From assembly GCF_021648885.1 (NCBI RefSeq), contig NZ_JAKJHZ010000005.1:310001-374000 (forward strand): a stretch of DNA of 64,000 nucleotides, in the 5' to 3' direction. Below the pieces are notes generated by a model. That model was not told where the DNA came from and did not search any database. It worked only from the letters and a program-made list of their open reading frames with translations. Origin of the DNA: Nocardioides potassii (GTDB taxonomy: Bacteria > Actinomycetota > Actinomycetes > Propionibacteriales > Nocardioidaceae). This document shows positions 1 to 64,000 of this stretch, one piece after another; the first letter of the stretch is position 1; each line of letters opens with the position of its first letter. Position numbers and translations under genes: made by a program.

Positions 1-93
1 GTCTGGCGCATCGGCCTGATGGGTCGCAACGCCCGACCCGACGCCGTGCTGCTGGTGCTGGCGGCGCTGAAGGAGGTGCTCGGCCGTGGCTGA
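1..93 (+). CDS. Class V aminotransferase, C-terminal fragment (partial)
   Basis: The window opens inside a reading frame that ends with TGA at 91-93. The 30 visible residues start VWRIGLMGRNARPDAVLLVL. This matches the C-terminal end of the alanine-glyoxylate / serine-pyruvate class of PLP-dependent class V aminotransferases, where a GLMG-x(2)-A-x(3)-V segment is usual. Only the small C-terminal subdomain is present, so substrate and catalytic lysine cannot be judged. The next gene starts inside this one (8-base overlap), which suggests one transcript. The call rests on family resemblance of a short stretch. Confidence 0.6.
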   Translation, partial: VWRIGLMGRNARPDAVLLVLAALKEVLGRG

Positions 94-568
94 GCGCCGG
101 CCCGCCGTGACCCTCCGCCCGATGTCGCAGGAGGAGTACGACGCGTGGCGCGAGCGCTCGGAGCGGGAGTACGCCGCCGACATCGCGGTGTCACGCGACC
201 TGGACGCCGAGTCCGCGGCCGCCGCGTCCGCCGGTGAGTTCGCCCAGCTGCTGCCCGACGGGCTGGCCAGCCGCGACATGCACCTGTTCACCGCCGAGGC
301 GAACGGCGAGCCGGTCGGCATCGGCTGGTTCGAGCTGCGCCAGCGCGCGTCCGGGACCTCGGCCTGGATCTTCGACATCCGCCTCGACGAGGACCGGCGC
401 GGCCAGGGCCTGGGCCGGGCGCTGCTCGACGCCCTCCACGAGTCCGCCCGCGGTCTCGGAGCCAGCACGATGACGCTCAACGTCTTCGGCGACAACCCGA
501 CCGCGATCCGGCTCTACGAGACCTCCGGCTACGTCGTCACCGCGCAGCAGATGCGGCTCGACCTCTGA
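86..568 (+). CDS. GNAT family N-acetyltransferase
   Basis: The 160-residue protein has the GNAT acetyl-CoA binding motif A near residues 98-113 (RLDEDRRGQGLGRALL, with the R/Q-x-x-G-x-G/A pattern) and a C-terminal N-P-T-A-I-R-L-Y-E segment typical of motif B. It should transfer an acetyl group from acetyl-CoA to an amine; the substrate cannot be told from sequence. The GTG start overlaps the end of the aminotransferase by eight bases, so the two are probably translationally coupled. Length is usual for a single GNAT domain, with no signal peptide or membrane segment. Confidence 0.85.
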   Translation: MAERRPAVTLRPMSQEEYDAWRERSEREYAADIAVSRDLDAESAAAASAGEFAQLLPDGLASRDMHLFTAEANGEPVGIGWFELRQRASGTSAWIFDIRLDEDRRGQGLGRALLDALHESARGLGASTMTLNVFGDNPTAIRLYETSGYVVTAQQMRLDL

Positions 569-608
569 TCCTCGAGGCCGCCTCCCCGGCGTGGGGACCC
601 GCCACGGG

Positions 609-614
609 TAGGGT
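609..614 (+). promoter_or_regulatory. Possible -10 element upstream of smc
   Basis: TAGGGT lies 60 bases before the smc GTG, in the 106-base gap after the GNAT gene. It matches the TAnnnT form of other -10 elements in this window. No clear -35 is visible, so this is tentative. Confidence 0.3.
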
Positions 615-674
615 GAGCGGCGCTGAGCTTCCCCAGTCTTCAGTGTCCATGTCCTGATCGTCGAGGAGCCCGCG

Positions 675-3600
675 GTGTACCTGAAGAGCCTGACCCTCAA
701 GGGGTTCAAGTCCTTCGCGTCCTCCACGACGATGCAGCTCGAGCCGGGCATCACGTGCATCGTCGGGCCCAACGGCTCGGGCAAGTCCAACGTCGTCGAC
801 GCGCTCGCCTGGGTGATGGGCGAGCAGGGCGCCAAGAGCCTGCGCGGCGGCAAGATGGAGGACGTCATCTTCGCCGGCACGTCCGGGCGCCCGCCGCTCG
901 GTCGCGCCGAGGTGCAGCTGACCATCGACAACTCCGACGGCGCGCTGCCGATCGACTACGCCGAGGTCACGATCAGCCGCACGATGTTCCGCAACGGAGG
1001 CTCGGAGTACGCCATCAACTCCCAAGCCTGCCGGTTGCTCGACGTGCAGGAGCTCCTCAGCGACTCCGGCATCGGCCGCGAGATGCACGTGATCGTCGGG
1101 CAGGGCCAGCTCGACTCGATCCTGCACGCGACCCCGGAGGACCGCCGCGGCTTCATCGAGGAGGCCGCGGGCGTCCTCAAGCACCGCAAGCGCAAGGAGA
1201 AGGCGCTCCGCAAGCTCGACGCCACCGACGGCAACCTCACGCGTCTCGCCGACCTCCTCACCGAGATCCGCCGCCAGCTCAAGCCCCTCGGACGGCAGGC
1301 CGAGGTGGCCCGCCAGGCGCAGACGGTGCAGGCCGACGTGCGCGACGCCCGCGCCCGGCTGCTCGCCGACGACCTCGTCACCGCCCGCACCGCGCTCGAC
1401 CAGGAGATGGCCGACGAGACCATCCTGGTGCAGCGCCGCGAGGAGGTGGAGGCGGCGATCGCGACCGCCCGCGAGCAGGAGGCCCGTCTCGAGGCCGCCC
1501 TGCGCGAGGACCTGCCGCGGCTCGCCGCGGCGCAGGAGACCTGGTTCGCGCTGTCCGGCCTGAAGGAGCGGCTGCGCGGCACCGCCTCCTTGGCCGACGA
1601 GCGGATCCGCAACGCCGCTGGTGCTGCGGACGGCGACTCCGTCGACTCCGGCCGCGACCCCGACGAGCTCGAGGCGCAGGCCGGGCGGGTGCGCGAGCAG
1701 GAGGCCGAGATCGCGGCCCAGGTCGAGCAGCAGCGCACCGCCCTCGACGAGGCCGTCGTGGCCAAGCGTGCCGCCGAGGAGGCCGCGGCCGAGGAGGACA
1801 AGCGGATCGCCGGTCTCCTCCGCGCCGCTGCCGACCGACGCGAGGGGCTGGCCAGGCTCAGCGGACAGGTCAATGCCCTGACCTCCCGTGCGGAGGCTGC
1901 CGACGCGGAGATCCAGCGCCTCACCGACGCCCGGGAGGACGCCGCGACCCGCGCCGAGCGCGCGCAGCGCGACTTCACCGCGCTCGAGACCAAGGTCGCC
2001 GGCCTGGACGCAGGCGAGGAGGGACTCGACTCCGAGCACGAGGAGGCGGTCGACGCCCTCGACGAGATCGAGGAGCAGCTCGCCAGGGCGCGCGACGAGG
2101 CGCAGCAGGCCGACCGCGACCGGGCCGGGCTCGTCGCTCGCCGTGACGCCCTCGAGATCGGCCTCAACCGCAAGGACGGCGCCAGTGCCCTGCTCGCCGC
2201 GACCGACACCGTCGGCGGGCTGCTCGGCTCCGTCGCCGCACTGCTCGACGTCGAGCACGGCTACGAGGCCGCCGTCGCGGCAGCCCTCGGCTCCGCCGCC
2301 GACGCCGTCGTGGTCGCCGACGCAGCAGCGGCGGTCGAGGCGATCACGCACCTCAAGGACGACGACCTGGGCCGCGCCGGCCTGCTGCTCGGCCGAGCCC
2401 CCGCGGCGGAGCGCGACTGGCCGCGGCTGCCCGACGGCGTCGTGTACGCCGTCGACGTGGTGTCCGCGCCCGACGACGTACGGCCCGCCCTAGCGCGGCT
2501 GCTCGACCGGGTCGCCGTCGTCGACGACCTCCCCGCCGCCCGACGCCTCGTCTCCGACCAGCCCGACCTCGTCGCGGTGACCCGTGACGGCGACCTCCTC
2601 GGCTCCCACTTCGCAGCCGGCGGCTCCAGCAGCCAGCCGAGCCTGATCGAGATCCAGGCGGCCGTGGACGACGCCTCCACCAAGCTGGCCGAGGCGACCG
2701 CCACCGCCGAGCGGCTCGGCTTCGAGATCTCCCGGCTCGAGGCCGCCCGTCACGACGCCCTCAAGCGTGTCGACGTCGCGCTCGCCAAGCTCCACGAGTC
2801 CGACGCCACGCTCGCCGCCGTCGCCGAGGAGCTCGGCCAGTACGGCTCGCAGGCCCGCGCCGCCAAGGGTGAGGCCGAGCGGCTCGAGCGCGCCATCGCC
2901 ACCGCACGGGAGGCGCGCGAGGCGGACCTCGCCGGGCTCGCCGAGCTGCAGGCCCGGCTCGCCGCCGCCGAGGACGTCACCGACGAGGAGCCCGACACCT
3001 CCGAGCGGGAGAAGCTCGCCGAGCAGGCCCGGGAGGCACGCCAGCACGAGATGGACGCCCGGCTCGCGCTCCGCACCGCCGAGGAGCGCGCCCGCGCGCT
3101 GCACGGCCGAGCCGACTCCCTCCTCCGCGCCGCCAAGGCCGAGCGGGAGTCCCGAGCCCGTGCCGCCGAGCGCCGGGAGCGCCTGATCCGCGAGGGCAGG
3201 GCTGCGCAGGCCGTGTCGGTCGCCGTGCGCGTCGTGCTCCACGAGCTCGAGCGCTCGGTGATGCGCGCCGCCGACGAGCGCGCGGCCGTCGAGGAGTCGC
3301 GGCAGGGGAGCGAGCAGCAGCTGATGGCGGTGCGCGCGTCGCTGCGCGACCTCGGCCGCGAGCACGACGAGCTGGTCAACTCGGTCCACCGCGACGAGAT
3401 GGCCCGCACCCAGCAGCGGATGCGCATCGAGCAGCTCGAGGAGCGTGCGCTCGAGGAGCTCGGACTCGACCCCGCCGGCCTGGTGGCCGACTACGGCCCC
3501 GAGACGCTGGTGCCGTTCTCCGGACAGGTCCCCGACGGGGAGGAGCCACCGGAACCGACGCCCTACGTCCGCGAGGAGCAGGTCAAGCGGCTCCGCTCCG

Positions 3601-4229
3601 CCGAGCGCGCACTGTCGATGCTGGGCCGGGTCAACCCGCTCGCGCTGGAGGAGTTCTCGGCGATGGAGGAGCGCCACAAGTTCCTCACCGAGCAGCTCGA
3701 GGACCTCCGCCGCACCCGCAAGGACCTGCTCGACATCGTCCGCGAGGTCGACGCCCGCGTCGAGCAGGTCTTCACCGAGGCCTACGCCGACGTCGAGAAG
3801 GCCTTCGACCACACCTTCGCGCGGCTGTTCCCCGGCGGCGAGGGACGGCTGGTGCTCACCAACCCCGACGACATGCTGTCCACCGGCGTCGAGGTCGAGG
3901 CTCGCCCGCCCGGCAAGAAGGTCAAGCGCCTCTCGCTGCTGTCCGGTGGCGAGCGGTCGCTCGTGGCCGTGGCCTTCCTCGTCGCGCTCTTCAAGGCCCG
4001 CCCGTCGCCCTTCTACATCCTCGACGAGGTCGAGGCCGCGCTCGACGACACCAACCTCGGCCGGCTGCTCCAGATCTACGAGGAGCTGAGGGAGAACTCC
4101 CAGCTCCTCGTCATCACCCACCAGAAGCGCACGATGGAGGTCGGCGACGCGCTCTACGGCGTCACCATGCGCGGCGACGGCGTGTCCGCGGTGATCAGCC
4201 AGCGCCTCCGTGACGCCGAGTCGGCATGA
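675..4229 (+). CDS. smc: Chromosome segregation ATPase SMC
   Basis: At 1184 residues this is a full-length bacterial SMC. The Walker A motif GPNGSGKSN is at residues 31-39. Long coiled coils rich in Glu, Arg, Ala and Leu flank a hinge at about 515-640. The C-terminal half-ATPase has the ABC signature LSLLSGGERS near 1086 and Walker B with FYILDEVEAALDD near 1112. SMC forms a ring with ScpA/ScpB that compacts and segregates the chromosome. The GTG start is preceded by GAGGAG at 663-668 with six bases of spacing. The thioesterase gene follows with an ATGA overlap. SMC next to ftsY is the usual actinobacterial neighbourhood. Confidence 0.97.
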   Translation: MYLKSLTLKGFKSFASSTTMQLEPGITCIVGPNGSGKSNVVDALAWVMGEQGAKSLRGGKMEDVIFAGTSGRPPLGRAEVQLTIDNSDGALPIDYAEVTISRTMFRNGGSEYAINSQACRLLDVQELLSDSGIGREMHVIVGQGQLDSILHATPEDRRGFIEEAAGVLKHRKRKEKALRKLDATDGNLTRLADLLTEIRRQLKPLGRQAEVARQAQTVQADVRDARARLLADDLVTARTALDQEMADETILVQRREEVEAAIATAREQEARLEAALREDLPRLAAAQETWFALSGLKERLRGTASLADERIRNAAGAADGDSVDSGRDPDELEAQAGRVREQEAEIAAQVEQQRTALDEAVVAKRAAEEAAAEEDKRIAGLLRAAADRREGLARLSGQVNALTSRAEAADAEIQRLTDAREDAATRAERAQRDFTALETKVAGLDAGEEGLDSEHEEAVDALDEIEEQLARARDEAQQADRDRAGLVARRDALEIGLNRKDGASALLAATDTVGGLLGSVAALLDVEHGYEAAVAAALGSAADAVVVADAAAAVEAITHLKDDDLGRAGLLLGRAPAAERDWPRLPDGVVYAVDVVSAPDDVRPALARLLDRVAVVDDLPAARRLVSDQPDLVAVTRDGDLLGSHFAAGGSSSQPSLIEIQAAVDDASTKLAEATATAERLGFEISRLEAARHDALKRVDVALAKLHESDATLAAVAEELGQYGSQARAAKGEAERLERAIATAREAREADLAGLAELQARLAAAEDVTDEEPDTSEREKLAEQAREARQHEMDARLALRTAEERARALHGRADSLLRAAKAERESRARAAERRERLIREGRAAQAVSVAVRVVLHELERSVMRAADERAAVEESRQGSEQQLMAVRASLRDLGREHDELVNSVHRDEMARTQQRMRIEQLEERALEELGLDPAGLVADYGPETLVPFSGQVPDGEEPPEPTPYVREEQVKRLRSAERALSMLGRVNPLALEEFSAMEERHKFLTEQLEDLRRTRKDLLDIVREVDARVEQVFTEAYADVEKAFDHTFARLFPGGEGRLVLTNPDDMLSTGVEVEARPPGKKVKRLSLLSGGERSLVAVAFLVALFKARPSPFYILDEVEAALDDTNLGRLLQIYEELRENSQLLVITHQKRTMEVGDALYGVTMRGDGVSAVISQRLRDAESA

Positions 4230-4690
4230 GCGATCGTCCCAGGCCTACCCGGTCGTCGTACGTCGCGTGGCGCACCGCCACCACGCGGTGGCGCGACGAC
4301 GACGCCTACGGTCACCTCAACAACGCGACCTACTACGAGCTCTTCGACACCGCCGTCAACGCCTACCTCTACGAGGCGACCGGGGTCGACGTGCGTGCGC
4401 TGCCGCAGATCGGGGTCGTCGCCGAGACGGGGTGCCGCTACTTCCGCGAGATCGGCTTCCCCGAGCCGATCGAGATGGGGCTCGTCGTCGACAAGGTCGG
4501 GACGAGCTCGGTGGTCTACCGGATCGGGCTCTTCCAGGGTCCCTCGGAGGAGGCGGCGGCCGAGGGGCGGTTCGTGCACGTCTACGTCGACAACACCCAC
4601 GGCGCGGGCTCGCGACCGGTCACCCCGATCCCCGACGTGGTCCGCGCGGCCGTCGTACGACTGGTGCCGCAGGACCCGCGCGACGCGTGA
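4226..4690 (+). CDS. Hotdog-fold acyl-CoA thioesterase
   Basis: This 154-residue protein resembles the 4-hydroxybenzoyl-CoA thioesterase / YbgC branch of the hotdog fold. The segment around residues 20-40, TRWRDDDAYGHLNNATYYEL, carries the D-x-x-G-H-x-N-N active-site loop where the Asp acts in hydrolysis of an acyl-CoA. The C-terminal part has a strand with FVHVYVD as in homologues. Its ATG overlaps the smc stop (ATGA), so translation is probably coupled, although no functional link to SMC is obvious. The natural acyl-CoA is unknown. The protein should be cytosolic. Confidence 0.85.
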   Translation: MSDRPRPTRSSYVAWRTATTRWRDDDAYGHLNNATYYELFDTAVNAYLYEATGVDVRALPQIGVVAETGCRYFREIGFPEPIEMGLVVDKVGTSSVVYRIGLFQGPSEEAAAEGRFVHVYVDNTHGAGSRPVTPIPDVVRAAVVRLVPQDPRDA

Positions 4691-4788
4691 GGGACACCTC
4701 ACCCGACACGGTGGGGCGAGGATGCGAGATCGCGACCGGGGCTGTGCGACGGTGGAGTGGTCAGCAAGGCAACCCCGACAGGAGTCCC

Positions 4789-4965
4789 ATGCTCGCGATC
4801 GTCCTGATGATGACCCTCGGCGTGCTCGTCGCCGGCGCCGTGGCGGTCTACGTCGCCTACCCGCACCGCGGCGAGGAGCTCCCCGTGGTGCCGCAGCTCG
4901 GCGACGCCATGCGCAAGGGCGTCGACGCCCTGCCGACCCTCGAGGACTCCGAGTCGCGCGTCTGA
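4789..4965 (+). CDS. Small membrane-anchored protein, unknown function
   Basis: This 58-residue frame begins MLAIVLMMTLGVLVAGAVAV, one hydrophobic helix of about 23 residues, followed by a short charged tail (RGEELPVVPQLGDAMRKGVD, ending SESRV). A GGAG at 4781-4784 sits at a good distance from the ATG. Third codon positions are G/C-rich throughout, which supports real coding. The layout suggests a single-pass protein with a cytosolic tail. I do not recognise the family. Similar tiny membrane proteins lie near smc/ftsY in related genomes, but that is memory rather than a search. Confidence 0.65.
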   Translation: MLAIVLMMTLGVLVAGAVAVYVAYPHRGEELPVVPQLGDAMRKGVDALPTLEDSESRV

Positions 4966-5026
4966 CCTGGGCCCGTCGCGCGGGCGCCCGCACGGCGTGG
5001 CACTCCCACGAACGGCCGTGACGCAC

Positions 5027-5032
5027 TAGCGT
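5027..5032 (+). promoter_or_regulatory. -10 element of a probable leaderless promoter (methyltransferase)
   Basis: TAGCGT ends seven bases before the GTG at 5040 and no Shine-Dalgarno is present. This spacing places the transcription start at or near the start codon, and it favours 5040 over the GTG at 5031, which overlaps the hexamer. Confidence 0.5.
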
Positions 5033-5039
5033 GCCGAGC

Positions 5040-5966
5040 GTGACCGAGTCACGCCACGCAGTTCCGCACGAGGTCTCGAGGGCCTACTGCGCAGCCTGCG
5101 GCACCATGGTGTCGCGGGAGTTCCGTCGCGGTCCTGACGGCCGCCCGCACGCGAGGTGCCCACGGTGCGGCGGTCTCGAGCGGCACCGGTTCCTGTCGCT
5201 GCTGCTGGGCGTGCTCGCCCCCGAGCTGCGCGACCTCGACACCGTCGTGGAGATCGCCCCGTCGCCGCAGTCCACCAGGCTGGTCGACCGGCTCGGTGCC
5301 CGCAGGCGCATCGGCCTCGACCTCGGCTGCGACGGGCGTGAGGTCGACGCCCTCGCCTGCCTGACGCGGCTCCCGTTGCGCGACGCGTCGGTCGACCTGC
5401 TGGTCTGCTACCACGTCCTCGAGCACGTGCCCGACGACGCGGCCGCGATGCACGAGATCGCCCGCGTGCTCAGCCCGCGCGGCATCGCGCTGCTGCAGGT
5501 GCCGATCAAGGTGGGCGTGCCGACCGAGGAGGACCCGTCGGCCACTGCGGAGGAGCGGGTGCGCAGGTTCGGCCAGGCGGACCACGTGCGGTGGTACGGC
5601 GACGACTTCGACGCCCGCCTCGCGTCGGCCGGGCTGTCGTCCGTGCGGGTGACGCCACCGGCCCTCGTCGGCGAGGCGGCCGTGGAGTGGTTCCACCTGA
5701 TGCCGCACGAGATGGTCTGGGTCGCGCGGCCGGGCAAGGACGTGGCGGCGCCGATGCTGGCCGGAGGGCCGGCGTCAGGCCTGACCGCAGCGTTCGACGC
5801 GCTGCTGTCGGACCTGGCGCTCACCCACGCGAAGGTCGACCGGGCCCGCGCCCGGACCGCCAGGCTGACCGCCCAGCGCGACGCCCTGCGGGCCCGGCTG
5901 GCGGAGGTCCGGCCGCGCCGCGGCGTCGAGGTGGTCACCCGCCTTCGTCGCGTCGCGCACCTGTGA
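5040..5966 (+). CDS. SAM-dependent methyltransferase with N-terminal zinc ribbon
   Basis: About 308 residues. The N-terminus has two Cys pairs (Y-C-A-A-C-G and C-P-R-C-G-G), which look like a zinc ribbon. A class I methyltransferase core follows: a V-V-E-I-A-P strand in place of the usual glycine-rich loop, then LLVCYHVLEHVPDD with the E-H-V motif of the Methyltransf_11 group. The last 60 residues form an Arg/Ala-rich coiled coil. The substrate is unknown; related proteins with similar ribbons occur in glycan or lipid pathways. The start at 5040 is chosen because TAGCGT lies seven bases upstream; a GTG at 5031 would add three residues. Confidence 0.75.
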   Translation: MTESRHAVPHEVSRAYCAACGTMVSREFRRGPDGRPHARCPRCGGLERHRFLSLLLGVLAPELRDLDTVVEIAPSPQSTRLVDRLGARRRIGLDLGCDGREVDALACLTRLPLRDASVDLLVCYHVLEHVPDDAAAMHEIARVLSPRGIALLQVPIKVGVPTEEDPSATAEERVRRFGQADHVRWYGDDFDARLASAGLSSVRVTPPALVGEAAVEWFHLMPHEMVWVARPGKDVAAPMLAGGPASGLTAAFDALLSDLALTHAKVDRARARTARLTAQRDALRARLAEVRPRRGVEVVTRLRRVAHL

Positions 5967-5978
5967 TGGGATTGCCGC

Positions 5979-7118
5979 ATGGGTGAATGGCTCTATCTGA
6001 TCATCGGCATCGCCGTCGTCGGCGTCCTCACGCTCGCGGGGCTGCTGACCTCCGGTCGACGTCGCAGGGGTGACCTGCCCGCCACGGGCGGCACGGACGT
6101 CATCGCTCCTCCCCGAACGGACACGCCGGCCGGGACCGACACCGCCGTGGAGGCGCCGCCGGAGCCGGCCGTCGAGCCGGCGCCGACCGTCGAGAAGCCG
6201 GAGGGCACCGCGTCCCGGCTCGTCCGGCTGCGCCAGCGGCTCTCCCGCTCGCAGGGCGGCCTGGGCCAGGGCCTGCTCGCGCTGCTGAGCCGCGACCGGC
6301 TCGACGAGGACACGTGGGAGGCGATCGAGGACACCCTCCTCACCGCCGACGTCGGCGTCGCGCCGACCCAGGCGCTCGTCGAGCGGCTCCGCACCCGTCT
6401 GCGGGTCGAGGGCGGCCAGAAGCCCGACGCCCGGGCCGTCCTGCGGGAGGAGCTGATCGAGCTCGTCGGCACCGACATGGACCGCCGCGTGCAGGTCACC
6501 GGCGCCGACGGCAAGCCCGGCGTCGTGCTCGTGGTCGGCGTCAACGGCGCCGGCAAGACGACGACCGTCGGCAAGATCGCCCGCATTCTCGTCGCCCAGG
6601 ACCTCACGGTCACCCTCGGCGCGGCCGACACCTTCCGCGCGGCGGCCGTCGACCAGCTGGCCACGTGGGGCGAGCGCGTCGGCGTCGAGGTCGTCCGCGG
6701 CCCGGAGGGCGGTGACCCGGCCAGCGTGGCCTTCGAGGCGGTCAAGCACGGCGTCGACGACGACATCGACACGGTGCTCGTCGACACGGCCGGCCGCCTG
6801 CAGAACAAGGCCGGGCTGATGGACGAGCTCGGCAAGGTGAAGCGCGTCATCGAGAAGCAGGCCCCGGTCACCGAGGTGCTGCTCGTGCTCGACGCCACCA
6901 CCGGCCAGAACGGCCTCATCCAGGCTCGCGTCTTCAGCGAGATCGTCGACGTCACCGGCATCGTGCTCACCAAGCTCGATGGGTCCGCCAAGGGCGGCAT
7001 CGTCGTGCAGGTGCAGCGCGAGCTCGGCGTACCGGTCAAGCTCGTCGGACTCGGTGAGGGCCCCGACGACATGGCGCCGTTCGACGCCGCGGCCTTCGTC
7101 GACGCCCTCCTCGGCTGA
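5979..7118 (+). CDS. ftsY: Signal recognition particle receptor FtsY
   Basis: The 379-residue protein starts with a hydrophobic helix (LYLIIGIAVVGVLTLAGLL) and an Arg cluster, then an acidic Pro/Glu-rich A region. The SRP-type NG domain follows: Walker A GVNGAGKTT near residues 187-195, a DTAGR motif near 268 and a TKLDG motif near 327. FtsY docks the SRP-ribosome complex at the membrane and hydrolyses GTP together with Ffh, which is also encoded in this window at 15428. An N-terminal transmembrane helix is common in actinobacterial FtsY. The gene starts 12 bases after the methyltransferase stop. Confidence 0.97.
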   Translation: MGEWLYLIIGIAVVGVLTLAGLLTSGRRRRGDLPATGGTDVIAPPRTDTPAGTDTAVEAPPEPAVEPAPTVEKPEGTASRLVRLRQRLSRSQGGLGQGLLALLSRDRLDEDTWEAIEDTLLTADVGVAPTQALVERLRTRLRVEGGQKPDARAVLREELIELVGTDMDRRVQVTGADGKPGVVLVVGVNGAGKTTTVGKIARILVAQDLTVTLGAADTFRAAAVDQLATWGERVGVEVVRGPEGGDPASVAFEAVKHGVDDDIDTVLVDTAGRLQNKAGLMDELGKVKRVIEKQAPVTEVLLVLDATTGQNGLIQARVFSEIVDVTGIVLTKLDGSAKGGIVVQVQRELGVPVKLVGLGEGPDDMAPFDAAAFVDALLG

Positions 7119-7146
7119 CGCGCTCCCGCCCGAGCAGTGATCCCCG

Positions 7147-7226
7147 GCTGACCGGGCACTTCGTGCCCGTCCTCAGCGCTGACCGGGCACTTCGTGCCGG
7201 TGGGACGGGAAGGAAGTGCCCGCTCA
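7147..7226. repeat. Two 21-base direct repeats plus an inverted copy, ftsY 3' region
   Basis: The 21-mer starting GCTGACCGGGCACTTC occurs at 7147-7167 and 7178-7198 (period 31). A near-perfect inverted copy of its core, GAAGTGCCCGCTCA, lies at 7213-7226 (13 of 14 bases pair with 7180-7193). Either direct copy could fold onto the inverted one. The element lies between the convergent ends of ftsY and the glycosyltransferase, so it may act as a two-way terminator. Confidence 0.6.
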
Positions 7227-7231
7227 CCTGA

Positions 7232-10207
7232 TCAGGAGCGGGCGAGGATACGGCGTACGGCGTCGTCGACGAGCGTCTCGGCGCGCTTGTCGAAGCTGTG
7301 CTCGGCCATCACGCGCTCGGCGATCACCCGTCGGGCGGCGTCGTCCGGGAAGGCGTCGTACGGCGGCTGCACCAGGCGGGCGAGCTCGTGCTCGTTGTCG
7401 AAGGGCAGCACCAGGCCGCCGAAGATCTCCAGCCCCTCGATCCGGTCGCTGAGGATCCGCGCGCCGCACGCGGCGGCGTCGAAGAGGCGGTTGGAGGCGA
7501 AGCTGTCGCGGCGCATGTCGAGGTGGTGGTCGTTGAGGACGATGCCGGCGGAGGCGTAGAGCACGCCGACCTCGCGGTTGTCGACGCCGCCGGAGGCGAT
7601 CTGCTCGCGCTCGACGAACTCGGTCCAGTCGTTGCCGTGGAGGGTGAGGTCGGCGCCGATGGCGAGCGCGCTGCGGACGGCGTAGCGGTAGACGCCGCGG
7701 GAGTTGCCGACGAACAGCAGTGCGGGCCCCGTGTCGGGCTCGGCCCGGTCGGGGTGGAACCACCGGGTGTCGGTGCACTGCAGCAGCGGCTCGATCGTCG
7801 TGCCCCACTCGCGGCTCATCCGCTCCGCCCAGCTCGTGCTGGCGGCGTAGACGTGGTCGAAGGCCGCGACCTCCTCCGGCGTGATCATGTCGGGGTGGCT
7901 GATGATCCACTCGACGTTGAGGAGCCCGGGCCGCGGCGCGACGCGGTCGAGCCCGCGCAGCACCAGCAGCACGTCGTCGTGGTCGCGCGAGTCGCGGCCG
8001 CGGGCGTCGCGCCGGTCGATGGCGACGTGCTGGCCGCGGCCCTCGAGCGCGTCGGCGAGCGATCGCGCGAAGTAGGTGTCGCCCCACCGGTCACCGCGCT
8101 GGGCCGCGGGGGCCGCGATGTCGATCGCCCACCGGAGCCGGGGCGGTGACTCGTGGATCCCCTGGATCGGGCGGACGACCAGCTCGGGCACCAGCGCCGA
8201 CGCCGACGCGGGGTCCTCCGGGTCGGCGACGACCCGGCGGTTGCGCTCGTCGGTGACCTCGAGGCCTGCCCGCCGCAGCAGCTCGGGGGCTCGATCCGGT
8301 CCGGGCGCGCCGGGGCTCCGGGCCAGCGACGACATCGCGCCGATCAGCTCGTCGGGGAGGGCGTACGGCGTCCGCGAGGTGATCACGGCGTCCGGCACGA
8401 CGACGGAGCCGCCCAGGCCGGCCTGCTGCGCCCTGAGGCCGAGGTCGGTCTCGGCGAGGACCGACACGAAGCGGGCGTCGAGGCCGCGCAGCGCGACGGC
8501 GTCCTCGGTGCGCAGCGCGACCAGGGGAGCGGCCGGCGCGGCGACCCCGCTCTGGCCGATGCGGACGGCGTCGCTCGTCGGCAGGCCCGCCAGGAAGAGC
8601 TCGGGGTGCCGGTTGACCGCCGCGAACCGGGCGCCCGCGCTCAGCACCACGCCCTCGAGGTCGACGATGAGCGGCTGGGCGAGCGCGACGCCCGGCTCAC
8701 GGACGACCTCGGCGAGGCGGGCAGCGATCGGTTGCCGGGGTGGCATCGCCTCGGGCCGGACCAGCAGCACGGTGCTGCCGGCGGCCCGGGAGATGCCCAC
8801 GTTGGTCGCCGCCGACATCGAGACCGGCGTCGGCACCGAGACGAACCTCGCTCCCGAGATGATCGCGGCGATGGAGGCCGCGAGCACGTGGTGCGCCCGG
8901 CGGAGCCGTACGCCGACGAGGATCAGCTCGACACCCTCGCGCGGGACCGAGCCGAGCCACTCGACCGTGCGCCGCGGCTCGGGGCCGACCGGCATGACGG
9001 CGGTGACGAGGTCCTCGGACCACTCGCGCCCGGCGGCGTCCCAGTCGACGAGCTGCCGCTCGAGGACGACCGAGTCCCAGTCGTCGCCGAGGTCGGGCGT
9101 GCCGGGGTCTGGTCGCCTGAGGACCGGTACGTCGACGGGGAGCGGGTCGTGGTGGCGCGAGATCCGCAGCAGCAGGTCGCGCTCGACCGATCCGCCGAGG
9201 GTCTCGTCGAAGCCGCCCACGTCCTTGATCGCGGCCCGGCGCAGGAGCGCGGTCGCGAGGTCGACCGGCCGGCCTGCCAGCAGCTCTGCCCGGTCGCGGC
9301 CCACGGCGCCGGCGCCGGCGAGCACCGCCGAGGAGCCCGAGCGGTGCGCGTGCGCGACGAGCGAGGCGAGCATGTCGGGGAGCCACTGCCGGCCGAGGGG
9401 GAGGAAGGCGACGTGCTCGGCGGTGCCGTGCTCGAGCGCCACGTTGAGCGCGTGCGCGTGCGAGCACCGCGACTCCCGGACCACCGTGATGCGCTCGTCG
9501 AACGCCGCCGAGCCCTGCAGCACCGCGGCGGTGTCGTCGAGGGACCCGCGGTCGACGGCCACCAGGTGCCAGTCGGTGAAGGACTGCGCCTGCAGGGAGG
9601 CGACCGTCTCGCGCACCAGGGGGCCGTCGTCCTGCGTGGCCATCACGACGGTGACGGCGGGGGAGGTGCTCAGCGAGGTGGGAAGCGCGGGCGCCGGTCC
9701 GACCAGCGACGGGCGCTCGTGCACGACCTCGCGGCGCCAGGCGGCGGCCGCCTCGATCGCGGCCGTGCGGTAGGTACCCCACGAGACCTTGCGGGGCAGG
9801 ATCCGCGTCGGCAGGGCGGTGCCCGCCGACGACACCGACAGCCAGTAGGACAGCGCGCCGTAGGGGTGGTGGCGGGCCTCGGGGTGCGAGGCGAAGATGA
9901 TCCGCGGGTCGACCAACGGGTGCGGGGCGATGCGGTTGCGCCGCCTGCGCTCGGAGACGTACCAGAGGACGGGGTGCTGCCCGAGGCGCTGCCACGACCG
10001 GCGCCGACCGATCCACTGCGCCTCGAAGAGCGGGTGCGGGGACACGTCGCCCGCGAGCACGGCAGCGCGGGCGGCCTCCTCGGGGGAGGCGAAGGTCGTG
10101 CCGAGCTGGGCTCCGACGTAGTCGGCGTCGACGAGCCCGGACTCGACCAGGACGGTCTCGGCGTCGTCGAGCCGCACCTGGCTCGGCCGGCGACGCTCAC
10201 CGCGCAT
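7232..10207 (-). CDS. Large multidomain glycosyltransferase (GT2-like plus GT1/CgeB-like)
   Basis: The 991-residue protein has a family 2 glycosyltransferase fold at about residues 205-350, opening AVTVVMATQDDGPLVRETVA and ending with DVGGFDETL. Its metal site reads D-R-G-S-L-D-D rather than a plain DDGS. A second, poorer GT2-like stretch lies near 480-620. The C-terminal third resembles the Glycos_transf_1-like CgeB domain, with LLFVGNSRGVYR, NDHHLDMRRDSFASNRLFDA and FDKRAETL. It probably builds a cell-surface polysaccharide or glycosylates a cell-wall polymer. It shares 11 bases with the upstream RgpF-like gene, so the two form an operon. Donor and acceptor are unknown. Confidence 0.85.
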   Translation of the reverse strand: MRGERRRPSQVRLDDAETVLVESGLVDADYVGAQLGTTFASPEEAARAAVLAGDVSPHPLFEAQWIGRRRSWQRLGQHPVLWYVSERRRRNRIAPHPLVDPRIIFASHPEARHHPYGALSYWLSVSSAGTALPTRILPRKVSWGTYRTAAIEAAAAWRREVVHERPSLVGPAPALPTSLSTSPAVTVVMATQDDGPLVRETVASLQAQSFTDWHLVAVDRGSLDDTAAVLQGSAAFDERITVVRESRCSHAHALNVALEHGTAEHVAFLPLGRQWLPDMLASLVAHAHRSGSSAVLAGAGAVGRDRAELLAGRPVDLATALLRRAAIKDVGGFDETLGGSVERDLLLRISRHHDPLPVDVPVLRRPDPGTPDLGDDWDSVVLERQLVDWDAAGREWSEDLVTAVMPVGPEPRRTVEWLGSVPREGVELILVGVRLRRAHHVLAASIAAIISGARFVSVPTPVSMSAATNVGISRAAGSTVLLVRPEAMPPRQPIAARLAEVVREPGVALAQPLIVDLEGVVLSAGARFAAVNRHPELFLAGLPTSDAVRIGQSGVAAPAAPLVALRTEDAVALRGLDARFVSVLAETDLGLRAQQAGLGGSVVVPDAVITSRTPYALPDELIGAMSSLARSPGAPGPDRAPELLRRAGLEVTDERNRRVVADPEDPASASALVPELVVRPIQGIHESPPRLRWAIDIAAPAAQRGDRWGDTYFARSLADALEGRGQHVAIDRRDARGRDSRDHDDVLLVLRGLDRVAPRPGLLNVEWIISHPDMITPEEVAAFDHVYAASTSWAERMSREWGTTIEPLLQCTDTRWFHPDRAEPDTGPALLFVGNSRGVYRYAVRSALAIGADLTLHGNDWTEFVEREQIASGGVDNREVGVLYASAGIVLNDHHLDMRRDSFASNRLFDAAACGARILSDRIEGLEIFGGLVLPFDNEHELARLVQPPYDAFPDDAARRVIAERVMAEHSFDKRAETLVDDAVRRILARS

Positions 10208-11141
10208 CGGAGTACCTCACGCGGGGGAAGAGGGGCTCGAGGGCGAGGGGAGTGGGCAGGAGGCGCTCGGTGTCGCGCAGCGGGTAGTACTGCGCGGTCT
10301 CGTCGAGGAACTCCCGCACGCCGGCGAAGCGCTGCGGGAACCGGCGCTCGCACAGCTCCAGGAGGCGCTTGGCGTCGAGGTTGTAGGGGTCGTAGCGCAG
10401 GGTGTCGATCTTGACGTAGGGCAGCCGGGCGTCGTCGAGGACGCGGTCGGCCAGGCTCCGGGCGGGGTTCCACGGCTCGTTGGCGCGCTCGCGCCACTCG
10501 CGCACCTCCGCGCGCGTGCGCGGGAAGTGGGAGCGGTGCGCGGCCCACCAGCGCATCCGCTCGCGGGCGATCCGCTGGTCCTCGGGCGTCTCGACGAAGT
10601 AGGTGTCGGAGGTGAAGCCGGCCTCGTAGAGCCGCCGGGAGAGGCCGACCTCGTAGCGCCGGATGACCTGACGTCGCTTGGAGATCGGCTCCATCTCCTC
10701 CCAGAAGCTCGTGAAGGCGCGCGAGGCGACCACCCACGGGCGGAAGGCGACGAAGAACGACTGGATGTGCGGCGCGACACGCTCGGCGCCCGTCAGCCCC
10801 CAGAAGTCGCAGGGCCGGGTGGCCATCTCCTCGAACACCGGGTCGTAGGAGTCGAGCGCGAAGACGTAGGTGTCGTTGCAGACCACCACCTCGTCGTACG
10901 CCGTCAGGTCGCCGGCGGCGTCGAGGCCGACCTTGTAGCTGAAGAAGTCGTAGCCGTAGTTGGCCCGCTCGACGAGGACCGAGCGCTCCGAGAGCCACGC
11001 GCGCGCCGAGTCCTGCAGCGTGGCGGTCGTGCAGACCAGCAGCGTGTCGACCGATGCGGCCAGCGCCTCGACCTGTCCGCGCACGTGCGGACGCAGCTCC
11101 CCGGCCACGTCGAAGTGCGCCATCACGGCCAGTCTGGACAC
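10197..11141 (-). CDS. RgpF-like rhamnan synthesis family glycosyltransferase
   Basis: The 314-residue protein fits the rhamnan synthesis F family (RgpF): MAHFDVAGELRPHV at the N-terminus, then ANYGYDFFSYKVGL, which is the conserved N-x-G-R/Y-D-x(2)-x-Y-K block, followed by YDEVVVCNDTYVF and a W-G-L-T-G segment. RgpF proteins act in assembly of rhamnose-containing surface polysaccharides. A -10 hexamer TAGTGT at 11148-11153 is six bases before the GTG with no Shine-Dalgarno, so the message is probably leaderless and drives both glycan genes. The pair sits between ftsY and amt, positions that are usually adjacent in relatives, and looks like an insertion. Confidence 0.82.
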   Translation of the reverse strand: MSRLAVMAHFDVAGELRPHVRGQVEALAASVDTLLVCTTATLQDSARAWLSERSVLVERANYGYDFFSYKVGLDAAGDLTAYDEVVVCNDTYVFALDSYDPVFEEMATRPCDFWGLTGAERVAPHIQSFFVAFRPWVVASRAFTSFWEEMEPISKRRQVIRRYEVGLSRRLYEAGFTSDTYFVETPEDQRIARERMRWWAAHRSHFPRTRAEVREWRERANEPWNPARSLADRVLDDARLPYVKIDTLRYDPYNLDAKRLLELCERRFPQRFAGVREFLDETAQYYPLRDTERLLPTPLALEPLFPRVRYSDAR

Positions 11142-11147
11142 GGCCGA

Positions 11148-11153
11148 ACACTA
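11148..11153 (-). promoter_or_regulatory. -10 element, leaderless promoter of the glycan operon
   Basis: Read on the minus strand, TAGTGT is followed by six bases and the GTG start at 11141. Confidence 0.5.
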
Positions 11154-11216
11154 ACAAGCGGCGACCCCGCCCCACGCCTGACCGCACCGGTCGTCGACCG
11201 GCGGGCACAGGCCCAG

Positions 11217-11232
11217 TTCACACACCCGTAAC
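11217..11232 (+). promoter_or_regulatory. Candidate GlnR-type box upstream of amt
   Basis: TTCAC-N6-GTAAC resembles the actinobacterial GlnR box (gTnAc-N6-GaAAc): four of five informative positions match in the first half-site and four of five in the second. It lies 160 bases before the amt start in the 251-base divergent gap. GlnR commonly controls amt-glnB-glnD in actinobacteria. No second a/b pair was found at the expected spacing, so this is weak. Confidence 0.3.
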
Positions 11233-11392
11233 ACGAGGCGTCGATCCGTTGCCTGCCCGCAACATCCGTCGCGCGCCGGTGAAACCTCCCGGCCGCAGGC
11301 TTCGGGCATCGAGCGGGCCCCTGCACGCCACCGTCGTCGTGCGGCGGTCCGCACCCCCACCTTGTCAACCAAGCTCGAACCCTGGAGGTTCT

Positions 11393-13038
<1,646 letters not shown>

Positions 13039-13044
13039 CGACCA

Positions 13045-13080
13045 CGCGACGCCCCGGCGCTGAGGCGTCGGGGCGTCGCG
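13045..13080. terminator. Strong hairpin between glnB and glnD
   Basis: The arms 13045-13060 and 13065-13080 pair over 16 base pairs with one G-U, closing a TGAG loop. There is no T-tract afterwards, as is common in high-GC genomes. It lies 6 bases after the glnB stop and 43 bases before glnD, so it could end the amt-glnB message or lower read-through into glnD. Confidence 0.65.
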
Positions 13081-13122
13081 CTACCCCTCCGGCCCCGGCC
13101 GGACTCTCGGAGGAGGACTGAG

Positions 13123-15345
13123 GTGACCGCGCACGAACGCACCGCGCGCACCGCCGCGGCTGACGAGCTCTGCCGCGAGGCGTACGCCGCCTCCGCCGGG
13201 CCCGCCACCGGGGTGGCCCTGGTCGCGGTGGGCGGCTACGGGCGCGGCGAGCTCGCGCCCCACTCCGACCTCGACGTGGTGCTCGTCCACGAGGACGCCG
13301 TCGACCTCGGCGAGCTCGGCAGCTCGCTGTGGTACCCGCTGTGGGACTCCGGTCGCCGGCTCGACCACTCGGTCCGCTCGATGGGCGAGGTGGTCGATGC
13401 CGCGGCGGACCTGCGGGTCGCGCTCGGGCTGCTCGACGTGCGCCACCTCGCGGGCGACCCGGGGCTCACCCTCCGCCTGCGCACCACGATGCTCGCCGAC
13501 TGGCGGCGGCAGGCGCGCACGCGCCTGCCGGAGCTCAAGGCGATGACCCGGAAGCGCCACGACGTCACCGGGGAGCTCGCCCACGCCTCGGTCCCCGACG
13601 TCAAGGAGGCCGAGGGCGGCCTGCGCGACGCGGGAGTGCTCAAGGCGATCGAGGCCAGCTGGCTGGTCGACGCCTCGACCCCGGCGCTCGAGGCGGCGCG
13701 GCTGATGCTGCTCGACGTCCGCGACGAGGTGCAGCAGATCGCGGGACGGCCGAGCGACCGGATCGCGCCTGAGATGTGGGGGCCGCTGGCCGAGCGCCTC
13801 GACCTCCCCGACGCCGAGGCGGCGCAGCGGCACGTGCGCTCGCTGGGGCGTCGGATCGCCCACCTCTCGCGCCTGGCGTGGCGACGTACCGATGCGGTGA
13901 CCACGCTGGCGCGTGGCGAGAAGGGACGCCGTACGCCGGCGCTCGAGCGCATCGCGCCCGGGATCGCCCTGTCCCGCGGCGAGGTCGTCCTCGACGCCGG
14001 CACCAAGCCCGCCGAGGACCCGACCCTGCTCCTGCGGGCCGCCGCCGAGGCGGCGTCGCGCGACGCGGTGCTCGCCCCCACCACCGCCGCCCGGCTCGTC
14101 CGCGAGGGTGCGCCGCTCCCGGTGCCGTGGCCGGCCGCCGCCCGCGACGCGCTCGTGCGGCTGCTGGCGAGCGGCCCCGGACTGCTCCCGGTGTGGGAGA
14201 CGCTGGACGAGATCGACGGCATCGAGACCTTCCTGCCCGAGTGGGAGCAGATCCGGCTCCTGCCGCACGCGTCGGCGATCCACCGCTTCACCGTCGACCG
14301 GCACGTCGTCGAGACGTGTGCGGAGGCGGGTGCCCTCATCCGGACGGTCCGTCGCCCCGACCTGCTGCTCGTCGCCGCGCTCCTGCACGACATCGGCAAG
14401 GGCTCGCTGCACGACCACTCCGTCGCGGGCGAGCCCGTCGCCCGCAAGATCGTCGCCCGTATGGGCTTCACCGACCTCGACGCAGAAGTGGTCGCCTCGC
14501 TGGTCCGCTGGCACCTGCTGCTCGCGGACCTCGCCACCACCCGCGACCCCGACGACCCGGCCACGACGACCGAGCTGCTCAGCCACGTGCCGGACGCGGC
14601 CAGCCTCGACCTGCTGCGCGCCCTGACGGAGGCCGACGCCCGCGCCACCTCGGCGCAGGCCTGGACGACCTGGCGGGCCTCGCTCGTCGACCGGCTCGTG
14701 CTCCGGGCCGACACCGCCCTCGGGGCCGAGGCCAGTCCAGTCCCGCCGGTGGAGACGATCCCCGTGCCCGACGTCGTACGACGTGACCCGGACGCGGTGT
14801 CCGTCACGGTCGAGCCGCACGGCATCGGCGCGACCGTCACGGTCGTGGCGGCCGACCGGGTCGGGCTGCTCGCCGACGTCGCCGGAGGACTCGCGGCGCT
14901 GCGGGTGCCGGTGCACGCCGCACGCGCGTGGGCGCAGGTCGACGCCGAGGGGGAGTGGGGGGTCAGCTCGTGGGAGGTGCCCGACGCCTACCTCGACGCC
15001 ACCAAGGTGCGTGACCGGATCCGCAGGGTGGTCGAGGGCAGCCAGCAGCTGCCCGACCTGCCCGAGCGCCCCGAGGGCGAGCTGCCACCGATCGTCGAGG
15101 TCCGCCCCGACGCCTCGCGCGCCTCGCTCGTGCTGGAGATCCGCACCTCGGACCGCCCCGGCGTCGTGCACCGGGTGCTCACCACCCTCGCCCGGCTCGG
15201 CCTCACCGTCGCCTCCGCCCACGTGTCGACGCTCGGGCCGCAGGCGGTCGACGTCTTCTACGTCCAGGAGGACGGCGGGGTCCGGCCGACGGAGGAGCGC
15301 GCCGCCGCGGCCGCCCACGCCGTACGGACCGCCCTCGGCGGCTGA
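13123..15345 (+). CDS. glnD: PII uridylyl/adenylyltransferase GlnD
   Basis: The 740-residue protein has the GlnD layout. The nucleotidyltransferase motif GGYGRGELAPHSDLDVVL is at 37-54, with the G-x(11)-D-x-D metal site. A PII-UTase helical region with KEAEGGLRD follows. An HD hydrolase has LLHDIGKG around His422-Asp423. Two ACT domains fill roughly 560-640 and 665-735. It modifies the PII T-loop Tyr and, through the HD domain, removes the group; in actinobacteria the group is AMP. A purine-rich GGAGGAGG stretch precedes the GTG. Length is slightly below E. coli GlnD (890), which is normal for actinobacteria. Confidence 0.95.
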   Translation: MTAHERTARTAAADELCREAYAASAGPATGVALVAVGGYGRGELAPHSDLDVVLVHEDAVDLGELGSSLWYPLWDSGRRLDHSVRSMGEVVDAAADLRVALGLLDVRHLAGDPGLTLRLRTTMLADWRRQARTRLPELKAMTRKRHDVTGELAHASVPDVKEAEGGLRDAGVLKAIEASWLVDASTPALEAARLMLLDVRDEVQQIAGRPSDRIAPEMWGPLAERLDLPDAEAAQRHVRSLGRRIAHLSRLAWRRTDAVTTLARGEKGRRTPALERIAPGIALSRGEVVLDAGTKPAEDPTLLLRAAAEAASRDAVLAPTTAARLVREGAPLPVPWPAAARDALVRLLASGPGLLPVWETLDEIDGIETFLPEWEQIRLLPHASAIHRFTVDRHVVETCAEAGALIRTVRRPDLLLVAALLHDIGKGSLHDHSVAGEPVARKIVARMGFTDLDAEVVASLVRWHLLLADLATTRDPDDPATTTELLSHVPDAASLDLLRALTEADARATSAQAWTTWRASLVDRLVLRADTALGAEASPVPPVETIPVPDVVRRDPDAVSVTVEPHGIGATVTVVAADRVGLLADVAGGLAALRVPVHAARAWAQVDAEGEWGVSSWEVPDAYLDATKVRDRIRRVVEGSQQLPDLPERPEGELPPIVEVRPDASRASLVLEIRTSDRPGVVHRVLTTLARLGLTVASAHVSTLGPQAVDVFYVQEDGGVRPTEERAAAAAHAVRTALGG

Positions 15346-15366
15346 GTGGCACGACGCCCCGACGGC

Positions 15367-15372
15367 TAGGCT
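15367..15372 (+). promoter_or_regulatory. Possible -10 element for ffh
   Basis: TAGGCT lies 55 bases before the ffh GTG, in the 82-base gap after glnD. It matches the TAnnnT form; no -35 is clear. Confidence 0.35.
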
Positions 15373-15427
15373 TGCGCGTCGTACCACCCCTGACTTCCGC
15401 CATCGATGCGAGGGACTGACCCACACC

Positions 15428-16993
15428 GTGTTCGCCACACTCTCCGACCGCCTTGCCGACACCTTCAAGAACCTGCGGGGCAAGGGCCGGCTCTCCGAGG
15501 CCGACATCGACGCCACCGCGCGCGAGATCCGGATCGCGCTGCTCGAGGCCGACGTCGCGCTGCCCGTCGTCAAGGAGTTCGTCGGTGCGGTGAAGGAGCG
15601 GGCACGCTCGGAGGAGGTCAGCGGCGCGCTCAACCCCGCGCAGCAGATCATCAAGATCGTCCACGAGGAGCTCGTCACGATCCTCGGCGGCGAGACCCGC
15701 CGCCTGCGCTACGCCAAGTCCGGCCCGACGGTCATCATGCTCGCCGGCCTCCAGGGTGCCGGCAAGACGACCCTGGCCGCCAAGCTCGCGCTCTGGCTCA
15801 AGGACCAGGACAAGACGCCGATGCTCGTCGCGGCGGACCTCCAGCGGCCCAACGCGGTCCAGCAGCTCCAGGTCAACGGCGACCGCGTCGGCGTGCCCGT
15901 CTTCGCGCCCGAGCCCGGCAACGGGACCGGCAACCCGGTCGAGGTCGCGCGCGCGTCGATCGAGGAGGCAAAGCGTCGTCTGCACGACGTCGTCATCATC
16001 GACACCGCCGGCCGGCTCGGCGTGGACCAGACCCTGATGCAGCAGGCCGCGGACATCCGCGACGCCGTGCAGCCCGACGAGGTCCTCTTCGTCGTCGACG
16101 CGATGATCGGCCAGGACGCGGTCACGACCGCGCAGGCCTTCCTCGACGGCGTCGGCTACGACGGGGTGGTGCTCACCAAGCTCGACGGCGACGCCCGCGG
16201 TGGTGCCGCGCTGTCGATCCGCTCGATCACCGGCAAGCCGGTCATGTTCGCCTCCAGCGGCGAGAAGATGACCGACTTCGACCTCTTCCACCCCGACCGG
16301 ATGGCCTCGCGCATCCTCGACATGGGCGACATGCTCACCCTGATCGAGCAGGCCGAGAAGGCCTTCGACTCCGAGCAGGCGCTGAAGGCGGCCGAGAAGC
16401 TCGGCACCAAGGGCGGCTTCACGCTGGAGGACTTCCTCCAGCAGATGATGCAGATCCGCAAGCTCGGCTCGATGACCAAGATCATGGGGATGCTCCCGGG
16501 CATGGGTCAGTTCCGTGACCAGCTCGAGAACTTCGACGAGCGCGAGATCGACCGCATCCAGGCGATCATCCAGTCGATGACGCCGGCCGAGCGCGAGAAC
16601 CCCAAGATCATCGACGGTTCGCGACGAGCCCGCATCGCCAAGGGCTCGGGGCGCCAGGTCTCCGACGTCAACCAGCTCGTCGACCGCTTCTTCGAGGCGC
16701 GCAAGATGATGGAGTCGATGGCCCGCGGCGGCGGGATGCCGGGCATGCCCGGGATGCCCGGCCTGCCCGGCGGTGGCAAGCGCGCGGGGGCCAAGCAGCA
16801 GGCGAAGAAGGGCAAGAGCAAGCGGGTCTCCGGCAACCCCGCCAAGGCCGCCCAGCAGGCCGCGGCGCAGAAGGCGGCAGCGGCCGAGAGGGCCGCCAAC
16901 CCGTTCGGCAACCCCGAGGGCGCGGACATCGACTACGAGAAGGCCGCCGAGCAGCTCAACCTCCCGAAGGACTTCTCCAAGTTCCTCAAGTGA
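15428..16993 (+). CDS. ffh: Signal recognition particle protein Ffh (SRP54)
   Basis: The GTG at 15428 gives 521 residues beginning V-F-A-T-L-S-D-R-L, the conserved N-terminus. The N domain is followed by the G domain, with Walker A GLQGAGKTT at 107-115, DTAGRLGVD near 193 and TKLDGDARGG near 249. The M domain after about 300 is Met-rich and ends with G-M-P repeats and a Lys/Ala tail. Ffh binds 4.5S RNA and signal sequences and pairs with FtsY, encoded at 5979. The frame is open upstream, but those residues are antisense-like and not conserved. Confidence 0.97.
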   Translation: MFATLSDRLADTFKNLRGKGRLSEADIDATAREIRIALLEADVALPVVKEFVGAVKERARSEEVSGALNPAQQIIKIVHEELVTILGGETRRLRYAKSGPTVIMLAGLQGAGKTTLAAKLALWLKDQDKTPMLVAADLQRPNAVQQLQVNGDRVGVPVFAPEPGNGTGNPVEVARASIEEAKRRLHDVVIIDTAGRLGVDQTLMQQAADIRDAVQPDEVLFVVDAMIGQDAVTTAQAFLDGVGYDGVVLTKLDGDARGGAALSIRSITGKPVMFASSGEKMTDFDLFHPDRMASRILDMGDMLTLIEQAEKAFDSEQALKAAEKLGTKGGFTLEDFLQQMMQIRKLGSMTKIMGMLPGMGQFRDQLENFDEREIDRIQAIIQSMTPAERENPKIIDGSRRARIAKGSGRQVSDVNQLVDRFFEARKMMESMARGGGMPGMPGMPGLPGGGKRAGAKQQAKKGKSKRVSGNPAKAAQQAAAQKAAAAERAANPFGNPEGADIDYEKAAEQLNLPKDFSKFLK

Positions 16994-17069
16994 GACCGGC
17001 GGTATCAATCTCCCCGTCAGGGCCTCCTTGCTGGTTGAGTGTGCAACCACGTCGATGGAGGGGACCCGG

Positions 17070-18299
17070 GTGAGCGAGCCGTTCGACCTGCTGCTGGAGA
17101 AGTACGCCGCCCTCGTGGTGCGGGTGGGCGTCAACGTCCAGCCCGGCCAGGAGGTCGTGATCAGCGCGCTGCCCGAGCAGGCCGACGCCGCCCGGGCCCT
17201 GGCGGCGGAGGCCTACCGCGTGGGCGCGTCGCGGGTCGTCGTGAACTACGACGACCCGTTCCTCCAGAAGGCCGCGGTCGAGCACGCCCCCGAGGAGGTG
17301 CTCGGCAGCTCTCCCGATCACCTCCTCGCGCAGGCGCGCGGCTGGAACGAGAGCCGCCCGGCGCTCATCAGCCTGTCCGGCAACCCCCACCCGACGCTGA
17401 TGGAGGGCCTCGACCCGGCCCGGCTCGCGAAGTCGGTGCCGATCGACATGATCAAGGAGGTCGCGCCGCTCGTCACGACCAACAAGGTCGCCTGGACGGT
17501 CGTGGGCGCGCCGACCAAGGGGTGGGCCGACAGCGTCGGCGTCGCCGACCTCGCCCAGCTGTGGGACGCGGTGGCCACCTCGATGCGCCTCGACGAGGCC
17601 GACCCCATCGCGGCGTGGCGCTCCCACGTGGAGAAGCTCAAGGCGCGGGCGGCGACACTCAACGCCCACGGCTTCGACAAGATCCGCTACCGCGGGCCCG
17701 GCACCGACCTCACCCTCGGCCTGTCCGAGCGCTCGCGCTGGGTCGGCGGCTCGGTGGAGAACGACGCCGGCGTCGAGTTCGTCCCCAACATGCCCACCGA
17801 GGAGGTCTTCGTCTCCCCGGACTGGCGGCGTGCGGAGGGCTTCGTGCGCACGTCCGCACCGTTCTTCCTCGCCACGATGGGTGCGCTCGTCGAGGGCCTC
17901 GAGATCGAGATCAGCGACGGTACGATCACCGGAGCCAGGGCCGATCGCGGGGAGGAGGCGGTGCAGGCGCAGTTCGACCTGATCCCGCGCTCGCGCCACC
18001 TCGGCGAGGTCGCGATCGTCGACGCCGACTCGGCCGTCGCGCGCACCGACCTCGTCTACAAGGACATGCTCTTCGACGAGAACGTCGGCTCCCACGTCGC
18101 GTGGGGCATGGGCTACACGGTCGGGATGGACGGCTCGCTCGAGCTCAGCCCCGAGCAGCGGATCGGTGAGGGCCTGAACCAGTCCGACACCCACGTCGAC
18201 ATCGTCATCGGCAGCCCCGAGGTGCAGATCGACGGCATCCACGCCGACGGCTCGGTGGTCGCGGTGACCCGCGGCAACGAGTTCGTGCTGACCGACTAG
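17070..18299 (+). CDS. M29 family aminopeptidase
   Basis: From the GTG at 17070, preceded by GGAGGGG at 17057-17063, the protein has 409 residues (VSEPFDLLLEKYAALVVRVG), close to the thermophilic aminopeptidase T family length. Metal ligands of the family are recognisable in N-M-P-T-E-E-V-F, in D-E-N-V-G-S-H-V-A-W-G-M-G-Y, and in N-Q-S-D-T-H-V-D-I. M29 enzymes release N-terminal residues from peptides using two metal ions in the cytosol. An upstream in-frame ATG at 17055 would add five residues but lacks a good ribosome site. The gene stands alone between ffh and a small NYN-like gene. Confidence 0.92.
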   Translation: MSEPFDLLLEKYAALVVRVGVNVQPGQEVVISALPEQADAARALAAEAYRVGASRVVVNYDDPFLQKAAVEHAPEEVLGSSPDHLLAQARGWNESRPALISLSGNPHPTLMEGLDPARLAKSVPIDMIKEVAPLVTTNKVAWTVVGAPTKGWADSVGVADLAQLWDAVATSMRLDEADPIAAWRSHVEKLKARAATLNAHGFDKIRYRGPGTDLTLGLSERSRWVGGSVENDAGVEFVPNMPTEEVFVSPDWRRAEGFVRTSAPFFLATMGALVEGLEIEISDGTITGARADRGEEAVQAQFDLIPRSRHLGEVAIVDADSAVARTDLVYKDMLFDENVGSHVAWGMGYTVGMDGSLELSPEQRIGEGLNQSDTHVDIVIGSPEVQIDGIHADGSVVAVTRGNEFVLTD

Positions 18300-18322
18300 T
18301 GGCCGGCTGACACACTCGACGG

Positions 18323-18685
18323 GTGCCCTCAGTCCTGGTCGTCGACGGCGCCAACGTCGTCGGCTCCGTGCCCGACGGGTGGTGGAAGGACCGCGCCGGC
18401 GCGGCCCGGCGGCTCCACGAGCGGCTGCTCGTCGCCGACACGTCGTACGACGAGATCGTGCTGGTGCTCGAGGGGCAGGCGAAGAGCGGCGTACGGGCCG
18501 GGCGGGACGCGCACGTGACGACGGTCCACGCCTCCCGGGACGGCGACGCGGCCATCCGTGTCGAGGCGCGACGTGCGGTGGCGTCGGGCGCGGTGGTCAC
18601 GGTCGTGACGGCCGACCGGATGCTGGCGGCCAACGTCTCGCCGGCCCAGGTGCTCAGCCCGTCCTGGCTGCTCGACCGGATCTGA
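18323..18685 (+). CDS. NYN/PIN-like small protein
   Basis: The 120-residue protein opens V-L-V-V-D-G-A-N-V-V-G-S, as in NYN (YacP-like) nuclease domains whose first Asp binds metal. It also has WWKDRAGAARRLHERL, an IVLVLEGQAKSG strand, and VVTADRMLAANV near the end in place of the classical TSDRD. Most of the acidic positions expected of a PIN/NYN nuclease are visible but not all, so nuclease activity is inference. CACACT at 18311-18316 lies six bases before the GTG, suggesting a leaderless message. The gene ends at a strong hairpin shared with the convergent secreted-protein gene. Confidence 0.7.
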   Translation: MPSVLVVDGANVVGSVPDGWWKDRAGAARRLHERLLVADTSYDEIVLVLEGQAKSGVRAGRDAHVTTVHASRDGDAAIRVEARRAVASGAVVTVVTADRMLAANVSPAQVLSPSWLLDRI

Positions 18686-18687
18686 CG

Positions 18688-18736
18688 CGACAGTGGAGCC
18701 GCAGGCCGGTAGGTCCGGCCCCCGGCTCCACTGTCG
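18688..18736. terminator. Bidirectional terminator hairpin
   Basis: The arms 18688-18701 and 18723-18736 form a perfect 14-base-pair stem (CGACAGTGGAGCCG with its complement). Inside it GGCCGG pairs with CCGGCC around a TAGGT loop. It separates two convergent genes that end at 18685 and 18752, so it can serve both strands. Confidence 0.8.
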
Positions 18737-18751
18737 ACCGTGGGGACTCGG

Positions 18752-19390
18752 TCAGACGCCCAGGTTGAGCAGTCCGAGGATCTGGTTGAGCAGGTTGCTC
18801 AGCTGACCCAGCAGGCCGGCGAGGGGTCCGCCGTCGAGCAGCCCGGCCACCGCGCAGAGCAGGTTGCCGAGGAGCTGACCGGCGCCGGCGACCGCCACGA
18901 TGTCGAGCACCACGCGCTGGAGGTGGATCTCCAGGCCGAGGACGTTGAGGTCCAGCGGGCCGAGCACGAGGTTGAGGATGTCGCAGGCAGCCGCCCGGTT
19001 GGCGACCCGTGCGTCCATGACGGACTGGCCGTTGATCTTCTTGACCGGCATCTTCTTGATCCCGGAGAACTTCGTGGTCGTGCCGTCGGGGTGGGTGATC
19101 TTGCCCTGCAGGAAGCCCTTGGCCCACAGCATCCCGTCACGCTGGACGAAGCGGGTGGGCGTGAACGACCCGGTCACCTTGCCGCCGTCGGACGCCTTGC
19201 CGACGACGGTGCTGGTGATCTTGCCGGCGTCGGACGTGCCGACCACCGAGCGGGCGGACGTGCGGTCCGGGGTCGCCGCGGAGGCGGCGCCGATGCCGAC
19301 CGAGGCGAGTCCGAGGGCCATCACGAGGGCGAGGACGCCGGTGGAGAGCGCCGTGGAGAGACGAGTGCTACGAGATGTGCTTGTCTTCAT
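18752..19390 (-). CDS. Secreted protein of unknown function
   Basis: The 212-residue protein starts M-K-T-S-T-S-R-S-T-R and has a hydrophobic core ending in A-A-S-A-A, a Sec signal peptide of about 40 residues. The mature part has a polar first half with K/T/G strands, then two Cys residues in A-A-A-C-D-I-L-N-L and G-N-L-L-C-A-V-A that may form a disulfide. It ends with a Leu/Gly-rich amphipathic tail. A GGGAGGAAGAC box precedes this ATG; an upstream in-frame start would precede the signal peptide and is unlikely. I have seen similar secreted proteins in actinobacteria but know no function. Confidence 0.7.
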   Translation of the reverse strand: MKTSTSRSTRLSTALSTGVLALVMALGLASVGIGAASAATPDRTSARSVVGTSDAGKITSTVVGKASDGGKVTGSFTPTRFVQRDGMLWAKGFLQGKITHPDGTTTKFSGIKKMPVKKINGQSVMDARVANRAAACDILNLVLGPLDLNVLGLEIHLQRVVLDIVAVAGAGQLLGNLLCAVAGLLDGGPLAGLLGQLSNLLNQILGLLNLGV

Positions 19391-19546
19391 GCTGTCTTCC
19401 TCCCAAGACGATGCCCGTCGCCACGCGGCGGTAGCCGCGTCGTCGGTGCCGGACCCTCCCACGGTCGGGGCGGTCCGCCCCGGGCATCGACGTCGACGGT
19501 AAGAAGGCCCCTCCGAGGCGTCCTACACCCCCACGGATGGACGCCC

Positions 19547-19552
19547 TAGGGT
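19547..19552 (+). promoter_or_regulatory. -10 element, leaderless promoter of the amidohydrolase
   Basis: TAGGGT is followed by seven bases and the ATG at 19560. No Shine-Dalgarno is present. Confidence 0.5.
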
Positions 19553-19559
19553 CGGAGCC

Positions 19560-20639
19560 ATGCGAGCGCAACGATTTCGCGGACCGGTCCTCCCTGAGGG
19601 TGAGAGTCGTGACCTGTACGTCGTCGACGGTCGGATCACCTACGAGCAGCAGGCCGGCGCGGACACGGTCGCGGAGGGCTGGATCGTCCCCGGGCTGGTC
19701 GACGCGCACTGCCACCTCGGCCTCGACGACGACGGTGCCGTCGACGAGGCGACCACCGAGCAGCAGGCGATCGACGACCGCGACGGCGGAGCGCTGCTGA
19801 TCCGCGACGCCGGGTCCGCCGCGGACACCCGGTGGATCCACGACCGCGACGACCTCCCGCGGCTCGTCCGCTGCGGACGCCACATCGCCGCCACCAAGCG
19901 CTACATCCGCGGCTACGCCCACGAGGTGGAGCCCGCCGAGCTGGCGTCGTACGCCGCCCGGGAGGCCCGCGACGGCGACGGCTGGATCAAGCTGGTGGGG
20001 GACTGGATCTCCCGCGAGGAGGGCGACCTCGCGCCGTCCTTCCCGGCGGAGGCGTTCGCCGACGCGATCGCGGCGGCGCACGCCGAGGGGGCCAAGGTCA
20101 CCGCGCACTGCTTCGGCCACGGCGTGCTGCCCGGCCTCATCGAGGCCGGGATCGACTGCATCGAGCACGGCACCGGCCTCACCGAGGACCTCATCGACGC
20201 GATGGTCGCCCACGGCACGCGCCTGGTGCCGACCGTCATGCAGCTCGACAAGTTCCCCGAGCACGCGGCCGCCGGCCGCGAGCGGTTCCCGGACTACTCC
20301 GCCACGATGACCGACCTCTACGCCCGGATGCCCGCCACGATCATGGCGGCGTACGACGCCGGGGTGCCGATCTACGCCGGCTCCGACGGCGGCGGCATCA
20401 GCCGGCACGGCAACATCGCCGGTGAGATCGAGGCGCTGGTGCGGATCGGGATGCCGGCGTTCGACGCGCTCGGCGCCGCGAGCTGGCGGGCGCGGGAGTG
20501 GCTCGGCGCGGACGGCCTCGAAGAGGGGGCGTCGGCGGACTTCGTCGTCTACGACCGCAACCCGGTCGACGACCTGTCGGTGCTGCGCACCCCGAGCGCG
20601 ATCGTGCTGCGAGGAGCGCTGGTCAGTCGAGGTCGATGA
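19560..20639 (+). CDS. Metal-dependent amidohydrolase
   Basis: The 359-residue protein has the amidohydrolase beta-barrel signature: GLVDAHCHLG near residues 44-53 with the H-x-H metal ligands, T-A-H-C-F-G-H near 180-186, CIEHGTGL near 200, and A-G-S-D-G-G-G near 275 with the catalytic Asp. The C-terminal residues return to the small beta domain with a D-F-V-V-Y-D-R-N-P segment typical of imidazolonepropionase/prolidase-type members. The substrate is unknown. Its 3' end overlaps the convergent VanW gene by 17 bases. Confidence 0.88.
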   Translation: MRAQRFRGPVLPEGESRDLYVVDGRITYEQQAGADTVAEGWIVPGLVDAHCHLGLDDDGAVDEATTEQQAIDDRDGGALLIRDAGSAADTRWIHDRDDLPRLVRCGRHIAATKRYIRGYAHEVEPAELASYAAREARDGDGWIKLVGDWISREEGDLAPSFPAEAFADAIAAAHAEGAKVTAHCFGHGVLPGLIEAGIDCIEHGTGLTEDLIDAMVAHGTRLVPTVMQLDKFPEHAAAGRERFPDYSATMTDLYARMPATIMAAYDAGVPIYAGSDGGGISRHGNIAGEIEALVRIGMPAFDALGAASWRAREWLGADGLEEGASADFVVYDRNPVDDLSVLRTPSAIVLRGALVSRGR

Positions 20640-21516
20640 CCTCGACGTCCGGACCGGGCTCGTAGACGACGAGCGCGCAGTTGGACTTGAGCAGCTCCTC
20701 GCCGACGTGCTCGCCCGTACGACGATCGATCACCCGGCGCCAGATCTCGTTGCGCCGGAAGACGCGGCCCTCGCTCCGCAGGAACTGCTCGTCGCGGGCC
20801 TCCACCTTCCAGGAGTGCTCCGGACGCACGTCCGTGCGCAGCTGGCCGTGCAGGTAGCGGTCACCCACCCATGTGCGCAGCTGGAAGGGGTGCTCGGTGT
20901 CGTTGCGCACGACGAGGTCGACGTAGTTGTAGACGATCGAGCAGCCCACCCCCCACGGCAGCACCCGGCCCCGGTCGGGGAACGGGTCGAACGAGTGCTC
21001 CGAGCGCTCGACCACGGTGAGCGGCGAGTGCAGGACCATCCAGTGCACGAGGTTGGCCAGCTGGCAGATGCCGCCGCCCACACCCGACTCGGCCGAGCCG
21101 TTGGACAGCCTCATCCCGTCGACGTACCCCTTGCGCCGGGTGCAGTTGCCCACCACCCGGTTGAAGGACAACGTCTCGCCGGGCGCGACGACGATCCCGT
21201 CCAGCCGTGACGCTGCCAGCCGCAGGTTGGTGACCTTGTTGTGCTGCAGGTGCATCTGGCCGGGGTCGAGCTCGCGGAGCAGCAGCGAGCCGTGCTGCAC
21301 CAGCCTCACCGGGAGGTCGTCCTCGTCGCGACGTCGCGCCCACGCCACCTGCCCGGTCCAGCCGTCGCGCACCCACCGCGTACGACGTCGGGCGCGGTGC
21401 ACCAGCATCGCGGCCGGCAGCAGCGACGGGTGCCGCTGGGTCAGGCGCGGGGGAGCGGTGAGACGGGCCGGGAGCGTCAGCGGTGCGGGCTCGTCGACCG
21501 GGTGCACGGTGGTCAC
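20623..21516 (-). CDS. VanW family protein
   Basis: About 297 residues with the VanW domain over the C-terminal two thirds: N-K-V-T-N-L-R-L-A, G-E-T-L-S-F-N-R-V-V-G, GVGGGICQLANLVHW and an I-V-Y-N-Y-V-D-L segment. VanW proteins accompany some vancomycin-resistance clusters and are widespread in Gram-positives; their biochemistry is unsettled, with a role near the cell wall suspected. No van genes are nearby. The start is uncertain: I chose the GTG at 21516 because the frame upstream runs into the opposing GNAT gene and is not conserved-looking; a start near 21408 is possible. No Shine-Dalgarno or -10 is evident. Confidence 0.8.
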   Translation of the reverse strand: MTTVHPVDEPAPLTLPARLTAPPRLTQRHPSLLPAAMLVHRARRRTRWVRDGWTGQVAWARRRDEDDLPVRLVQHGSLLLRELDPGQMHLQHNKVTNLRLAASRLDGIVVAPGETLSFNRVVGNCTRRKGYVDGMRLSNGSAESGVGGGICQLANLVHWMVLHSPLTVVERSEHSFDPFPDRGRVLPWGVGCSIVYNYVDLVVRNDTEHPFQLRTWVGDRYLHGQLRTDVRPEHSWKVEARDEQFLRSEGRVFRRNEIWRRVIDRRTGEHVGEELLKSNCALVVYEPGPDVEVIDLD

Positions 21517-21603
21517 GCAGGGGAGACGTGCGGGGCGCGGGGTTCGTTGCCTCCGCGCGACACCGGTTTGGCCTGGGTAGACCACTGCGCCGAGGATGGC
21601 GCG

Positions 21604-22248
21604 ATGAGCACGCTCGTCGACCTGTACCCGCCCTTCGGCCTGCACGTCGTCGCGGGACCGCTGGAGCTGCGCGGCCTGACCGACGAGCTGCTCCGCGAGG
21701 TGTGCGACCTCGCGGAGGCGGGGATCCACGACCCCGACACCATGCCGTTCTACTTCCCGTGGTCACTGGCGCCGGTCGGCGAGCTCGGCCGCAACACCGC
21801 GGCGTACCACTGGAGCAAGCGCTCGACCTTCACGCCCGACGACTTCTGCCTCGACCTCGCCGTGCTGCTCGACGGTCAGGTCATCGGCTGCCAGGGCGTC
21901 GCGGCGAAGAACTTCCCGGTGACCCGGACCGGGGAGACCGGGTCGTGGCTCGGGCGGGACTTCCAGGGCCGCGGGCTCGGCACGGCGATGCGGCAGGCGT
22001 TCTGCGAGCTGCTCTTCGACCACCTCGGCTTCGAGGAGATCACCTCCGCGGCGTTCCTCGACAACCCCGCCTCGCTCGGCGTCTCGCGGAAGGTCGGCTA
22101 CCGGCCCACGGCCGTGCAGCGGATCCAGCGCCAGGGCGAGCTCGCGCTCAACCAGGGGCTCGTCCTGACGCCCGAGAGCTTCGTGCGCGGCGGCCACGCG
22201 GTCGAGGTCACCGGCGCGGACGCCGTTCGCGCATTCATCGGGCTCTGA
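21604..22248 (+). CDS. GNAT family N-acetyltransferase
   Basis: The 214-residue protein starts M-S-T-L-V-D-L-Y-P-P-F-G-L and has motif A around residues 118-132 (GRDFQGRGLGTAMRQA), followed by A-F-L-D-N-P-A-S-L-G-V-S-R-K-V-G-Y. This is the pattern of RimJ/RimL-like GNATs that acetylate protein N-termini or small amines. The ATG is just after an A-G-G-A-T-G-G-C-G context and is chosen because earlier in-frame codons lie in the opposing VanW region. It faces away from the VanW gene. The substrate is unknown. Confidence 0.85.
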   Translation: MSTLVDLYPPFGLHVVAGPLELRGLTDELLREVCDLAEAGIHDPDTMPFYFPWSLAPVGELGRNTAAYHWSKRSTFTPDDFCLDLAVLLDGQVIGCQGVAAKNFPVTRTGETGSWLGRDFQGRGLGTAMRQAFCELLFDHLGFEEITSAAFLDNPASLGVSRKVGYRPTAVQRIQRQGELALNQGLVLTPESFVRGGHAVEVTGADAVRAFIGL

Positions 22249-22310
22249 CGACGCCCACGCACCGAGTGCGGAGGACCGGGTGGCGGCTGATTGGTGGCCC
22301 ACCGCATCCG

Positions 22311-22322
22311 TCTGGCAGAATT
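22311..22322 (+). promoter_or_regulatory. Putative rpsP promoter motif
   Basis: TCTGGCAGAATT contains a CAGAAT -10-like hexamer and lies 129 bases before rpsP. The same word, with one change, precedes rplS at 25990-26001. Confidence 0.4.
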
Positions 22323-22451
22323 CGTCCCCGTGTCCTGCGCGTCCGGACCCTCTCATCCGAGCGACGCAGCGCCCATCGAGTGACCGGACCCGGTGACCCC
22401 ACCTGGCGACGGTCCCTCACCCACGACAATTCCTGAGGAGACACCACAGAC

Positions 22452-23000
22452 GTGGCCGTCAAGATTCGTTTGAAGCGCCTGGGCAAGATCCGGGTGCCGC
22501 AGTACCGCATCGTCGTCGTCGACTCGCGCAAGAAGCGCGACGGCAAGGTGCTCGAGGAGATCGGCAAGTACCACCCCAAGGAGGAGCCCTCGCTGATCGA
22601 GGTCACCTCCGAGCGGGCGCAGTACTGGCTCGGTGTCGGCGCGCAGCCGTCCGAGGCCGTCGAGGCCATCCTCAAGGTCACCGGTGACTGGCAGACCTTC
22701 AAGGGTCTCCCCGGCACCGAGGGCACCCTGAAGGTCAAGGAGCCCAAGCGCTCCAAGCTCGACATCTTCAACGAGGCCCTCAAGGAGGCCGCCGCCGAGC
22801 CCAAGGGCGCCGCGACGACCGCCAGGAAGAAGGCCGAGAAGAAGACCGAGGAGCCCGCCGCCGAGGCTGACGCCCCGGCCGAGGTCCCAGCGTCGGAGAC
22901 CCCCGAGGGCGCCGCCGAGGCCAACGCCGACCTGGAGAACGTCTCGGCCGAGGACGCCGGGAAGAACACCTCCGGCGTCGACGCGGACAAGCAGGCCTGA
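22452..23000 (+). CDS. rpsP: 30S ribosomal protein S16
   Basis: Residues 1-85 are S16: [12 protein letters not shown] at the start, then [15 protein letters not shown] and Y-H-P-K-E-E-P. The remaining 95 residues are a low-complexity Ala/Glu/Lys tail, which actinobacterial S16 often carries; E. coli S16 has 82 residues. S16 is needed for 30S assembly. The GTG follows a TCCTGAGGAGACACC context with GAGGAG at good spacing. khpA follows two bases after the stop. Confidence 0.97.
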
Positions 23001-23002
23001 TC

Positions 23003-23245
23003 GTGCTGGCCGAGGCTCTCGAGCACCTGGTGCGGGGCATCGTCGACCACCCCGACGACGTCACCGTCCGCGACAAGCAGCTGCGTCGCGGCTCGATCCT
23101 CGAGGTCCGGGTGCACCCCGACGACCTCGGCAAGGTGATCGGCCGCAACGGTCGCACCGCGACCGCCTTCCGCACCGTCGTCTCGGCCCTCGCCGGCCGC
23201 GGCGGCGCGCGGGTGGACTTCGTGGACACCGACCGGCGCCGCTGA
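23003..23245 (+). CDS. khpA: KH-domain RNA-binding protein KhpA
   Basis: The 80-residue protein is a single KH domain: V-R-G-I-V-D-H-P-D-D-V at the start and the GxxG loop in V-I-G-R-N-G-R-T-A-T-A. This is the KhpA/YlqC family, always next to rpsP in Gram-positive bacteria. In other species it forms a heterodimer with KhpB and acts on RNA linked to cell elongation. It starts two bases after rpsP, so the two genes share one transcript. The stop codon lies inside the first copy of the tandem repeat that ends the unit. Confidence 0.93.
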   Translation: MLAEALEHLVRGIVDHPDDVTVRDKQLRRGSILEVRVHPDDLGKVIGRNGRTATAFRTVVSALAGRGGARVDFVDTDRRR

Positions 23246-23310
23246 CACGGCACATCGTCACTGACCCGGCACATCGTCACTGACCCGGCACACGCTGTGT
23301 GCCGGGTCAG
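23242..23310 (+). repeat. Tandem 19-base repeats ending in a terminator hairpin
   Basis: Copies start at 23242, 23261 and 23280 with the word CTGACCCGGCACATCGTCA; the first has one change (CTGACACGGC) and the third keeps 13 bases. The third copy pairs over 14 bases with 23297-23310 around a GCT loop. Copies one and two can also pair with the same right arm. The first copy contains the khpA stop codon. Confidence 0.85.
23280..23310 (+). terminator. Terminator hairpin after khpA
   Basis: A perfect 14-base-pair stem (23280-23293 with 23297-23310) closes a three-base loop and is followed by CGTCGTTTCG. It separates the rpsP-khpA unit from the pseudogene. Confidence 0.75.
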
Positions 23311-23323
23311 CGTCGTTTCGGGC

Positions 23324-23329
23324 TACCGT
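23324..23329 (+). promoter_or_regulatory. -10 element left over in front of the phosphotransferase pseudogene
   Basis: TACCGT is followed by six bases and a GTG at 23336, the same leaderless layout as the live genes, so the promoter may still fire. Confidence 0.4.
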
Positions 23330-23335
23330 GCTCGC

Positions 23336-24079
23336 GTGGACGACGTGTTCGCGCAGGTGGTCGACGAGGCGCGGCGCCGGCAGCGGGGCGCGGACGTCGA
23401 CCTGGCGCCGGCCGTCGACCACCTGACGACGACGTTGCCCGCAGTGGTCGCCGACTGGGACCTGACGATCGACGGCTGGTTCGGGCACAGCATCCTGCCG
23501 ACGCTGTCGGTGCGCCTGTCCGACGGCACGCCCGGCGTCCTGAAGATGCGGCTGCCGGGCGAGCTCGACCGCGAGGCGCGGGTGATGGCGGCAGGGCCCG
23601 CGGCGTACGCCACCGTCCTGGCGTACGACGGCCAGCGCGGTGTGCTCGTCACCGAGCGCGCCTCGGCCAGCGCCTGCTCACCGCGCACCCGGACCTGATG
23701 TCGCAGGTGGTGGCCGTCGCGCCGCTGCTGACGCAGGCATGGCAGGTCCCGCGTGCGGTCGGTGGGCCCGCCGAGCACAAGGCCGATGGCCTCCTGCGGA
23801 TCCTCGGCGACCTCGGGAACAGGTACGGGTCTGCGCACCCGGCGGCGCTGGCCCGCGCGGCCGGGCTGGCCGCCGAGCTCGCCCGCGACGAGACCGACGA
23901 GGTGGTCTGCCACGGCGACCCGCACGCGGGCAACGTGCTCGCCCGCGGGGACGGGTGGGCGTTCGTCGACGCCGACGGGTTCGGTGGAGCGGGTCACCAC
24001 CGGGCTCTACCTCCACTGGTTCGGTGAGCACGACGAGGCCGAACAACTCCTCGCCGTCGCCGACGTGCTCCTACCCTGA
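23336..24079 (+). pseudogene. Decayed aminoglycoside phosphotransferase-like gene
   Basis: Three pieces of one phosphotransferase lie in different frames. Frame 2 from the GTG at 23336 gives V-D-D-V-F-A-Q-V-V-D-E-A up to V-L-V-T-E-R near 23662. Frame 1 continues L-G-Q-R-L-L-T-A-H-P-D and holds the catalytic loop V-C-H-G-D-P-H-A-G-N near 23905-23935 and F-V-D-A-D-G-F. Frame 2 resumes near 23985 with V-E-R-V-T-T-G-L-Y-L and ends at 24079. The first break fits two extra bases (GC) after the T-E-R codons. At the second the family's roughly 50-residue C-terminal stretch is missing. It probably came from the APH(6)/streptomycin-kinase-like family. No intact product is expected. Confidence 0.8.
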
Positions 24080-24208
24080 GCGGCGGTTCCGAGGTTCGGA
24101 TGGGTGGCGGCCCACGAGATGCTCGAGCCCCGAACCGGTGTCGTGTGCCGCCACCCTCGCCGCCGCGCTGGGCTGTGAGTCGCTGGGAGGCTCACAGGCC
24201 AGTCCCTC

Positions 24209-24214
24209 TACGCT
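24209..24214 (+). promoter_or_regulatory. -10 element, leaderless promoter of rimM
   Basis: TACGCT is followed by seven bases and the GTG at 24222. Since rimM is separated from khpA by the pseudogene, this would restart transcription of rimM-trmD. Confidence 0.55.
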
Positions 24215-24221
24215 TGCGCGC

Positions 24222-24794
24222 GTGAGTGACGAGGACATCGAGGTCGTGGTCGGCCGGATCGGCAAGCCCCACGGCATCCGCGGCGAGGTCACCCTCGACG
24301 TACGCACCGACGAGCCCGAGCGCCGCTTCGCCCCCGGTACGACGTTGCGCGCCCAGCCCCCGGCCGGCGCCGACCGACGCCCGTCCACACTCACCGTCGC
24401 CCGCGCCCGCTGGCACCAGAGCACCCTGCTGGTCGCCTTCGAGGAGCTGCCCGACCGCAACGCTGCCGAGGCCGCGCGCGGCACCGTCCTGCACGCCACC
24501 ATCGGCCACGACGAGGCTCCCGAGGACCCGGACGAGTACTACGACCACCAGCTCGTCGGGCTGGCCGTCGTCGGCCTCGACGGCACCGCCCTCGGCGAGG
24601 TCTCTGCCGTGGTCCACGGCTCCGCCCAGGACCTGCTGACCGTCCGCACGCCCGACGGACGCGACGCGCTGGTGCCGTTCGTGTCCGCCCTCGTCCCGGA
24701 GGTCGACCTCGAGGCCGGACGGCTGGTCGTGGCGGACCGCCCGGGGCTGGTGTCGCCGTTCCCCGACGAGGTCGACGAGGGGCAGGACCGGTGA
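24222..24794 (+). CDS. rimM: Ribosome maturation factor RimM
   Basis: The 190-residue protein has the RimM N-terminal barrel ([16 protein letters not shown]), then the PRC-barrel with [11 protein letters not shown] and [13 protein letters not shown]. RimM binds S19 and helps mature the 3' domain of 16S rRNA. The frame is open far upstream through the pseudogene; GTG at 24222 is chosen because the fold begins there and a TACGCT element lies seven bases ahead. trmD overlaps the stop by four bases. Confidence 0.95.
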
Positions 24795-25981
24795 GGATCG
24801 ACGTCGTCACGATCTTCCCCGACTACCTCGCCCCGCTCGAGCTGAGCCTGCCGGGCAAGGCGCGCGACAAGGGCCTGCTCGACCTCGCCGTCCACGACCT
24901 GCGGCGGTGGACCACCGACCGCCACCACACGGTCGACGACACCCCCTACGGCGGCGGCGCCGGGATGGTGATGAAGCCCGAGCCGTGGGGCCTGGCTCTC
25001 GACGAGGTCGCACGCGGCGCGACGATCGTCTTCACCACCCCCAGCGGGGAGCCCTTCACGCAGGCGCTCGCCCACGAGCTGAGCGGCCACGAGCACCTCG
25101 TCTTCGCCTGCGGACGCTACGAGGGCATCGACCAGCGGGTGATCGAGCACGCCGCCACGATCGGGACGGTCCGCGAGATCAGCCTGGGCGACTACGTCCT
25201 CAACGGGGGCGAGGTCGCCGCGCTGGCGATCACGGAGGCCGTCGTCCGCCTGCTGCCGGGCTTCATGGGCAACGCCGAGTCGCTGGTCGAGGAGTCGCAC
25301 GCGGACGGCCTGCTGGAGTACCCCGTCTACACCAAGCCCGCCTCCTGGGAGGGCCGTGAGGTCCCCGAGGTGCTGCTCTCCGGCGACCACGCCCGCATCG
25401 CGCGCTGGCGGCGCGAGCAGGCCGAGCGCCGCACGGCGGAGCGGCGCCCGGACCTCCTGCCGGCGACCGGCGCGGTCGGCGGCCTCGACGACCTCGACGT
25501 ACGCCCTGCCGTGCCCGCCGACGCCGGGGAGCTGTTCACCCTGCAGCGCGCCTGCTGGCTGCAGGAGCTGGAGGCCAACCCGGGGGTCGAGATCCCGGCG
25601 CTGCGCGAGTCCCTCGACGACGTGCGTCGCGGGCTGGAGGGCTGGGTGGTCCGCGTCGTGCGGGAGCCGTCCTCGGGCCGCCTCGTCGGCGCCGTCCGCG
25701 GCAAGGTCGACGCGCACGGGGAGTGGGACATCGGCCGCGTCATGGTCGCCCCCGACCTGCAGGGGCGTGGGCTCGGCCGGGGACTGCTCGAGCTGGTGCA
25801 GGACCTGGCTCCGGCGGAGGTCGAGACCTACGTCCTGTTCACCGGGGAGCGGTCGTTCGACAACCAGCGGATGTACAAGAAGGCCGGCTTCCGGCTGCGT
25901 CCGGACCGGAAGGCGCCGCCGGGCGCCGTGGTGATGACGAAGCGGGCCCCGGCACGTCCGGAGCAGCGGATTTCCGGCTGA
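24791..25981 (+). CDS. trmD: tRNA (guanine37-N1)-methyltransferase fused to a GNAT domain
   Basis: Residues 1 to about 225 are Trm[11 protein letters not shown], the trefoil-knot AdoMet site G-R-Y-E-G-I-D-Q-R at 108-116, and [11 protein letters not shown] at 131-141. It methylates G37 of tRNAs to prevent frameshifting. Residues about 235-385 form a GNAT acetyltransferase that begins [15 protein letters not shown] and carries motif [16 protein letters not shown] at 319-333. E. coli TrmD has 255 residues; this one has 396. There is no stop, start or frame change between the halves, so it looks like a true fusion. The GNAT substrate is unknown. Confidence 0.93.
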
Positions 25982-25989
25982 CCGGCGCC

Positions 25990-26001
25990 TCTGGCAGACT
26001 T
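25990..26001 (+). promoter_or_regulatory. Putative rplS promoter motif
   Basis: TCTGGCAGACTT includes a CAGACT -10-like hexamer 184 bases before rplS. It differs by one base from the word upstream of rpsP. Confidence 0.4.
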
Positions 26002-26185
26002 CTCCACTGGTCTGCTCGAGGCCAGGGTCGCCCGGACGCACCCACGCCCACCGCGTGGTGCACCGCCCCGGGGTCCGCCGTACCGCACCTGCCACAGGGG
26101 GCGCACCGGCACGGCCGCACCGAGCGCCGGACACGTCCATCACCACACACCGCGGCTGACCTGTGGCACTCGCGAGGAGCAGCAC
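26002..26185 (+). other. Long untranslated leader of rplS
   Basis: If the promoter motif is right, rplS has an mRNA leader of roughly 180 bases with no ORF of note and several GC-rich potential hairpins. Ribosomal protein leaders often bind the product for feedback; I could not recognise a known leader motif. Confidence 0.3.
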
Positions 26186-26536
26186 ATGACCAACCTCATC
26201 ACCGAGCTCGGCAACTCCATCAAGCGCGACGACGTCCCGGACTTCCGCGCCGGCGACACCGTCAAGGTCCACGTCAAGGTCATCGAGGGCAGCCGTTCGC
26301 GCGTCCAGGTGTTCCAGGGCGTCGTGATCCGCGTCCACGGCTCGGGCATCGGCCGCACCTTCACCGTCCGCAAGGTCTCCTTCGGCGTCGGTGTCGAGCG
26401 CACCTTCCCGATCAACTCCCCGATCTTCGAGCAGATCGAGGTCGTGACCCGTGGTGACGTGCGCCGCGCGAAGCTCTACTACCTGCGCAACCTCCGCGGC
26501 AAGGCCGCCAAGATCAAGGAGCGCCGCGAGGCGTGA
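26186..26536 (+). CDS. rplS: 50S ribosomal protein L19
   Basis: The 116-residue protein is standard L19: [13 protein letters not shown] near residue 20, [13 protein letters not shown] in the middle and [17 protein letters not shown] at the end. L19 sits at the 30S-50S interface. AGGAGCAGCAC precedes the ATG and gives a good ribosome site. It follows trmD as in most bacteria. Confidence 0.97.
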
Positions 26537-26554
26537 TCCCGACCAGGGACTGGT

Positions 26555-26560
26555 TAGTCT
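26555..26560 (+). promoter_or_regulatory. -10 element, leaderless promoter of lepB
   Basis: TAGTCT is followed by six bases and the GTG at 26567; there is no Shine-Dalgarno. Confidence 0.55.
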
Positions 26561-26566
26561 CTGCGC

Positions 26567-27397
26567 GTGACTTCTGATGACCGCGGTCCTTCGTCCATCT
26601 CCACGGACGAGGGACCGCGGTCTTCTGGTTCCGGCGGGCGTCCGGCGGAGGGCGTGAGCGACACGCCGCGGCGCTCGAAGCGCAAGCAGCTGCCGCTGTG
26701 GCAGGAGACCATCCTGCTGCTGGGGGTGGCGCTGGTCCTCGCGATCGTCATCAAGACCTTCTTCGTCCAGGCCTTCTACATCCCGTCGGAGTCGATGGAG
26801 CCGGGCCTCATCCTCAACGACCGGATCCTCATCCAGAAGGTCTCCTACTGGGGCGATGGCACCCCCGAGCGCGGCGACGTCGTCGTCTTCAAGGACCCGG
26901 GCGGCTGGCTGCCGCCCAACGAGAGCGCGGGCCCGAGCAACCCGGTCGCGAAGGTGATGGCCAAGATCGGTCTCTACCCGACCGGCGGGCACCTCGTGAA
27001 GCGCGTCATCGGCGTCGCCGGCGACACCATCGTGTGCTGCGACGAGAAGGGCCGGCTCTCGGTCAACGGGCAGCCGCTCAACGAGTCCTCGTACGTCAAG
27101 CGCATGGGCGCCAAGTGCAACGGCCCGATGCCGACGGGCGGCCGGTGCGACGAGGAGTGGTCCGTCGGTCCGATCCCGGAGGGCCACATCTTCGTGATGG
27201 GCGACAACCGCTCGCGCTCGGCCGACTCCTCGCAGAAGATGTGCCGCCCCGACGAGACCGAGTGCGTGCCGGGCGACGAGTTCGTCCCGGTCGACCTGGT
27301 CGTCGGCAAGGTATTCGTGCTGCTCTGGCCCGCCGACCGCTTCCGCTGGAACACCCGTCCGGCCACGTTCGAGGACGTGCCGGACCCGTCCTCGTGA
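26567..27397 (+). CDS. lepB: Signal peptidase I
   Basis: The 276-residue protein has a polar N-terminus of about 40 residues, one transmembrane helix (residues 46-66) and the S26 catalytic domain outside. Ser76 in Y-I-P-S-E-S-M-E-P and Lys145 in H-L-V-K-R-V-I-G-V are the catalytic dyad. The F-V-M-G-D-N-R box is near residue 210. It removes Sec and Tat signal peptides. The stop overlaps the next start (GTGA), linking it to rnhB. One start is supported by a -10 element six bases ahead. Confidence 0.95.
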   Translation: MTSDDRGPSSISTDEGPRSSGSGGRPAEGVSDTPRRSKRKQLPLWQETILLLGVALVLAIVIKTFFVQAFYIPSESMEPGLILNDRILIQKVSYWGDGTPERGDVVVFKDPGGWLPPNESAGPSNPVAKVMAKIGLYPTGGHLVKRVIGVAGDTIVCCDEKGRLSVNGQPLNESSYVKRMGAKCNGPMPTGGRCDEEWSVGPIPEGHIFVMGDNRSRSADSSQKMCRPDETECVPGDEFVPVDLVVGKVFVLLWPADRFRWNTRPATFEDVPDPSS

Positions 27398-28200
27398 GCC
27401 TCGTGACCGGGTCGACCGGGTCGACCATCGCGGTCGCCTCCTCTCTGTCCGTGCCCCTGCCCGCTCCCGCGCGCTCGGAGCGCGTGACCGTGCGCCGCGA
27501 CGCCGGGATCTACGGCTACGAGCGTGCCCTGCGCCGCGCGGGCCTCGACCCGATCGCCGGCGTGGACGAGGCCGGTCGGGGCGCGTGCGCCGGCCCGCTC
27601 GTCGCGGGCGCCGTCGTGCTCCCGCCGGGCAAGGCCGGCATCGTGCCGGGCCTGGCCGACAGCAAGCTGCTCACCGAGGCGGCCCGCGAGCGCGTCTACG
27701 CCCAGGTCGTGCGCCGCGCGCTCGCCTGGTCGGTCGTCGTCATCGAGTCCGAGGAGTGCGACCGGCTCGGCATGCACGTCGCCAACCTCGAGGCGCTGCG
27801 ACGCGCGGTGGCCCGCCTCGGGACGCGTCCGTCGTACGTCCTCACGGACGGGTTCCCCGTCGACGGCCTCGGCGTCCCCGGCCTCGCGGTGTGGAAGGGG
27901 GACCGGGTCGCGGCCTGCATCGCCGCGGCGTCCGTGATCGCCAAGGTCACCCGCGACCGGCTCATGGTCGAATTGCACGAGCGGTGGCCGCACTACGACT
28001 TCCGCACCCACAAGGGCTACTGCACCGCCGAGCACGACGCGGCGCTCGCCGAGCACGGCCCGTGCCCGCAGCACCGGATGCGCTTCGTCAACGTACGACG
28101 CGCCGCCGGGCTCGAGCCGCTCGCCGAGGCATCGGCCACTAGGGTCGTCGATGGCGCTCCCGGCGGGGCCGGGGACGAGTCGACGGAGGAGGACGCATGA
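27394..28200 (+). CDS. rnhB: Ribonuclease HII
   Basis: From the GTG that overlaps the lepB stop the protein has 268 residues. The RNase HII core starts near residue 45 with G-V-D-E-A-G-R-G-A-C-A-G-P, which carries the first two acidic catalytic residues, then D-S-K-L-L-T-E-A-A-R-E-R and H-K-G-Y-C-T near 205. RNase HII removes ribonucleotides embedded in DNA. The first 30 residues (S/T/V/A-rich) are not conserved-looking, so a GTG at 27484 is a possible start; the overlap with lepB favours coupling at 27394. The 3' end overlaps the DUF2469 gene. Confidence 0.9.
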   Translation: MSLVTGSTGSTIAVASSLSVPLPAPARSERVTVRRDAGIYGYERALRRAGLDPIAGVDEAGRGACAGPLVAGAVVLPPGKAGIVPGLADSKLLTEAARERVYAQVVRRALAWSVVVIESEECDRLGMHVANLEALRRAVARLGTRPSYVLTDGFPVDGLGVPGLAVWKGDRVAACIAAASVIAKVTRDRLMVELHERWPHYDFRTHKGYCTAEHDAALAEHGPCPQHRMRFVNVRRAAGLEPLAEASATRVVDGAPGGAGDESTEEDA

Positions 28201-28505
28201 GCGCGGAGGATCTCGAGAAGTACGAGACCGAGATGGAGCTCACCCTCTATCGCGAGTACCGCGACGTCGTCGGCATCTTCAAGTACGTCGTCGAGACCGA
28301 CCGCCGGTTCTACCTGTGCAACCAGGTCGACGTGAAGGCCCGCTCGGAGAGCGGCGACGTCTTCTTCGAGGTCTCGATGACCGACGCCTGGGTCTGGGAC
28401 ATGTACCGCCCCGCCCGCTTCGCCAAGAACGTCAAGGTGCTCACCTTCAAGGACGTCAACGTCGAGGAGCTCGCGCCGCGCGACATCGACCCGCCCAAGG
28501 ACTGA
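28197..28505 (+). CDS. DUF2469 family protein
   Basis: This 102-residue acidic protein (M-S-A-E-D-L-E-K-Y-E-T-E-M-E-L) has Y-R-E-Y-R-D-V-V-G-I-F-K-Y-V and W-V-W-D-M-Y-R-P-A-R-F-A-K-N-V-K. It matches the actinobacterial DUF2469 family, which sits after rnhB in Mycobacterium and Streptomyces. Function is unknown; its strict conservation and position suggest a core role. The ATG overlaps the rnhB stop by four bases. Confidence 0.92.
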   Translation: MSAEDLEKYETEMELTLYREYRDVVGIFKYVVETDRRFYLCNQVDVKARSESGDVFFEVSMTDAWVWDMYRPARFAKNVKVLTFKDVNVEELAPRDIDPPKD

Positions 28506-28623
28506 CCTCCAACCGTCCACAGCCGGGCCAGTCAGCCCCTTCTCCACAGGACCCGGGCCCGGTCGCCGCCTGGTGTCCGTGCCGCGCGATCTGCTGGTGC
28601 CTTCCCGCACCTGACAGAGACGG

Positions 28624-28629
28624 TAGGCA
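28624..28629 (+). promoter_or_regulatory. -10-like element of yraN
   Basis: TAGGCA is followed by five bases and the ATG at 28635. It ends in A rather than T, so the match is weaker than elsewhere. Confidence 0.3.
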
Positions 28630-28634
28630 CCCCG

Positions 28635-29036
28635 ATGGCTCGATCCGCAGCAGCGTCCCCCTTCACGCCCGACCCGGCCGCCGAGCGCAGGCGGCTGCTC
28701 GGCGAGCGCGGCGAGACCATCGCCGCCCGTCACCTCGTTCGCGGGGGCATGGAGCTCCTCGACCGCAACTGGCGCTGCGACGCCGGCGAGATCGACCTGG
28801 TCCTCCGCGACGGGCGGGTGCTGGTCATCTGCGAGGTCAAGACCCGTAGCTCCGAGGCGTTCGGGACGCCTCTCGAGGCGGTCGGCCCGGCGAAGGCCGA
28901 CCGGCTCCGACGGCTCGCCGTGCGGTGGCTCCGTGCGCATGACGTCCATCCCGACGACGTGCGCATCGACCTGGTCGGGGTGCTCGCACCGCCCGGCGGT
29001 CCGGTCGAGGTCGAGCACGTCGAGGGGGTCGGCTGA
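28635..29036 (+). CDS. YraN/UPF0102 family nuclease-like protein
   Basis: The 133-residue protein has the RecB/Holliday-resolvase-like core: G-E-R-G-E-T-I-A-A-R-H-L near residue 27, R-N-W-R-C-D-A-G-E-I-D-L-V with the catalytic Asp, then V-I-C-E-V-K-T-R. This is the PD-(D/E)XK arrangement. Function is unproven; the family sits upstream of comM and dprA in many bacteria. The stop overlaps the comM start by one base, so the three genes form a unit. The start is the ATG after the -10-like element. Confidence 0.9.
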   Translation: MARSAAASPFTPDPAAERRRLLGERGETIAARHLVRGGMELLDRNWRCDAGEIDLVLRDGRVLVICEVKTRSSEAFGTPLEAVGPAKADRLRRLAVRWLRAHDVHPDDVRIDLVGVLAPPGGPVEVEHVEGVG

Positions 29037-30637
29037 TGGCCTTCGCGACCGCCCGGTCGCTCGCCCTTCGCGGTGCGGTCGGGCACGTGATCGACGTGCA
29101 GGTGGACGTCTCGCCCGGGCTGGTGACCACCACCCTCGTGGGCCGGGTCGACAAGAGCCTGTCCGAGGCACGCGACCGGGTGCGGATGGCGATCAACAAC
29201 GACTGCGGCCGCTGGCCGGCGACCAAGCGGGTGACGATCCTGCTCGCTCCCGCCGACCTGCCCAAGACCGGCACCCACTACGACCTGGCCATCGCGATCG
29301 CGGTGCTGGCGGCCGACCAGCAGCAGAAGGACCTCACGCCCGACCTGCTCGACGGCTGGGCCTTCATCGGCGAGCTGTCCGTCTCCGGCGCCCTGAGGCC
29401 GGTGCCCGGCGTGCTGCCGATGGCGATCGCCGCGGCTGCGCACGGCATCACTCGCGTGTTCGTGCCCGAGCCGCAGGCCGCGGAGGCGGGGCTGGTGCCG
29501 GGCATGACGGTGTTCGGGGTGCGGTCGCTGGCCCAGGTGTCCGCCGTGCTGCGGGGTGCCGAGGTGCCGGACGCACCGCCGGTCGTCGCTGCGTCGGCCA
29601 CCTCCCTCAGCACGTGGAGCGGAGAGGGACGGCTCGACGACGTGGACATGACCGACCTCGACGGCCTCGAGGACGTCCGCTACGCCGTCGAGGTGGCGGC
29701 CGCCGGCGCGCACCCGCTGATGCTGGTCGGGCCGCGCGGCACCGGGAAGACGTCGATCGCCGAGCGGATCCCCTCGATCCTCCCCGACCTCACCATCGAG
29801 CAGTCGCTCGAGGTCACCGCGCTGCACTCCGTCACGGGTGTCCTGCCCGACGGGGCCGGCCTGCTGCGGCGACCTCCGTGGTTCGCGCCGCACCACTCCG
29901 CGAGTGCCGCGAGCGTGCTCGGGGGCGGCACCGGCAAGGTGCGGCCCGGGCAGGTGAGCCTGGCCCACCACGGGGTCCTGTTCCTCGACGAGTTCCCGCA
30001 CTTCCGGTCCGACGTGATCGAGGCGATGCGCCAGCCTCTCGAGTCGGGGGAGGTGACGATCGCGCGGGGCGAGGAGACCGCGACCTACCCGGCTCGCTCC
30101 CTCGTCGTCCTGGCGGCGAACCCGTGCCCGTGCGGCAACTTCCACGGCCTCACCGGCGGATCCTGTGACTGCACCGAGCAGCAGCGCGCCCACTACCGCC
30201 GCAAGCTGTCCGGGCCGATCCTGGACCGCGTCGACATCTGGATGGAGGTGCGGCCGCAGCATCGGCGGCGGTCCGGCTCGTGGGGTGAGCCGCCGGAGTC
30301 GTCTGCGGACGTGCGTGCGCGCGTCACGGAGGCGCGGCTACGACAGGCGCACCGGTTCCGGGACTGCACGTGGGAGCTCAACTCGTCCTGCCCGGGGCCT
30401 GCCCTCGCCGAACGCTGGCCGCTCGAGCGCGACGCGCAGCGGCTGGTCGACCAGGAGCTCGCTGCGGGGACGTTGACCAGGCGCGGTCTGACCCGCGTCC
30501 AGCGCCTGGCGTGGACGGTGGCCGACTGCGCCGGGGTGGACCGACCCGGTGAGCCCGAGGCGCGGATCGCGCTGGCGCTGCGCTCGGACGACGCGTCCCG
30601 GGCCCTTCCGGCACATCTCATTCGGGTGGCGTCGTGA
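29036..30637 (+). CDS. comM: YifB/ComM family magnesium-chelatase-like AAA ATPase
   Basis: The 533-residue protein has the ComM N-terminal Lon-like domain (G-L-V-T-T-T-L-V-G-R-V-D-K-S-L-S-E), then AAA+ with Walker A G-P-R-G-T-G-K-T near 234-241 and Walker B G-V-L-F-L-D-E-F. A Cys cluster N-P-C-P-C-G with later C-D-C is followed by the conserved R-Y-x(n) loop, G-P-I-L-D-R-V-D-I. ComM is a bidirectional helicase-like motor that promotes branch migration during natural transformation. It is flanked by yraN and dprA, which supports a DNA-uptake context. Confidence 0.95.
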   Translation: MAFATARSLALRGAVGHVIDVQVDVSPGLVTTTLVGRVDKSLSEARDRVRMAINNDCGRWPATKRVTILLAPADLPKTGTHYDLAIAIAVLAADQQQKDLTPDLLDGWAFIGELSVSGALRPVPGVLPMAIAAAAHGITRVFVPEPQAAEAGLVPGMTVFGVRSLAQVSAVLRGAEVPDAPPVVAASATSLSTWSGEGRLDDVDMTDLDGLEDVRYAVEVAAAGAHPLMLVGPRGTGKTSIAERIPSILPDLTIEQSLEVTALHSVTGVLPDGAGLLRRPPWFAPHHSASAASVLGGGTGKVRPGQVSLAHHGVLFLDEFPHFRSDVIEAMRQPLESGEVTIARGEETATYPARSLVVLAANPCPCGNFHGLTGGSCDCTEQQRAHYRRKLSGPILDRVDIWMEVRPQHRRRSGSWGEPPESSADVRARVTEARLRQAHRFRDCTWELNSSCPGPALAERWPLERDAQRLVDQELAAGTLTRRGLTRVQRLAWTVADCAGVDRPGEPEARIALALRSDDASRALPAHLIRVAS

Positions 30638-31830
30638 GCGCGACCCGTCCAGGCGCCGGTCGGGCCGGCGGGGAGGGCGGGACCCCGCTGCGGTCCGTGC
30701 CAGCTGTTACGGACGCCGACCGGTTGGCCCGCGTGACGCTGAGCTGTGGCGTGGAACCGGGCGACGGTACGACGTCGTCGCTGGTCCGCCAGATCGGAGC
30801 CGTCCGGGCGCTCGAGCAGTCGCTGGTGGCGACCAGCGAGACCGGCGTCGCCGAGCAGCTCGCCGCCCGGTTGTCCGAGGTCGACCCCGAGCGCCGGCTC
30901 GACCAGGCCGCGCGGTGCGGCATCCGCTTCGTCGTGCCCGGCGACCCCGAGTGGCCGGTCGGGCTCGACCAGCTCGACCCGGCGATCACCAAGGACGGGT
31001 TCGGCGGTACCCCGCCGGGGCTCTGGGTCAAGGGCCCGATGCCGCTCACCGAGCTGGGGAGGTCGGTCGGTGTGGTCGGTTCCCGCGCCGCCTCGGTCTA
31101 CGGCGTGGAGATGACGCGCGCCATCTGCGCGCACCTGGCGGCGGCCGGTGTCCCGGTGGTGTCGGGTGGCGCCCTCGGGATCGACTTCGAGGCGCACGAC
31201 GCGACGTTGCGCGCCGACGGGGCGACGGTGGCGGTGCTCGCGTGCGGCGTGGACCGCGTCTACCCCGCGCAGAACCGCAGGCTCCTCCACCACCTCGCCG
31301 CCGAGTTCGCCGTCGTCTCCGAGCAACCGCCCGGCTCGGCGCCCACCCGGCTGCGGTTCCTGGCCCGCAACCGCCTGATCGCCGCGCTGACCGCCGGCAC
31401 CGTCATCGTCGAGGCGGCGCTGCGCAGCGGCGCGCTCAACACCGTCGGGTGGGCGGAGGCGATCAACCGGCAGGTGATGTGCGTGCCGGGCCCCGTCACC
31501 AGCTACACCTCGCAGGGGGTCAACCACCTGCTGCGCGAGGGCCGCGGCACGGTGGTCACCGGCGGGGCGGAGGTCCTCGAGCTGGTCGCGGAGGCAGGGG
31601 AGCACCTGGTCGAGGAGCCGCGCGGTGAGACCCGGCCGCGCGACTCCCTCACCCGGGTCGAGCAGCAGGTCATCGAGTGGGTGCCGGTCACCGAGCGCGC
31701 GCAGGTGGACTCGATCGCCCGGCTGGCCGGACTCCACGTCCGGACGGCCGAGGGAGCGCTGCGCCGGATGAGGGAGAAGGGCTTCGTCGTGCTCGACGAC
31801 CACGGGTGGCGGGTCGCGCCTGACGTGTGA
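30634..31830 (+). CDS. dprA: DNA-processing protein DprA
   Basis: The 398-residue protein has an N-terminal Gly/Arg-rich stretch, then the Rossmann-like DprA core: V-G-V-V-G-S-R-A-A-S-V-Y-G, S-G-G-A-L-G-I-D-F-E-A-H, L-A-C-G-V-D-R-V-Y-P and E-A-A-L-R-S-G-A-L-N-T. The C-terminus has a winged-helix domain. DprA loads RecA on incoming single strands. GTGA overlap ties it to comM. Actinobacterial DprA is often near 390 residues, as here. Confidence 0.95.
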   Translation: MSATRPGAGRAGGEGGTPLRSVPAVTDADRLARVTLSCGVEPGDGTTSSLVRQIGAVRALEQSLVATSETGVAEQLAARLSEVDPERRLDQAARCGIRFVVPGDPEWPVGLDQLDPAITKDGFGGTPPGLWVKGPMPLTELGRSVGVVGSRAASVYGVEMTRAICAHLAAAGVPVVSGGALGIDFEAHDATLRADGATVAVLACGVDRVYPAQNRRLLHHLAAEFAVVSEQPPGSAPTRLRFLARNRLIAALTAGTVIVEAALRSGALNTVGWAEAINRQVMCVPGPVTSYTSQGVNHLLREGRGTVVTGGAEVLELVAEAGEHLVEEPRGETRPRDSLTRVEQQVIEWVPVTERAQVDSIARLAGLHVRTAEGALRRMREKGFVVLDDHGWRVAPDV

Positions 31831-31846
31831 GGCGGCCCCGCCCGCC

Positions 31847-31852
31847 TACGCT
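31847..31852 (+). promoter_or_regulatory. -10 element, leaderless promoter of xerC
   Basis: TACGCT is followed by six bases and the GTG at 31859. Confidence 0.55.
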
Positions 31853-31858
31853 GCGAGG

Positions 31859-32821
31859 GTGACGGAGAGCGCAGCGCGACGCGACGGCGGAACGGAGCCC
31901 GACACCGGCCTGCCGGAGGGCTTCGCGCGGCTGCTCGGCGACTACGAGCGTCACCTCGTGTCCGAGCGCGACCTGGCCCCGCACACGGTCCGCGCCTACC
32001 TCGGTGACGTGTCCAGCCTGCTGGACCACTGCGGGCGCCTGGGCTCCGTCGAGGTGACCGACCTCGACCTCCGCACCCTCCGCAGCTGGCTCGCGAGGCT
32101 GCAGACCACCGGTCGCAGCCGTACGACGATCGCGCGACGTGCGACGGCGGCGCGGGTCTTCACCGCGTGGCTCCACCGGACCGGACGGCTGCCGAGCGAC
32201 CCCGGCGCAGCCCTCGGGTCACCCAAGAAGCACAAGACGCTCCCGCCCGTGCTCCGCCCCGACGAGGCCGAGGCGCTGATCCGGTCCGCGGCAGAGCTCG
32301 CCGACGACGGCACGCCGGTGGGGCTGCGCGACGTGGCGATGCTCGAGCTGCTCTACGCGACCGGCATCCGGGTGGGCGAGCTCGTCGGCCTCGACATCGA
32401 CGACGTCGACGACGAGCGCCGCGTCGTACGGGTCTTCGGCAAGGGACGCAAGGAGCGCTCGGTGCCCTACGGCACGCCTGCCGGCCGGGCGATCGACCGC
32501 TGGCTGGCCACCGGTCGCCCGGCCTTGCGGGTCGAGGGATCGGGCGCCGCGCTCTTCCTGGGCGCCCGGGGCCGCCGGATCGACCAGCGGGCGGTCCGCA
32601 CCCTGGTCCACCGGCGGATCGCAGACGTCCCGGGTGCGCCCGACATCGGCCCCCACGGCCTCCGGCACACCGCGGCCACGCACCTGCTCGAGGGCGGTGC
32701 CGACCTCCGGTCGGTCCAGGAGCTCCTCGGCCATGCCTCGCTCGCCACGACGCAGCTCTACACGCACGTCACGACCGACCGCCTCCGTCGCGCCTACCAG
32801 CAGGCCCACCCCCGCGCGTGA
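31859..32821 (+). CDS. xerC: Tyrosine recombinase XerC
   Basis: The 320-residue protein has the core-binding SAM-like domain (residues 20-110), then the catalytic domain with A-T-G-I-R-V-G-E-L-V-G-L-D (Arg), G-K-G-R-K-E-R (Lys), H-G-L-R-H-T-A-A-T-H (His-x-x-Arg), L-G-H-A-S-L-A-T-T-Q-L-Y (His and the nucleophilic Tyr). It resolves chromosome dimers at dif with XerD. Adjacent xerC-M23-rpsB is the usual order. The next gene is convergent, 53 bases away. Confidence 0.94.
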   Translation: MTESAARRDGGTEPDTGLPEGFARLLGDYERHLVSERDLAPHTVRAYLGDVSSLLDHCGRLGSVEVTDLDLRTLRSWLARLQTTGRSRTTIARRATAARVFTAWLHRTGRLPSDPGAALGSPKKHKTLPPVLRPDEAEALIRSAAELADDGTPVGLRDVAMLELLYATGIRVGELVGLDIDDVDDERRVVRVFGKGRKERSVPYGTPAGRAIDRWLATGRPALRVEGSGAALFLGARGRRIDQRAVRTLVHRRIADVPGAPDIGPHGLRHTAATHLLEGGADLRSVQELLGHASLATTQLYTHVTTDRLRRAYQQAHPRA

Positions 32822-32874
32822 TCCTCGGCACTGCCGCGGCGGCGGCCCGCCGACGTACGACGGCGTGCACGGCC

Positions 32875-33444
32875 TCAGGCGAGGAAGTCGAGCTGGCGGC
32901 TCCACCGCTGGAGCGCGGGAGCCCACGGTCCTCGCGCCTCGACGGGGTCGTCGCGCCAGAGCGGCAGCAGGCGCACCGGACCGCCGCCGACGAGCGTGAG
33001 GGGGTCGAGGTAGACCTGGTCGCCGCCCGAGCCCTCGATCAGGCCCCAGTGGAGGCAGGCCGCCGGGAAGCAGTGGCTGTCGATGACGACGAGCCGGCCC
33101 AGCACCTGTCCAGCCGCGACGACGTCCCCGGCGCCGACAGCAGCCACCACGGGCTCGTAGGTCGTGCGCCGGCTGCCGTGCACGACCGTGACCACCGGCT
33201 TGCCGCCGATCGACCCGGCGAAGCCGACCCTGCCGGGGAGCGCGGCCAGGACCGGCTGCCCGGGCGTGCCGGCCAGGTCCACGCCGCGGTGCCCCGAGGC
33301 GTACGGCGACGGCGGCGGCTCGAAGCCGCGGACGACCTGCGGCTCGGGCGCGAGCGGCCACCTGCCCGCCGGGTCAGGAGAGCTCGCGCGGGCGGGGGAG
33401 GCCCCGACCACCAGGACCACGAGGACGACCACGAGGACTCGCAC
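32875..33444 (-). CDS. Secreted M23-like (LytM) peptidase, possibly degenerate
   Basis: Starting at the GTG 33444 gives 189 residues with a signal peptide (residues 1-20). The M23 fold has H-R-G-V-D (His52, Asp56) for zinc. The second motif, normally H-x-H, reads C-L-H-W-G at Cys130-His132, so the first His is a Cys; Cys125 is nearby. Murein cleavage is therefore uncertain. Similar proteins sit beside rpsB in other actinobacteria. GAGGAT six bases before the GTG could be a leaderless -10. The longer frame upstream is not signal-peptide-like, so I prefer this start. Confidence 0.82.
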   Translation of the reverse strand: MRVLVVVLVVLVVGASPARASSPDPAGRWPLAPEPQVVRGFEPPPSPYASGHRGVDLAGTPGQPVLAALPGRVGFAGSIGGKPVVTVVHGSRRTTYEPVVAAVGAGDVVAAGQVLGRLVVIDSHCFPAACLHWGLIEGSGGDQVYLDPLTLVGGGPVRLLPLWRDDPVEARGPWAPALQRWSRQLDFLA

Positions 33445-33878
33445 GCACCGATCCTCGGGCCCCCACGCGGCACGGGCGTCGTACGGTGAGCGAGCCTGTG
33501 GACGACCGCCCCGCGACCCCGCCTGTGGACGACTGCGGGACCGCTCGTCCCCTGCTCGTCCCCTGCTCGCCGTGAGCGTGCCCAGCGATTCGCTCCCGCG
33601 GGTCTGCGTGCGTACGATGTGCGGAGCAGTCCTCATGGGCTGACTTCGCACGCTCGCAGACCGCGTCGGAATGCATCCCTGGTTCCGGACCGCCCGTGGG
33701 CGTCGGTCCTCAGTTCCGCCCCAGCCTCACCGGGGCGGATCGGACCGGCGCGTGAGCGTCAGGGCACCCGGCACCCGCCGGGCGCACGAACTGAAAACCA
33801 ACAGGAGCCCCGCTCCGGGCTCGACCTGCCGAAGGTCGGGCACGTCCGCGAGCGCGTTCCGCAACAACAGGAGAACCC
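33445..33878. other. 434-base gap: M23 promoter side and rpsB promoter/leader
   Basis: No gene is evident. The 13-mer G-C-C-T-G-T-G-G-A-C-G-A-C occurs at 33494-33506 and 33521-33533 (27 apart); its core TGTGGACGA is one base from the actinobacterial DnaA box. An 11-base unit (GCTCGTCCCCT) repeats in tandem at 33543-33564. TACGAT at 33613-33618 is a plausible -10 for rpsB, which would give an mRNA leader of about 250 bases with GC-rich potential hairpins. Confidence 0.4.
33613..33618 (+). promoter_or_regulatory. Possible -10 element of the rpsB-tsf operon
   Basis: TACGAT sits about 260 bases before rpsB; an unambiguous -35 is not seen. Confidence 0.35.
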
Positions 33879-34859
33879 ATGGCAGTCGTCACCATGCGCC
33901 AGCTGCTCGAGAGCGGCGTCCACTTCGGTCACCAGACCCGTCGCTGGAACCCCAAGATGAAGCGCTTCATCATGACCGAGCGCAACGGCATCTACATCAT
34001 CGACCTGCAGCAGTCGCTCGCCTACATCGACCGCTCCTACGCCTTCGTCAAGGAGACCGTCGCCAAGGGCGGCGTCATCATGTTCGTCGGCACGAAGAAG
34101 CAGGCCCAGGAGGCCATCGCCGAGCAGGCGACGCGCGTCGGGATGCCCTACGTCAACCAGCGTTGGCTCGGCGGCATGCTCACCAACTTCCAGACCGTCC
34201 ACCAGCGGATCAACCGCCTCAAGGAGCTCGACGAGGTCGACTTCGACAACGTCGCCGGCTCGGGTCGCACCAAGAAGGAGCTCCTGCAGATGAAGCGGGA
34301 GCGCGACAAGCTCGACAAGACCCTCGGCGGCATCCGCGAGATGTCCAAGGTCCCCTCCGCGGTGTGGATCGTCGACACCAACAAGGAGCACCTGGCCGTC
34401 GAGGAGGCGCGCAAGCTGCGGATCCCGATCATCGGCATCCTCGACTCCAACTGCGACCCCGACGTCGTCGACTTCCCGATCCCGGGCAACGACGACGCCA
34501 TCCGCGCGGTCGGCCTGCTGACCCGCGTGGTCGCCGACGCCGTCGCCGAGGGCCTCGTGGCCCGCTCCGGCGCCAAGGCCACCGACGGTGACGAGACCGT
34601 CGGCGCCGAGGAGCCGCTGGCCGAGTGGGAGCGCGAGCTCCTCCAGGGCGACGCCGAGAAGACCGCCGTCGCCGCGACCGGTGGCGACGCCACCACCGAG
34701 GCCCCGGCCTCCGAGGCGACCGGTGCCGCTGCCGAGGCCCCGCAGGCCGACGCCGCCGCCGAGGCCGCGACCGACGCCCCCGCCGAGACCGAGGCCCCGG
34801 CCGAGTCCGAGGCGGCCGAGGCGCCCGCCGCCGACGCGGAGACCGCGAAGCAGGACTGA
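33879..34859 (+). CDS. rpsB: 30S ribosomal protein S2
   Basis: The first 240 residues are S2: [22 protein letters not shown], then [11 protein letters not shown] and a P-S-A-V-W-I-V-D-T block. The last 85 residues are an Ala/Glu/Thr/Pro-rich low-complexity tail, as in actinobacterial S2 (E. coli S2 has 241). AGGAG lies seven bases before the ATG. It heads rpsB-tsf and has a long leader that may carry S2 feedback control. Confidence 0.97.
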
Positions 34860-34954
34860 TCACGGACGCCGGCCGCGGGGACACCCCCGCGGCCGGGCGC
34901 CGCGCGTCCGGCCCCCCCACCCCTGTTCGACACAGCTCTTCGGGAAGAGGGACC

Positions 34955-35767
34955 ATGGCTGACTTCACCGCCGCCGACGTCAAGAAGCTCCGCGAGCTGA
35001 CCCAGGCCGGGATGATGGACTGCAAGAAGGCGCTCACCGAGGCCGACGGCGACTTCGACAAGGCCGTCGAGCTGCTCCGGGTCAAGGGCGCCGCCAAGGC
35101 CGCCGCCCGCGGCGCCGAGCGCGAGACCGCCGCCGGCCTCGTCGCCACGGCCGGCAACGCGCTGGTCGAGCTCAAGAGCGAGACCGACTTCGTCGCCAAG
35201 AACGAGGACTTCATCGCCAAGGCGCAGCAGATCGCCGAGAAGGCCAACGAGGTCAAGGCCACCGACACCGAGGCGCTCAAGGCCGCCGAGCTCGACGGCA
35301 AGACCGTCGGCGAGGTCGTCGAGGACCTCGCGATCACCATCGGCGAGAAGATCGAGCTCGGCGAGGTCGCCTACTTCGAGGGCAACACGGTCACCTACAT
35401 GCACAAGCGTGCCGCCGACCTCCCGCCGGCCGTCGGCGTGCTGGTCGAGTTCGAGGGTGACGAGGCCGCCGCCCGCGGCGCCGCGATGCAGATCGCCGCG
35501 ATGAAGGCCCAGTACCTCACCCGCGACGAGGTCCCCGCCGACGTCGTCGAGACCGAGCGCAACATCGCCGAGCAGAAGACCCGCGAGGAGGGCAAGCCCG
35601 AGCAGGCGATCGCCAAGATCGTCGAGGGTCGCCTCGGTGGGTTCTACAAGGAGATCGTCCTGCTCGAGCAGGAGTCGGTCACCGAGTCGAAGAAGTCGGT
35701 CAAGGCCGTCCTCGACGCCGCCGGCACCACCGTCAAGCGGTTCGCCCGCTTCGAGGTCGGCGCCTGA
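34955..35767 (+). CDS. tsf: Elongation factor Ts
   Basis: The 270-residue protein begins [16 protein letters not shown] and has the conserved G-M-M-D-C-K-K-A-L and E-T-D-F-V-A-K-N segments that bind EF-Tu. EF-Ts is its GDP/GTP exchange factor. GGGAAGAGGG precedes the ATG; an open frame extends upstream but is antisense-like. A strong terminator follows the stop. Confidence 0.97.
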
Positions 35768-35789
35768 GGCACCGCACCACCCGACACCG

Positions 35790-35824
35790 CGAGGGGTCGT
35801 ACGCCGTCGGCGTACGACCCCTCG
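35790..35824 (+). terminator. Terminator after tsf
   Basis: A perfect 16-base-pair stem (35790-35805 with 35809-35824) closes a GTC loop. It starts 23 bases after the tsf stop. Confidence 0.85.
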
Positions 35825-35942
35825 TCGCGTCCCCGGGCGCCCAGTGCGCTGCTGGCACACGATCGGGTGGAGCGGGTTCGACCGCCGACCCCACCGGCCG
35901 GTAGGTTTCTGGGGACCACCTGGCGTGTGTGAAGGGAACGAT

Positions 35943-36656
35943 GTGACGGCCTACAAGCGAGTCCTCCTCAAGCTCTCCGGTGAAGTGTTCGGAGGTGGTG
36001 AGGTCGGGCTCGACCTCGACGTCATCAACGCGTTGGCCGGCCAGATCGCCGAGGTCGCCGCGTCGGACGTGCAGATCGCGATCGTCGTGGGCGGCGGCAA
36101 CTTCTTCCGCGGCGCGGAGCTCCAGCAGCGCGGCATGGAGCGGGCCCGCGCCGACTACATGGGCATGCTCGGCACCGTGATGAACTGCCTGGCCCTGCAG
36201 GACCTCATCGAGAAGCACGGCCGCGAGACGCGCGTGCAGACGGCCATCACGATGGGCCAGGTCGCCGAGCCCTACATCCCGCGCCGCGCGATCCGCCACA
36301 TGGAGAAGGGCCGCGTCGTGATCTTCGGCGCCGGCGCCGGCATGCCGTTCTTCTCCACCGACACCGTCGCCGCGCAGCGCGCCCTCGAGACGCGTTGCGA
36401 GGTCATCCTGATGGGCAAGCAGGGCGTCGACGGGGTCTTCGACTCCGACCCCAAGACCAACCCCGACGCCCAGATGTTCGACCGGCTCACCTACGACGAG
36501 TACCTCGCACGCGACCTCAAGGTCGCGGACGCCACGGGCATCGCGATGGCCCGCGACAACAAGATGGACATGGTCTTCTTCAACCTCTCCACGCCCGGCA
36601 CGATCGTGCGCGCGGTGCGGGGTGAGAAGATCGGCACGCTGGTGACCTCGGCCTGA
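35943..36656 (+). CDS. pyrH: UMP kinase
   Basis: The 237-residue protein has the amino-acid-kinase fold: [13 protein letters not shown] at the N-terminus, [10 protein letters not shown] and the [13 protein letters not shown] near 160. It phosphorylates UMP to UDP as a hexamer regulated by UTP and GTP. GAAGGGA precedes the GTG. The upstream terminator separates it from tsf, so it needs its own promoter in the 35825-35942 gap, which I could not pin down. Confidence 0.96.
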
Positions 36657-36720
36657 CCCCGAGGCGCACCACCACCCCCGCACCACCCGCACCACGGACG
36701 TACGACGAGAGAGAGCCGCT

Positions 36721-37278
36721 GTGATCAACGACGTCATGAACGATGCCGACGCCAAGATGGGCAAGTCGGTCGAGGCGACCCGCGAGGAGTTCGCCACGAT
36801 CCGCGCCGGTCGCGCCAACCCCGCGATGTTCGCGAAGATCACGGCCGACTACTACGGCACGCAGACCCCGCTCCAGCAGCTCGCGAGCTTCACCTCGCAG
36901 GACGCCCGCACCATCCTCATCCAGCCGTTCGACGTCGGCGCGATGGGCGCGATCGAACGCGCGATCCGCGACTCCGACCTCGGCGTGAACCCGGCCAACG
37001 ACGGCCGCGTGCTCCGCTGCGTGTTCCCCGAGCTGACCGAGGAGCGCCGCAAGGAGTACATCAAGCTCGCGCGGCAGAAGGCCGAGGACGGCCGTGTCTC
37101 GGTGCGCAACGTGCGCCGTACGGCGAAGCAGGCGCTGGAGAAGCTCGAGAAGGACGGCGAGGTCGGCAAGGACGACGTCACCGGGGCCGAGAAGCGCCTC
37201 GACGCGGTCACCAAGACCCACACCGACAAGATCGACGACCTGCTCAAGCACAAGGAATCCGAGCTGCTCGAGGTCTGA
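36721..37278 (+). CDS. frr: Ribosome recycling factor
   Basis: At 185 residues this is standard RRF: R-A-G-R-A-N-P-A-M-F near residue 28, T-P-L-Q-Q-L-A near 47 and the three-helix bundle to the end, with R-R-T-A-K-Q-A-L-E-K-L-E. With EF-G it splits post-termination ribosomes. GAGAGAG lies just ahead of the GTG. Order pyrH-frr-cdsA is conserved. Confidence 0.97.
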   Translation: MINDVMNDADAKMGKSVEATREEFATIRAGRANPAMFAKITADYYGTQTPLQQLASFTSQDARTILIQPFDVGAMGAIERAIRDSDLGVNPANDGRVLRCVFPELTEERRKEYIKLARQKAEDGRVSVRNVRRTAKQALEKLEKDGEVGKDDVTGAEKRLDAVTKTHTDKIDDLLKHKESELLEV

Positions 37279-37288
37279 GCCCCCGCCC

Positions 37289-38206
37289 ATGACGACTCCC
37301 GAGCCGCCGCCCAACAGTCCGCCCCAGCCGCCGATCGAGCCGGCCGAGGCGATCAAGAGGGACCACGGACGGGCCGGCCGTGACCTGCGCGCCGCCGTCA
37401 TCTCCGCGGTCGTGCTGGTTGCGGCGATCCTGCTGTCGCTCTTCTTCTGGAAGACCGCCTTCATGGGGATCGTCGCGATCGCCGTCGTCGTCGCCGTGTG
37501 GGAGCTGCACCAGGGCCTGTCCGCGAAGGACATCGACATCCCCGAGCAGCCGCTCATGCTCGGCGGTGTGGTCATGGTGGTCGTGGCCTACGTCTGGGGG
37601 GCGCCGGCGCTCGTGACCGCCACCGCCGTGACTGCGCTGGTGATCATGCTGTGGCTGCTGCGACGCGGCGTCGACGGCTACGTCAAGAACGCCACCGCCT
37701 CGGTCTTCACCCTGGTCTACGTCCCGTTCCTGGCCTCCTTCGTCGCGCTGCTCCTCGGCGAGGGCGGCACCGACCCGGCCGTCGCCTTCACCGTCGACGA
37801 CCCCGGGGTGCGCGGGGTCGTCACCTTCATCGCGATCACGGTGGCGTCCGACACCGGCGGCTACGCGGCCGGCGTGCTGTTCGGCAGGACCCCGATGGCC
37901 CCGGTGATCTCGCCGAAGAAGTCGTGGGAGGGGTTCGCGGGGTCGATGGTCGCCACCATCGCCGTCGGTGTGTGGCTGGTCAGCTCGTTCCTCGACGGCG
38001 ACTGGTGGGTCGGCGTGATCCTCGGCGTGATCGCGGCCGTGATGGCCACGCTCGGCGACCTGTGCGAGTCGGTCATCAAGCGCGACCTCGGGATCAAGGA
38101 CATGAGCCAGGTCATTCCGGGCCACGGCGGCCTGATGGACCGGCTCGACTCCCTCCTCGCCACGATCGCCCCGATCTGGCTGGTGCTCTACTACCTCGTC
38201 TTCTGA
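37289..38206 (+). CDS. cdsA: Phosphatidate cytidylyltransferase
   Basis: The 305-residue protein has a Pro/Glu-rich cytosolic start of about 25 residues, then seven or eight membrane helices. The CDP-alcohol signature S-V-I-K-R-D-L-G-I-K-D and G-H-G-G-L-M-D-R-L-D lies near 265-290. It makes CDP-diacylglycerol for phospholipid synthesis. The ATG is 11 bases after the frr stop. The frame is open upstream but reads as an alternative frame of frr. Confidence 0.95.
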   Translation: MTTPEPPPNSPPQPPIEPAEAIKRDHGRAGRDLRAAVISAVVLVAAILLSLFFWKTAFMGIVAIAVVVAVWELHQGLSAKDIDIPEQPLMLGGVVMVVVAYVWGAPALVTATAVTALVIMLWLLRRGVDGYVKNATASVFTLVYVPFLASFVALLLGEGGTDPAVAFTVDDPGVRGVVTFIAITVASDTGGYAAGVLFGRTPMAPVISPKKSWEGFAGSMVATIAVGVWLVSSFLDGDWWVGVILGVIAAVMATLGDLCESVIKRDLGIKDMSQVIPGHGGLMDRLDSLLATIAPIWLVLYYLVF

Positions 38207-38269
38207 GGCAGGGATGCACGGAATTCCCGTGCACCGCGTGCCCAGCGCCGCCGTACCCGGAGGACGTCC

Positions 38270-38275
38270 TACGCT
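38270..38275 (+). promoter_or_regulatory. -10 element, leaderless promoter of the small membrane gene
   Basis: TACGCT is followed by six bases and the GTG at 38282. Confidence 0.5.
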
Positions 38276-38281
38276 GGTCGG

Positions 38282-38635
38282 GTGGAGACGCAAGAGGTGC
38301 ACGCGACCGAGGTGCCGCCGCAGGACCGGCAGCGCTTCGCGTGGTGGCACGCCAGCCACCCCACGTTCGCGGGCATCACCGGCTTCTTCGCCGGCATGCT
38401 GTTCGTCACTGCCCTGCCGGGGGCGTTCGTCGGGTTCCTGCGGCTGCTGTTCAGCTACGAGACCGCCGAGCAGCTCTTCCCGTTCGTGCTGCTAGCCCTT
38501 GCCCTGCCGATCTTCCTGCTGGTCAAGCGCAAGACCCGCCGCTTCGCGCAGTTCATGTTCGTCGGCATGGTGGTCACCGCGCTGGTCGTCCTCGGCGTCA
38601 CCTCGCTCGTCCTCTACTTCATGGTCGACGCCTGA
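38282..38635 (+). CDS. Small membrane protein, unknown function
   Basis: This 117-residue protein has a polar 28-residue start, then three hydrophobic segments at about 31-55, 66-81 and 93-115, separated by K-R-K-T-R-R. I do not recognise the family. GC-rich third positions and the leaderless promoter support a real gene. It lies between cdsA and rlmN, which are often adjacent or close in actinobacteria. Confidence 0.75.
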   Translation: METQEVHATEVPPQDRQRFAWWHASHPTFAGITGFFAGMLFVTALPGAFVGFLRLLFSYETAEQLFPFVLLALALPIFLLVKRKTRRFAQFMFVGMVVTALVVLGVTSLVLYFMVDA

Positions 38636-38699
38636 GCGAGCTCGACCGCAGCGTCGGTGAATCGCCCCGGTGACCGCCGGGGTGGGAGACTGGGACGCG

Positions 38700-39833
38700 A
38701 TGTCCGAGACCGTTGAGCCCATCAAGACCCTGCCGCTCGTCTTCGACGAGCCGCGTGGCCGCAAGAAGCCGCCGCGCCACCTCGCCGACCTCGACGAGGC
38801 CGGCCGCAAGGCGCTGCTCGAGGAGATGGGGCTCCCCGGGTTCCGGGCCAAGCAGCTCTCGACCCACTACTTCGGCCGCCTCGTCGACGATCCCGCGGAG
38901 ATGACCGACCTCCCCGCCGGGCAGCGCGACGAGCTGGTCAGCGCGCTGCTGCCCGACCTCATGACCCCGCTCCGCACGCTGGAGGCCGACAAGGGCACGA
39001 CCCGCAAGACCCTCTGGAAGCTCTTCGACGGCGCCCTCGTCGAGTCGGTCCTCATGCGCTACCCCGACCGCGCCACCGTCTGCGTCTCCAGCCAGGCGGG
39101 GTGCGGCATGGCCTGCCCGTTCTGCGCGACCGGCATGGGCGGCCTCCAGCGCAACATGACGACCGCCGAGATCGTCGAGCAGGTCGTCGCCGGTGCCCGT
39201 TCCATGGCCCGCGGCGAGGTGCCCGGCGGACCGGGCCGGGTGTCCAACGTCGTCTTCATGGGCATGGGCGAGCCCCTCGCCAACTACAAGGCCGTCATCG
39301 GCGCCGTACGCCGGCTCACGGACCCGTCGCCGGCCGGACTCGGCATGAGCGCGCGCGGCGTCACGGTGTCCACCGTCGGCCTCGTGCCGCGGATCAACCA
39401 GCTCGCCGACGAGGGCATCCCGGTGACCCTGGCCCTGAGCCTCCACGCACCCGACGACGAGCTGCGCAACGAGCTGGTGCCGATCAACACCCGGTTCTCG
39501 GTCGCCGAGACCGTCGAGGCGGCCTGGAACTACGCCGCGAAGACCAAGCGCCGCGTCTCGATCGAGTACGCCATGATGCGCGGCATCAACGACCAGGCGC
39601 ACCGCGCCGACCTGCTGGGCGACGTGCTGAACTCGTACGGCGACTGGGGGTGGGTGCACGTGAACCTGATCCCGCTCAACCCGGTCGAGGGCTCGAAGTG
39701 GACGGCGTCCGACCCGGCCGACGAGCGCGAGTTCGTCCGCCGCCTCGAGGCCAAGGGCATCCCGACCACCGTCCGCGACACCCGCGGCCGGGAGATCGAC
39801 GGCGCCTGCGGCCAGCTCGCCGCCAAGGAGTAA
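38700..39833 (+). CDS. rlmN: 23S rRNA / tRNA adenine-C2 methyltransferase RlmN
   Basis: The 377-residue protein carries the radical-SAM motif C-G-M-A-C-P-F-C near residue 134 (C-x3-C-x2-C) and the second conserved Cys in [13 protein letters not shown] near the end. It methylates A2503 of 23S rRNA and A37 of some tRNAs. The ATG at 38700 follows a GAGACT hexamer at eight bases; an upstream GTG at 38670 would add ten unlike residues. A hairpin after the stop may end the unit. Confidence 0.95.
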
Positions 39834-39848
39834 CCAGCCCGACCGGGC

Positions 39849-39889
39849 GCGGGCAGGCGTCGCAGACCGTTCACGTGTCGTCTGCCCGC
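39849..39889 (+). terminator. Possible terminator after rlmN
   Basis: GCGGGCAG at 39849-39856 pairs with 39882-39889 over eight bases around a 25-base loop that can fold further. Confidence 0.4.
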
Positions 39890-39917
39890 CGCAGGGTGTC
39901 CGTTGCCGTGCGCTTCC

Positions 39918-39923
39918 TAGCGT
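39918..39923 (+). promoter_or_regulatory. -10 element, leaderless promoter of the GT4 gene
   Basis: TAGCGT is followed by seven bases and the ATG at 39931. Confidence 0.5.
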
Positions 39924-39930
39924 CCGGGAC

Positions 39931-41142
39931 ATGGACCTGCTCGAGAGGCGGCGTCGCAGCCGCACCGCACCGGCACCCGTCATCCCCCTCCCGTCCACCT
40001 CGAGCCCGCACGCCACGCGCAGGCTCCGCGTCCTGGTCGTGACCGAGTCGTTCCTGCCCCAGGTCAACGGCGTCACCAACTCCGTACGGCGCGTGCTCGA
40101 GCACCTCGCCGGCGAGGGCCACGACGCCGAGCTGGTCGCCCCGACCGGTCCGACGACGTACGCCGGCTTCCCCGTCACCCTCGCCCGCGGGGCGAACCTG
40201 CCCTTCTACGCGGAGTTCCGGATCGGGCTGGAGACGCGCCGGCGGCTCCGGCTGACGATGGAGCGGTTCGCGCCCGACGTGGTCCACATCGCCTCGCCGG
40301 CCGCCCTCGGCTACCAGGCCGCGAAGGCGGCCAGGTCGCTCGGCATCCCGACGGTCGCGACCTACCAGACCGACCTCGTCGGCTTCGCCGAGCGCTACCC
40401 GCTGCCCGGTGGCGCTCGCGCGATGGAGGCGCTCACGCGGCGCATCCACCTCGGCGTCGACCGGACGCTCGCGCCGTCGACGGCCAGCATCGACCAGCTC
40501 GCCCGTCTCGGCATCGTCGACGTCGCGCGCTGGCCCAGGGGAGTGGACCAGGAGCTCTTCCACCCCGGGCGTCGCGACGAGGAGCTGCACCGTGAGCTCG
40601 CCCCGCACGACGAGGTGCTGGTGGGCTACGTCGGCCGGCTCGCGCCCGAGAAGGAGCTCGAGCTGCTCACACACGTCGACCGCATCCCGGGCGTCCGGCT
40701 GGTCCTGGTCGGCGGCGGACCGGAGGAGGCACGGCTGCGGGCCCTCCTGCCCGACGCCGCCTTCCTCGGCGTGCTGCACGGGGATGAGCTCGCACGGGCC
40801 TACGCGACCCTCGACGTCTTCGTCCACACCGGTCGCCACGAGACCTACTGCCAGTCGGCGCAGGAGGCGCTCGCCAGCGGGGTGCCCGTGGTCGCACCGC
40901 GGTCCGGAGGTCCGATCGACGTCGTCGACGACACCGTCGCCGGACACCTCTACGCCCCCGGCGACGCCGACGAGCTGGTGCGTCACGTTCAGCGTCTGGT
41001 CACCCACCCGGTACGACGCCGCCGGATGGCGGTCGCCGCGCGCCACAGCGTCCGCGGCCGGACCTGGCAGGCGGTCAACGACCTGCTCGTCCAGCACTAC
41101 CGCGACGCCAGCGCGCCCGTCGGACGGCGTCGCGCCGGGTGA
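39931..41142 (+). CDS. Family 4 glycosyltransferase (mannosyltransferase-like)
   Basis: The 403-residue protein has a GT4 N-terminal Rossmann fold (L-R-V-L-V-V-T-E-S-F-L-P-Q-V-N-G-V-T-N-S) and a C-terminal one with Y-V-G-R-L-A-P-E-K-E-L and E-T-Y-C-Q-S-A-Q-E-A-L-A-S-G-V-P-V-V-A-P. These match the MgtA/PimB-like alpha-mannosyltransferases that act on glycolipids with GDP-mannose. The acceptor is unknown. It ends four bases from the convergent LOG-like gene. Confidence 0.88.
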   Translation: MDLLERRRRSRTAPAPVIPLPSTSSPHATRRLRVLVVTESFLPQVNGVTNSVRRVLEHLAGEGHDAELVAPTGPTTYAGFPVTLARGANLPFYAEFRIGLETRRRLRLTMERFAPDVVHIASPAALGYQAAKAARSLGIPTVATYQTDLVGFAERYPLPGGARAMEALTRRIHLGVDRTLAPSTASIDQLARLGIVDVARWPRGVDQELFHPGRRDEELHRELAPHDEVLVGYVGRLAPEKELELLTHVDRIPGVRLVLVGGGPEEARLRALLPDAAFLGVLHGDELARAYATLDVFVHTGRHETYCQSAQEALASGVPVVAPRSGGPIDVVDDTVAGHLYAPGDADELVRHVQRLVTHPVRRRRMAVAARHSVRGRTWQAVNDLLVQHYRDASAPVGRRRAG

Positions 41143-41146
41143 GGAC

Positions 41147-42217
41147 TCACCCCGCGACCACCGCGACGGCCTCCTCCACGCTGTCGACGAGGTGGACGTG
41201 CTGCTCCATCGCGCGGCCGCGGGCCAGCGCCCGCAGGAGGGGCCAGACGGGCAGCTCCTCGGTCCAGTGGGCCCGGCCGAGCAGCACCATCGGCGCCACC
41301 GACGACTCGTCGGCGTAGTAGTTCTCGCAGGCGTCCTGGAAGACCTCCTGCACCGTGCCGCCGGCACCGGGGAGGAAGACGATGCCGGCGTTGCAGATCT
41401 CGAGCAGCAGCGCCTCGCGCGGCGCGTTGCTGAAATACTTCGCGATCGAGGTCGCGAACGGGTTGGGCGGCTCGTGGCCGTAGTGCCACGTCGGGATGCC
41501 CAGCGACTCGCGTCCGTCCGGGGTGGCGTCCACGACCTCGAAGGCGGCCCCGACCCACGCGCCGATGTCGGGCCGGAAGCTCGGCACCCGCGCCACGCCC
41601 TCCAGCGCAGCCGGGAGGTCGCCCGGGACGAAGGCGCCGAGGTTGGCGGCCTCCATCGCGCCGGGACCGCCGCCGGTGGCGACCGTGTGGCGCGCACCCA
41701 GCTCGTGGCCGAGGCGCGCCGCGTGGGCGTACGTCGGTGTCCCGCGCTCGACCGCGTGGCCGCCCATCACGCCGACGATCTCGCGCCCGCGCACCCAGTC
41801 GGCCATCGCGATGTCGATCTGGTGGTCGTGCAGCGCCCGCGCGAGGGTGTCGTCCGGGGTGGCCGGGCGCCGCGACCAGGCGTAGGCCCGGGCGTCGAGC
41901 GAGTCCTCGTAGCGCGGCGTGTCGTAGAGCTCGCGCGGCGAGTAGAGACTGGTGCGGTAGGCGTCGACCGGGATGTTCGGCAGCTCGTGGAGGACGATCC
42001 CGCCCGCGCGGCGTACGGCGTCGTCGTCACCGTCGGCGAACTCGCACCCGAGGAACAGCGACTGGGCCAGCGACCGCTCGAGCAGCTGCGGCCCGCGCTC
42101 GGTCAGGTCGAGGCCCACGACACGCCACCCCGCGAGCGAGCGGGTGCCCGCCGCGAGACGGCGGTCGAGGTCGGCGAGGGTGGTGACGTCGAGGACCCGT
42201 CCGCGGCTGTGCTTCAC
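41147..42217 (-). CDS. LOG-like Rossmann-fold protein
   Basis: About 356 residues, longer than cytokinin-activating LOG enzymes (about 190). An N-terminal domain of 150 residues precedes a Rossmann core with G-V-M-G-G-H-A-V-E-R, T-G-G-G-P-G-A-M-E-A-A-N and F-L-P-G-A-G-G-T-V-Q-E-V-F. The usual P-G-G-x-G-T-x(2)-E reads P-G-A-G-G-T-V-Q-E here, so activity may differ. TAGGTT at 42225-42230 lies seven bases ahead of the GTG at 42217, which I take as start; a TTG at 42226 overlaps that hexamer. Confidence 0.8.
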   Translation of the reverse strand: MKHSRGRVLDVTTLADLDRRLAAGTRSLAGWRVVGLDLTERGPQLLERSLAQSLFLGCEFADGDDDAVRRAGGIVLHELPNIPVDAYRTSLYSPRELYDTPRYEDSLDARAYAWSRRPATPDDTLARALHDHQIDIAMADWVRGREIVGVMGGHAVERGTPTYAHAARLGHELGARHTVATGGGPGAMEAANLGAFVPGDLPAALEGVARVPSFRPDIGAWVGAAFEVVDATPDGRESLGIPTWHYGHEPPNPFATSIAKYFSNAPREALLLEICNAGIVFLPGAGGTVQEVFQDACENYYADESSVAPMVLLGRAHWTEELPVWPLLRALARGRAMEQHVHLVDSVEEAVAVVAG

Positions 42218-42224
42218 GAGCGTC

Positions 42225-42230
42225 AACCTA
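42225..42230 (-). promoter_or_regulatory. -10 element, leaderless promoter of the LOG-like gene
   Basis: Minus-strand TAGGTT is followed by seven bases and the GTG at 42217. Confidence 0.5.
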
Positions 42231-42238
42231 TGCCGCTG

Positions 42239-42270
42239 GCCCCTGAGTCCCTCGGAGACTCAGCAGGGGC
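42239..42270 (-). terminator. Terminator between RIO kinase and LOG-like gene
   Basis: CTGAGTC (42243-42249) pairs with 42257-42263, and GCCC (42239-42242) with GGGC (42267-42270) across a three-base bulge. Confidence 0.5.
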
Positions 42271-42293
42271 TCAGGGTCGGCGACCGGTCCGTC

Positions 42294-43196
42294 TCAGAAC
42301 GCGTGCGCCATCAGCTCCCCGAAGAGCTCCTGCTCGTCGACCGGGAGCCCTCGCGAGCGGAACCAGCCGCACATGTTGGTGCAGTCGCGGAGCAGGAAGT
42401 CCATGCCGCGCGGGTTGCCGACCAGGTCGACGACCTGGGGCAGGTCGATGATGACCAGGCGCTCGCCGGCGGCGAGCGTGTTGTAGGGCGAGAGGTCGCC
42501 GTGCACGATCCCCGCCTGCACCATCGTGCCGAGCGCGTCGCGGAGCTGCTCGTAGTAGCTCTCGACGAGGTCCGGCTCCGGTCGGACCTGCGCGACGCGC
42601 GGCGCCGTCTCGGTCTCTCCGTCGACCGTGACGGTGATCCACTCCATCATCAGCTCGGTCTCGTCGATCTGGACCGGGTAGGGGACGGGCAGGCCGAGCT
42701 CCCAGCACCGGCGCAGGGCGTTCCACTCCGAGATCGCCCACTCACCAGCGGCGACCTGCTTGCCCCAGGTGGACTTGCGCTTGAGGGCGCGCTCGTCGCG
42801 CGAGCGCTTCATCGAGCGGCCCTCGGTGTAGGCCGCGGCTCGGTGGAAGGTGCGGTGGTCGGTGTCCCGGTAGCGCTTGGCCGCCATGACGACGGCGCTG
42901 CCGGGGGTGTGCGGGTCCTCGCGCTCCACGAGGAAGACGTCGGCCTCCTTGCCGGTCTTGAGGACGCCGAGCTCGGTGTCGATGGCGCCGCTGGACTCCA
43001 CGACCCAGTCGGGTCGCGGCTCAGGGCCGCGCATGAGGGCCTCGAGGTCCTCCCAGCGCGACCAGCGCTGGCCGTCGCCGAGCTCGTCGGCGTAGGTGTC
43101 GAAGTCGAAGATGAACGACTCGTCGATGCCCTCGAGGGGCGAGCGGTCGTCAGGACGGAGGAAGTCCTCCGGAAAGTGTGGGTCGTGCGTGTGCAA
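42294..43196 (-). CDS. RIO1-family protein kinase
   Basis: About 300 residues from the TTG I favour, with the RIO kinase core: L-K-T-G-K-E-A-D-V-F-L-V-E (ATP-binding flexible loop), the catalytic G-I-V-H-G-D-L-S-P-Y-N and metal-binding I-D-L-P-Q. RIO1 homologues occur in some bacteria with unclear targets. Start: the frame has GTG at 43262, but codon bias looks coding in this frame only after about 43196, and upstream a good Shine-Dalgarno fits an ATG in another frame. TTG 43196 has CGGAG ten bases ahead. The start is uncertain; the 3' end is clear. Confidence 0.75.
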   Translation of the reverse strand: MHTHDPHFPEDFLRPDDRSPLEGIDESFIFDFDTYADELGDGQRWSRWEDLEALMRGPEPRPDWVVESSGAIDTELGVLKTGKEADVFLVEREDPHTPGSAVVMAAKRYRDTDHRTFHRAAAYTEGRSMKRSRDERALKRKSTWGKQVAAGEWAISEWNALRRCWELGLPVPYPVQIDETELMMEWITVTVDGETETAPRVAQVRPEPDLVESYYEQLRDALGTMVQAGIVHGDLSPYNTLAAGERLVIIDLPQVVDLVGNPRGMDFLLRDCTNMCGWFRSRGLPVDEQELFGELMAHAF

Positions 43197-43257
43197 CGTC
43201 GGTGCTCCGTGTCTGCGAGAGGTGGTCGGCGGGCAGGCCGAGGACAGTGATCGACAT
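43150..43257 (-). CDS. Possible 35-codon leader ORF before the RIO kinase
   Basis: ATG at 43257 opens M-S-I-T-V-L-G-L-P-A-D-H-L-S and runs to TGA at 43150. GAGAGGAG lies seven bases ahead. The first 20 codons have the strong G/C third-position bias of real genes, then the bias fades and continues in the RIO frame. It could be a leader peptide or the start of the kinase before a frame change. Confidence 0.35.
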   Translation of the reverse strand: MSITVLGLPADHLSQTRSTDVAHARPTLSGGLPPS

Positions 43258-43360
43258 GTCACGACTCCTCTCGGGTCACGGGCAGCGCGGATCGACGCCC
43301 GGAGTACGAGGCCAGTGTGGCGCACCGGCTCGGTCCGGTGCACGCGAATTACCGGTGGGC

Positions 43361-43366
43361 TAGGTT
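43361..43366 (+). promoter_or_regulatory. -10 element, leaderless promoter of the M1 peptidase
   Basis: TAGGTT is followed by six bases and the GTG at 43373. Confidence 0.55.
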
Positions 43367-43372
43367 CGGGCG

Positions 43373-44809
43373 GTGACCACACGACCCGTGTCCCGCACCC
43401 TGCTCGCGTCCGCGACTGCCGCGGTCCTGACCATCGGGCTGACCGGTGCGGCGGCGACGGCAGAGGCCCCGCTCGCGCCGGCCGACGGGGCGCCCGGGAT
43501 CGGCGACCCCTACTGGCCGCTCGACGGCAACGGCGGCATCGACGTGTCGTCGTACCGCATCCGCAACAGCTACGCCTTCGACTCCAGGCGGCTCGCCGGC
43601 CGGACCCGCGTCGAGCTGACCGCGACCAGCGACCTGCGCAGCTTCTCCCTCGACTTCCTGCTCGACGTCTCCCAGGTGAGCGTCGACGGCGAGGCTGCCG
43701 GATTCACGAAGACCGACGGCGACCACGAGCTGCGGATCACGCCCGCCCAGCCGCTCGCCGCCGGAACCGACCACGTCGTGGTGGTGCGGTACGCCGACCA
43801 CCCGGCGTCGCACTCCTACGCCGGTGAGACGAACTGGCTCGCCAACGGCCGCGAGGTCGTGGCGATGAACGAGCCGCACATGGCGCCGTGGTGGTTCCCG
43901 AGCAACGACCACCCGCAGGACAAGGCGATCGTCGACGTGCGGATCCGCGTGCCGAAGGGCCGCGAGGTGGTCTCCAACGGGGAGCTGAAGGGCAGGCGGG
44001 TCGGCAAGCGGTCGACGACCTGGCACTGGCGCGCCGACGAGCCGATGGTCCCCTACCTCGCGTTCTTCGCCGCCGGCGACTTCACGATCGAGAAGGGCGT
44101 GCACCGCGGGCTGCCGTGGCTCGTCGCGGTCTCCCAGGGCCTGGGCCGGGCCGACGAAGAGGCCAGCATGCGGCTGATGCGCAGGACGCCGATGGTCGTC
44201 GCGGGACTCGAGAAGGACCTCGGGACGTACCCGTTCTCCGTGGTCGGTGGGCTGACCACGTCGCTCGACGTCGGCTTCGCGCTCGAGAACCAGACCCGAC
44301 CGACCTATCCCGCGGTCGGCAGCAGCTACACCAGCCTCGTCGTGCACGAGCTCGCCCACCAGTGGTTCGGCGACGACGTCGCGGTGCAGCAGTGGCGCGA
44401 CATCTGGCTCAACGAGGGCTTCGCGACCTTCATGGAGTGGCGCTGGGCGGAGACCCACGGCGGCCGCACCGCCGCGCAGACGCTGAAGGACTACTACTCC
44501 AACGTGAGCGCCTCGTCGGACTTCTGGGACGTCGTCGTCGCCGACCCCGGCGCGGACAAGGTCTTCGACGACTCGGTCTACGGGCGCGGCGCCATGACCC
44601 TGCAGGCGCTGCGCAACCGCGTCGGCAACGAGGTGTTCTGGCGCATCCTGCGCTCGTGGCTGCGCGAGCAGCGCGGCGGCAACGGCTCGACCGAGGAGCT
44701 CGAGGCGCTCGCGGCGCGGGTCAGCGGGCAGGACCTCTCGTCGTTCTTCACCGCCTGGCTGCACACGCCGGGCAAGCCGGCCGCGACCGCCGACAACGGC
44801 CTCGGCTGA
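43373..44809 (+). CDS. Secreted M1 family zinc metallopeptidase
   Basis: The 478-residue protein has a signal peptide (T-L-L-A-S-A-T-A-A-V-L-T-I, cut near A-T-A-E). The M1 catalytic domain has H-E-L-A-H-Q-W with the zinc ligands and N-E-G-F-A-T-F-M-E-W with the third ligand Glu. The exopeptidase G-x-M-E-N motif is replaced by G-F-A-L-E-N. It probably trims peptides outside the cell. It is shorter than PepN (about 850), lacking the C-terminal superhelix, as in the short M1 forms of actinobacteria. The start follows a TAGGTT element at six bases. Confidence 0.88.
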   Translation: MTTRPVSRTLLASATAAVLTIGLTGAAATAEAPLAPADGAPGIGDPYWPLDGNGGIDVSSYRIRNSYAFDSRRLAGRTRVELTATSDLRSFSLDFLLDVSQVSVDGEAAGFTKTDGDHELRITPAQPLAAGTDHVVVVRYADHPASHSYAGETNWLANGREVVAMNEPHMAPWWFPSNDHPQDKAIVDVRIRVPKGREVVSNGELKGRRVGKRSTTWHWRADEPMVPYLAFFAAGDFTIEKGVHRGLPWLVAVSQGLGRADEEASMRLMRRTPMVVAGLEKDLGTYPFSVVGGLTTSLDVGFALENQTRPTYPAVGSSYTSLVVHELAHQWFGDDVAVQQWRDIWLNEGFATFMEWRWAETHGGRTAAQTLKDYYSNVSASSDFWDVVVADPGADKVFDDSVYGRGAMTLQALRNRVGNEVFWRILRSWLREQRGGNGSTEELEALAARVSGQDLSSFFTAWLHTPGKPAATADNGLG

Positions 44810-44825
44810 GAAGTCCGGGTCACCG

Positions 44826-45401
44826 ATGGCACCCGTGAACTGGTTCCGGCCGCCGGCCGACGGCGATCCCGGCACGCTCAACGCCTGCTACGAGGCGCTC
44901 GACATCCACGTCGTGCGCGGGCGGGCCGACGACGTCGCCGCGACCGTCGGCGGGCAGGAGCGGACCTTCGCCTGGCTGCTCACCGAGGTCGCCGCCTGCG
45001 CCGGGGTGCTGCGCGCCTTCGGCGTCGGTCTCGGCGACCGGGTCGTGGTGGGCGAGCTGTCGCCGGAGCACCACCTGGTGGTGCCGCTCGCGGTGGCTCG
45101 CGTCGGTGCGTTGGCGGCGTACGACGACTCGGCGGGCGCCGAGGGCAAGGTGCGCGTCGACGCCTCGGGCTTCGCGGTCGACGGCGACGAGGTGCCGTGG
45201 GACGTCGCGATGCGGGCCGGGCGGACCGACCCGGCGGGCTGTGCCGACGTCCCGGGCGACTCTGTGCTGGCGACCCACGGCGACGACGTGCTGACCCTGC
45301 TCGAGGCCGTGGGCGAGGCCGGCCACCCCGCGAGCGCGCCGGACGGCGCCGCCCTCGTCGAGGTCGGCGGCGTGAGGTTCTGGGTGTTCGGCACGCCCTG
45401 A
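44826..45401 (+). CDS. Truncated acyl-CoA-synthetase-like protein
   Basis: The 191-residue protein looks like the N-terminal domain of AMP-forming acetyl/propionyl-CoA synthetases: N-A-C-Y-E-A-L-D-I-H-V near residue 18, then L-R-A-F-G-V-G-L-G-D-R-V-V-V-G and L-A-V-A-R-V-G-A-L. It then diverges and stops. The adenylate-forming T-S/T-G-T-T/S-G-x-P-K loop and the C-terminal lid are absent, so it should not activate acids. It may be a remnant or a binding protein. It sits 16 bases after the M1 gene and before dxr. Confidence 0.65.
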   Translation: MAPVNWFRPPADGDPGTLNACYEALDIHVVRGRADDVAATVGGQERTFAWLLTEVAACAGVLRAFGVGLGDRVVVGELSPEHHLVVPLAVARVGALAAYDDSAGAEGKVRVDASGFAVDGDEVPWDVAMRAGRTDPAGCADVPGDSVLATHGDDVLTLLEAVGEAGHPASAPDGAALVEVGGVRFWVFGTP

Positions 45402-45434
45402 GCCCGCCGCCGCCCACCTGACACACTGGCGCCC

Positions 45435-46541
45435 GTGACCGCCCGCGACATCGTGATCCTCGGCTCGACCGGCTCCATCGGCACGCAGGCGCTCGACCTC
45501 GTCCGCGCGAACCCCGACCGGTTCCGGGTCGTCGGGCTGACCGCGGGTGGCTCCAACGAGGAGCTGTTCGACGCACAGGTGGCCGAGTTCGCGCCCGCCT
45601 TCTCCGGGCTGGGGGAGGAGGCGTCCACCGAGGCCGCGGCGCGCGCGTGCGACGTGGTCCTCAACGGCATCACCGGTGCCGTCGGGCTCCGGCCCACGCT
45701 GGCCGCGCTCGACGCCGGCAACACGCTCGCGCTGGCCAACAAGGAGTCGCTCATCATGGGCGGCTCCCTCGTCACCGACCGCGCGAAGCCGGGGCAGGTC
45801 GTGCCGGTCGACTCCGAGCACTCGGCGCTGGCGCAGTGCCTGCGCGCGGGCTCGCACGGCGACGTACGGCGACTCGTGCTGACCGCGTCCGGCGGGCCGT
45901 TCCGCGGGCGCACCCGAGACGACCTCGCCTCGGTCACGGTCGAGGAGGCGCTGCAGCACCCCACGTGGTCGATGGGACCGGTCATCACCATCAACTCGGC
46001 GACGCTGGTCAACAAGGGCCTCGAGGTCATCGAGGCGCACCTGCTCTTCGACATCCCGTTCGACCGGATCGACGTCGTCGTCCACCCGACCAGCGACGTG
46101 CACTCGATGGTCGAGTTCGTCGACGGCTCGACGATCGTCCAGGCCAGCCCGCCGACGATGATGATCCCGATCGCGCTGGGCCTCGCGTGGCCCGACCGCG
46201 TGCCCGACGCGGCTCCGGCCTACGACTGGACGACCGCCCGCAGCTGGGAGTTCTTCCCACTCGACGACGACGCGTTCCCGGCCGTGTCGCTGGCGCGCAC
46301 CGCGGGTGGGCTCGGCGGCACGGCGCCGGCGGTCTACAACGCGGCCAACGAGGAGTGCGTCGAGGCGTTCCGCACCGGCCGGCTCCGGTTCGTGGACATC
46401 ATCCCCACGGTTGCCGGTGTCCTCGACACCCACGACGTACGATCGGGGGAGCACCTCACCGTGGACGACGTCCTCGCCGCCGATGCCTGGGCGCGCGCGG
46501 AGGCGGCGGCCCTGATCGCCCAGAAGGACGCCCCTGCATGA
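45435..46541 (+). CDS. dxr: 1-Deoxy-D-xylulose-5-phosphate reductoisomerase
   Basis: The 368-residue protein starts with the NADPH-binding G-S-T-G-S-I-G loop, then L-A-N-K-E-S-L near 100 and P-V-D-S-E-H-S-A near 120 with metal-binding Asp/Glu, and ends in the C-terminal helical domain. It makes methylerythritol phosphate in the non-mevalonate isoprenoid pathway; ispG, further along, is in the same pathway. CACACT at 45422-45427 lies seven bases ahead of the GTG. rseP overlaps by four bases. Confidence 0.96.
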
Positions 46542-47884
46542 CCGCCTTGCTCTACACCCTGGGTGTCCTCGCCTTCGTCGTCGCCATCCTCGCCTCGATC
46601 GGCCTCCACGAGTTCGGCCACCTCGTCCCGGCGAAGAAGTTCGGCTGCAAGGTGCCGCAGTGGTTCATCGGTTTCGGCCCCACCGTGTGGAGCAAGCAGA
46701 TCGGCGACACCGAGTACGGCGTCAAGGCGATTCCGCTCGGCGGCTACGTCAAGATCGTCGGCATGCTCCCGCCCGGGGCGCAGGACCTCGTCGAGGAGAC
46801 GACGTACGACGAGGACGGCGAGCCGGTCTACAAGGTGCGGCGCTCCAACACCGGGCTCTTCACCCAGCTGATCTCCGACGCCCGCGCGGCCGAGTGGGAG
46901 TACGTCAAGCAGCACGACACCGACCGGCTCTTCTACCGCCTCGCGTGGTGGAAGAAGGTGATCGTCATGGCGGGCGGCCCGATGGTCAACATCGCCATCG
47001 CGTTCTCGCTCTTCACGGTGCTCTTCTGGACCTACGGCAACCCGCGCGACCAGGTCGTCGAGCCGACCGTCGCCGACGTGCCGGCCTGCGTGATCCCCGT
47101 CGCGGACGCCGGCCGCGCGTGCACGGAGGACGACCCGGAGTCCCCGGCCGCGAAGGCCGGCATCGAGCCCGGCGACGTGATCGTGAGCTTCAACGGCACG
47201 CCGTTCACCGACTGGGACCGGTTCCAGGCGCAGATCCGCGACAACGCCGACGGTGACGCCGTCATCCAGGTCCGCCGCGACGGCCGACTGCTCACGCTGG
47301 AGACGAACACCACCGTGACGCTGCGGCAGACGTCGCTGGAGAGCGACCAGCTGACCGAGGTCGGCTTCCTCGGCGTGCAGCCCGAGGTCAGCCTCGCGAC
47401 CGGCGGCCCGCTCTACACGCTCGAGCAGATGGAGACCATGACCGTCGAGACGGTCCAGGCGCTCGGCCAGCTGCCCGTCAAGGTCTGGGACGTGGGCCGC
47501 GCGATCGTGGGGCTGCAGGAGCGCGACCCCGAGAGCCCGGTCTCCATCGTCGGCGGCGGCCGCTTCGCCGGCGAGGCCGCGGCGAGCGACGCCTTCCCGA
47601 TGACCGAGAAGCTCGTCACGCTGCTCTTCCTCGTCGCGAGCTTCAACTTCTTCATCGGCATGTTCAACTTCGTGCCGCTCCTGCCCCTCGACGGCGGCCA
47701 CATCGCCGGCGCGCTCTACGAGGGCCTCAAGCGCGGGGTGGCACGCCTCCGCGGCCGTCCCGACCCCGGGCACGTCGACGTCGCCAAGCTGCTCCCCGTG
47801 GCGTACGTCGTCGGGCTCGCGATGCTGGTGATGGGCGTCGTGCTGATCGTCGCCGACCTCGTCGTACCCCTGCACCTGAGCTGA
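46538..47884 (+). CDS. M50 family site-2 protease (RIP, RseP/Rip1-like)
   Basis: The 448-residue membrane protease has H-E-F-G-H at residues 24-28 in the first transmembrane helix, a PDZ domain near 190-270 (A-G-I-E-P-G-D-V-I), and L-P-L-D-G-G-H near 385 giving the third zinc ligand. Such proteases cleave anti-sigma factors or other membrane proteins inside the bilayer (Rip1 in mycobacteria). The frame upstream is an alternative frame of dxr; this ATG overlaps the dxr stop. The dxr-rip-ispG order is the actinobacterial one. Confidence 0.94.
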
Positions 47885-47931
47885 CCCTCCTCCGCACCCT
47901 CGCCGACTCGGGGGAGCGGGGGTCGCCCTCC

Positions 47932-47937
47932 TAGACT
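47932..47937 (+). promoter_or_regulatory. -10 element, leaderless promoter of ispG
   Basis: TAGACT is followed by six bases and the ATG at 47944, which makes that ATG the likely start instead of the GTG at 47938. Confidence 0.55.
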
Positions 47938-47943
47938 GTGGCC

Positions 47944-49095
<1,152 letters not shown>

Positions 49096-49156
49096 CCACT
49101 GCTCGCCGGCCTCTGAGGAATCTCTCGGGTGGAGGCCACCGTCTCGGTCTCGTGAG

Positions 49157-49162
49157 TAGGCT
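49157..49162 (+). promoter_or_regulatory. -10 element, leaderless promoter of the DUF4081-GNAT gene
   Basis: TAGGCT is followed by six bases and the GTG at 49169. Confidence 0.5.
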
Positions 49163-49168
49163 CCGAGG

Positions 49169-50026
49169 GTGCTGAGGACCCGCGGGCTAGGACAGGTGCG
49201 CGTGCTGGGCCCGGGCGACCGGGACAGCTTCGTGGCGCTCGCGGAGCAGGACCCGGTGGTCAACGTCTTCGCCGACTACCGCGCCCGCCTCACCAACCTC
49301 GACGAGCGCTGGCTCGGCGGCCAGGTGTGGGGGCGGTTCGAGGACGACCGGCTCGTCGCCGGCTGCCACCTCGGCGCCAACCTCGTACCGGTGCAGTGCA
49401 CGCCCGAAGACGTCGACGCGTTCGCCGACGCCGCGCTGCGTCGCCGCAACAGCGTCGGCACGATCGTCGGTCCGAGCGACGTCGTGGCGTCGCTGTGGCA
49501 GGTCCTCGAGCCCCGGTGGGCCCGGCCACGCGAGATCCGCGCGCGGCAGCCGCACCTCCAGATGGACCGGCCCTCGAGCATCGCGGGCGACCCGCAGGTG
49601 CGGGTCACGACGCCCGCCGACCTCGAGGTCCTCTACCCGGCCTGCGTGGCGATGTACACCGAGGAGGTCGGCGTCTCGCCCGAGAACGACGCGGGCGGCG
49701 GCGACCTCTACCGGGCGCGGATCCGCCAGCTCATCGGCCGTGGCTGGTCGATGGCCAGCTTCGACGACGCGGGTGTGGTGTTCAAGGCCGAGGTCGCGTG
49801 CGCGACGCCGTACGCGGCCCAGGTGCAGGGCGTCTGGGTGCGGCCCGACCGTCGGGGCGAGGGACTCAGCGTGTCGGGGATGGCCGCGGTGGTCGACCAC
49901 GTCCTGGGGACCGGCATGGCGCCAGTCGTCTCGCTCTACGTCAACGAGTGGAACGAGCCCGCCCGCGCGGCCTACGCCCGGGTCGGGTTCGTGCAGACCG
50001 CGACCTTCGCCACGATGATGTTCTGA
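49169..50026 (+). CDS. DUF4081 plus GNAT acetyltransferase
   Basis: The 285-residue protein has an N-terminal DUF4081 half (L-G-P-G-D-R-D-S-F-V-A-L-A) and a C-terminal GNAT half with V-W-V-R-P-D-R-R-G-E-G-L-S-V-S-G-M motif A and Y-V-N-E-W-N-E-P-A-R-A-A-Y-A-R-V-G-F. This architecture is conserved next to ispG in mycobacteria and relatives. The substrate is unknown. A TAGGCT element lies six bases before the GTG. Confidence 0.88.
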   Translation: MLRTRGLGQVRVLGPGDRDSFVALAEQDPVVNVFADYRARLTNLDERWLGGQVWGRFEDDRLVAGCHLGANLVPVQCTPEDVDAFADAALRRRNSVGTIVGPSDVVASLWQVLEPRWARPREIRARQPHLQMDRPSSIAGDPQVRVTTPADLEVLYPACVAMYTEEVGVSPENDAGGGDLYRARIRQLIGRGWSMASFDDAGVVFKAEVACATPYAAQVQGVWVRPDRRGEGLSVSGMAAVVDHVLGTGMAPVVSLYVNEWNEPARAAYARVGFVQTATFATMMF

Positions 50027-50098
50027 AACCGGTTCCTCATCCCGTGTATCAGCACGGCGGTGGGACACACCTGTAGTGACATGGGGACAATGGTCACC

Positions 50099-50692
50099 AT
50101 GTCGGAGAACCGGAGGGCTGAGGGGCAGCTCGATCAGTCACCGTGGAACAGGGCCAGCGAGGCGTTCATCGCGTGGAGGTCGGGGGACCCCACCGCCGTG
50201 GACGAGCTGGTCGCCACGATGACACCGGTCCTCTGGCACGTGGTGAGGGCGTACGGGCACGACCGTCAGGCGTCGGAGGACGTCATCCAGGGGACGTGGC
50301 TCGGGTTCGTGCGCCTGCACCAGACCATCGAGGACCCCAAGGCGGTCGCGTCCTGGCTGATCACCTCAGCCAGGCGCGGCGCTGCCGCCCATGCCAGGAC
50401 CGCGCGACGTGCGGCCCCGGTGCAGGACGAGACCCTGCACGACGCGCTCCCGGACGAGGAGCCGGCGGAGGAGACCGCCCTGCGTGACGACGAGGCGTCA
50501 CGGCTGTGGGGAGCCGTGGCGTCCGTCGACGAACGCTGCCGCAAGCTGCTGCGGGTCGTCGCCTTCCTGGACCGGCCCGACTACCACTCCCTGAGCCAGG
50601 ACCTCGACATGCCCGTCGGGAGCATCGGACCCACGCGGGCCCGCTGCCTGGCGAAGGTCCGGACCGCACTGACGAAAGGAGGCGGGCGATGA
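50099..50692 (+). CDS. Sigma-70 family (ECF-like) RNA polymerase sigma factor
   Basis: From the ATG at 50099 the protein has 197 residues. Region 2 lies around W-R-S-G-D-P-T-A-V-D-E-L to H-D-R-Q-A-S-E-D-V-I-Q-G-T-W-L-G-F (about 20-75). A Glu/Asp-rich linker follows, then a region 4 helix-turn-helix around E-R-C-R-K-L-L-R-V-V-A to S-L-S-Q-D-L-D-M-P-V-G-S-I-G (about 130-170). GACAAT at 50086-50091 is seven bases ahead of the ATG; in-frame ATGs at 50060 and 50090 are less likely. The gene overlaps the next by four bases and begins the protease island. Confidence 0.85.
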   Translation: MSENRRAEGQLDQSPWNRASEAFIAWRSGDPTAVDELVATMTPVLWHVVRAYGHDRQASEDVIQGTWLGFVRLHQTIEDPKAVASWLITSARRGAAAHARTARRAAPVQDETLHDALPDEEPAEETALRDDEASRLWGAVASVDERCRKLLRVVAFLDRPDYHSLSQDLDMPVGSIGPTRARCLAKVRTALTKGGGR

Positions 50693-51168
50693 CCGACCGG
50701 GATGCCGACGACACCGCGCAGGACCTCGCTCTCCTCGAGGAGCTGCGCACGATGTGGGTGACCTACGACCCGCCGCCGCCCGACCTGACCGCGACGATGA
50801 TCGCCGCGGTGGCCGCCGCCGGCCTGGACGACGAGTGGGAGATGCTCACGCTGGTCAGCGACTCCGCCGACGGCCCGGTCGCGCAGGTGCGCGGCCTGAG
50901 CACGTCCCGCGTCCTCTACTTCAATGCCGCGGCCGGCTGGTCGCTCGAGGCCGAGATCGACGGCACCGACGTCAAGGGCCAGCTGCTGGACCACCCCGGC
51001 GACATGGATTCGGTCGAGGTCGCGCTGGAGACGCGCGACGGCGCGTCCTGGACGACCGGCGTCGACGAGGTCGGCTTCTTCGCCCTCACCGCCACGCCCA
51101 CCGGATCGGTGCGCTTCGCGGTCACGATCGGCGGGCGGGTCGCCCGCAGCCGCTGGCTCGACGTCTGA
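50689..51168 (+). CDS. Sigma-coupled small protein, candidate regulator
   Basis: The 159-residue protein starts at an ATG that overlaps the sigma stop. An acidic helical N-terminus (residues 1-45, with D-L-A-L-L-E-E-L-R-T-M-W and the short stretch P-P-P-P-D-L) is followed by about 100 residues of alternating beta strands (E-W-E-M-L-T-L-V, V-A-Q-V-R-G-L, V-E-V-A-L-E-T-R-D and V-R-F-A-V-T-I-G-G), resembling a transthyretin or carboxypeptidase-regulatory sandwich. There are no membrane helices or Cys. I do not recognise a family. Its position suggests an anti-sigma or adaptor, possibly a protease target. Confidence 0.7.
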   Translation: MTDRDADDTAQDLALLEELRTMWVTYDPPPPDLTATMIAAVAAAGLDDEWEMLTLVSDSADGPVAQVRGLSTSRVLYFNAAAGWSLEAEIDGTDVKGQLLDHPGDMDSVEVALETRDGASWTTGVDEVGFFALTATPTGSVRFAVTIGGRVARSRWLDV

Positions 51169-51175
51169 GGGCGTC

Positions 51176-52450
51176 TCACTCGAAGTCCGGGTGCAGCTCC
51201 AGGTGCGGTCCGACCACGGGGTCCGAGTCGGGGGTCGCCCCGGCCAGCACGGCGTCGCGCGCCTCCGCGGCCGTCGATCCGGTCTCGCTGATGTGGCGGG
51301 CGATCAGTCCTGCCACGACGGGGGCCGCGAACGACGTACCGCTCCAGCGGGCCAGTCCGGTGCTGAACACCCGTACGTCGCCCTTGCTCGGGCTCTCGTG
51401 GCACACGAAGGTGCCGTCGGGGAACGCGTTCACGAGGTTGCGGCCGAGCGTGAAGACGTCGGCCGAGACGCCGTAGTTGCTGAAGTCCGAGACCCGGCCG
51501 TCGCGATCGAGCGAGCCCACCCCGACAGCCCACGGGAACGCGGCCGGCCAGAACGGCGCCGCCCACGAGTCGTTGCCCGCGGCGGCGACCAGCACGCAGT
51601 CCCGTCGGCGCAGGCGGGTGCGGTGGAAGACCTCGAGCGCGATCGACGGCAGGTCGTCGCGGGTGCGGCAGCCGGCGGACAGGTTGATCACCTGCGGGTC
51701 GTGGCCGAGCGCCTCCTCGAGCTGCCCGACCAGGTCGGACTCCAGGATGCCGCCGCCCCCGATGCCGCCGACGGCGAAGCCCTCGACGAAGACCGCCGAC
51801 GTCGGTGCCATCGATCGCACGACGCCGGCGATGAACGTCCCGTGGCCGGCGTACGGCCGCAGCTCGGGGCCGTTCTCCTCGTCGTCGCCGGTGACGCCGT
51901 CGAGCCACGGCGTGCGCGGGTCGCTGCCCGACGGTGGGTTCCACCCGGTGTCGACGACCACGACGCTCACGGTGCGGCCGCGCTTCTGGGGAGCCAGGCG
52001 CGGCCACGGCTCGGTCAGGCCGGTCTCCTCCGGCTCGGTCGCCGGGCAGGCCGACCCTCCGCCGCCACCACCCGGGGCGACGTGGACCCAGTGGTCCGGT
52101 GACACGGCACCCCGGCGGAGCCCGGCGCGCTCGAGCAGGTCGAGCAGCTCCGGGACGGTCTCACCCCCCGGGCGCCGCGGCAGGACGTAGCGGACGAGCT
52201 GGCCGTCGAGCAGCTCGGCGTCCACCCGCGGCGACTCCTCGAGCACGCCCTTGTCGAGCTGGGCGACCGCGCGCTCGAAGTCGGCGGTGTCGTCGGACCG
52301 CATGAGGACGCGGTCGGGGTGGAACAGGTAGGTGAAGTCCGCCGGTGCCTCGGTGTCCCAGGCCACGCCACCGTCGTTGGCGGCTCGCAGGTCCCGGAGC
52401 TGGTCCGTCGTACGTCGTCGTGAGTCGTTGCCGATCTTCCAGTCGCTCAT
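51176..52450 (-). CDS. Cytosolic subtilisin-like (S8) protease
   Basis: The 424-residue protein has no signal peptide. An N-terminal domain of about 150 residues ends in a Gly-rich linker. The S8 core has Asp167 in V-V-V-V-D-T-G-W, His203 in Y-A-G-H-G-T-F-I-A-G-V-V, the oxyanion Asn293 in A-A-A-G-N-D and Ser373 in G-T-S-F-A-A-P-V-V-A-G. All four are intact. It may be a cytosolic or regulated protease that works with the TPR-CHAT protein encoded divergently. TAGCGT at 52457-52462 lies six bases before the ATG. Confidence 0.88.
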   Translation of the reverse strand: MSDWKIGNDSRRRTTDQLRDLRAANDGGVAWDTEAPADFTYLFHPDRVLMRSDDTADFERAVAQLDKGVLEESPRVDAELLDGQLVRYVLPRRPGGETVPELLDLLERAGLRRGAVSPDHWVHVAPGGGGGGSACPATEPEETGLTEPWPRLAPQKRGRTVSVVVVDTGWNPPSGSDPRTPWLDGVTGDDEENGPELRPYAGHGTFIAGVVRSMAPTSAVFVEGFAVGGIGGGGILESDLVGQLEEALGHDPQVINLSAGCRTRDDLPSIALEVFHRTRLRRRDCVLVAAAGNDSWAAPFWPAAFPWAVGVGSLDRDGRVSDFSNYGVSADVFTLGRNLVNAFPDGTFVCHESPSKGDVRVFSTGLARWSGTSFAAPVVAGLIARHISETGSTAAEARDAVLAGATPDSDPVVGPHLELHPDFE

Positions 52451-52456
52451 GGCGCG

Positions 52457-52462
52457 ACGCTA
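52457..52462 (-). promoter_or_regulatory. -10 element, leaderless promoter of the S8 protease
   Basis: Minus-strand TAGCGT is followed by six bases and the ATG at 52450. Confidence 0.55.
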
Positions 52463-52492
52463 GCGGCGCCGATCGCCTCGCGGGGTGGAATC

Positions 52493-52506
52493 CCGGCCAC
52501 GGCCGG
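52493..52506. promoter_or_regulatory. Palindrome in the divergent S8/CHAT promoter region
   Basis: CCGGCC-AC-GGCCGG sits at the centre of the 80-base gap between the two protease genes, where a shared operator could lie. Confidence 0.3.
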
Positions 52507-52518
52507 ATCCCGATCGGC

Positions 52519-52524
52519 GAGGAT
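52519..52524 (+). promoter_or_regulatory. Possible -10 element of the TPR-CHAT gene
   Basis: GAGGAT is followed by six bases and the GTG at 52531; the first base departs from TAnnnT. Confidence 0.35.
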
Positions 52525-52530
52525 GGAGCC

Positions 52531-55116
52531 GTGGACCGGGCCGAGGCGGACGAGGTGCTGCGCACCCTGTTCACCGACCCGGCGGCGGCCCGCGCGACGG
52601 CCGAGTCCGAGCTGGTGCCCGACCCCGATCCGTACCTGGCCTCGATCGGCCACCAGGTGGTCGGCATCGTCCTCCGCGACCTCGGGCACGCCGACCGCGC
52701 CCTGGCCGAGCTCAGGACCGCGCTGCGGCTCGCGCGCCGGTGCGACGACGCCGAGCGGTGGCCAGAGGTGCTGGCCACGTACGGGGCGACGCTGGCGATG
52801 GCCCGGCGGGCGAGCGAGGGACTCCGACACCTCGACCGCGCCGCGGCGGCCCTCGACGGCGTGCCCCGCGGCCGCGTGCTGGTGCGTCGTGCCTTGGTCA
52901 CCGGGCACCTGATGGCCCGCTTCGAGGAGAGTGCTGCCGACCTCCGCGAGGCGCGCCGGCTGTTCGCCGGCGCGGGCGACGAGGTGTGGGAGGCGCGTGC
53001 CCTCAACCTCGAGGGGCTCGCCGACGCCAAGCTCGGCGCGCTCGACTCGGCGGCGGAGGCCTTCGAGCGGTTCGAGGACCTGTCCGTGCGGTCGGGTGAG
53101 CACTCCGCTGTCGCGACCGCGCGCCACAACAGGGGCTGGGTGTCCTACCTCCGGGGCGACCTGCCCGAGGCGCTCGAGGCGTACGCCGACGCCAGGGCGC
53201 AGTTCGACGCGCTGGGCATGACCAACGTCGACCTCGTCCTCGACCAGGCCACGTCCTACCTGGCCGGCGGCCTGGCGAGCGACGCCCTCGCCGTCGTCGA
53301 GCAGGCCCTGGTCGCGCGCCCCCTCCTGGCTCGCGAGCGCGCCGACCTCCTCGTCTCGGTCGCCGAGTCGGCCCTCGCGGCGCGAGACTGGGAGCGTGCC
53401 GCCTCGGCGGCCGACGAGGGGGCGTCCCTCATGCGTGCCCAGTCGCGCCATGCGCCCAGCCTCGAGGCCGACCTCTTCGCGACAGCCGCACGCGCCGAGC
53501 TGGGGCACCCCTCCGCAGCACTGCTGCGCCGCGCCGAGCGCGTGGTCACGCGGATGCGCGAGGCGCGGATGCCTCAGCTCCCGCAGGCGCTCCTGCTCGG
53601 TGCGCGGCTGGCGCGGGCCGTGCGGTCCCCGCGGGCTGCGGCCCTGGCCGACGCGTGGCTCGACGAGGCGTCCGGCTACCGCCGGGCCCCCCACCGCGCC
53701 GTCCGGGCACTGGGGTGGCTCGCCCTGGCGCAGCGTCGTGACGCCGCGGGCGACAACGGGGGCGTGCTGCGGGCGTGCGACCGCGGCCTGCGCGCCCTCG
53801 ACGAGCACCAGGCGAGCCTCGGCAGCCACGAGCTCCGCGCGCTCATGTCGGGGCATGGTGCCGCGCTGGCCGAGCTCGGCACCCGCACCGCGCTCGCCTC
53901 CGGCGACCCGCGCCACCTGCTGCAGTGGTCCGAGCGCTGGCGCGCCAACGCGCTCGTCGTACCGTCGACCGCCGGGGCGCAGGACCCGGAGACCGCCGCC
54001 GACCTCGCCGCCCTCCGTGCCCAGCACCAGGCGCTCGCCGCCGCGCGTGCGCAGGGCGAGCGCACCGACCAGCTGCAGGCGCGCGTCACCCGCCTCGAGC
54101 AGGCCGTGCGTCGCCGGCTTCTCAACGCACGCGGGTCTGGCGTGACCGCCTCCGCGCTGGACGTCGGCGAGCTCGTCGACGCGTTGCGGGCGGACGACAC
54201 GGTCCTCGTCGAGCTGACGGAGGTCGACGGCGTCCTCCACGCGCTCGTCGCGGGGCGTGGGCGCGTCCAGCACCACGAGGTCGGTCCCGCAGCGGCAGCG
54301 GCCGCAGCCGTCGACTTCGCCCTGTTCACCCTCCGCCAGGCGGCCCGCGGCCGGCGCGCGCAGCTCGACGTGGCGGGCGCTCGTCTCCAGCGCGCGTTGC
54401 TCGGCCCGTCCCTCGACGGGGTGGGGGAGTCCCGCGTCGTCGTCTCCGGCACCTCATCCCTCCAGGGCGTGCCGTGGGGGTTGCTGCCCGCACTCGCCGA
54501 CCGCCCCGTCACCAGTACGCCGTCCGCGCGGCTGTGGCTGCGCTCGCGGTCGGCCGCCGCCGACACCGACCGTCGCGTGATGCTCGTCGGGCCCGGCCTG
54601 GGCAGCGGTGGGGCAGAGGTGCCCGCCATCGCGACCGAGGACCCGCGCGCCGAGGTGCTCGGCGGTGACCGGGCGACCGTGGCCGCCTCGCTGGCCGCGC
54701 TCGACGGTGCCGCACTCGTCCACGTCGCCGCCCACGGCCACTTCCGCGAGGACAGCCCGCTGTTCTCGTCCCTCACGCTGGCCGACGGCCCGTTGCTCGT
54801 GCACGACCTCCAGCACCTGGCGCGCCCGCCGCACCGGGTCGTGCTGTCCGCCTGCGAGTCGGGAGTCATGGCGCCGGTCGGCGACCAGGAGCTGCTGGGT
54901 CTGGCCGCGGCGCTGCTGTCGATGGGCACGGCGGGTGTCGTGTCCAGCCTCGCCGAGGTCGACGACGCGGCGACGGTGGAGGTGATGGTTGCCCTGCACG
55001 CGGCCCTCCGCGCGGGTGCCGGCCTCGGCGATGCCCTGCTCGCCGCTCGTCAGGTCTCGGCCGGCGACCAGGTGCTGGCCGCCACCGCGGCGTCGTTCAC
55101 CGTCCTGGGGACCTGA
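52531..55116 (+). CDS. TPR-CHAT caspase-like protease
   Basis: The 861-residue protein starts V-D-R-A-E-A-D-E-V-L. Residues about 25-520 are tetratricopeptide-like helical repeats (W-E-A-R-A-L-N-L-E-G-L-A-D, A-R-H-N-R-G-W-V-S-Y and others). A coiled region follows, then the C-terminal CHAT domain (about 650-861). The caspase-like dyad is intact: His735 in V-H-V-A-A-H-G-H-F and Cys775 in V-V-L-S-A-C-E-S-G. CHAT proteases cut substrates after activation by a TPR-sensed partner, as in type III-E CRISPR. Here no CRISPR genes are near, but a sigma factor and an S8 protease are. No signal peptide is present. Confidence 0.9.
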   Translation: MDRAEADEVLRTLFTDPAAARATAESELVPDPDPYLASIGHQVVGIVLRDLGHADRALAELRTALRLARRCDDAERWPEVLATYGATLAMARRASEGLRHLDRAAAALDGVPRGRVLVRRALVTGHLMARFEESAADLREARRLFAGAGDEVWEARALNLEGLADAKLGALDSAAEAFERFEDLSVRSGEHSAVATARHNRGWVSYLRGDLPEALEAYADARAQFDALGMTNVDLVLDQATSYLAGGLASDALAVVEQALVARPLLARERADLLVSVAESALAARDWERAASAADEGASLMRAQSRHAPSLEADLFATAARAELGHPSAALLRRAERVVTRMREARMPQLPQALLLGARLARAVRSPRAAALADAWLDEASGYRRAPHRAVRALGWLALAQRRDAAGDNGGVLRACDRGLRALDEHQASLGSHELRALMSGHGAALAELGTRTALASGDPRHLLQWSERWRANALVVPSTAGAQDPETAADLAALRAQHQALAAARAQGERTDQLQARVTRLEQAVRRRLLNARGSGVTASALDVGELVDALRADDTVLVELTEVDGVLHALVAGRGRVQHHEVGPAAAAAAAVDFALFTLRQAARGRRAQLDVAGARLQRALLGPSLDGVGESRVVVSGTSSLQGVPWGLLPALADRPVTSTPSARLWLRSRSAAADTDRRVMLVGPGLGSGGAEVPAIATEDPRAEVLGGDRATVAASLAALDGAALVHVAAHGHFREDSPLFSSLTLADGPLLVHDLQHLARPPHRVVLSACESGVMAPVGDQELLGLAAALLSMGTAGVVSSLAEVDDAATVEVMVALHAALRAGAGLGDALLAARQVSAGDQVLAATAASFTVLGT

Positions 55117-55118
55117 GG

Positions 55119-56099
55119 TCAGGGCGACTGCACCTTCACCGGGTCGGTGGCGTTCTCGCAGTCGGCGAGCACGCAGCGCACGGTGGCCGACGTCCGCGCG
55201 CCGTTGACGTCGAGCAGCACGGCCTCCGGCGACTCCCACCGCCAGCCGTCGAACCAGCTGGTGGTCCACGTGGCGAGCTTCTTCCCGTCCGTGCGACGCA
55301 GGGTGACCTCGCCGGGCCCGACGCCGTCGGTGAGGATGCCGATGGTGATCATGGTGGCGCCGTCGGGGGAGAAGGCGGCGACCCGCTCGCGGCACGAGCG
55401 CCACCGCACGGTTGCCGGGCGCTGCAGCCGCACGACCTGGGCGCAGCCGCCGAGGTAGGGGTCCTTGGTGAAGGTCTGCAGGAGGTCGTGCTGGACGTTC
55501 GCGGGTCCGGCGGGCTTCGTCGTGAGCGGCTTGCGCACCTCGTCGCGGGCGAAGTTCCACCAGAAGGTGCGGGTGGTGGTGCGGATCAGCGCCTTGACGC
55601 CGTTGACCGCAAGGACCTCGGGGTAGCCGCGGAAGCCGCGCTCGCCCGAGGGGGAGGCGTCCGTCGACACCACGCCCCAGACGGTGACCGTGCCTCGTGA
55701 GCGGCTGGGGTCCAGCACGCCGACGAGGTAGGAGCCGTCCTCCCCGAGGACCAGCGACATCGGGTCCACGCGACGGGCGAGCGTGACGACGTTGCCGGAC
55801 GTGTCGACCTTGACCACCCGGCCACCGAGCCGCTCCCCGACGGCGTTGGTGCGCCAGGTCCCCACGACCCAGCCGGTAGGGGTGTCGCCGATGACGGCGC
55901 CGTCGTTCCCCGGCAGGTCGACGCGACGTCCACCGTCGACGAAGACGCCGTCCTCGACGCTCGGGCCGGCGACGTCAGGTCCGCGCTCGAGGCGCTGCGG
56001 CTGCAGGTCGGTGGTTGGAGCGGCAGCCCCGGCGGGCGCGGCGAGCGCGAGGCCGGCGGCGAGTGCCGAGATCAGTGCGGTGGCCGTCGTACGGCGCAT
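55119..56099 (-). CDS. Secreted beta-rich protein, unknown function
   Basis: The 326-residue protein has a Sec signal peptide (L-I-S-A-L-A-A-G-L-A-L-A-A-P-A-G-A) and a mature part with repeating Gly/Val/Asp strands and W-x-W motifs, suggesting a beta-propeller-like fold. Several Cys residues in G-G-C-A-Q-V, R-S-C-R and the C-terminal V-R-C-V-L-A-D-C-E may form disulfides. I do not recognise a family. AGGGGG precedes the ATG. It is convergent to the CHAT gene, two bases away, so its relation to the island is unclear. Confidence 0.7.
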   Translation of the reverse strand: MRRTTATALISALAAGLALAAPAGAAAPTTDLQPQRLERGPDVAGPSVEDGVFVDGGRRVDLPGNDGAVIGDTPTGWVVGTWRTNAVGERLGGRVVKVDTSGNVVTLARRVDPMSLVLGEDGSYLVGVLDPSRSRGTVTVWGVVSTDASPSGERGFRGYPEVLAVNGVKALIRTTTRTFWWNFARDEVRKPLTTKPAGPANVQHDLLQTFTKDPYLGGCAQVVRLQRPATVRWRSCRERVAAFSPDGATMITIGILTDGVGPGEVTLRRTDGKKLATWTTSWFDGWRWESPEAVLLDVNGARTSATVRCVLADCENATDPVKVQSP

Positions 56100-56205
56100 G
56101 CGGTTCCCCCTGGTGTCGGTGTCTCAGGTGGTGACGTGCGGGGGACCGGGATGGTTGCGCCGACCGGTGGAGGAATCTGGTTCGCAGCGCGCGGAGGCCC
56201 CCACC

Positions 56206-56211
56206 TATCCT
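56206..56211 (+). promoter_or_regulatory. -10 element, leaderless promoter of proS
   Basis: TATCCT is followed by seven bases and the ATG at 56219. Confidence 0.5.
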
Positions 56212-56218
56212 TGCGCGC

Positions 56219-57997
56219 ATGGCCGCCCGCATCCTCCGCATGTCGTCCCTCTTCGTGCGCACCCTGCGCGACGACCCGAACGACGCCGAGGTGCCGAGCC
56301 ACAAGCTGCTGGTCCGGGCCGGCTACATCCGCCGCAACGCGCCGGGCATCTACACCTGGCTGCCCCTCGGTCTCCGCGTCCTGCGCAAGATCGAGGACAT
56401 CATCCGCGAGGAGATGGACGACATGGGCGCCCAGGAGCTGTCGTTCCCCGCCCTGCTCCCCAAGGAGCCCTACGAGGCGACCAACCGGTGGACCGAGTAC
56501 GGCCCCAACATCTTCCGCCTGCAGGACCGCAAGGGCGCCGACTACCTCCTCGGCCCCACGCACGAGGAGATGTTCACCCTGGTGGTGAAGGACCTGTACT
56601 CGTCCTACAAGGACCTGCCCCTGTCGATCTACCAGATCCAGACCAAGTACCGCGACGAGGCGCGTCCCCGCGCGGGGCTGCTGCGCGGGCGCGAGTTCAT
56701 CATGAAGGACTCCTACTCCTTCGACGTCGACGACGCCGGGCTCGAGGAGTCCTACCGCAAGCACCGCGACGCCTACATCCGCATCTTCGACCGCCTCGGC
56801 TTCGAGTACGTCATCGTCAAGGCGACCTCCGGTGCGATGGGTGGCTCGGCGAGCGAGGAGTTCCTGGCCAAGGCCGAGGTCGGTGAGGACACCTACGTCC
56901 GCTGCACGCACTGCGACTACGCCGCCAACGTCGAGGCCGTCACCGTGCCCACGCCCGCCCCCGTGCCGTACGACGACGCGCCCGCCGCGCACGCGGAGGA
57001 CACCCCCGGCACGCCCACCATCGACAGCCTGGTCGACCACCTCAACGCAGCCTTCCCCCGCGACGACCGGCCGTGGGTCGCCGGCGACACCCTCAAGAAC
57101 GTGCTCGTCGTGCTCAAGCATCCAGACGGCACGCGCGAGCCGCTGGCCATCGGCGTGCCCGGCGACCGGGAGGTCGACCAGAAGCGCCTCGAGGGCCAGC
57201 TCGAGCCCATCGAGGTCGAGCCCATGGACGAGGCCGAGCTGGCCAGGCACCCGGCGCTGGTGAAGGGCTACATCGGCCCCGAGGTGCTCGGGGAGGAGTC
57301 GAAGTCCGGCATCCGCTTCGTCGTCGACCCGCGCATCTCCGAGGGCACCCGCTGGGTCACCGGCGCCAACGTCCACGGCTCGCACGTCATCGACATGGTC
57401 GTCGGTCGCGACTTCACCCCCGACGGCACCATCGAGGCCGCCGACGTGCGTGACGGCGACGCCTGCCCGAACTGCCACGAGGGCACGCTCGAGTCCGCCC
57501 GCGGCGTCGAGATGGGCCACATCTTCCAGCTCGGCCGGAAGTACGCCGACGCGTTGGGGCTGAAGGTCCTCGACGAGAACGGCAAGCTCGTCACCGTCAC
57601 GATGGGCTCCTACGGCATCGGACCGTCCCGTGCCGTGGCCGCGATCGCCGAGGGCACCCTCGACGAGCTCGGTCTGTCCTGGCCCCGCAACGTCGCACCG
57701 GCCGACGTGCACGTGGTCGCCGCGGGCAAGGACGACGTGATCCTCGGCGCGGCGGAGCAGCTCGCCCGCGAGCTCAAGGACGCCGGGCTCGACGTGCTGC
57801 TCGACGACCGCACGGGGAAGATCACGCCGGGCGTGAAGTTCAAGGACGCCGAGCTCATCGGGGTGCCCACGATCGTCACGGTCGGCCGTGGTCTCGCCGA
57901 CGGCACGGTCGAGGTCCGCGACCGTGCGTCGGGCGCGCGCGAGGAGGTCGCTGTCGAGCGGGCCGCGTCGCACATCGTGGGTGTCGTACGGGCCTGA
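56219..57997 (+). CDS. proS: Prolyl-tRNA synthetase
   Basis: The 592-residue protein is a bacterial-type ProS. Class II motif 2 lies in [19 protein letters not shown]; the INS editing insertion (about 225-410) includes D-D-R-P-W-V-A-G-D; motif 3 is near 475 in [10 protein letters not shown]-terminal anticodon-binding domain follows. It charges tRNA-Pro and edits Ala-tRNA. An ATG eight codons in (M-S-S-L-F) is possible, but TATCCT at seven bases supports the first. Confidence 0.96.
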
Positions 57998-58014
57998 CCG
58001 GTGGGACACCAGGC

Positions 58015-58079
58015 AGGCAGTTCGTCGCCGTGCGCCGACTGCTGGGCGTGGATCGGCCCGTCAGCGTCGCGAACTGCCT
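58015..58079 (+). terminator. Possible terminator after proS
   Basis: AGGCAGTTCG at 58015-58024 pairs perfectly with 58070-58079. The 45-base loop is GC-rich and can fold. Confidence 0.45.
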
Positions 58080-58102
58080 TCATGGTGCACGTACGCGCCC
58101 GA

Positions 58103-58108
58103 TAGGTT
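58103..58108 (+). promoter_or_regulatory. -10 element, leaderless promoter of the HAD gene
   Basis: TAGGTT is followed by seven bases and the ATG at 58116. Confidence 0.5.
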
Positions 58109-58115
58109 CGCGCAC

Positions 58116-58838
58116 ATGGCGCGCATCGAGGCTGTCATCTTCGACTGGGGCGGCACGCTCACGCGGTGGCACGACGTGGACTTCCACGCCGAGTCCGTCG
58201 CGCTCGCCCAGGCCGTACGACGTACGCCGTCCCCGGACGACGACCACCACGCCCACGCCGAGAGGCTCCACCGCGCCGGCGAGGTGATCTGGGGACGCAG
58301 CCGCGACCACCAGCAGAGCTCGACGATCGCCGACCTCTTCACCGAGGCCGGGCTCGAGCACGACCCCGACCTGCTCCGCGCCTACTACGACTTCTGGGAG
58401 CCCCACACGCTCACCGACCCGGAGGTCCGGCCGATGTGGGAGGAGCTCAGGTCGATGGGCGTCAAGGTCGGGGTCCTCTCCAACACCGTGTGGCCGCGGG
58501 AGTGGCACGTCGGCTTCTTCGAGCGCGACGGGGTGTACGACCTGGTCGACGGCGACGTGTACTCGAGCGAGGTCCCGTGGACCAAGCCGTCGCCGCTCGC
58601 CTTCGAGGCGGCCATGCGGGCCGTCGGCGTGACCGACCCGGCCGCCTGCGTCTACGTGGGGGACCGGCTCTTCGACGACGTCTGGGGCGCCCACAACGCC
58701 GGCCTCCGTGCGATCCACGTCCCGCTCAGCACGATCCCGGCGACGCAGGTCGGGCACACCGAGGGCGAGCCCGACGCGAGCATCACCTCCCTGCTCGAGA
58801 TCCCGGCCATCGTCCGCGGCTGGGACAGCGAGAGTTGA
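58116..58838 (+). CDS. HAD-superfamily hydrolase
   Basis: The 240-residue protein has the HAD motifs: I at F-D-W-G-G-T-L-T (nucleophilic Asp near residue 10), II at G-V-L-S-N-T, III Lys in W-T-K-P-S-P, and IV in V-G-D-R-L-F-D-D-V. The cap is a small helical insert (C1). It probably acts on a phosphate ester or haloacid; the substrate is unknown. The ATG follows a TAGGTT element at seven bases. Confidence 0.88.
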   Translation: MARIEAVIFDWGGTLTRWHDVDFHAESVALAQAVRRTPSPDDDHHAHAERLHRAGEVIWGRSRDHQQSSTIADLFTEAGLEHDPDLLRAYYDFWEPHTLTDPEVRPMWEELRSMGVKVGVLSNTVWPREWHVGFFERDGVYDLVDGDVYSSEVPWTKPSPLAFEAAMRAVGVTDPAACVYVGDRLFDDVWGAHNAGLRAIHVPLSTIPATQVGHTEGEPDASITSLLEIPAIVRGWDSES

Positions 58839-59076
58839 GGCTGCTCCGTCCTGCAAGTTTGTGCGGTGCAGGAACATGCAAGTCGGATGCGCTATCGCAA
58901 CCGCTGGATCGAATGCATGATTGTGCATGCGGCTCCACCACCCCCACAGGAGGAGTTCGCACAGGGTGATGCTGACCAACCCCATCAGACGGTCCGCGTC
59001 CTCGGCCCTTGGGAGAGATCTCGGGACTTTCCCAAGGGTTGAGGCCGCGGGCCGTTTCTGTTCGTGAGCGCTGCGC
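58839..59076. other. AT-richer gene-free stretch with hairpins, possible small RNA or ORF
   Basis: This 238-base gap between convergent genes is clearly less GC-rich than the surroundings. CTCC at 58932-58935 pairs with GGAG at 58948-58951 around a C-rich loop. A second hairpin lies at 59006-59038. A 51-codon frame at 58887-59042 and a 33-codon frame at 58966-59067 (with AGGAGG ahead) exist but lack the usual codon bias. I cannot assign a gene. Confidence 0.35.
59006..59038. terminator. Hairpin between HAD and ferritin-like genes
   Basis: CCCTTGGGA at 59006-59014 pairs perfectly with 59030-59038 around a 15-base loop holding GAGATCTC. Confidence 0.55.
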
Positions 59077-59505
59077 TCAGCCGAGCTCGGGAGCGCCCGG
59101 CCAGGTCCGGGCCTCGCCGCCGAGCTCGAGCTGCCAGGTCGCCGACCAGGTCGCCTCGGTCAGCGCCCACTCGCGCACCGGGCCGACCGACTGTGCGACC
59201 AGCGCGAGCAGCGCCTCGGTGCTGGACTCCTCGATCGTGACCGCGGCCGCCTCGACCTGCGCGGCGCGCAGGAGCGGCCCGTCGAGCTCGTAGGCCGCCG
59301 CTGCCGCCACGGGGACGCCACCGGCCTCCTCGACGAGCACCCGCAGCCGGTCGCGCCGCGCGCGGTGGCGTCGGTAGCCCGCGGTGAGGGCGTCGTAGAG
59401 GTCCGGCGTGGCCGCCTGCGAGGTGCGGGCGCCGAGCACGCCGTAGGTGTACAGCGCCGCGTGCTCGCCGGCGAGGGTCTCCTGCAGGGCGTCGAGGACG
59501 CTCAT
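59077..59505 (-). CDS. Ferritin-like DUF4439 protein
   Basis: The 142-residue protein has the DUF4439 four-helix layout: L-A-G-E-H-A-A-L-Y-T-Y-G-V-L-G near residue 12, Y-R-R-H-R-A-R-R-D near 46, and a C-terminal W-S-A-T-W. DUF4439 is a ferritin-like helical fold of unknown function, found near rimP-nusA in actinobacteria. Its ATG overlaps the stop of the lipoprotein gene (ATGA), so they are co-expressed. Confidence 0.85.
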   Translation of the reverse strand: MSVLDALQETLAGEHAALYTYGVLGARTSQAATPDLYDALTAGYRRHRARRDRLRVLVEEAGGVPVAAAAAYELDGPLLRAAQVEAAAVTIEESSTEALLALVAQSVGPVREWALTEATWSATWQLELGGEARTWPGAPELG

Positions 59506-59999
59506 CCGGCGCTCCCCGTGAGGGCGGCGGCGTGCTGCGACGTGGAGGCCGCGACGCTCGCCAGCACGCGCGCGAGGTCACCACTGCGGGCGTCCAGGCA
59601 TCCGGTGCGCGCGGTCCGCAGCAGCCGCTGCTCCGACCGCTGGACGTTCGCGAGCACGGCCGCCGGGCGTGGAGGGAGCGACGGGCGCGGGGCCGTCGGG
59701 ACCTCGGAGTCCGGTACGGCGCCGACGAGGACGTCGAGGTGGGCCGCATGGGCATCGGCGACCGGGGCGAGCACGGGCGCGAGGTCGGGAGCAGCCGAGA
59801 GTGCTTCCTCGAGCACGCCCCGGGCCCGGACGAGGGCGGCGACCACCGTGGCGACGAGCTCGGCGTCCTCGGGCGGCTCCGGCGTGGCCGACGAGGTCGG
59901 GTCGGAGGGCGGCGGGTCGATGTCGCAGGCCGCGAGGACCAGAGGTGCGGCGAGCGCCGAGCCCAGCGTCGTACGACGTGAGAGCGGGCGTCCGGGCAC
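59502..59999 (-). CDS. Putative ferritin-like lipoprotein
   Basis: The 165-residue protein has [13 protein letters not shown] and the lipobox L-V-L-A-A-C-D, so it should be lipidated at Cys25; S-R-R-T is also twin-arginine-like. The mature part is helical (Ala/Val/Leu/Glu) with H-A-A-H-L-D-V-L and S-E-Q-R-L-L-R, resembling the ferritin-like partner it overlaps. Function is unknown. TAGGGT at 60006-60011 lies six bases ahead of the GTG. Confidence 0.78.
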
Positions 60000-60005
60000 C
60001 CCCGA

Positions 60006-60011
60006 ACCCTA
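60006..60011 (-). promoter_or_regulatory. -10 element, leaderless promoter of the lipoprotein/DUF4439 pair
   Basis: Minus-strand TAGGGT is followed by six bases and the GTG at 59999. Confidence 0.55.
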
Positions 60012-60073
60012 GATGAGCAGCCGGCCGGACCGGACCAGCCGGCGGCCGTTCGGCCCCGTTGCCTCCCGGCCGC

Positions 60074-60079
60074 TATCGT
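60074..60079 (+). promoter_or_regulatory. Possible -10 element of rimP-nusA-ylxR-infB
   Basis: TATCGT lies about 37 bases before the rimP ATG. A GGAGG at 60101-60105 follows, so this message would have a short leader. Confidence 0.35.
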
Positions 60080-60116
60080 GACCCCTTCGACAACTTCACA
60101 GGAGGTCGCAGCCCCC

Positions 60117-60638
60117 ATGAGCACTGCCCGCCAGGACGCCACCCGGGACCGCATCGAGGCGGAGCTGGTCGACCCCTTGAGCGCGTTGGGCTTCGACGTC
60201 GAGGCCGTCGAGGTGACTCCGGCCGGCAAGCGCCGCGTGCTGCGCGTCGCGGTCGACAAGGACGGGGGAGTGACCCTGGACGACGTCGCCGACGCCACCC
60301 GTGAGGTCTCCCGGGTGCTCGACGAGTCCGACGTGATGGGCGAGATGCCCTACACGCTCGAGGTCACCTCGCGCGGCGTCGACCGCCCGCTCGCCCTGCC
60401 GCGCCACTGGCGCCGCAACCAGGACCGCCTGGTCAGGGCCACGCTCGCCGACGGCAGCGAGGTGACGGGCCGGATCGTCGGGTCGGACGACACGGCCGCG
60501 ACGCTCGACGTCGACGGCGAGCAGCGCGAGGTGGCCTACGCCGAGGTCACCAAGGCGCTGGTGCAGATCGAGTTCAACCGCCCGAAGGGCGGCGCGCACG
60601 ACCAGCACGACCAGCACGACGACGAGGAGAACGACTGA
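60117..60638 (+). CDS. rimP: Ribosome maturation factor RimP
   Basis: The 173-residue protein starts [10 protein letters not shown] and has [16 protein letters not shown] and the conserved [14 protein letters not shown] segment. RimP assists 30S maturation. GGAGG at 60101-60105 supports this ATG; an upstream GTG would add 13 residues. nusA overlaps the stop by one base (TGATG). Confidence 0.95.
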
Positions 60639-61615
60639 TGGACATCGACCTGAGCATCCTGCGGATGCTGGAGCGCGAGAAGGAGATCTCCTTCGAGGTC
60701 CTCGCCGAGGCGATCGAGCAGGCCCTCCTCACCGCCTACCAGCGCGCCACCGAGTCCCAGCACCCCGCGCGCGTCGAGCTCGACCGCACGAGCGGGCACG
60801 TCACCGTCTGGGCCCGGGAGGTCGACGAGGACGGCACCGCCGGCCCGGAGTACGACGACACTCCCGAGGGCTTCGGCCGGATCGCCGCCACCACCGCCAA
60901 GCAGGTCATGCTGCAGCGGCTGCGCGACGCCGAGGACGAGATCCGCTTCGGCGAGTTCTCCGGCAAGGAGGGCGACATCATCTCGGGCGTGATCCAGCAG
61001 GGTCGCAACCCCGACGACGTGATGGTCGACCTCGGCAAGCTCGAGGCGCTGCTGCCGGTGAGCGAGCGCGTGCCGGGGGAGAAGTACGTCCACGGCGAGC
61101 GCATCAAGTGCCTGGTGACCTCGGTCCGCAAGGGCATGCGCGGTCCGCAGATCACGCTGTCCCGGTCTCACCCGACGCTGGTGAAGAAGCTCTTCGCGCT
61201 CGAGGTGCCCGAGATCGCCGACGGCACCGTCGAGATCGCCGGCATCGCCCGCGAGGCCGGTCACCGCACCAAGATCGCGGTCCACTCTGCCGTCCCGGGC
61301 GTCAACGCCAAGGGTGCCTGCATCGGCCCGATGGGCCAGCGCGTGCGCAACGTGATGAGCGAGCTGCACGGCGAGAAGATCGACATCGTCGACTGGGCGG
61401 AGGACCCCGCCGAGCTCGTCGCCCACGCGCTGTCCCCGGCGCGGGTCACCTCGGTCGAGATCATCGACCTCGCGTCCCGCTCGTGCCGCGTCGTCGTACC
61501 CGACTTCCAGCTCTCGCTCGCGATCGGCAAGGAGGGCCAGAACGCCCGCCTCGCCGCGCGCCTGACCGGCTGGCGCATCGACATCCGGTCGGACGAGGCT
61601 CCCGAGCCCGAGTGA
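60638..61615 (+). CDS. nusA: Transcription termination/antitermination factor NusA
   Basis: The 325-residue protein has an N-terminal domain, an S1 domain (with [11 protein letters not shown]), and two KH domains with [11 protein letters not shown] and [10 protein letters not shown] and then [15 protein letters not shown]. The C-terminal acidic repeats of E. coli NusA (495 residues) are absent, as in actinobacteria. NusA tunes RNA polymerase pausing and rRNA antitermination. Confidence 0.97.
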
Positions 61616-61647
61616 GGCTCAGTTCGTAAAGCACTGGTGCCACGCAG

Positions 61648-61653
61648 TAGAGT
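61648..61653 (+). promoter_or_regulatory. -10 element, leaderless promoter of ylxR
   Basis: TAGAGT is followed by eight bases and the GTG at 61662, giving ylxR-infB a possible internal promoter. Confidence 0.45.
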
Positions 61654-61661
61654 GGACGTCA

Positions 61662-62003
61662 GTGGCCACCACGTCCGACACACCTGCGCCCGGACCCGTC
61701 CGGACCTGCGTGGGTTGCCGGACCAGGGCCGCTGCGAGCGAGCTGCTGCGGGTGGTCGCAGGCTCGGACGCCGAGGGCCGACCGGCCCTGGTGCCCGATC
61801 CGGACCGCCGGGCACCCGGTCGCGGGGCGCACCTGCACCCCACGTCCGAGTGCTGGGAGCTCGCGGTGCGTCGCCGCGCATTCCCCCGGGCACTCCGCTC
61901 GGGAGCCCCGCTCGACGACACACTGCTGGCCGACCACCTCACCGCGCTCGCCACATTCACACCACATCAGCACCGACCAGGAACTGGAGCACACAGCTCA
62001 TGA
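61662..62003 (+). CDS. YlxR family (DUF448) protein
   Basis: The 113-residue protein has the YlxR signature V-R-T-C-V-G-C-R-T-R near residue 11 and G-R-G-A-H-L-H-P-T near 52. YlxR is an RNA-binding-like protein always between nusA and infB; in some Firmicutes it affects RNase P. The first GTG is used; TAGAGT lies eight bases ahead. Confidence 0.9.
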   Translation: MATTSDTPAPGPVRTCVGCRTRAAASELLRVVAGSDAEGRPALVPDPDRRAPGRGAHLHPTSECWELAVRRRAFPRALRSGAPLDDTLLADHLTALATFTPHQHRPGTGAHSS

Positions 62004-62059
62004 GCACTCGATGAGTAACTCGTAATGAGGCTGTTCACCCACTAGCTGTTCCGTTTCCC

Positions 62060-62088
62060 CTCCTTCTGGGGTCACGGACCAGAAGGAG
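62060..62088 (+). promoter_or_regulatory. Hairpin that hides the infB ribosome binding site
   Basis: CTCCTTCTGG at 62060-62069 pairs with 62079-62088, which contains the AAGGAG ribosome site of infB, 12 bases before its GTG. It may act as translational control or as a terminator remnant. Confidence 0.45.
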
Positions 62089-62100
62089 AAGTAACGCACC

Positions 62101-64000
62101 GTGGCAAAGACCCGAGTCCACGAGCTCGCCAAGGAGTTCGGAGTCGAGAGCAAGTTCGTTCTCGAGAAGCTCAAGGAGATGGGTGAGTTCGTCAAGTCGG
62201 CTTCGTCGACCGTCGAGCCCCCCGTCGAGATGCGCTTCAAGAAGCAGTACGGCGACGAGCTGAAGGCCGCAGCGGCCTCCGCCCCCGCCGCCGAGGCGCC
62301 GGCCGAGAAGCCCGCCGCCAAGAGGGCCGCCCCCAAGCCCGGCCCCAAGCCGGCCGCAGCGCCCGAGGTGCCCGCCGAGGCCCCCGCGGCCGAGGCGCCC
62401 GCTCCCGCCGCCAAGCCCGGTCCCAAGCCGGGCCCGCAGGCGCCGGCCGCCCAGCCCACGCCGCCGCCGGCCGAGCCCGAGGCCCCCGCTGCACCCGCGG
62501 CGAAGGCGCCGTCCCCGGCTCCCCGTCCGGTCGGTCGCCCCGGCGCCCCGCGTCCGGGCAACAACCCGTTCGCCTCGAGCCAGGGCATGGGCTCGCGTCC
62601 CGCCCCGCGCACCTCGAGCGGCGACGACAACCGTCCCCCGCGCCCGCCGGCCGGCGGCGAGGGCCGTCCCGGCATGCCTCGCCCCAACCCGGCGATGATG
62701 CCCAAGTCCCCGGCCGCCTTCGGCAACGGTCCCGGTGGCCGTCCGGCCCGCGGTGGCCCGGGCGGAGGCCCCGGTCGTCCGGGTGCTCCCGGTCGCGGTG
62801 CCCCGGGTCGTGCCGGCGCGCCCGGTGGTGCCCCCGGCGGCGCTCCGGGTCGTCCCGGTGGCTTCGGCCCCTCGGGCGGCGGTCGTCCCGGCGGCGGTCG
62901 TCCCGGCCAGCGTGGCCAGACCCAGGGTGCGTTCGGTCGCGCCGGAGGTCCGTCGCGTCGTGGACGGAAGTCCAAGCGCGCGCGTCGTATGGAGTTCGAG
63001 GCCATGGAGGCCCCGACCATCGGTGGCGTGCGCGTCCGCAAGGGCAACGGCGAGACCGTCCGTCTCCCGCGTGGCGCCTCGCTGACCGACTTCGCCGAGC
63101 GCATCAACGTCGACGCCGCTGCCCTCGTGCAGATGCTGTTCTCGCTCGGCGAGATGGTGACCTCGACCCAGTCGGTCGGTGACGAGACGTTCGAGCTGCT
63201 CGCCGAGGAGCTCAACTACGTCGTCCAGATCGTGTCCCCCGAGGACGAGGACCGCGAGCTGCTCGAGACGTTCGACCTCGAGTTCGGTGCCGACGAGGGC
63301 GACGAGTCCGACCTGGTCGTCCGCCCGCCGGTCGTCACGGTCATGGGTCACGTCGACCACGGAAAGACCAAGCTCCTCGACGCCCTCCGCGACGCCAACG
63401 TCGTCGACAAGGAGGCCGGCGGCATCACCCAGCACATCGGTGCCTACCAGGTGCACACCGAGGTCGAGGGCGAGGACCGTCGCATCACCCTGATCGACAC
63501 CCCCGGTCACGAGGCGTTCACCGCCATGCGTGCTCGTGGTGCCCAGGCGACCGACATCGCGATCCTCGTGGTGGCGGCCGACGACGGTGTCATGCCGCAG
63601 ACGGTCGAGGCGCTCAACCACGCCAAGGCCGCCGACGTGCCGATCGTGGTCGCGGTCAACAAGATCGACAAGCCGGAGGCCGACTCCACGAAGGTGCGCG
63701 GCCAGCTCACCGAGTACGGCCTGATCCCCGAGGAGTACGGCGGCGACGCGATGTTCGTCGACGTCTCGGCCAAGGCCGGTCTCAACCTCGACAAGCTGCT
63801 CGAGGCCGTCGTGCTCACCGCCGACGCGTCGCTCGACCTGCGGGCCAACCCCGACCAGGACGCCCAGGGCCTCGTGGTCGAGGCGCACCTCGACCGCGGC
63901 CGCGGCCCGGTCGCCACGGTGCTGGTCCAGCGCGGCACGCTCCGCGTCGGCGACTCGATCGTCGCCGGTCCGGCCCACGGCCGTGTCCGCGCGATGCTCG
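62101..64000 (+). CDS. infB: Translation initiation factor IF-2 (3' end beyond window)
   Basis: The gene runs off the window after 633 codons. The N-terminal IF2_N domain starts [14 protein letters not shown] 240-residue Pro/Gly/Ala/Arg-rich linker (with many G-R-P-G repeats) follows. The G domain has G-H-V-D-H-G-K-T (near 418-425), D-T-P-G-H-E-A-F and N-K-I-D. It delivers initiator tRNA to the 30S subunit. Domain II begins before the end. The GTG is used; its ribosome site lies in a hairpin. Confidence 0.97.

What the first reader, a model, noticed from the sequence alone, without database searches (positions are those of the whole stretch)
50099..55116. Sigma factor, small partner, cytosolic subtilisin and TPR-CHAT protease form one island
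Seen: a sigma-70 gene overlaps a 159-residue protein gene; a convergent S8 protease ends eight bases later; the S8 gene is divergent from an 861-residue TPR-CHAT gene. Both proteases keep all catalytic residues (Asp167/His203/Ser373; His735/Cys775) and neither has a signal peptide. Known: CHAT is a caspase-like fold; in type III-E CRISPR loci TPR-CHAT cleaves Csx30, which otherwise restrains a sigma factor. Inference: here a protease cascade may release or destroy the sigma factor, or its small partner, on a stress or phage signal. The island interrupts a normally conserved ispG-proS neighbourhood and carries no CRISPR genes, so this could be an undescribed CRISPR-independent version.
Basis: partly seen in the sequence, partly recalled or inferred. 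Interest (0 to 1): 0.85.

Follow-up and report, generated by a model that had tools for sequence, protein, structure and literature searches.

The report
Protease-controlled sigma factor module in actinobacteria
Next to two intracellular protein-cutting enzymes, one of them caspase-like, this soil-type actinobacterium keeps a gene switch (a sigma factor) and a small companion protein; the same set recurs across actinobacteria, and the companion carries one never-changing arginine that looks like the spot where an enzyme cuts it to turn the switch on.

Summary
In detail: sigma factor, overlapping 159-residue partner, convergent S8 protease and divergent TPR-CHAT, all intact, inserted between ispG-GNAT and proS. 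The four families form a real module. Of 72 loci fetched by sigma alone, 63 have the partner, 56 CHAT, 46 S8 and 44 all four, in permuted gene orders. Genomes with the partner always carried CHAT (38/38 against 14/42 without). It is not undescribed: a 2022 review reports the same context (carboxypeptidase, subtilase, CHAT) for sigma group ECF54 and suggests proteolytic control; no experiment was found. New here: (1) a GTATCA-N16/17-CTC promoter precedes whichever gene opens the operon, so the sigma factor very probably drives its own operon; (2) the partner has one invariant arginine (140/140, never lysine), followed by a small residue, in a loop between a helical N-terminus and a beta-sandwich; (3) the S8 slot is exchangeable (subtilisin, trypsin-like, papain); (4) the CHAT model resembles separase, Csx29 and the anti-sigma factor DdvA. 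Best explanation: the partner restrains the sigma factor and CHAT cuts it after Arg68. That works like Csx29-Csx30-CASP-sigma but without CRISPR. The cut, sigma binding and signal are inferred. Nothing points to phage.

The parts
50046..50073 (+). Predicted ECF promoter of the sigma-partner operon: -35 GTATCA (50046-50051), N16, -10 CACCTG (50068-50073)
   Evidence: GTATCA in 67/131 sigma upstream regions against 2.1 in shuffles; spacing 16 or 17; aligned in close relatives
50090..50692 (+). ECF sigma factor with the GSIGPTRxRCL motif in region 4; start 50090 or 50099
   Evidence: Pfam Sigma70_r2, NCBIfam sigma70-ECF; alignment A2
50689..51168 (+). Small partner, 159 aa: helical N-terminus, invariant-Arg loop, Ig/FnIII-like beta-sandwich (CarboxypepD_reg-like in relatives)
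50890..50892 (+). Codon of Arg68, invariant in 140 partners; proposed P1 residue of the cleavage site VR|G
   Evidence: loop pLDDT 66
51176..52450 (-). S8 subtilisin-like protease, 424 aa, D167/H203/N293/S373 intact, no signal peptide apparent
52531..55116 (+). TPR-CHAT protease, 861 aa, H735/C775 intact; separase/Csx29/DdvA-like fold
54853..54855 (+). Codon of the CHAT catalytic Cys775
   Evidence: 105/105 in alignment
49169..50026 (+). GNAT/DUF4081 acetyltransferase flanking the insertion (not part of the module)
   Evidence: adjacent to proS or hyp-proS where the cassette is absent
56219..57997 (+). proS, right flank (not part of the module)

Best explanation
This is a cytoplasmic, protease-gated ECF sigma switch. 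In the resting cell the small partner, made from the same operon, holds the sigma factor (inferred). TPR-CHAT, a separase-like protease with a large TPR sensor region, is activated by an unknown internal signal and cuts the partner after invariant Arg68, in the flexible loop between its helical N-terminus and its beta-sandwich (inferred from invariance and fold). The freed sigma factor transcribes from GTATCA-N16/17-CTC promoters, first of all its own operon (promoter strongly supported, transcription not tested). That gives positive feedback and, where S8 and CHAT lie in the same operon, more protease. The S8 protease is most likely an effector or clean-up protease, because in other lineages a trypsin-like or papain-like protease takes its place (replacement shown, role inferred). 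In this window only sigma and partner lie behind that promoter.
For: Sigma-seeded loci: 63/72 partner, 56/72 CHAT, 46/72 S8, 44/72 all four; permuted orders. Partner-bearing genomes carry CHAT 38/38 against 14/42 without, Fisher p 3.6e-11, and 11/11 against 2/18 within the family; ten genomes where CHAT was not called beside the partner all have CHAT somewhere. Both proteases are catalytically intact in 105/105. Arg68 is 140/140 with no Lys, P1' is G/S/A/T in 137/140, at 30% mean identity, in a pLDDT-66 loop. The CHAT model matches separase (Arg-specific, PMC4626109), Csx29 and DdvA. The promoter motif tracks the first gene of the operon, sigma or S8. Protease slot exchange.
Against: No cleavage or binding data exist. 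The partner resembles no known anti-sigma fold. Arg68 could be structural: beta-domain paralogues with an altered N-terminus keep it. Separase is proposed to use two acidic S1 residues; here Asp812 (103/105) is kept, but the position after Trp649 is G/A/S/T rather than Glu (PMC4626109). Asp812 may be general to CHAT rather than special to this family. In the window the S8-CHAT intergenic region lacks the GTATCA promoter.
Confidence: 0.42

Rival explanations
1. The proteases act on the sigma factor itself: constant degradation keeps it off and the signal stops degradation, with no anti-sigma factor involved (the published suggestion for ECF54).
For: Proposed for ECF54 from the same gene context (PMC8999054).
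Against: No invariant loop site in sigma comparable to Arg68 was noticed (inspection of A2). Sigma and partner overlap or abut and almost always travel together, which this model leaves unexplained.
Confidence: 0.2
2. The S8 protease, not CHAT, cuts the partner at Arg68; CHAT acts upstream on S8 or downstream on host proteins.
For: S8 is the nearest gene in many loci and has no obvious secretion signal in the window.
Against: S8 is absent or replaced in lineages where partner and CHAT persist with the same Arg. No invariant activation-site Arg was seen in the S8 N-terminus.
Confidence: 0.12
3. Arg68 is a structural or sigma-contacting residue and the partner is a sensor or co-regulator that is never cut; the proteases serve other targets.
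For: Beta-domain paralogues keep Arg; confident overall fold.
Against: Low-confidence loop position, no Arg-to-Lys change in 140, uniformly small next residue; near-obligate genome co-occurrence with CHAT.
Confidence: 0.15
4. The module is an anti-phage or abortive-infection system that kills or arrests the cell by proteolysis.
For: CHAT and caspase-like proteases occur in defence systems; part of the family weakly matches BovA models.
Against: No PADLOC system called for the window genes; stable position among housekeeping genes in this clade; no defence genes recognised beside it.
Confidence: 0.1

Closest known systems
ECF54 group of ECF sigma factors (Huang 2015; Casas-Pastor 2021; summarised in PMC8999054)
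   Same: Sigma factor beside subtilase, CHAT and carboxypeptidase-type proteins in Actinobacteria, no recognised anti-sigma factor; proteolytic control proposed
   Different: The group model itself could not be run here. The partner, its invariant Arg, the promoter, the exchangeable protease and the unlinked CHAT co-occurrence are not in the text that could be read; the two primary papers were not available
Type III-E CRISPR Csx29 / Csx30 / CASP-sigma (PMC10028731)
   Same: TPR-CHAT protease, a protein that restrains an ECF sigma factor and is cut in a flexible loop, ECF sigma factor
   Different: No CRISPR array in the window; small partner not recognised as Csx30; extra S8 protease; Csx29 model score 28 against a cut-off of 300
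DdvA, CHAT-domain transmembrane anti-sigma factor (PDB 8rot, 8rw5)
   Same: CHAT fold tied to a sigma factor; best sequence match in the PDB for the CHAT domain (5.6e-13)
   Different: There the CHAT protein is annotated as the anti-sigma factor and is membrane-bound; here CHAT is apparently soluble and a separate small partner exists
Separase
   Same: Top fold match for TPR-CHAT; Arg in P1 of its substrates (PMC4626109)
   Different: 14% identity; second acidic S1 residue not kept; different substrate

Membership tests
ECF54 sigma factor locus | ECF sigma factor | tested here: met
   NCBIfam sigma70-ECF 56.4 bits over cut-off 42.9; Sigma70_r2 over cut-off
ECF54 sigma factor locus | Subtilase and CHAT genes in the conserved context | tested here: met
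   S8 and CHAT over Pfam cut-offs in the window; conserved in relatives
ECF54 sigma factor locus | Carboxypeptidase-type protein in the context | tested here: inconclusive
   10 of 22 partner homologues match CarboxypepD_reg (best 2.7e-7), the window protein itself does not
ECF54 sigma factor locus | Placement in the ECF54 clade by its sequence model | not testable with these tools
   Model and primary papers not held
Type III-E CRISPR CASP system | Csx29 family over its curated cut-off | tested here: not met
   28 bits against 300
Type III-E CRISPR CASP system | CRISPR array nearby | tested here: not met
   Only one two-copy 24-nt repeat in 64 kb; cas genes elsewhere in the genome not searched
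Classical anti-sigma factor | Known anti-sigma domain in the partner | tested here: not met
   No Pfam, NCBIfam or PDB fold match to an anti-sigma family; isolated RsiG hit in one member at E 0.14 is chance level
Known anti-phage system | Members of a PADLOC system | tested here: not met
   Only generic subtilase/IetS and weak BovA matches

The most novel reading that the evidence does not exclude
A CRISPR-independent TPR-CHAT circuit, spread across Actinomycetota, in which a separase-like protease senses an internal signal, cuts a small sigma-restraining protein at one invariant arginine, and so starts a self-amplifying transcriptional response that makes an exchangeable effector protease (subtilisin, trypsin-like or papain): a caspase-type cascade wired to transcription.
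Probability: 0.38. Interest if true: 0.85.

Novelty: new variant of a known kind. Interest (0 to 1): 0.62.

Why it matters
The sigma/subtilase/CHAT context was known by gene neighbourhood, but no mechanism had been shown in anything that could be read here. The invariant Arg68, the GTATCA promoter and the obligate pairing with CHAT turn an annotation into a circuit testable with one cleavage assay and one reporter. If right, the protease-sigma logic of type III-E CRISPR is one branch of a wider kind of TPR-CHAT control of transcription, with DdvA as another, and actinobacteria carry a caspase-type response whose signal is unknown.

Tried and rejected
Chance neighbours: rejected. Conserved Arg496 of CHAT as an auto-cleavage site: it lies inside a confident helix, so it is more likely structural. 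A large regulon in the window genome: only 5 exact promoter matches against 3 for the reversed pattern, so beyond the sigma operon no target is established; the match before an M29 aminopeptidase (window 17002-17027) was not seen again among the hits of six relatives with the same pattern. Partner alignment as a scan query: not conserved enough, sigma used instead. PDB fold search of the partner: only Ig/FnIII-like sandwiches, none at E below 0.001. Primary ECF54 papers not held. S1 pocket by alignment to separase: the profile covers separase only around Trp649, so Asp812 was matched by position (start of a late helix) and literature, not by superposition.

Full report
Observation. The S8 gene (51176-52450, minus strand) ends 7 nt after the partner stop, and TPR-CHAT (52531-55116) diverges from S8 across 80 nt. 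Domain hits are clear for sigma, S8 and CHAT; the partner has none. The catalytic residues named are correct and invariant in 105 S8 and 105 CHAT homologues. In cassette-free relatives the GNAT gene next to ispG is followed by proS, or by the hyp gene and then proS, so the cassette is an insertion there.

Is it a unit? Partner homologues occur in 33 of 121 genomes of the family by single-sequence search. By profile they occur in 36 of 296 genomes of the phylum, some of these only weak beta-domain matches, and in 47 of 98 of the order. In the first 30 loci every partner lies next to the sigma gene, and larger regions show sigma-partner-S8-CHAT nearly everywhere the contig allows. Elsewhere the order changes (S8-sigma-partner-CHAT, S8/CHAT divergent before sigma, CHAT/S8 divergent after the partner) while the set stays together. 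An independent sample was seeded on the sigma alignment in named genomes (Nocardioides, Microbacterium, Cellulomonas, Amycolatopsis, Saccharothrix, Nonomuraea, Paractinoplanes and others). Of 72 loci with a called sigma gene, 63 have the partner, 56 CHAT, 46 S8 and 44 all four. At genome level, 38 of 38 partner-bearing genomes have a CHAT gene against 14 of 42 without the partner (Fisher 3.6e-11); within the family 11/11 against 2/18. Genomes are related, so the p-value overstates independence. In ten genomes where CHAT was not called beside the partner, CHAT was present every time, in some a few kb away, in others unlinked.

Promoter. Upstream of sigma the hexamer GTATCA occurs in 67 of 131 regions against 2.1 expected; with a spacer of 16 or 17 a CTC element follows. 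In operons that begin with S8 the same motif sits before S8 instead. It therefore marks the start of the operon, as expected for an autoregulated ECF sigma factor. In the window it is at 50046-50073 with CACCTG as the -10; the S8/CHAT intergenic region lacks it. Other genes behind the motif in relatives, some seen in two or more genomes, include a 105-112 aa protein after CHAT, a 126-131 aa protein, trypsin-like proteases and partner-like paralogues. In the window genome itself no target beyond the sigma operon is established.

Partner. AlphaFold2 (mean pLDDT 90) gives helices 6-26, 33-43 and 46-49, a strand 51-58, a loop 59-73 of low confidence, and a beta-sandwich 74-154. Fold matches are only Ig/FnIII-like and weak; relatives match the CarboxypepD_reg domain, which probably explains 'carboxypeptidase' in the literature. 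In 140 homologues of about 30% mean identity, Arg68 in that loop never changes, not even to Lys; the residue after it is Gly, Ser, Ala or Thr in 137; the consensus is LAGVR|G/S. The other fully invariant position, apart from the start Met, is a glycine. This is what a protease recognition site looks like, although a structural role is not excluded.

Proteases. The TPR-CHAT model (mean pLDDT 93.9) matches human separase, Csx29 and DdvA; by sequence DdvA and Csx29 are the best PDB hits of the CHAT domain. Separase cuts after Arg and is modelled with two acidic S1 residues (PMC4626109). By position Asp812 (103/105) matches one; the other is not kept. Arg specificity is therefore plausible, not shown. 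The S8 slot varies: in Cellulomonas a trypsin-like NAL1-related protease lies divergent from sigma in place of S8, with its own GTATCT/GTATCA promoter, and in some Pseudonocardiales a papain-like protease lies upstream, with a chagasin-type inhibitor beside another sigma-partner pair.

Mechanism. Best reading: the partner holds sigma, CHAT cuts it at Arg68, sigma drives its own operon, and the serine or cysteine protease is the exchangeable effector. Shown by computation: co-conservation, promoter, intact active sites, invariant Arg, exchange of the protease. Inferred: sigma binding, the cut, the direction of control, the signal.

Comparison. A 2022 review (PMC8999054) already lists this context for group ECF54 and proposes proteolytic control of the sigma factor; the primary papers were not available and the group model could not be run. 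Nothing ties it to phage defence.

Noticed in passing
window 17002-17027: A GTATCA-N16-CTCC site 27 nt before an M29 aminopeptidase gene (17055), right after ffh; possible further target of the sigma factor, not confirmed in relatives
   Followed up: partly
L139:3917-4234, L140:3579-3896, L141:3971-4309, L209:12156-12494: A 105-112 aa protein gene directly after CHAT with its own GTATCA promoter; no confident Pfam family, perhaps a protease inhibitor (guess)
   Followed up: partly
L036, L038, L054 (divergent from sigma): A conserved 126-131 aa helical-looking protein (MTW-ETH-RT-IIREVE) divergent from sigma with a GTATCA promoter
   Followed up: no
L166, L174, L176, L180, L151, L165: NAL1-like trypsin-family protease divergent from or near sigma, carrying the same promoter type; in the Cellulomonas loci it replaces S8
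   Followed up: partly
L057:8591-9028, L058:9567-10013, L059:1121-1567: Partner-like paralogues with an altered N-terminus that keep the VR[ST] motif and sit 7 nt behind GTATCA promoters; possibly competing substrates
   Followed up: partly
L187:2032-5160: A 1042-aa protein that by eye looks SpvB-like lies divergent from the cassette behind a GTATCT-type site; left alone
   Followed up: no
G029 ispG-GNAT locus (L311) against cassette at G029:C1:4166000-4183000 (L139): In the same genus the cassette sits at different chromosomal sites, so it has moved or been re-acquired
   Followed up: partly
L161:9264-10577: One S8 homologue begins with an RRRILALSALAAAA stretch that looks like a twin-arginine signal, unlike the rest of the family
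   Followed up: no
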